IMG/VR virus record: IMGVR_UViG_3300025736_000269
Coordinates: 1 to 20,142 of that record
Length of the DNA stretch: 20,142 nucleotides
Direction: 5' to 3' (one strand)
Source: a virus
Position numbers and translations under genes: made by a program. The notes beneath the pieces were generated by a model, which saw only the letters and a list, made by a program, of their open reading frames with translations, searched no databases and was not told where the DNA came from. Positions 1-20,142 of this stretch are shown one piece after another (position 1 is the first letter of the stretch; each line of letters opens with the position of its first letter).

Positions 1-92
1 CGGGCGGGGACACCGTCTATGGTCAGGATCACTTTCTTCATGTCGTAACTACCCGCCAAGATTTCGGGCGTCCGTACTTCGGTTTCAGCCAT
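1..92 (-). CDS. Phage tail tube-like structural protein (DUF3277-like), 5' part only
   Basis: Only the first 30 or so codons lie in the window; the gene runs off the left edge. The start codon at 92-90 follows a strong SD (AGGAG, 7 bases upstream). The N-terminus reads MAETEV, then SYDMKKVILTIDGVP. A short Tyr-Asp-x-Lys segment leading into a beta strand ending in GVP is what I recall of DUF3277 phage structural proteins, which sit directly after DUF3383 sheath genes and are thought to form the tail tube. Its position just after the sheath supports this. In the virion it would form the inner tube through which DNA passes. The identification is inference from a short segment plus gene order. 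Confidence 0.65.
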   Translation of the reverse strand, partial: MAETEVRTPEILAGSYDMKKVILTIDGVPA

Positions 93-110
93 CTCTGGCT
101 CCTTTCATAT

Positions 111-126
111 GGCCACGTCAGTGGCC
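111..126 (-). promoter_or_regulatory. Small RNA hairpin between sheath and tube genes
   Basis: A perfect 6-bp stem (GGCCAC / GTGGCC) with the 4-base loop TGAC lies between the sheath stop codon and the SD of the tube gene. It has no U-tract, so it is not an intrinsic terminator. It could stabilise or space the mRNA between two highly expressed structural genes. That role is inference. Confidence 0.35.
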
Positions 127-151
127 GGTCAGTTGTTGGCTATGTCAGCGC

Positions 152-1504
152 CTAGCTGGTGGCGTCGGGGTTCCCCTCGAAGTCGACGGACACGGCCCCG
201 CGAATCACCAGTCCCTGAACGCCCCCGGACGGCTGGGACCCGAAGCTAAAGGAAAGGACCCTGGTCAGCCGTGTGTTGCTATCGATGTCCGCCAGAAGGG
301 GCATATCCACGGCACTGGTCCCAGCGGCCAGGTGGCCAATGTTTTCGCCGCGTTCAAGGACGTTCTCAACTTCGTTGCCAAGCTGGGCGAAACCGCCGTC
401 ATCATATGGGATCTTTTCCCCGACGGCGGTCATGTTCAGGAAGACCTGGATAAGGGTTTCCTTCACCCTGGCCCGCAACCAGTCTGCGGTCAGGACCAGA
501 TCAAAGAATTGTCCCTTGCCATTCCAGCCTGGGGTGGTGGCTCCAACGCCTCCGAAGGTGTCATAGAAATTGCAATACTTGCCACCCATGAAGGTCTTGT
601 GGGTGTCGCTGTATTGCTGGGCGCTGGCCCCGGACACCGTCACGAATTTGAAAATCGTGGCGTACTGGTCAGGGCTGAAACCGGCCCGATTGCAAAGCAA
701 GCCCCAGGCCACCAGGTCATCGTCATCCGGGTGGTAAAACAGCAAGGACCGTTCAAGGGACTGGACGCGGGCCAGGCTGGGGACGTCGGCTGGTGCGCCA
801 GCGTTGTAAGCCGCCGCCAAGATAGTGGCGTCCGAAGACTGACCGAAAAAGACCCGCCCGTTGGCTTCTGCCCAAGCCGCGCAAGAAGACGTGTCGGGGG
901 CCGCCGATACCAAATCCGTTTCGGCGGACCAGTCCTTGATGACAAATCCCCAGAAGTCCTTGTAATCCACGAACAGTTCGGCCAGCGCCGCATAAGGGCT
1001 GGCATGTTCGGACCCGATCACGCCCACCACTATGGTCTTGGGACGTGGGCGCTGGCTGAACGCTTTGGCAATCTTGACAGCTTCGTCCGGGGGTCCCGCC
1101 CCGAAATATGCCACGTCCAAGGACACGGCCCCAGGGGTCGTATATGCCTTGTAAAGGTTGCCACCGCCAAAGGTGGTAATTCCACCGTCAGCCGCCCCAG
1201 CCAGAAGGGTTTCACTGACCGTGATTTCCGTGGTGGCCAGGACATCGGCCTTGACGGTCACCGTGTACTGACCATTCCGTCCACTGACAGCGGACCCATA
1301 AAATCGGATCTTCTGGCCCACGGTCAGTTCCGATTCATGGTTGCCGCTGACGGTGATTTTTTTACCGGGGGCGTCTATGTCTGTCACCGCCCAGTCCCCG
1401 CTGGCCAGCGCCACCAGGCACAAGGGCTTCCCGAAAGACTGTTTCCCTACGCTGGCCCCGTCCAACACTATTTGGATGTCAATGACATCATTGTCAATAG
1501 CCAT
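152..1504 (-). CDS. Tail sheath protein, DUF3383 family
   Basis: This 450-residue protein is the likely contractile tail sheath subunit. Its N-terminus (MAIDNDVIDIQIVLDGASVG, then a KQSFGKPLCL strand) matches the opening of DUF3383 proteins, which form the sheath in one large group of myoviruses; the length is also typical. Residues about 49-111 look like an inserted beta-rich module with a GQKIRF ... NGQYTVT ... TTEITVSE ... ADGGIT pattern, a small barrel often seen in phage structural proteins. The C-terminal part ends in hydrophobic beta strands (VQGLVIRGAVSVDF), as expected for the subunit-interlocking region. The ATG at 1504 follows a strong SD (GGAGG, about 9 bases upstream). It lies between the neck terminator-like gene and the tube gene, the usual order. 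The stop codon is TAG. Confidence 0.85.
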   Translation of the reverse strand: MAIDNDVIDIQIVLDGASVGKQSFGKPLCLVALASGDWAVTDIDAPGKKITVSGNHESELTVGQKIRFYGSAVSGRNGQYTVTVKADVLATTEITVSETLLAGAADGGITTFGGGNLYKAYTTPGAVSLDVAYFGAGPPDEAVKIAKAFSQRPRPKTIVVGVIGSEHASPYAALAELFVDYKDFWGFVIKDWSAETDLVSAAPDTSSCAAWAEANGRVFFGQSSDATILAAAYNAGAPADVPSLARVQSLERSLLFYHPDDDDLVAWGLLCNRAGFSPDQYATIFKFVTVSGASAQQYSDTHKTFMGGKYCNFYDTFGGVGATTPGWNGKGQFFDLVLTADWLRARVKETLIQVFLNMTAVGEKIPYDDGGFAQLGNEVENVLERGENIGHLAAGTSAVDMPLLADIDSNTRLTRVLSFSFGSQPSGGVQGLVIRGAVSVDFEGNPDATS

Positions 1505-1531
1505 GTTCTTTTCCTCCTACTGTGATTGTAG

Positions 1532-1573
1532 GCCCCGCCGTGGGGGGGCGTCAATTTAGGGGCCGACGGCCCC
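1532..1573 (-). promoter_or_regulatory. Two GC-rich hairpins ahead of the sheath gene
   Basis: Two inverted repeats lie back to back between the neck gene stop (1589) and the sheath SD: GGGGCC/GGCCCC with a 3-base loop (1559-1573), and a GCCCC/GGGGC hairpin (1532-1549). Neither is followed by a T-run, so simple intrinsic termination is unlikely. They could mark an RNA processing or stability point. No promoter motif is visible. Role is inference. Confidence 0.3.
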
Positions 1574-1588
1574 GGCTTCTGGATCTGT

Positions 1589-2206
1589 CTAGTCGTCTCC
1601 AAGCCCCGTGGGGTCGTCCGCGTCAATCGTATCTTCCCACGATATGATATGAGCGCCAGCCACAAGCATCCCGGTGGCGGCCACCTCCTTGATCGCCCCC
1701 GCGTGGACGGTCATCTTTTCGAGGTATCGGAAATTGAAGTCAATCTGGGACCGTCCCAGGGGGTTGCCTTCGTCCGGGGCCGTAAGGTCCCTGGTGTCCG
1801 AAGCCTGATAGATCACCAGGCCCAGGGCGTCCAAGGCCAGGCGGACAAAGGGGTCTTCAATTCTGGCCACTATGGTCCGGGCTATGACACGGTGGTCCAG
1901 GCCCAAGACGTTGACACTGACCAGGCCGGTGACCTGGCTAATCTGGGACCGGGTATAAATCACCGGGTCGGATCCCACCTGGACGGCGTCCGTCTTGAAT
2001 TCGGACAGGCCCACCTGGTGGCTCGACACCACCTGCATAGTGATGAATTCGCCGTCATCTGGCCGCTTCCCGCCGCCGTTGGCATAAAGGACAAACTGGT
2101 TGACGTCCACACCGTCCGCTTGCCATCGGGTTAACTCGGTTTTCAGCCATTCCCGCAAGGCCACTTCGTCCGCCGTCGGTTTGTATTGTCTTCTAACGGT
2201 GGCCAT
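1589..2206 (-). CDS. Neck/tail terminator-like protein (LIC_12616-like)
   Basis: A 205-residue protein starting MATVRRQYKPTADEVALREW. The frame is open further upstream to 2323, but the start at 2206 is chosen because its ATG overlaps the previous stop as TAATG and an AGGA SD lies 5 bases upstream. An opening with TxDE followed by ALREWL, a central QVVSSHQVGL strand, a TGLVSVNVLG strand and a C-terminal SQIDFNFRYLEK strand resemble the LIC_12616 / phage neck-terminator proteins that precede DUF3383 sheath genes. Such proteins cap the tail tube and join it to the neck. Family assignment is from pattern memory and position, so moderate. It is translationally coupled to the preceding gene. Confidence 0.6.
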   Translation of the reverse strand: MATVRRQYKPTADEVALREWLKTELTRWQADGVDVNQFVLYANGGGKRPDDGEFITMQVVSSHQVGLSEFKTDAVQVGSDPVIYTRSQISQVTGLVSVNVLGLDHRVIARTIVARIEDPFVRLALDALGLVIYQASDTRDLTAPDEGNPLGRSQIDFNFRYLEKMTVHAGAIKEVAATGMLVAGAHIISWEDTIDADDPTGLGDD

Positions 2207-2637
2207 TAGCTTCCTTCCCCTTCCGTCGTGTAGTACCCACCGCCAAGTGGCGACTTGACCCGCTTGACCCAACACTTCACATGATCCACGGGCGTCCCCA
2301 CCGCCGTCACGTAGATGTCCCAAGCGATAAACTCGAATTCTTCACCGCTGGCCGGGTCAACCATGCGCGGTGCGCGGGTCTGTTCCATTAGATCGATCCG
2401 GTCGGCCAGTTCAAATTCACCGTCTGACAGATCGAAGATGAACACCTTATGGGTGGGGGCCAGGACGCGGACGCCTTCTGCCATATTCTCGAAGTCCCGA
2501 CGGGTCACCCGTTGGAGAATACAGCTGACGGTTTCTTCCGTAACCGTTTCAGTCCAGACGCCGTTCGTGTCATATTCGCCGGTTTCAGAGTCGGCCAGCT
2601 TCCAAATTATGTCTTGGGCCAGGATGGCTTGAAGCAT
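2206..2637 (-). CDS. Probable head-closure or minor structural protein
   Basis: A 143-residue protein with no family I can name firmly. It is rich in predicted beta strands (HKVFIFDL, EFELADRIDLM, EFEFIAWDIYVTAV, KCWVKRVK), as expected of head-closure or stopper proteins of the SPP1 gp16 / HK97 gp7 kind. Its place in the gene order (connector, gp10-like, this gene, tail terminator, sheath) fits that role. The start at 2637 follows a GGAGG SD about 9 bases upstream, and it begins two bases after the previous stop. The stop TAA shares one base with the next ATG. Function is inference from position and strand pattern. Confidence 0.55.
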   Translation of the reverse strand: MLQAILAQDIIWKLADSETGEYDTNGVWTETVTEETVSCILQRVTRRDFENMAEGVRVLAPTHKVFIFDLSDGEFELADRIDLMEQTRAPRMVDPASGEEFEFIAWDIYVTAVGTPVDHVKCWVKRVKSPLGGGYYTTEGEGS

Positions 2638-2639
2638 GG

Positions 2640-3134
2640 TCAGGGCCTCCCTTTTAATTGTAGCTCATAGACCACCGAATTACGCATGGCCCCCGTGTCA
2701 ATGATCCCTGTCTGGTCTTCCCCTTGGATGTTCGTCCACTTGACCCTGGTGATCGATTTCTTCAAGTCGGCTTGGATCATCAAGCCCAGTTCCGTCAGAA
2801 CCTGTTCAACGGTTCGCTGGCCCAGTAGGATTTCCAGCCAGGCTTCGTCCAGGACCTTCTGGTATTTCCCCTTGTTCGCGTCCAAAGGGGACCTCATCCA
2901 TGCTTTTTCGGACTGGGTCCCGTCAGTCGATCCAAACTCATGGACAGCGGCATAAACCGCAATTGGCGTGGGACCCCCAGACCCGGCCTGGGCCTCAGTC
3001 ATAGCCCCCTCAAAAATTCCCACCTCGACGTATGACCCACGACCGCCCAGGCTGGTAGCTCTGGCCACGGCCCGCTTGAAACCGGTGTCTTTTTCCACCA
3101 CCTTGACAGTCTGTTCAACGGTTCGCTGGCCCAT
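2640..3134 (-). CDS. HK97 gp10-like tail completion/neck protein
   Basis: A 164-residue protein with the hallmarks of the HK97 gp10 / tail-completion group: an early strand YVEVGIFEG, then the segment AVYAAVHEFGST, a central KAWMRSPLD motif (the family's usual R/K-P-F/W-L/M-R), and a C-terminal IDTGAMRNSVVYEL motif (the family's 'D-T-G-x-L/M-x-x-S'). These proteins join head and tail. The start at 3134 has a GAAGG SD 7 bases upstream. The heptapeptide GQRTVEQ occurs twice, at residues 2-8 and about 105-111, encoded by an exact 23-bp DNA repeat 309 bp apart (103 codons, in frame). That is unusual for the family and suggests an internal duplication or gene conversion. Confidence 0.8.
   Translation of the reverse strand: MGQRTVEQTVKVVEKDTGFKRAVARATSLGGRGSYVEVGIFEGAMTEAQAGSGGPTPIAVYAAVHEFGSTDGTQSEKAWMRSPLDANKGKYQKVLDEAWLEILLGQRTVEQVLTELGLMIQADLKKSITRVKWTNIQGEDQTGIIDTGAMRNSVVYELQLKGRP
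2802..2824. repeat. 23-bp exact direct repeat, copy A (inside gp10-like gene)
   Basis: Identical over 23 bp to 3111-3133. It starts ctgttcaacggttcg on the plus strand and encodes GQRTVEQ on the minus strand in the same frame as copy B. An exact match of this length by chance is unlikely in 300 bp of coding sequence. Confidence 0.9.
3111..3133. repeat. 23-bp exact direct repeat, copy B (at the gp10-like start codon)
   Basis: Second copy of the 23-bp repeat, overlapping the first two bases of the start codon of the gp10-like gene on the plus-strand view. It encodes the first GQRTVEQ. See 2802-2824. Confidence 0.9.
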
Positions 3135-3144
3135 GGGTCCACCT

Positions 3145-3585
3145 TCACAGTCCGGGGTTGATCCGCCATCGGTTCAGCAATGACCCTATAACCGAATCAT
3201 GCCACGCTTGGTCCAGGACCACTTTGGCGTCCCCCACTTGCTGGTCCTTCATGCCTGGAAGACGGAAGACGTAAAACTGGGCCGCCAGTATGATCACGGC
3301 GGACTGGACTTCTACTGGAAGCGCCACGTCTGGGACGGGGACGCCTGGTATGTCCTCATAGTCGGCGAAGGGGTTATTGACGTACTGGTCCACTGCCGAA
3401 CTGGCGACCAGGAACATGGCGTGGGCAATCGGTTTCTGGCCCGTCGGGATCGTCTTCCCGATCTGGCTCCCGATAATGGCCGCCGCCATGTCCGCGTCCA
3501 CTGCGGCAAACATGCGGTCATAGACGGCGGTGTTTCGGTCAGGGAGGGGGCCGCGTGGGTCTAGGACTTCAGCTGCGTCTGTCAT
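3145..3585 (-). CDS. Probable head-tail connector (adaptor) protein
   Basis: A 146-residue protein, largely helical, starting MTDAAEVLDP. It has a helical stretch with a FADYEDIPGVPVP linker, a second helix (SAVIILAAQFYVFRL) and a short C-terminal helix ending LLNRWRINPGL. I cannot place it in a named family with certainty. Its size, helix content and location just before the gp10-like gene fit a head-tail adaptor of the HK97 gp6 / SPP1 gp15 kind that docks under the portal. The ATG at 3585 follows an AGGA SD. It is the first structural gene after the glycosyltransferase insert, 18 bases downstream of the GT4 stop. Function is inference. Confidence 0.5.
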   Translation of the reverse strand: MTDAAEVLDPRGPLPDRNTAVYDRMFAAVDADMAAAIIGSQIGKTIPTGQKPIAHAMFLVASSAVDQYVNNPFADYEDIPGVPVPDVALPVEVQSAVIILAAQFYVFRLPGMKDQQVGDAKVVLDQAWHDSVIGSLLNRWRINPGL

Positions 3586-3603
3586 CGGTCTATCCTTCCT
3601 GGG

Positions 3604-4674
3604 TCAGTATCGGACGATCAGTGGCTTGATATACATGGCCTGTTTTGCCAGCTGGATAAAAACTTCCAGCTGGTCCCAGCAAAATTGGTCCATTCGGATG
3701 GCCTGGGCAATCCCAGCTTGAGATACCTTTTCGTAAGTGGCTCGGTCGTCTAGGGACCGGACGGCTTCCAGCCATGGCTCCAATTCACGGGGCGTGATTG
3801 TTCCATGCTCCAGATTTCGCTGGCCAGGCTGACGGACGAAGACACCCCCGCCCCCCACCGATTCCTGAAGGCTTGGAATATCGGACGCCACAACCGGGAT
3901 CCCGTTGGCCGCCGCTTCCAGGGCCGCCATCCCAAACGATTCCTCATAAGACGGCATGACCAGGACGCGGGTGTCCCCGTAGACCGCCGCGATATTTTTA
4001 GAATTCGGCCTGATTTCCAGGTTTGGGGCGTCGGCCTTGATCTGGTTCCCATAGCCACCAACGACCCCAATGAACGGGCGGTCAGGCATGGCCAGGACCA
4101 TGTCCTTGAACAAGTGACCGCCCTTGTGTTCTGTCAGGTTCACCAGAGTGACCGGCCCCTTGTCACTAGACCCAGGGTGGGTTCTGGCCTGGGTCCGGTC
4201 CCGGTCAATCGGTGGGTACAGAATGACCTTGTCGCATGATTTCCAGCCGGATCCGGCCCAGCAAGAAACAGCATTGAAGACCCACAAGTCAACCGCTTCC
4301 CTGATAGACTGGTCAATGCTTCGATCATAGAACCACGGGCCGTGATTCACCACGCCCACGGGAATCCCCATCTTCTTGCAAGCGTTGACCACCCGTGGGG
4401 TCCATTCAAATTGGACCAGGACCAGGTCTGGCCGGTGTTCCTGGATCAGTTCTTCCACGTCAGCCCTGGCCCGAATCCCAGCGCCCAGCCGTCGAATGAC
4501 CCGGCCCGTGGATTCGTCATGGATCCGGTGGCGGTTTTTCGGCGTCTTCGGGGTGTGGGTTGCAATCGTGACCGTGTGCCCCATGGACACCAGCCGGGTG
4601 GCTATCCCATAACAGTAGGTTTCACCACCCGCCCAAAAGGGAAGGTATCGGGGCGTGTACCAAAGAATGTGCAC
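3604..4674 (-). CDS. Glycosyltransferase family 4 (GT-B fold)
   Basis: A 356-residue protein with the two Rossmann domains of a GT-B retaining glycosyltransferase. The N-terminus MHILWYTPRYLPFWAGGETY carries the usual early strand and glycine-rich acceptor-side loop (PFWAGGE). The C-terminal domain has the GT4 donor-site motif: E245 in PSYEESFGMAALEA, then seven residues to E253 (E-x7-E), followed by NGIPVVASD. It would transfer a nucleotide-sugar-activated sugar to an acceptor I cannot identify. The start is GTG (4674), with an AAGGGGG SD spanning the end of the GT2 gene, which stops 3 bases upstream, so the two are coupled. There is no signal peptide or membrane segment, so it is probably cytoplasmic. 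It lies within the head-neck structural genes, which suggests modification of virion protein or DNA. Confidence 0.85.
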   Translation of the reverse strand: MHILWYTPRYLPFWAGGETYCYGIATRLVSMGHTVTIATHTPKTPKNRHRIHDESTGRVIRRLGAGIRARADVEELIQEHRPDLVLVQFEWTPRVVNACKKMGIPVGVVNHGPWFYDRSIDQSIREAVDLWVFNAVSCWAGSGWKSCDKVILYPPIDRDRTQARTHPGSSDKGPVTLVNLTEHKGGHLFKDMVLAMPDRPFIGVVGGYGNQIKADAPNLEIRPNSKNIAAVYGDTRVLVMPSYEESFGMAALEAAANGIPVVASDIPSLQESVGGGGVFVRQPGQRNLEHGTITPRELEPWLEAVRSLDDRATYEKVSQAGIAQAIRMDQFCWDQLEVFIQLAKQAMYIKPLIVRY

Positions 4675-4676
4675 TG

Positions 4677-5633
4677 TCAGCCCCCTTCCTTCGTATGTTC
4701 AGCGTCGGGAAGGGGCCGCCCCTTTTCGTCCATGAATTCACGCCACGCCCCCCGCTGGTCTTCGTCCCATACGGGCGTCCCGTCGGGGCATACTTCCAGC
4801 GGGACCTGGTCCTGTATTTCTTTGGGATAGGGACGCGGCTGGGCGGGGTGTTCCACCTGGTCTGGGACCGCTGGCATGTTTTGATTGTCCCAGTTCGTGG
4901 TGGTGACCTGGCCGTGGTCGTGAATACGGACCATGGTCATGAAATCGTCCAGGATCCTGAAACACTTCTGGCCGTAGTACCCATGAAGGCGGCTGTATAG
5001 GTCCCAGTCCGACCCTCGACGTTGACCGCTGGCCAGGGATCCGGGGCCGTTCTCCAACCAGTCCCAGCGATAAGCGCCCACCTGGAACATGGCGTCCGTC
5101 CGACAGGCAAACCCACCACCGGACCAGTGGGTGACACGGGGCCGTCCGTGGTGGTAGTTCAGGGATCCACGCCACGCTTGGGAGTCGGGCATTAAATTGC
5201 CCCACCGGTCAATGTGGGCCGCGTCACCGGTCAGGGCTATCAAAGTGGGGTCATCCTTGAACGCCTGGACTGTCACGGCCAGGCGGTGTGGAAGGCTAAT
5301 ATCGTCGTCATCGGCCTGGACCACGATGGGGCCACGGGCCAGCGACAAGCTGACGTTTCGCTTCCTGGCCAGGCTGGTCCCAGGTTCCACGCGGACCACT
5401 TTGATCTGGCCTTGACGGCGGGTGGGTAGCTGGTCCAGACAGACGGCCAGGACGTCCGCCACGTCGGCCCTGTCGTCCATGTCTTCGGTGTCGTCCACTA
5501 TGATCAGTTCCCAGTCCGTGAAAGTCTGGGCCACGATGGACTCAATGGCTTGTTTCAGGTATCCGCCCCGCCCGTGGGACAGCATAAGGACGGACACCGC
5601 TGGGGTCTTGTTCGGGGTCATTGGCTTGGTCAT
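4677..5633 (-). CDS. Glycosyltransferase family 2 (GT-A fold)
   Basis: A 318-residue GT-A type transferase. The opening strand is AVSVLMLSHGRGGYLKQAI, followed by the nucleotide-binding strand WELIIVDDTED, the conserved SLARKRNVSLSLARG helix, and the metal-binding acidic cluster VQADDDDIS (about residues 106-112). A later GSDWDLY motif (about 208-213) sits where the family's catalytic ED usually lies. The frame opens further upstream to 5678 (MAFFLILE), but that start lies inside the terminator hairpin, so 5633 is chosen; an AAGGA lies 11 bases upstream, a rather long spacing. The C-terminal 70 residues are acidic and proline-rich and look like an extra tail. The pair with the downstream GT4 gene suggests sequential addition of sugars to one acceptor. 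Confidence 0.8.
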   Translation of the reverse strand: MTKPMTPNKTPAVSVLMLSHGRGGYLKQAIESIVAQTFTDWELIIVDDTEDMDDRADVADVLAVCLDQLPTRRQGQIKVVRVEPGTSLARKRNVSLSLARGPIVVQADDDDISLPHRLAVTVQAFKDDPTLIALTGDAAHIDRWGNLMPDSQAWRGSLNYHHGRPRVTHWSGGGFACRTDAMFQVGAYRWDWLENGPGSLASGQRRGSDWDLYSRLHGYYGQKCFRILDDFMTMVRIHDHGQVTTTNWDNQNMPAVPDQVEHPAQPRPYPKEIQDQVPLEVCPDGTPVWDEDQRGAWREFMDEKGRPLPDAEHTKEGG

Positions 5634-5664
5634 TGGTTGGGTTGTCCTTGTCGTTTCGAGGATC

Positions 5665-5702
5665 AAAAAAAACGCCATGGCCGGTAAAGGCCATGGCGTT
5701 TT
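5665..5702 (-). terminator. Strong intrinsic (Rho-independent) terminator after the capsid gene
   Basis: On the minus strand, AAAACGCCATGGCC pairs perfectly with GGCCATGGCGTTTT around the 6-base loop TTTACC, and the stem runs into eight T residues. This is a textbook terminator 40 bases past the capsid stop. It would separate very high capsid expression from the glycosyltransferase and neck genes. The reverse direction has only TTTT, so it acts chiefly on leftward transcription. Confidence 0.92.
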
Positions 5703-5742
5703 GTTGGCCAGGTTCAGCCTGTTCAGGTGATCAGGTCAGCGC

Positions 5743-7224
5743 CTACGATCCGCCGCCACCAGGAGCGCCGTCGAACGTCAGTTCCACGAAGGCCGGGGGC
5801 CGCATGACTGTGAGCGCCACCCGCTGTTCGGCCAGAATGTCCACCATGTTCCGGGCGAAATGATCCGAGTGTTGGGTGGCCAGTTGAATCCCGCTCTGTT
5901 GGCGGTCCCAGAATTTCGCGCCCAGACTGAAGGACCCGATCAGACAGGACCCTTCGGCAATGGCCGTGGTTTCCACCACACGGACCCGCCACAGGCGGCT
6001 GGTTTCGCCGTCCGAACTGGGGACCTTGACCAGGTAGTGGCCGTCGGACCCCTTCGTCAGCTCGATGTCTTCGAAGTCGAGGGGATGAAGGACCAAGGCG
6101 TCCACCGGGTAGTTGGCCAGGGTGGCCAGGGTGATCCCGCGCCGGATGGCGTCCACCTTCTTGTCCCCGGTTTCACCGTCGGACCAGTTCAGGCTTTGGA
6201 TATTGGCGTTGGTCAGGATCCCGTCCAGGTTTTCATCTACGCCGTCGCCATAAAGCAACTGCCATTCTTCGACCAGGCCCAGGCCGTAAAGCAATTGATC
6301 GTCAATGTGTGCCCGCAGCTGGTCGTAATCGTCCAGGACCTGCTTGGGAAGGCTGATCATGTGGGCCACGGTCTTCACCGGGCTGGTCTTCGGGGACATC
6401 GTAATCTTGGCGTTCGGCTTCAGCTGGGTCAGCGCCGTGGGGGTGAACTCGCTGGCCGTCAGGTCAACGCCGTCGGGGTGGGTCTTGGTCAGATTGCTGA
6501 CCACGGTAACCGTCCCCGCGTCAATGTCCACGCTGGCGATTTCGGCAACCTCCCGCTGGGATTCGCTGGTCGGTTCCAGAATGATGGAGATACCAGATCC
6601 CAAGCCGCTGGCCTGGGCCACGGTGATCACCTTCTGGCCGCTGGCCGCCGCCCCGTCCAGGGTGGTCCACAAGTGGTAAAACGCCGTTTCCTCAACCCAG
6701 TAGATGGCGTCCTTCTGGGTCGTCTTGTTCGACATCAGATCCCGAAGCATCAGTGGCCGGTGTGGCGGGGCAATCAGTTCCTGGACCCGCTCACCACCGA
6801 TGGACTCCATGGCCGTCAGGTCCGTGGCCGACAAGCCACCGATCATGGTGGTGGACTTCAGGCGCATTTTCTGGAAGTTCACCCCCTCGCCCAGGTCCAT
6901 CTTCATGGTTAGGGACGAAGACCGGAGGTTAGCCTTGCGATCTTCCGTGTCCAGCCATTCGGTGACCCGCTGACCCAAGGACCGCTTGGGCTTCCCGGAT
7001 GGGGTTCCACCAACGATGGTCCCGTGGGCCTTCATTTGCTGGACCAGGTGATTAAGGGCCGCCAGTTCGGTGACCTGGGCCTTGACCTGTTCGGCCAGCT
7101 CGGTGACCTTCCCACCGTCGGCCTTGCCAGCAAGGGCCGTATTAAGGGCCTTCCTGGTTTCGGCCACTTCGCTGAACTTGTCAAAGATCAGCTTAAAAAA
7201 ATCTTGCGCGGTTTGCTTGCCCAT
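5743..7224 (-). CDS. Major capsid protein, HK97 fold
   Basis: A 493-residue HK97-type capsid protein. Residues 1 to about 105 form a charged helical segment with heptad-like repeats (TELAEQVKAQVTELAALNHL), which resembles the delta/scaffold domain removed by the prohead protease. The capsid domain follows, including APPHRPLMLRDLM, HMISLPKQVLDDYDQLRAHI (the long spine helix) and GDGVDENLDGILTN, a GDG-x-x-x-N-L-x-G-I-L motif typical of the family. Residues about 195-262 form a beta-rich insertion (VITVAQASGLGSGISI ... VDIDAGTVTVVSNL) not found in minimal HK97 capsids, perhaps an E-loop or surface decoration domain. The C-terminus ends GGGGS. The ATG at 7224 follows a GAGGA SD 8 bases upstream. 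It lies directly after the protease/scaffold gene and before a strong terminator. Confidence 0.88.
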   Translation of the reverse strand: MGKQTAQDFFKLIFDKFSEVAETRKALNTALAGKADGGKVTELAEQVKAQVTELAALNHLVQQMKAHGTIVGGTPSGKPKRSLGQRVTEWLDTEDRKANLRSSSLTMKMDLGEGVNFQKMRLKSTTMIGGLSATDLTAMESIGGERVQELIAPPHRPLMLRDLMSNKTTQKDAIYWVEETAFYHLWTTLDGAAASGQKVITVAQASGLGSGISIILEPTSESQREVAEIASVDIDAGTVTVVSNLTKTHPDGVDLTASEFTPTALTQLKPNAKITMSPKTSPVKTVAHMISLPKQVLDDYDQLRAHIDDQLLYGLGLVEEWQLLYGDGVDENLDGILTNANIQSLNWSDGETGDKKVDAIRRGITLATLANYPVDALVLHPLDFEDIELTKGSDGHYLVKVPSSDGETSRLWRVRVVETTAIAEGSCLIGSFSLGAKFWDRQQSGIQLATQHSDHFARNMVDILAEQRVALTVMRPPAFVELTFDGAPGGGGS

Positions 7225-7289
7225 GTGTTTGTCCTCTTCTGGTTATATGAGCGTTCGGCTATCTGTTCCGGTTGTGATCGGTCGGTGGA

Positions 7290-7565
7290 CTAGACTTCCA
7301 TGTCCTTAGTCTTCTGGGCCATGGCTTCCAGGGCCGCCCCCATCTCCCCACTGGCGGGGGGCGTCGTGTCCGCCGCAGCTGCCGCCGCTTCGGCTGCCGC
7401 AGCTGCCGCCGCCACCGCTTCGGCATCGTCACCACCTTCCCCGTCGTCAGCGGCTTCGGCTTCCCCGGTGATCAGGGTTTCCACGTCCGCCAGTGACTGG
7501 GTCAGCTTGTCCTTCAGGGCTTCCAGCACTTCCATGTTTTTCTTGCTGATACTTGCACCCGCCAT
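7290..7565 (-). CDS. Nested in-frame scaffold protein (internal start within the protease gene)
   Basis: An ATG at 7565 opens the same frame at MAGASISKKNMEVLEALK, giving a 91-residue protein. It is preceded by GGAGG, 8 bases upstream, one of the best SDs in the window, although it lies inside the protease gene. The product is a helix followed by an acidic and alanine-rich tail (about 20 Ala around AEAVAAAAAAAEAAAAAA), consistent with an assembly scaffold. Phage lambda makes its scaffold Nu3 in the same way, from an internal in-frame start in protease gene C. Sequence shows the start and SD; its use is inference. Confidence 0.6.
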   Translation of the reverse strand: MAGASISKKNMEVLEALKDKLTQSLADVETLITGEAEAADDGEGGDDAEAVAAAAAAAEAAAAAADTTPPASGEMGAALEAMAQKTKDMEV

Positions 7566-8207
7566 GGTCGTTTCCTCCATTTCCTTTTTTCGTTTTTCGC
7601 GCCATGCGCGAATGTCCACGGGGGCCATTCCCCCGCTGTCAGTTTTTTCCAGTGGGATCCCCTTGACGCCGTCGATCCTGGCCGCTGGGTTCGCCGCGAA
7701 TGTCACCGGGCTAATTTCCGACAGGTCCAGTTCGGTCAGATTGATGACCGGCCAACCATGTTGGGTCTGCAAGTCCTTATCCTCGTTCCAGCCTTTCACA
7801 TCATAGCCGATTGACATTTGGTCAATCACGCCATCGTCCGCCAGCTGTAAGCATTCCAGGCCCTTGGGGGTCCGCGAAATTTTAGCTTCAAAATAAAGCC
7901 CATAGTCGTCTTCCTTGAGTACCGTACACAGCCCGATGGGCTGGTAGTGGTCGTGCTGATAAAGGACTTTCACCTTCGGGGCGGCCCCTTCCACGGCCAG
8001 CTGGGCCGCGAATGCTCCCTTTTTCACCACTTCGCCCTGCAGGTCCACCACGTCGAACACGGACGCATAGCCGGTTATAATGGATTTCTCCATATCGACT
8101 TTGGCCCCGGTGATCGGGTAAGCCTTGACCCGCCTGGTGGCCCCGCCTTTCCCCAGGGACGTCCCGCCTGGGGTGGGAGTGTAACCGGTCTTTCGCTTGG
8201 TCGTCAT
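7290..8207 (-). CDS. HK97-type prohead protease with C-terminal scaffold domain
   Basis: A 305-residue protein. The frame opens with a GTG at 8222, but ATG 8207 is preferred because AAAGG lies 7 bases upstream. Residues about 30-185 are a prohead serine protease (peptidase S78-like): GYASVFDVVDLQGEVVKKGAF, the catalytic His in LYQHDHYQPIG (85 or 87), Ser132 in QMSIGYD, and an acidic residue in DLSEISPV (E164), then NPAARI. Residues from about 205 to the end are a charged helix (KKNMEVLEALKDKLTQSLAD) and an alanine run that look like a scaffolding protein. It would cleave the capsid delta domain, and itself, during maturation. An internal start with a strong SD (7565) could also make the scaffold alone. 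Confidence 0.85.
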   Translation of the reverse strand: MTTKRKTGYTPTPGGTSLGKGGATRRVKAYPITGAKVDMEKSIITGYASVFDVVDLQGEVVKKGAFAAQLAVEGAAPKVKVLYQHDHYQPIGLCTVLKEDDYGLYFEAKISRTPKGLECLQLADDGVIDQMSIGYDVKGWNEDKDLQTQHGWPVINLTELDLSEISPVTFAANPAARIDGVKGIPLEKTDSGGMAPVDIRAWREKRKKEMEETTMAGASISKKNMEVLEALKDKLTQSLADVETLITGEAEAADDGEGGDDAEAVAAAAAAAEAAAAAADTTPPASGEMGAALEAMAQKTKDMEV

Positions 8208-8278
8208 ATTCAAGCCTTTCACCTATAGGGTAGGGTGTCCGCCCTGCCCGTGTCAATTTGGGGCCGTCCCGGCCAGCC

Positions 8279-9409
8279 CTATCTGGTAACAAAGATCATA
8301 GTACAGCGGCAATTCTGGTGAACCGGTGGTGTCCTAGCCAGCTCCCCGCCCACCTTGTCGTCAAAATCGTCCCCCAATTGTACGGCCTTCCCGTTCAAGG
8401 GTCGGCATCGATCACATACCAACTCATCTTCAGCGGTCAACCAGGTTTTTTCGACGTGTTTGTCAAGTCCGCCCTCGGTCTTGGCGGTCTGGACCATGGA
8501 CAAGGACCCCACATTGAAGGCCCTGGCCATCTCTGTCCTGGCTATGGTTTCAGACCTGCGCTTCCGAAGAGTCCGAATGTAGCGGGCCACCTGGGCTTCG
8601 GCCCGTTTGCCACCCACCTGTGATTCCAGGGCCGCCTGGAGCTTCCAAGCCGCCGCCTGGTCCCTACCTGTCAAGCCCACGGCTGACCGGATCCGCCTGG
8701 CCGCCGTCCGTGGGTTCACTGGATTCTCCACAGTGAAGTGACGGATCCCAGCTTCGATGCTAGCGAATTCAGCATTAGCCAGCTGGCCGGATAGGGTGGC
8801 CGCCTGGGTCGTCACCGCTTCCCCTATGGCCGCTTCAGCCGCCGCATATGGGGACACCACGCCAGCGGCTTCCAAGCCTTCCACCATGGCCCCAGCGCCC
8901 GCGTCCGCCATGACCGCCATCCGTGGTTGTATGTCGTCACGGATGGCTTCCAGTTCGTCAGTGATCTTTCCCAGGACAGACTGGTCCAGGACCCCAGCTT
9001 CCACCTGGTCCTTAAGGACCCCTTCCTTCAGTCCGGCCTGCAGGTCCGCCCACATGCGGTTTAGCCTGGCCCGCGTGGCCCCCTCTGTCTGGGACATAGC
9101 TGACCGAAGCCTGGCTTCCACTTCCACGCCGTTCAGCCGCCTGGCCCCTTTGGCCTTTAAAGCCAGGATCCAGGCCGTCCGCAAGGGTATGAATCCCTGA
9201 AGCTGGACAGGCGTCTGGGCCTGTTTGATCAGGGCCGCCTGACCCATGGCCTGGTTGACAACGGTCCACGCCGTCTTACTAGCCAGGCCATTCCTGGGCG
9301 TGTCATCCAGATCTAGGTGGCGCTTCCATGTGTCATTCCAGGCACGAAGCCATACCGTTTGGAATTTGACGTCCAGGACCCTGACAGAACTGGGAAGGGT
9401 GAAGGCCAT
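8279..9409 (-). CDS. Mu F-like minor head (head morphogenesis) protein
   Basis: A 376-residue protein with the C-terminal Mu gpF / SPP1 gp7 domain: RSETIARTEMARAFNVGS, then TWLTAEDELVCDRCRPLNGK, and an ending PPVHQNCRCTM. The residues C332, C335, H364, C367 and C369 form the likely metal-binding set typical of the family. The N-terminal two thirds are alanine-rich and helical, with repeated charged helices. These proteins bind the portal and enter the head in a few copies; some carry toxin or enzyme domains at the C-terminus, but none is present here. It starts three bases after the portal stop with only a weak SD, suggesting translational coupling. Confidence 0.85.
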   Translation of the reverse strand: MAFTLPSSVRVLDVKFQTVWLRAWNDTWKRHLDLDDTPRNGLASKTAWTVVNQAMGQAALIKQAQTPVQLQGFIPLRTAWILALKAKGARRLNGVEVEARLRSAMSQTEGATRARLNRMWADLQAGLKEGVLKDQVEAGVLDQSVLGKITDELEAIRDDIQPRMAVMADAGAGAMVEGLEAAGVVSPYAAAEAAIGEAVTTQAATLSGQLANAEFASIEAGIRHFTVENPVNPRTAARRIRSAVGLTGRDQAAAWKLQAALESQVGGKRAEAQVARYIRTLRKRRSETIARTEMARAFNVGSLSMVQTAKTEGGLDKHVEKTWLTAEDELVCDRCRPLNGKAVQLGDDFDDKVGGELARTPPVHQNCRCTMIFVTR

Positions 9410-9412
9410 GGG

Positions 9413-10822
9413 TTATTCGGATCCGGTGGTGGGACCAGTGATCCCCGCCGCCGCCGCCAGCAAGGGGTCAGTTTCATCCCCTTCCACCTCGGTCAGGGGC
9501 GTCAAGCCACCGGGAATGAATCCCACGTCGCCACCGCTGATCCGGGGAAGGTTCAAGAACAAGGCGTCATTGATAGCGTTGAACGGGACCCCCATATTGA
9601 ACAGGGTCAGGGCCGTCCCTACTCGCTCAATAACCACCTGGGAAAGGGCCTGGATCCCGGCTGTCTTATAGTCAATGACCAGGTTTCCCCCGAAGTCCGG
9701 GGAAAGGCTGTCAGTCCAAGCCCGCTTCATCAGGTCCGCCCGTGGCAATACAGTGTTGGTCCAGAATGACTTATAGGCTTCGGACATATTGTTATAAGTG
9801 GACGCATCCTGGATCCCGACAATCTGGGGCGGGACACCGAAGATGGCGCATATTTCTTCACGGGTCATCTTGCGGCCATTGATGAAATCCATATCCACAG
9901 GACTGATCGTCAGCGGGGTGAACGTGGCATCATCCCCAACCACGAACGGCACGCGGGCATTAGAGGCCCCCATGTGTTGGTCCTCCATGTTGCGAGTGGC
10001 TTCGGTCCACGCCTTATCGTCCAACTTGCGCTTGAAGGATAGGATCCCGTCAGACACGGCCCGGTTTTCCATGCTGTTCCGGTTCCATTCCGCCGCCGCC
10101 ACATCTGTCTCGATACAAGCCGCCGCAGCCCGCATGGGTGAAAGTCCCCAGTAAAGATTCGCAGGGTCGGTCAGCCGAATGTGGATAATGTCACCAGGCG
10201 GGAAGGATTTGACCGCAGACTGGGACCTGTAGGCGTCCACCACTCGATACTCCACAACCAGCTTCGTGACGGGATCGATCACGGGTTCCAGGACGTCGGG
10301 GTTGATCGGCCACAAACAAATCACTTGCCCGAAATCGTCCCGCTGTTTCAGGGTCATCCCATTCCCAGCAAGGTCCAGGTGCATACATTCACGTTCGTTC
10401 AGTTCCTGGCTGGTCATCCATGCCGACGGCTGGCGAATCAGGGTGGTCAACGGGTGGTTTTCCAGCTCCACCTGTTTGCCCGTCACGGGGTCCCGATAGT
10501 AGACACCCCATTCCAGGGACCCGATAGCCCCGGCGATTTTTTTGACACAAGCGTAAACCCAAGTGGAAGACTCCAAGCCGTCTTCGATCCCCTCGGCGGC
10601 TGTCCACGACTTGGCGAACGTCCGCCCGCCTCCCGTCTGATCTGACCAGTCGGGGACGATCACAGACGTGGCCCCAGCGCCCAACACCTGGGCCGCGTCC
10701 TTTAGCGCCTGGCTTACCAGGCTGACCCGCTGGACGGCCCCCTTGACCAATGTCTGGGGCCACCACTTCCGTGGGGTGGGGCGGTGTTTGTTCGCCCGCT
10801 CGTTCGTGTTCGGCTTCGGCAT
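9413..10822 (-). CDS. Portal protein, HK97 family
   Basis: A 469-residue portal protein. It has the family's WVYACVKKIAGAIGSLEWGVY helix near residue 90, PLTTLIRQPSAWMTSQEL, an FPPGDIIHIRL strand, and the stem/clip signature ICAIFGVPPQIVGIQDASTYNNMSEA followed by a long helix (FWTNTVLPRADLMKRAWTDSL). Twelve copies would form the DNA-passage ring at one head vertex, docking the terminase during packaging. The first 40 residues are basic and poorly ordered. The ATG at 10822 follows an AGGA SD 9 bases upstream. It lies between the large terminase and the Mu F-like gene, the standard order. Confidence 0.9.
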   Translation of the reverse strand: MPKPNTNERANKHRPTPRKWWPQTLVKGAVQRVSLVSQALKDAAQVLGAGATSVIVPDWSDQTGGGRTFAKSWTAAEGIEDGLESSTWVYACVKKIAGAIGSLEWGVYYRDPVTGKQVELENHPLTTLIRQPSAWMTSQELNERECMHLDLAGNGMTLKQRDDFGQVICLWPINPDVLEPVIDPVTKLVVEYRVVDAYRSQSAVKSFPPGDIIHIRLTDPANLYWGLSPMRAAAACIETDVAAAEWNRNSMENRAVSDGILSFKRKLDDKAWTEATRNMEDQHMGASNARVPFVVGDDATFTPLTISPVDMDFINGRKMTREEICAIFGVPPQIVGIQDASTYNNMSEAYKSFWTNTVLPRADLMKRAWTDSLSPDFGGNLVIDYKTAGIQALSQVVIERVGTALTLFNMGVPFNAINDALFLNLPRISGGDVGFIPGGLTPLTEVEGDETDPLLAAAAGITGPTTGSE

Positions 10823-10890
10823 GTCAGTTTTTCCTTACTTGTCAAATCTGGACCACGCCCCTATAGGGTATCCCACCAGACCGGCCCCGG

Positions 10891-12417
10891 TCAAAAGCGG
10901 GGCTGTGACTTCCCGCCACGTCCACCACCACCGCCACCACGGCCACGCCCACGACGTCCCACGGGCTTGGATGCGCCGGGGCGTCCCATGTGAAGGGTCT
11001 GGCCTTCCCTGAAATAGCGGTCAGCCTGGGACCAGGTGTCCACTCGGTCATCAAACTTGCCCAGCGGGAAGCCACATAGCTCGTCAAGGAATAATTTGGC
11101 CCAGGGAAAAACGGACTCATTGGGTATTATCAGATTCCCCGCTTCCACCCGCGGCGTGGACAGTTTGGCCCTGGTGATTTTGTCCGTCTTCCCAGGGTCC
11201 ACCAGTTCCAGTCCGTCTATTTCCGTCTTCAGGTGGTCGACCACGTCCGGCCCGCTGGCCTTGTTTTCCACGATCTTCTTATAAGCCGTGGGCCACTTGG
11301 CTGACAGCGTGGCCACAGCCGTGACCATTTCGGTGAACCGCATATGCCTACATACTTCGTCAAGCAAGTGGACCCTGGGGGTCCCAAGTTCGTGGCCATA
11401 GATAGCACCGTGGACCCTGGACGCGGACGCCTTCGTTGATCCCAGGGAAAAGTCCCATGATTCGATCAGGTTCCAGGTGGCCAGGACGTCCGGGGGCGGG
11501 ACCGTATCCCAGCGTTCACGGAACCAGTCCCGCTTGAAGACACCGATCCCCTCGGACGTGGGCGCTTGCTGGAACATGGTATCGAAGGCCACGGTCCCAA
11601 TACCGCCGTCCGGGTTTCGCAAGGCTTCCATTTCAGACCGGGGGTGTAGGTCTTCGCATAGCGCCTGGCCAGCCTGACGGCCCAGCGGGTCGGATCGATC
11701 TTCGGGGGCCAGGCATGGAAGGACTATATGGTCCCACTTGTCGCCACCGCGTTCGCCCAGTAGCCACCCGGTCAAGTCGGATTCGTCCCAGCGGGTCATG
11801 ACCAGGATTATGGATCCGCCTTTTTGAAGCCGGGGGACCACGGTCTTGTCATACCAGTGGCGGATCTTTTCCCGGTATGCCTGGCTGGTGACCTGATCCC
11901 AGTTTTTATAGGGGTCATCGATCACCATTAAGTCCAGGCCCAGGCCGGTCAGGGATCCGTCCACACCCACCGCCACCATTCCGCCATTACGATAAGCAGG
12001 GCCACCAGGGTGGACCAGTTCCCAGTCCTTCCCCCGCTGTTTTGACGGGTGAAGTTTAAAGCCCATTCCTTCAGGGTCAGACCGGACCAGGTCCCTGACG
12101 GCCATGCTGTTCCTGGCTGCAATGTCCTGGATGTAGGATCCCACCCCGACTCTGTAGCTTGGATTCCAGCACAGCAACCAGGCGGGCAACCAGGTCGATA
12201 ACAGCTCGGTCTTTCCGTGTTGGGGCGGGACGTTGACTATGATCCGCGCGCCACCACGGGCCACCTGGGGCTGGATCCGATTGGCCAAGTATGCAAGGTG
12301 GGGGTAGGGCGTCCACCGCTGTCTGGACATCCTGTAAGCAAAGGACACCAGACTGGCCCGCCACGCCTCCTTGTGAAGCTGTAGCGGGTCAGGCTGGCCT
12401 GGTGGGGTGGTCGTCAT
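10891..12417 (-). CDS. terL: Terminase large subunit (packaging ATPase and nuclease)
   Basis: A 508-residue motor protein. The ATPase has a Walker A at residues 64-71 (PPQHGKTE, the shortened form common in phage terminases), a Walker B at 163-169 (LMVIDDP) and a coupling motif LVMTRWDESDLTGWLL. The nuclease domain has the acidic triad candidates D322 in ESWDFSLG, E384 in VENKASG and D456/D457/D460 in KFDDRVD. It translocates DNA into the prohead through the portal and cuts the concatemer. The start ATG overlaps the previous stop as ATGA, showing translational coupling. Residues about 486-502 form an Arg/Gly-rich tail (GRRGRGRGGGGGGRGG), an unusual RGG-like extension that may bind nucleic acid. 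Confidence 0.93.
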   Translation of the reverse strand: MTTTPPGQPDPLQLHKEAWRASLVSFAYRMSRQRWTPYPHLAYLANRIQPQVARGGARIIVNVPPQHGKTELLSTWLPAWLLCWNPSYRVGVGSYIQDIAARNSMAVRDLVRSDPEGMGFKLHPSKQRGKDWELVHPGGPAYRNGGMVAVGVDGSLTGLGLDLMVIDDPYKNWDQVTSQAYREKIRHWYDKTVVPRLQKGGSIILVMTRWDESDLTGWLLGERGGDKWDHIVLPCLAPEDRSDPLGRQAGQALCEDLHPRSEMEALRNPDGGIGTVAFDTMFQQAPTSEGIGVFKRDWFRERWDTVPPPDVLATWNLIESWDFSLGSTKASASRVHGAIYGHELGTPRVHLLDEVCRHMRFTEMVTAVATLSAKWPTAYKKIVENKASGPDVVDHLKTEIDGLELVDPGKTDKITRAKLSTPRVEAGNLIIPNESVFPWAKLFLDELCGFPLGKFDDRVDTWSQADRYFREGQTLHMGRPGASKPVGRRGRGRGGGGGGRGGKSQPRF

Positions 12418-12977
12418 TTAGGCGGGGTGTCAGGTTCGTCTGGATCCATGGCCGCATGATCACCACCCACCACCACTTGGCCGTCAGCGCCCACCATTGC
12501 AACCATGCCCAGCGGGACGTCCATGGCCTTGCTGGTCAGGTAGACCGGCTTGAATTTGTATTCAGCGCAACACTCCGCCATGGACCCATCCGTGGGAACC
12601 GATCCGACAAGCGATACCGGTGGAACCTTCAGGACCACCTGGCCCAGCAAGTCCAGAAGTAAGGGACGGACCAGGGCAGCCAGATCAAGTTCCACAGTCG
12701 ATTCAGTGGGCGGGATCACTAAGGTGACATCTTCGTCACGGGACATATGGGCCGTGGTCACCTTCCCATAGGCCGATTGCTCAGGGGTCTTGATACTGAC
12801 CAGCGCCCGATAATTCACCACCACGGGGTCGGGCTTGGGGCTGGGTCCTGGTGGTTCAAGATTGCCCGCCAGCCGGACAGCGCCACCGGTCAAAATGTCC
12901 AGCTGGCTGTCCAGGTCATCAAGATCGAAGGTGACTTGGTCCCCGTTCATGGATTCTAATGTCAGCGTCCGCCCCAT
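12414..12977 (-). CDS. Unknown protein coupled to the large terminase gene
   Basis: A 187-residue protein that I do not recognise. The chosen ATG at 12977 lies one base past the upstream stop, with a G-rich SD; the frame also extends back to 13040 inside the previous gene. The N-terminal 50 residues (MGRTLTLESMNGDQVTFDLD) look beta-rich with an acidic linker, followed by a proline-rich stretch (EPPGPSPKPDPVVV). The middle holds ELDLAALVRPLLLDLLGQVV, a long hydrophobic helix, and the C-terminus is acidic and proline-rich. Two adjacent cysteines occur in MAECCAEYKF. It ends in an ATGA overlap with terL, so its level is tied to the terminase. A packaging accessory role is possible but unsupported. 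Confidence 0.7.
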   Translation of the reverse strand: MGRTLTLESMNGDQVTFDLDDLDSQLDILTGGAVRLAGNLEPPGPSPKPDPVVVNYRALVSIKTPEQSAYGKVTTAHMSRDEDVTLVIPPTESTVELDLAALVRPLLLDLLGQVVLKVPPVSLVGSVPTDGSMAECCAEYKFKPVYLTSKAMDVPLGMVAMVGADGQVVVGGDHAAMDPDEPDTPPK

Positions 12978-12978
12978 G

Positions 12979-14130
12979 TCAGCCCCCCTTTTCCGTCCCG
13001 GTGGACTCAGTGGCCACCTTCGGGTCAGCGTCCGGGGCATCCTTCACGATCTGGATCATGGGGCCAGTCTTGGGGGTGTCCCCGGCTTCAGCCGGGGGCT
13101 TGGTCATAAGATCCGCCAGCCCCTTCTTGACCCCAGCGTCAACCGCGTCCGCTTCCAGCTTGTCCGCTTCCCGCTCCCTGTACAGGGCTTCACCGTGGTC
13201 AGCCATGTCCTGGGTCTTGACGTTGTGGCGCTTGCACGCTTCGTCCGCCGCAATCCGTAGGCCGTACAAATATTCCAGCTGGTCCACCACCCACTTGCAC
13301 AAGGCCGGGCTCTTGGCCTTGCTGTAGTCCACGCGGGTGATCATGGCGGTCACCTTCTTGGGGGTCATGGTCTTGACGGCGCTGGGCTTCCTGACCAGCT
13401 GGATCAAGTTATTCAAGGAAATGGCGTTGGGCATGTCATCGGGGGCGATTTCGCTGGCCACCCGTTCTTCCAGGTGGGCCAGTTCGGCAACGATGGCCGC
13501 GTAGGTGTCGGACAGGTAGGTCAACGGGGTCATGTCCCCGTCCTTGATTGCGTCGTCAACGAACAGGGGAAGGCCGACGGACGGGGAAAGCTGATCCGTC
13601 AACGTCAGCTTGTCTGCCGTGGTGAACAGCCAGCGCCATAGCGTCCCCATCATGGCGCTATCAAACGGGATCTGTACCGTGGCCTTCAGGCTGTAGGTGT
13701 GGACGCCCTGACGGTCCAGAGTTACTTTGGTCAGGTGGCCGTTGACCCGAAGGACGCCCAGCCGTTCGGATTCCAGGCGGATCATCAAAGCCATCCCAGC
13801 CGCATAGGTCCTGGTGGCCTTCTGATAGCCAGCCGGTTCTGTCAGCCGCAGGAACAGCAACCCTTTGGCGTCCGTGGTCGGGATGTTGAAAACGGCTTCC
13901 AGGATCTTGGCGAATCCGTCGCCGTCCCCACCCTTCTTTGCGGTCAGCTTCGCAACCGCCGCCGCCCCGAAGACTTGGGACTGGTCCCGCTGGCGCTTGG
14001 CGGGCTTGTCGGGGGCCGTGGTTTTCGTGGTTTTCGTGGCCGCCTTCTTGGTCGGCTTCTTGGCGGGGGCCTTCTTGGGATCTGCCTTCCCCTTCGTGGT
14101 CTTCGGTGTGGGCTTCTTGTCGGTGGTCAT
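12979..14130 (-). CDS. Unknown protein with a histone-like lysine-rich N-terminal tail
   Basis: A 383-residue protein of unknown function. The first 46 residues hold 15 Lys and one Arg mixed with Ala, Pro and Thr (DPKKAPAKKPTKKAATK), like the tails of histone H1 or bacterial histone-like proteins, and would bind DNA or RNA non-specifically. The rest is a folded mixed alpha/beta region: a GLLFLRLTEPAGYQKATRTY strand-loop, MALMIRLESERLGVLRVNGH, and long helices (AAIVAELAHLEERVA; LCKWVVDQLEYLYGLRIAADEA). The C-terminal 60 residues are disordered and proline-rich. The start at 14130 has one of the best SDs here (AAGGAGG). It lies between the small-terminase-like gene and terL, so a role in packaging or DNA condensation is possible, by inference only. 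Confidence 0.75.
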   Translation of the reverse strand: MTTDKKPTPKTTKGKADPKKAPAKKPTKKAATKTTKTTAPDKPAKRQRDQSQVFGAAAVAKLTAKKGGDGDGFAKILEAVFNIPTTDAKGLLFLRLTEPAGYQKATRTYAAGMALMIRLESERLGVLRVNGHLTKVTLDRQGVHTYSLKATVQIPFDSAMMGTLWRWLFTTADKLTLTDQLSPSVGLPLFVDDAIKDGDMTPLTYLSDTYAAIVAELAHLEERVASEIAPDDMPNAISLNNLIQLVRKPSAVKTMTPKKVTAMITRVDYSKAKSPALCKWVVDQLEYLYGLRIAADEACKRHNVKTQDMADHGEALYREREADKLEADAVDAGVKKGLADLMTKPPAEAGDTPKTGPMIQIVKDAPDADPKVATESTGTEKGG

Positions 14131-14150
14131 GGATTCCTCCTTATCTGGGG

Positions 14151-14708
14151 TTATTCAACACCCCCGTCTGGGGGTTCAACGGGGGCGGTCCCCGCTTGCT
14201 TCTGACATAGGACAGACAGGGCGTTGACGGCGGACTCGTCCGCCAGCCAGCCAGACAGGTCCAGCCGCCAGTCCGTAGCAATCGCGCCACCACCAGGTCC
14301 CGACAGTTCCACGGCGTGGGGCTGGTCAAGTCCTAGTAGTTTGGCCCGTCGGTCCATGATTTCAAGGACGGTCTTGATAGCCCTTAGCTTGACGGTGGGG
14401 TCCATCTTGCGGCTGGTCACCATGACCGTGGCCGCTTCCAGTAGCTTGTCCAGGCGTATCACTTCCAGCTTGACCGTTTCTTCGGCTGGCTCCATGACCA
14501 GGCGCTGGACGGCCAAGTGGAACAGGGCATAGACTTCTTGCTGGTCGACCCCCAGCGCCTTCGCTATGACGGGGCCGGTCTTCCCCTTGCGCCTTAGCTC
14601 CAACACCTTCCCCGCCATGTCCAGACGGGCCTGGTCAATCTGGGGGTCTGGGCGGTCCACCGTCCCAGCTGGTCCCCGTTGGTCAACTTTGTCTTGTTCG
14701 CTGGCCAT
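14151..14708 (-). CDS. Terminase small subunit-like DNA-binding protein
   Basis: A 185-residue protein. Residues about 25-75 form a helix-turn-helix (KVLELRRKGKTGPVIAKALG, then VDQQEVYALF). After it comes EVIRLDKLLEAATVMVTSRK and KLRAIKTVLEIMDRRAKLLGL, a pattern common in small terminases and related phage proteins (helical oligomerisation region ending in RRAKLLGLD). Small terminases recognise the packaging site and feed DNA to the large subunit. The start at 14708 (MASEQDK) is preferred to 14729 because GGAG lies 8 bases upstream and the earlier start has no SD. It is separated from terL by two unknown genes, which is less usual; assignment is good but not certain. Confidence 0.7.
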   Translation of the reverse strand: MASEQDKVDQRGPAGTVDRPDPQIDQARLDMAGKVLELRRKGKTGPVIAKALGVDQQEVYALFHLAVQRLVMEPAEETVKLEVIRLDKLLEAATVMVTSRKMDPTVKLRAIKTVLEIMDRRAKLLGLDQPHAVELSGPGGGAIATDWRLDLSGWLADESAVNALSVLCQKQAGTAPVEPPDGGVE

Positions 14709-15008
14709 CGTTCCGGCTCCATTGATCAAAGGAAGGTGGGGCCGCCCGCCGTGTTATAGGACCATGCCCAATGGTCCCAGACGGACGGCCCCGGACAAGG
14801 AGTTGTCCATGACCTGGCTTAATGGTAGCCCGACAGATGGCCAAAAGTCCATTGCTGGGTCCGGGGCCTGGACCCCAGACGCGAAAAGCCCCCCGTGGTT
14901 TTGTAGTCCGGCGGAGGGCTTTTCTAAACGTTTTCTTGCCACGCCAGAATCGGCTGACAGGTCCAGCCTGACCCAAGGGGGCCGGTCGTGTCAAGCGGTA
15001 TCGGGGTC
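14709..15008 (-). other. 300-bp gene-free region ahead of the packaging genes
   Basis: I see no credible gene here. It holds an inverted-repeat terminator (14883-14924) and two small hairpins: GGACCAT/ATGGTCC (14759-14777) and GGACAA/TTGTCC (about 14793-14808). A TATAAC hexamer reads leftward at 14758-14753, just after the first hairpin, but no good -35 lies at the right distance, so a promoter is only possible. The layout (terminator, then hairpins, then the terminase genes) suggests a transcription unit boundary or the packaging recognition site; both are inference. Confidence 0.55.
14883..14924 (-). terminator. Bidirectional-type terminator hairpin
   Basis: On the minus strand GAAAAGCCCTCCG pairs with CGGGGGGCTTTTC (13 bp with one G-U pair) around a 16-base loop. 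The A-rich and T-rich feet make it able to act in either direction, although the T-run is only four bases. It lies 85 bases past the stop of the unknown gene at 15009 and so probably ends that transcript. Confidence 0.75.
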
Positions 15009-15866
15009 TTACTTGTCCTTCTTAGGCTTCTTATCCTTCTTGGCCTTCGGGATGTCCAGGGGTTTGGGATCCGGGGCCGTGGTGTCACCGTCGCCATCCA
15101 GGGGGAGGGCCGGGGGTGGGACGTCCGGCATGATGTCAAGGGGGTCAGGAACAAAGGGGACCGGGGGAATAGCCGGGGCGTCCGGGTCCAAGGGGTCGTC
15201 AATGATAACCATGTCAACCTTGACCCCGCCCGTGGGTTTGGGGGTGGCCACTTCCACCTGACCCCTTCCGTCTTTCTCCCATTTGTCCCAGTAATCCTCG
15301 ACCAGCTGACCGAAGTGGTCCGCTTCCCCGTCAGCCAGGGGGCGTCCATACCGCTTCCCCCATTCGTCCAGGTAGGCGTCCAGGTTCGCCAGCGCCGGAA
15401 TCGGCTCCCCACCTTCGGTCCACTTGGCCATGGTTGCATAATCCGCCAGCGACCCACGGAAGGCCAGGAAGGTGGACCACGTCACCAGGAAATAAGCAAC
15501 CTTGCCAGCCGGGGCCGCCACCCCTTGCTGGATGTCACCCGCCGATTCCCCAGGGTAGTGAACCGCGTATAGGTCACCGCGCTCGCCATCGATCTGGCCC
15601 CGAAGGTCCTGGACGCCTTCAGGAAGGGGGTTGTCACCGCCGCAACTGAACACGGGGAACAGCTTCCCGCCATCCACACCCGCCACGGCGGCCAGTTCTT
15701 CCAACCACGCTTCACGGTTCTGGTGTAATCCGTTGGTCAGGTCGCCCACGTCGGATCGGTCGGGGGCCTGGGACACCCAACGGGCTGGCGGCTGGACGCC
15801 GTTTTCCTGGACAGGCTGGGATTCCAGGGTGACAGGCTTCAGGCGGTAGAAGACTACTGGTTTCAT
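15009..15866 (-). CDS. Unknown protein with disordered Pro/Lys-rich C-terminal tail
   Basis: A 285-residue protein that I do not recognise. ATG 15866 is chosen over 15884 because AAAGGA lies about 6 bases upstream. The N-terminal part (MKPVVFYRLKPVTLESQPVQ) is beta-like; a middle segment has hydrophobic YFLVTWSTFLAF and tryptophan-rich helices (YLDEWGKRYG; QLVEDYWDKWEKDG). The last 75 residues are acidic and proline-rich (APAIPPVPFVPDP) and end in a lysine cluster (KAKKDKKPKKDK). Such tails suggest a flexible, nucleic-acid or protein-binding end. The gene is followed by a terminator and preceded by ThyX; it shares a strand with both. No function is proposed. Confidence 0.7.
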   Translation of the reverse strand: MKPVVFYRLKPVTLESQPVQENGVQPPARWVSQAPDRSDVGDLTNGLHQNREAWLEELAAVAGVDGGKLFPVFSCGGDNPLPEGVQDLRGQIDGERGDLYAVHYPGESAGDIQQGVAAPAGKVAYFLVTWSTFLAFRGSLADYATMAKWTEGGEPIPALANLDAYLDEWGKRYGRPLADGEADHFGQLVEDYWDKWEKDGRGQVEVATPKPTGGVKVDMVIIDDPLDPDAPAIPPVPFVPDPLDIMPDVPPPALPLDGDGDTTAPDPKPLDIPKAKKDKKPKKDK

Positions 15867-15971
15867 GGTCGTTCCTTTCATCATTCGAGAGAGTCAAGCG
15901 GCCAGCAGTGTGGGCGGTCGCAGTTTTCACCGCACTACCACCACCGCCAGCCGCTGACAGTTCGATTCTGG

Positions 15972-17057
15972 CTACAGGCGGGCCAGCTTGTCAATTGTGT
16001 CAATGTTGTTTCCCATCGCCCTGGCCAGACGTCCGCCGGGTTCACCGTCCCCCGGCTCAGCATTGTAGAAGGCCACCAACGCCTCAATGATTTCCTTGGT
16101 CCCCGCCACCGTGGACGCGGACAAGCGCCGCGAATTGAACCAGTGCTCAAGCCATGCTTCGTGGGCCGCTGGCCAGGCCCGCCTGACGAAGTCTTCCACG
16201 GCTTCGGCATAGCGCCGGATTTCCCACTGGGCGTGGGGGTCCAGTCGCAAGCCCAGAAGTTTGAACAGATTGTGGCCGTCCAGGTTCCAGACCCATTCGG
16301 TGTAGGTCCCCGTACCCAGGACTTCCCGCGCCAATTCCTTCGGGACGCCGTCCGCAATCAAGGCCGTATAGGTCGCATACTGGTGTTCGGCTTCGGCCTT
16401 GATCCGTCCCTGGATCTTCTCCGCCCTGTTCGGATCCCACTCTGTCCCCTTCTTAGGCTGACCCATGGTTTCTTCCAGCCGGTCAAAGCCAGGGATATAG
16501 AAGTCCCCACCCGCCGTGGTGTATCTCAGAGACAGTTCGTTTATCCTGGCCATACGATGGCGGACCAGCTGGCGGGCCACGAAGATCGGCATACGAATCA
16601 CCAGCTTCATGACCACCTGTTCCAGTGGCGACGTGTGGCCAGACTCCATTAGGTGTCCAACCAGCTTGGCGTTCTTTTCGTGAGGGTAGTCCCCCGCCTT
16701 CCCAAAGGACATGCGGGCCGCGTTCGCTATGGCCTGATCGTCACCCATGACGTCCTCCAGGCAAACGAAGCCGTGGTCAAGAACAAGGATCTTTTCACCG
16801 ATCATGTCCTTGGGATCCCAGGGGGCGTCCAGTTTATTGCCCCGGCTGTCGGCCCAGAATTTCGTCCCGGCCAGCTGGTCCACTTCAGTGTCAGTCAAGG
16901 GGGCTGGCGGTTCCTCGTCTGGTCCAAGGTTGTATCTGGTGGCCCCACCAGGGTGGTCCGAGTCATAGAAGGCCGAGGGCGGTTCCTGGATCGTGTTGTC
17001 CAGCTGGACCTCGGGACGCGGGGGGCCGTCGGGCTTGTCGGTGTTGTGGTTGGCCAT
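15972..17057 (-). CDS. thyX: Flavin-dependent thymidylate synthase (internal start form)
   Basis: A 361-residue product from the internal ATG at 17057 (MANHNTDKPDG), with AAAGGA about 10 bases upstream. It makes dTMP from dUMP using FAD, NADPH and methylene-tetrahydrofolate. The signature RHR-x7-S is complete at residues 166-176 (RHRMARINELS, followed by LRYT), preceded by the family's ESGHTSPLEQ (usual form H-x-S-P-x-E-H) and RMPIFVARQLV. The helical C-terminal half includes GTYTEWVWNLDGHNLFKLL and ends SRRLSASTVAGTKEI. The first 85 or so residues, Pro/Asp-rich, are an extension beyond usual ThyX length. Phages often carry ThyX to feed dTMP to replication. This form and the membrane-fused form share one frame; which is made is not decidable from sequence. 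Confidence 0.88.
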   Translation of the reverse strand: MANHNTDKPDGPPRPEVQLDNTIQEPPSAFYDSDHPGGATRYNLGPDEEPPAPLTDTEVDQLAGTKFWADSRGNKLDAPWDPKDMIGEKILVLDHGFVCLEDVMGDDQAIANAARMSFGKAGDYPHEKNAKLVGHLMESGHTSPLEQVVMKLVIRMPIFVARQLVRHRMARINELSLRYTTAGGDFYIPGFDRLEETMGQPKKGTEWDPNRAEKIQGRIKAEAEHQYATYTALIADGVPKELAREVLGTGTYTEWVWNLDGHNLFKLLGLRLDPHAQWEIRRYAEAVEDFVRRAWPAAHEAWLEHWFNSRRLSASTVAGTKEIIEALVAFYNAEPGDGEPGGRLARAMGNNIDTIDKLARL

Positions 17058-17537
17058 CTTTTGGGCTTCCTTTAGGTTCTTCCTGAAATCAGTTACGCAA
17101 GGGTGAAGGTGGGGGCCGGGTCCGCCTTCAGTCCGTCGTGGCGGGTCTTCCTTCGTGGGTGGCGACGGGTAAGCCCTTCGGTGGCGTCCGTCATCCCAGG
17201 GGGTTCGATGGGTCCAGAGCCAGCGCAAGCCCTTGGCCAGATAGATCGTGAAGACGATCATCCCCGCCATCAGGAAGACAATGACCACCCCCGCCGCCAC
17301 CCATGTGAAGAATTCTTGGACGGGGGTGATACTGGCCACGTCAGTGACCAGAACCGGGTGATCAAGGACCACTTCGATCACGTCACCGGGGTCGGCTTCG
17401 GCGGACTCGATAGCGCCGCTTGCAAGGCCAAGTCCAAGTAAAAGCAGCGCCACTAAAGACAGATAGATAACTATATATAGAAAGACTTTGACACCCTCTT
17501 TGAGGGTCCTTGACTCACGGCATAGCATGCGGGACAT
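15972..17537 (-). CDS. Two-helix membrane protein fused in frame to ThyX (full-length form)
   Basis: From ATG 17537 (SD AAAGGAG, 6 bases upstream) one uninterrupted frame of 521 codons runs through a membrane domain into ThyX. I checked the joint at 17057-17105 codon by codon and found no stop. Residues 18-39 (FLYIVIYLSLVALLLLGLGL) and 77-100 (WVAAGVVIVFLMAGMIVFTI) are clear transmembrane helices, separated by an acidic, probably periplasmic loop. Basic residues after the second helix (KGLRWLWTHR) place the C-terminus, and so ThyX, in the cytoplasm. A Pro/Arg-rich linker (residues about 110-145) precedes the ThyX part at residue 161. Membrane-tethered ThyX is not something I know. Alternatives are two products from one frame, or a lost stop codon through an indel. 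Confidence 0.6.
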   Translation of the reverse strand: MSRMLCRESRTLKEGVKVFLYIVIYLSLVALLLLGLGLASGAIESAEADPGDVIEVVLDHPVLVTDVASITPVQEFFTWVAAGVVIVFLMAGMIVFTIYLAKGLRWLWTHRTPWDDGRHRRAYPSPPTKEDPPRRTEGGPGPHLHPCVTDFRKNLKEAQKMANHNTDKPDGPPRPEVQLDNTIQEPPSAFYDSDHPGGATRYNLGPDEEPPAPLTDTEVDQLAGTKFWADSRGNKLDAPWDPKDMIGEKILVLDHGFVCLEDVMGDDQAIANAARMSFGKAGDYPHEKNAKLVGHLMESGHTSPLEQVVMKLVIRMPIFVARQLVRHRMARINELSLRYTTAGGDFYIPGFDRLEETMGQPKKGTEWDPNRAEKIQGRIKAEAEHQYATYTALIADGVPKELAREVLGTGTYTEWVWNLDGHNLFKLLGLRLDPHAQWEIRRYAEAVEDFVRRAWPAAHEAWLEHWFNSRRLSASTVAGTKEIIEALVAFYNAEPGDGEPGGRLARAMGNNIDTIDKLARL

Positions 17538-17709
17538 GGGCTTCTCCTTTGGCTTGCTGTGGTGGGGGTTCCAGGCTCCGCCACCGTTGGGGGTCAATCA
17601 ATTCGGACTTCGAGACCGGCCTGATCTGGGGCCGATTCGCTGTCTTGTAACCTTTGTAACCTTTGTATACCTTTGGCGTCAAGGTATACAGGGTCTTTTC
17701 TTCAGTCAT
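17515..17709 (-). CDS. Small protein of unknown function (YKGYKGYK motif)
   Basis: A 64-residue open frame starting MTEEKTLYTL, with GGAAG 8 bases upstream. It overlaps the start of the membrane-ThyX gene by 23 bases, consistent with coupling. Its residues VYKGYKGYK are encoded by iteron pair 1, and the preceding YTLTPK by a 25-bp palindrome, so the peptide may be an accident of the DNA repeats. The remainder (RPVSKSELIDPQRWRS) looks protein-like. No membrane segment or known domain. Real gene or fortuitous frame: about even. Confidence 0.35.
   Translation of the reverse strand: MTEEKTLYTLTPKVYKGYKGYKTANRPQIRPVSKSELIDPQRWRSLEPPPQQAKGEAHVPHAMP
17665..17689. promoter_or_regulatory. 25-bp palindrome P1 (probable protein-binding operator)
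   Basis: GTATACCTT and AAGGTATAC, nine perfect complementary bases, flank the 7-base spacer tggcgtc. This is the size and form of a site for a dimeric DNA-binding protein. It adjoins iteron pair 1. A near-identical copy lies at 17909-17933. Confidence 0.7.
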
Positions 17710-17789
17710 TCCGGCCACTTCCATGGGGCGCTTGTAACCTTTGTAACCTTTGGCCGGTCGCTGGCCCTATTACAATAATTACACGTATG

Positions 17790-17804
17790 GCGCAAATTTT
17801 GCGC
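17790..17804. promoter_or_regulatory. Central palindrome of the iteron array
   Basis: gcgcaaa and tttgcgc are perfect complements around a single central base at 17797, within 3 bp of the axis of the whole array. AT-richer sequence (attacaataattaca) lies just to its left. It could be a melting or binding centre. Confidence 0.6.
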
Positions 17805-17908
17805 TGCGGGGTCATGCCGAAAATGCTCCTCATGTGCGTGGCCGGGTAAAGGTTACAAAGGTTACAAGGGGCTTGTTATTTCTTAGTGATTCCGGTGATT
17901 TGAGTGCT

Positions 17909-17933
17909 GTATACCTTTGGCTTCAAGGTATAC
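17909..17933. promoter_or_regulatory. 25-bp palindrome P2 (probable protein-binding operator)
   Basis: The same nine-base arms as P1 (GTATACCTT / AAGGTATAC) with spacer tggcttc, one base different from P1. It lies at the mirror position to P1 across the axis at about 17799, just inside iteron pair 4. Confidence 0.7.
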
Positions 17934-18065
17934 AAAAGGTTACAAGGTTACACGGCCTTATGTTCGGATTCTGTACAGTAGGCTGTTTTTTGTAGGATAA
18001 AGGTCGGGCCGCCTAACACAGTCGTGCTTACACCACTTGGTTTGGCCAACTATGTTTTCTTTGGA

Positions 18066-18401
18066 TCAAGATGCAGTCCACCGCTTCAAGTTCGGGCGTC
18101 CTGGGTTCTCCGTGCGCCATATTACGACCATGTCCTGGTGGGTCTGTCCGCGTCGAATCCGGCCCACGGTGAAGCGGCTGACCTTCCACGGGAAGGGGCC
18201 TTTTCTGGCCCCAGCGGTTAGGGCGTCCGCCGTGTCCTGGTGGCCCAGTGAACTGTCCATGATCAGGTCCATGACCGGCTGGGTCAGTGCCGTGTCCGTC
18301 GACTTCGAGTACACCTTGACGGCCAGGTTGAAAAGCTTCGTCCACTTTTGAATAACCCGGTGTTTGGACGGCGGTGGGTGGTTCCACCGTCGTCTGTCCA
18401 T
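18066..18401 (-). CDS. Small basic protein of unknown function
   Basis: A 111-residue protein beginning MDRRRWNHPPPSKHRVIQKW. It is basic, with helices (WTKLFNLAVKVYSK; VMDLIMDSSLGHQDTADAL) and a C-terminal strand-like region (PWKVSRFTVGRI; MVVIWRTENPG). No cysteines, signal peptide or membrane segment, so probably cytoplasmic. A stop lies six codons before the only ATG, and the best SD (AAGG) is 13 bases away, so initiation may depend on coupling to the overlapping upstream gene (118-base overlap). The composition is protein-like in this frame and poor in the others, so I take it as real. I do not recognise a family. Confidence 0.6.
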   Translation of the reverse strand: MDRRRWNHPPPSKHRVIQKWTKLFNLAVKVYSKSTDTALTQPVMDLIMDSSLGHQDTADALTAGARKGPFPWKVSRFTVGRIRRGQTHQDMVVIWRTENPGRPNLKRWTAS

Positions 18402-18592
18402 ATGCAGGCTTTGACCTTAATGGCCAGGGCCACCTGGATAGGACGCCCACCCCTGAAGGCCGGGTGTCCTTCTATGCGGGAACAGACTGGGTATTTTTCC
18501 CCCGCCCCCTTACAGTCCTGGTCAAGCGGACACCCGCATTGACTGTTACAGTGGCCGCCGTCCGGTGTGGTGTCGTTTCCATATTCGGCCAT
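18284..18592 (-). CDS. Small cysteine-rich, probably metal-binding protein
   Basis: A 102-residue protein starting MAEYGNDTTPDGGHCNSQCG. Five cysteines and a histidine fall within about 25 residues (HCNSQCGCPLDQDC, then C in KYPVCSR), suggesting a zinc-binding knuckle. A further cysteine lies in VKACIWTDDGG. The start at 18592 is three bases past the upstream stop with an AAGGGG SD 7 bases away. The last 35 residues (Arg/Ser-rich, RCTRSRRTRH) overlap the next gene in another frame and look less protein-like, so its 3' end may be partly fortuitous. Function unknown; a small regulator or host-takeover protein is possible. Confidence 0.6.
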   Translation of the reverse strand: MAEYGNDTTPDGGHCNSQCGCPLDQDCKGAGEKYPVCSRIEGHPAFRGGRPIQVALAIKVKACIWTDDGGTTHRRPNTGLFKSGRSFSTWPSRCTRSRRTRH

Positions 18593-18595
18593 GGG

Positions 18596-18943
18596 TCAAC
18601 CCCTTGTGTGGTCCTTGACCGTATCGGTCCCGCTGGGCCGGGGGTGTTTGGTATGGGACGGCTTGACCATCTTCGTTTCAGTCGGCCCCGGATTCGGCCT
18701 TCTGGGTTTGGTGTGGTCATTCGGGAAGGCTTCGGTCGGGTCCCACTTGTGACCGTTGTCTTCCACCATTCCCTGGGACAGGATGGTCCCATGCCGGTCC
18801 CGTAGGCAAACCATCCAGCCACCGGGGACCGGCCACCTGGTAACGTGGTGTTCTTCCCCCGGACGCCTGGTGGTCCTGACCTGGAAGGTTTCAGCGGGAT
18901 AATGGGTGGTGGCTGTCTGTTCGGTCGTCTTCGGATTCGTCAT
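18596..18943 (-). CDS. Small unknown protein with hydrophilic tail
   Basis: A 115-residue protein starting MTNPKTTEQTATTHYPAETF. A central segment (TRWPVPGGWMVCLRDRHGTI, then LSQGMVEDNGHKW) looks like a small beta-sheet domain with conserved-looking Trp and Gly. The last 45 residues are Lys/Pro/Thr-rich and probably disordered. The start at 18943 follows AAAGGA about 7 bases upstream. It lies 31 bases after the lipoprotein gene and 3 bases before the cysteine-rich gene, so it is part of the same leftward operon. No family recognised. Confidence 0.6.
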   Translation of the reverse strand: MTNPKTTEQTATTHYPAETFQVRTTRRPGEEHHVTRWPVPGGWMVCLRDRHGTILSQGMVEDNGHKWDPTEAFPNDHTKPRRPNPGPTETKMVKPSHTKHPRPSGTDTVKDHTRG

Positions 18944-18974
18944 GTCATCTTCCTTTTTGTGGTTGCGTTCGTGT

Positions 18975-19532
18975 TCACTTTGATCCCAGGTAAAAGCCCA
19001 CCCCGATCCCTACAGGGATCAAGGCCAGGGCCACGCCTAGGCCGACCCAGACCCACGGGCTAGTCCGGTATTCAATGCGGGACATTTCAAGGGCCGCCTT
19101 CAAGTTCCTGACATTGGACTGGGCCGTGGACAGCCTGGACCTTGCCGCCCGAAGTTGAAGGGCTGACCCGACGGCCTTCCTTAATCCGTCATCGGTCATT
19201 AGCCAGGGGTAGCCCCTCGCTCGGTCATCGGGACGGGACAGAATGGCCTTCCTGGCCGGGTCCGCTGGTTTCGGTGGCGGGCCGGTCGTCACCAGGGCGT
19301 CCGTCTGGCTGGCCGTCAGTTCCACCGTGGCGTCCGTTGTCGGGTCCGCCTGGCTGATCGGGTCCGGCTTGCTGGGGATGTATTCCGCCTCCTGGTGGGA
19401 AGTTCGGCTTGACGAAGTGTCCACCAGGTCGGGACGAACCAGCCCCACCGATCCAGTTGAACAGCCGATTAAACTCCAAACCAGGATCAAGGTCAGGATC
19501 CTGGACGGCCTTATTGATTTCGTGGGTGTCAT
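18975..19532 (-). CDS. Lipoprotein with C-terminal membrane helix: candidate unimolecular spanin (u-spanin)
   Basis: A 185-residue protein with a type II signal peptide: basic N-terminus (TKSIRPSR), hydrophobic core ILTLILVWS and lipobox LIGC (Cys24), followed by Ser, which favours outer-membrane sorting. The middle is Pro/Thr/Asp-rich, then a helical, coiled-coil-like stretch (ALQLRAARSRLSTAQSNVRN, about residues 125-145). Residues 160-182 (VWVGLGVALALIPVGIGVGF) form a clear C-terminal transmembrane helix. An outer-membrane lipid anchor plus an inner-membrane C-terminal helix is the design of unimolecular spanins such as T1 gp11, which fuse the two membranes at the end of lysis. The ATG at 19532 has AAAGGA 7 bases upstream, inside the overlapping upstream gene. 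It is longer than T1 gp11. Another envelope role is possible. Confidence 0.65.
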   Translation of the reverse strand: MTPTKSIRPSRILTLILVWSLIGCSTGSVGLVRPDLVDTSSSRTSHQEAEYIPSKPDPISQADPTTDATVELTASQTDALVTTGPPPKPADPARKAILSRPDDRARGYPWLMTDDGLRKAVGSALQLRAARSRLSTAQSNVRNLKAALEMSRIEYRTSPWVWVGLGVALALIPVGIGVGFYLGSK

Positions 19533-19806
19533 TGTCCAGTCCTTTTTCTTGGTCTTCTATGGGGCCGATAATCACGGGGCGGGTGGGGGCTGGGGTCAAG
19601 CCATGCATGACCAGCGCCCCCAGGACCAGTCCGATCACGAATGTGGCCGCCGCCCACTTGATCAGCTTGGACGTCGAATGGCCATAGTGGAAAAGCGGCC
19701 CGTCATTGATTTCGGTCAGGGCTTTGGCCGCCGCCCGTCCGCGTTGGATGTCCTTCCTTGTCAGCCCCGGCGGCTTCCAAGGCTTCTTTAGTTTCTTGAT
19801 CCCCAT
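19225..19806 (-). CDS. Single-pass inner-membrane protein overlapping the lipoprotein gene
   Basis: A 193-residue protein with a basic cytoplasmic N-terminus (MGIKKLKKPWKPPGLTRKD), one transmembrane helix at about 48-70 (LIKWAAATFVIGLVLGALVM) and a C-terminal part outside. The first 125 residues look protein-like; the last 70 are Gly/Pro-rich and lie in the region shared with the lipoprotein frame, where the lipoprotein reads better. An AAGGAGG SD lies 11 bases before the start. The layout, an inner-membrane protein with an out-of-frame lipoprotein gene starting inside it, is that of Rz/Rz1 spanin pairs. I see no strong periplasmic coiled coil, so this is a possibility only; its 3' end could be fortuitous. 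Confidence 0.6.
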   Translation of the reverse strand: MGIKKLKKPWKPPGLTRKDIQRGRAAAKALTEINDGPLFHYGHSTSKLIKWAAATFVIGLVLGALVMHGLTPAPTRPVIIGPIEDQEKGLDNDTHEINKAVQDPDLDPGLEFNRLFNWIGGAGSSRPGGHFVKPNFPPGGGIHPQQAGPDQPGGPDNGRHGGTDGQPDGRPGDDRPATETSGPGQEGHSVPSR

Positions 19807-20105
19807 GGGCTGGTCATCCTCCTTGCTGCATGTTCACCGACGTTGGCCACGAACGTGGCCCACAGATCGGCTTTGACTAGATCCACGAATTGGTCGCCGT
19901 CCAGGTTGCCAGCGGCCCGCATGGTCACGGCAACGAACAGGACCACGAAAAAAGCGGCAAATTTTCGATTTCCAACCCACCAGCGGGGCCGTTTTTCTTC
20001 TGACAGGGTGGCCGGGGGCTGGCGTTCGCCTTGACCGGGGCCAGGTTCGCCAAGACTTCCTGGTCCAGTTCCAGCTGGTATTTTTTTGCTTGGTCCACCT
20101 GCCAT
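19788..20105 (-). CDS. Small single-pass membrane protein (lysis region, possible holin-like)
   Basis: A 105-residue protein; residues 48-64 (FAAFFVVLFVAVT) are hydrophobic and follow basic KRPRWWVGNRK, and the C-terminal part is an amphipathic helix (DQFVDLVKADLWATFVANVG). The start at 20105 has GGAG 5 bases upstream. The first 30 residues (Gly/Pro-rich, GTGPGSLGEPGPGQG) look like an out-of-frame reading of the gene that runs in from the right, whose own frame looks better there. So the true product may begin in that other frame and switch (see A7 at 20081 and a C5 run at 20014). One membrane helix is fewer than most holins have; function uncertain. The stop overlaps the next gene by 19 bases. 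Confidence 0.5.
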   Translation of the reverse strand: MAGGPSKKIPAGTGPGSLGEPGPGQGERQPPATLSEEKRPRWWVGNRKFAAFFVVLFVAVTMRAAGNLDGDQFVDLVKADLWATFVANVGEHAARRMTSPWGSRN

Positions 20106-20142
20106 TGCTTCTCCATTTCAATTGTCAGGGCTACCCGGTTAC
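19925..20142 (-). CDS. 3' part of an unknown gene entering from the right edge
   Basis: The frame is open at the right edge and ends at 19925. It reads NRVALTIEMEKQWQ, then VDQAKKYQLELDQEVLANLA, a charged coiled-coil-like stretch that looks strongly protein-like; after about residue 45 the quality drops (PRPPCQKKNGPAGG). Just there, the frame of the 105-residue membrane protein becomes the better one. This could be the natural end of an upstream gene overlapping the next, a sequencing indel in the C5 run, or a -1 programmed frameshift at the A7 heptamer. Only its last 72 codons are visible. Confidence 0.5.
   Translation of the reverse strand, partial: NRVALTIEMEKQWQVDQAKKYQLELDQEVLANLAPVKANASPRPPCQKKNGPAGGLEIENLPLFSWSCSLP
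20081..20087 (-). promoter_or_regulatory. A7 slippery heptamer (candidate -1 frameshift site)
   Basis: On the minus strand, GCA AAA AAA TAC in the frame of the gene entering from the right gives the canonical heptamer A AAA AAA. A -1 shift here moves exactly into the frame of the 105-residue membrane protein. I could not verify a downstream pseudoknot or hairpin, so use is unproven. Confidence 0.35.

Follow-up and report, generated by a model that had tools for sequence, protein, structure and literature searches.

What could be the role of a 307-bp array of mirrored repeats, ordered with near-perfect symmetry, in an uncultivated tailed phage? The array was read and computed on a virus record of 20,142 bp, the whole of which we refer to as the window. 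An earlier note on this DNA proposed three roles: an origin of replication to which an initiator binds, a regulator switch, or a giant cruciform-forming site. We approach the question through the layout of the array, the occurrence of similar arrays beside genes of other phages, and the genes that surround it.

Layout and symmetry of the array

The repeated unit is TGTAACCTT, present in eight exact copies, four per strand: at 17646, 17655, 17733 and 17742 on the plus strand and at 17849, 17858, 17936 and 17944 on the minus strand. This matches the four pairs, two in each orientation, that had been noticed initially. Searched across the 20,142-bp window, the 9-bp unit has no further exact copy outside the array. 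With up to one mismatch allowed there are 11 matches in the window, whereas 100 shuffles averaged 1.9 and never exceeded 6. The commonest 7-mer of the array region likewise has 8 copies, against a maximum of 4 in the other 350-bp stretches of the window.

From left to right the array consists of two units, a 27-bp palindrome, two further units and a 98-bp centre, followed by the mirror image of this order. The outer left pair (17646–17663, plus strand, spacing 9 bp) adjoins the left palindrome TGTATACCTT-TGGCGTC-AAGGTATACA (17664–17690), whose 10-bp arms are perfect, and the inner left pair lies at 17733–17750 (plus strand, spacing 9 bp). Beyond the centre stand the inner right pair (17849–17866, minus strand, spacing 9 bp), the right palindrome (17908–17934), which is 96% identical to the left copy, and the outermost right pair (17936–17952, minus strand), the only one of the four with a spacing of 8 bp. 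The centres of mirrored units sum to 35598, 35599, 35599 and 35599 and those of the palindromes to 35598, placing the mirror axis at 17799–17799.5 with agreement to within 1 bp. The earlier description holds up, but needs small corrections. The two palindromes exist and are placed as mirror images, but they measure 27 bp with 10-bp arms, not 25 bp with 9-bp arms; the common axis holds for the pairs and these palindromes, while the central 15-bp palindrome GCGCAAATTTTGCGC (17790–17804), read directly, is centred at 17797, about 2 bp off; and the outer-pair spacings, said to match, are 9 bp on the left and 8 bp on the right, with mirror sums still within 1 bp. The spacers at 17691–17730 and 17869–17907 are similar when aligned in the same direction rather than as mirror images (AGTCATTCCGG and AGTGATTCCGG; shuffle p ~0.002 for the whole spacers), AGTCATTCCGG being found at 17704–17714 on the plus strand and again, in direct orientation, at 17885–17895.

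The palindromes may belong to the same system as the units. The arm sequence TGTATACC resembles the P4 iteron in its 8-bp form and makes up arrays 3' of helicase genes elsewhere, on which grounds each palindrome is probably an inverted pair of TGTATACC half-sites and hence also composed of iterons. Eight TGTAACCTT and four TGTATACC then give 12 half-sites in the window, six per side, in two blocks and both orientations. The central spacer (17751–17848), which we propose as the melting region, is not especially AT-rich overall (55% G+C), and contains an AT-richer 40-bp core at 17767–17806 (37.5% G+C vs 59.8% for the window). The least stable 50-bp stretch of the window, at 17453–17502, lies just outside the array and is possibly an accessory unwinding element.

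Similar arrays and their neighbouring genes

Is the repeated word peculiar to this phage? The 18-mer TGTAACCTTTGTAACCTT occurs exactly in 31 viral contigs, against roughly one that we estimate by chance, and about 20 of these contigs carry clusters of 4–13 TGTAACC, some of them mirror-ordered like that of the window; at locus L034, six copies on the plus strand precede six on the minus strand. Three tandem TGTAACC are found in at least 120 viral and at least 114 genome stretches, whereas a completed viral scan with the reversed word, a composition-matched control, yielded 25. Arrays of this word are present in many unrelated phages, satellites and prophages, the phages spanning 30–66% G+C, and their preferred spacing is 9 bp, as in the window. 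The raw excess is in part made of coding repeats or one-sided promoter-type arrays, and because these inflate raw scans, further counts were restricted to two-orientation arrays. As a literature search word, TGTAACC returned unspecific matches.

The large open reading frames beside two-orientation arrays (59 after removal of redundancy) are rich in primase-helicase domains, with Pfam matches to DUF5906 (11), DUF927 (10), VapE-like (8), D5_N (4) and Cch HTH (4), compared with DUF5906 (3), VapE (2) and D5_N (2) among control frames of the same loci more than 1 kb from the array. Within 600 bp of a gene of the D5/VapE/DUF5906/DUF927 type (superfamily 3-like) we count 54 arrays; random placement within these loci would put about 26 there. 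The array is on the 3' side of the helicase gene in 52 of the 54 (38 of 40 viral, 14 of 14 genome), counts obtained with profiles mostly seeded from array neighbours and on loci that are not all independent; an HMM started from P4 alpha alone placed 16 of 19 arrays on that side. When only arrays with 2.5 kb on both sides are considered (n=23), the helicase gene lies within 600 bp in 15, and some 1–3 kb away in three of the other eight.

The form of the arrays agrees with that of the window. In 52 helicase-linked arrays, sites on the same strand are most often 9 bp apart (94, vs 33 at 10, 28 at 11 and 16 at 8), and most of these arrays hold 9–12 sites with one mismatch allowed; the window has spacings of 9, 9, 9 and 8 and 12 half-sites. 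Inverted TGTAACC pairs with short spacers are common within other arrays. The arm pair of the window's palindrome recurs at L283, in an array whose TGTATACC-like pairs are spaced at 9 bp and which closely follows a D5_N/DUF5906/Pox_D5 gene on its 3' side, and at L269 and L379, where TGTATAC-type arrays lie 3' of helicases, the TGTATACC half-site also forms arrays. Inward orientation of the iterons was considered as a general rule and rejected, 28 of 87 arrays being strongly inward and 20 strongly outward.

The association has its exceptions. No clear iteron array was seen at the gene end in PB1, Bcep1 and ep3, whose helicases are short matches, or in the full-length helicase relatives of Javan100, BT401P1, BK687P4 and phi46:1. 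Conversely, five well-flanked two-orientation arrays (L044, L147, L194, L232 and L233) have no D5/VapE-type helicase in their flanking sequence. Together with the lack of such a gene in the window, these arrays speak for an origin served by another iteron binder, such as a RepA-, O- or DnaA-like initiator. We give this reading a small chance, since the precise word and spacing of the window are those of the helicase-linked arrays, and the half-site of its palindromes also occurs 3' of D5/VapE-type helicases.

Given these helicase-less arrays, and the single-orientation arrays at clostridial promoters and in repetitive coding sequence, the word TGTAACC alone is not diagnostic. In Clostridia genomes (L158, L177, L190, L205 and L217) one-sided TGTAACC triplets have a spacing of about 11 bp and several stand just upstream of TATAAT-like elements; they are probably an OmpR/PhoB-type regulon, not origins. 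In one Bacteroidetes genome, CAIOTH01, a one-sided triplet is found on many contigs (L176, L188, L201, L209, L224 and L229), and the nearly constant core around it in the four copies read suggests a dispersed repeat element. Three tandem TGTATACC in the viral scan were mostly one-sided period-9 repeats, few of them non-coding and one 3' of a helicase; such period-9 runs at L310, L316, L345 and others of L309–L388 are collagen-like Gly-Ile-Gln coding repeats, a trap for motif scans. Clear but unannotated iteron arrays also lie just 3' of a VapE-type gene in the Staphylococcus phage phiSa2wa_st93 (L272), in Pd_22F (L271) and in snusmum9-1 (L279), with other iteron words (GATGCAACA, GTCAACA and AGGTAACC); these are candidate origins of named phages.

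Genomic setting and alternative roles

The array sits in a non-coding gap of about 470 bp (~17598–18065) between plausible genes. The gap is flanked by leftward-read genes, and the array lies upstream of the packaging and structural genes. All recognisable genes of the window are on the minus strand: tail sheath, two glycosyltransferase-like proteins (the second judged from sequence only), major capsid, head protease, head morphogenesis, portal, large terminase and a ThyX-type thymidylate synthase. The two glycosyltransferase-like genes (3604–5678, minus strand) are within the structural module, directly after the major capsid gene. Upstream of the likely start, the ThyX frame (15972–17597, minus strand) continues without a stop for about 180 codons, over a protein-like stretch with apparent membrane segments; this is either a separate gene that shares the frame or part of a membrane-extended ThyX.

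This position would suit a transcriptional switch, in which the array would be an operator for a phage regulator of the downstream packaging and structural genes. The clostridial triplets, if read as OmpR/PhoB-type operators, lend the idea a precedent. Operators of that type have single-orientation repeats about 11 bp apart just upstream of a –10 element; the array of the window is two-sided, mirror-symmetric and spaced at 9 bp, and arrays of its form lie 3' of helicase genes. Its region has a single weak sigma-70-like promoter match, no more than in shuffles. We therefore regard the switch, the second of the originally proposed roles, as unlikely.

Clustered iterons are typical of centromeres too, and the array might on that account be a partition site of a phage-plasmid. 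This is improbable: the scanned window proteins include no match to a partition protein, and the large proteins adjoining such arrays are mainly primase-helicases. The least credible reading is that of a mobile element or the giant cruciform of the earlier note. The outer arms do form an interrupted inverted repeat, but one long arm would require the intervening spacers to be inverted copies as well, which they are not, and the neighbourhood of the array has neither a transposase match nor an Rfam RNA family match; nothing else favours a cruciform, whereas the comparative evidence favours an initiator-bound origin.

The phage-encoded replication protein that such an origin calls for was sought in the window by Pfam, PHROGs and profile searches, and no D5/VapE-type gene was found in the 17.6 kb to the left or the 2.2 kb to the right of the array. 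The initiator gene would, then, be located to the right of the fragment, or the layout in this phage differs from the usual one, as it does in P4 with its separate ori. The window has no DNA similarity to named phages. A terminase search for close relatives gave a single 5.5-kb contig, encoding an identical terminase, and a search by major capsid gave none; neither search yielded a relative bearing the remainder of the phage genome.

A candidate origin and its possible code

Which known origins does the array resemble? The annotated ori of the satellite P4 (NC_001609) has type-1 repeats TGTTCACC spaced at 9–11 bp. Its ori and crr resemble the window in iteron form (TGTTCACC vs TGTAACC and TGTATACC), in spacing and in the use of both orientations. 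While crr is directly 3' of the alpha primase gene, the second iteron block, ori, is more than 2 kb from it; P4 thus sets a precedent for the separation of an origin and its initiator gene, and adjacency is not absolute. Unlike the satellite P4, the window belongs to a tailed phage that encodes structural proteins of its own, its mirror symmetry is much stricter, and its 20-kb fragment shows no initiator gene, whereas that of P4 is known (the alpha primase-helicase). In PICIs, the origin directly follows the initiator gene on its 3' side and consists of iteron blocks around an AT-rich region (PMC6092414). The window shares with the PICI/SaPI rep-ori two iteron sets flanking a candidate melting region, but PICIs are satellites (PMC6092414), and no gene of the initiator type was found next to the array in the window. 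The SCCmec helicase Cch2 uses its C-terminal domain to bind iterons that lie downstream of the gene encoding it (PMC7581432). Cch and Cch2 are a case of a ring helicase acting on short direct repeats 3' of its gene, and Cch-type HTH_56 proteins and DUF927 proteins adjoin TGTAACC arrays; the SCCmec iteron, AAGTG, differs from that of the window and has only three copies (PMC7581432).

Five sister phages suggest how the iteron may be specified. Their helicases are 88–100% identical over the first 360 residues, yet their iterons differ (TGTAACC, TGTCTACC and TGTATAC). The protein of the TGTAACC carrier (L266) differs from those of the TGTCTACC and TGTATAC carriers mainly at residues 361–809, with identity down to 43% at residues 721–780; between the latter two, after residue 480, the last ~30 residues differ most (70%). 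The downstream position of the array is kept despite this divergence. The iteron and the C-terminal half of the helicase co-vary in these phages, which fits recognition of the iteron by that half, though the same pattern would follow if the two were exchanged together as a single block.

We consider it probable that the array of the window is a replication origin bound by a phage-encoded primase-helicase of the D5/VapE type (superfamily 3-like). The array and its symmetry are directly observed, as is the same iteron at the same spacing beside such helicase genes in other phages; because no such gene was found in the 20-kb fragment, and no relative with the rest of the genome, the link to the initiator is one that we infer, and our confidence is limited to that extent. 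In the proposed mechanism, TGTAACC and each palindrome arm TGTATACC would be a half-site for the C-terminal DNA-binding domain of the helicase. The six half-sites per side (two, the palindrome and two) would seat one hexamer per side, an attractive reading of their number. Both rings would then open the AT-richer centre and travel away from each other, so that replication starts bidirectionally. The scheme presumes that the phage has such a helicase, that the helicase binds here and that a double hexamer is formed.

The array can be viewed as a tailed phage's candidate bidirectional origin of the P4/PICI type. While this kind of origin is already known, our data suggest that similar iteron blocks are common beside primase-helicase genes of ordinary tailed phages too. 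The array provides a specific candidate origin for an uncultivated phage, together with a protein-binding code that can be tested. In many unrelated phages a simple sequence signature seems to point to the origin, and its sharing and drift are of more interest than the single origin. We tentatively raise the possibility, on which we are nearly evenly divided but lean towards doubt, that TGT(1–2 nt)ACC at about 9-bp spacing is a drifting origin code shared by a large class of primase-helicases (D5/VapE/DUF927) from phages, satellites and integrated elements of different bacterial phyla, and that it is specified anew when the helicase C-terminal domain changes. If true, sequence alone could locate origins in many uncultivated viruses, this phage included.
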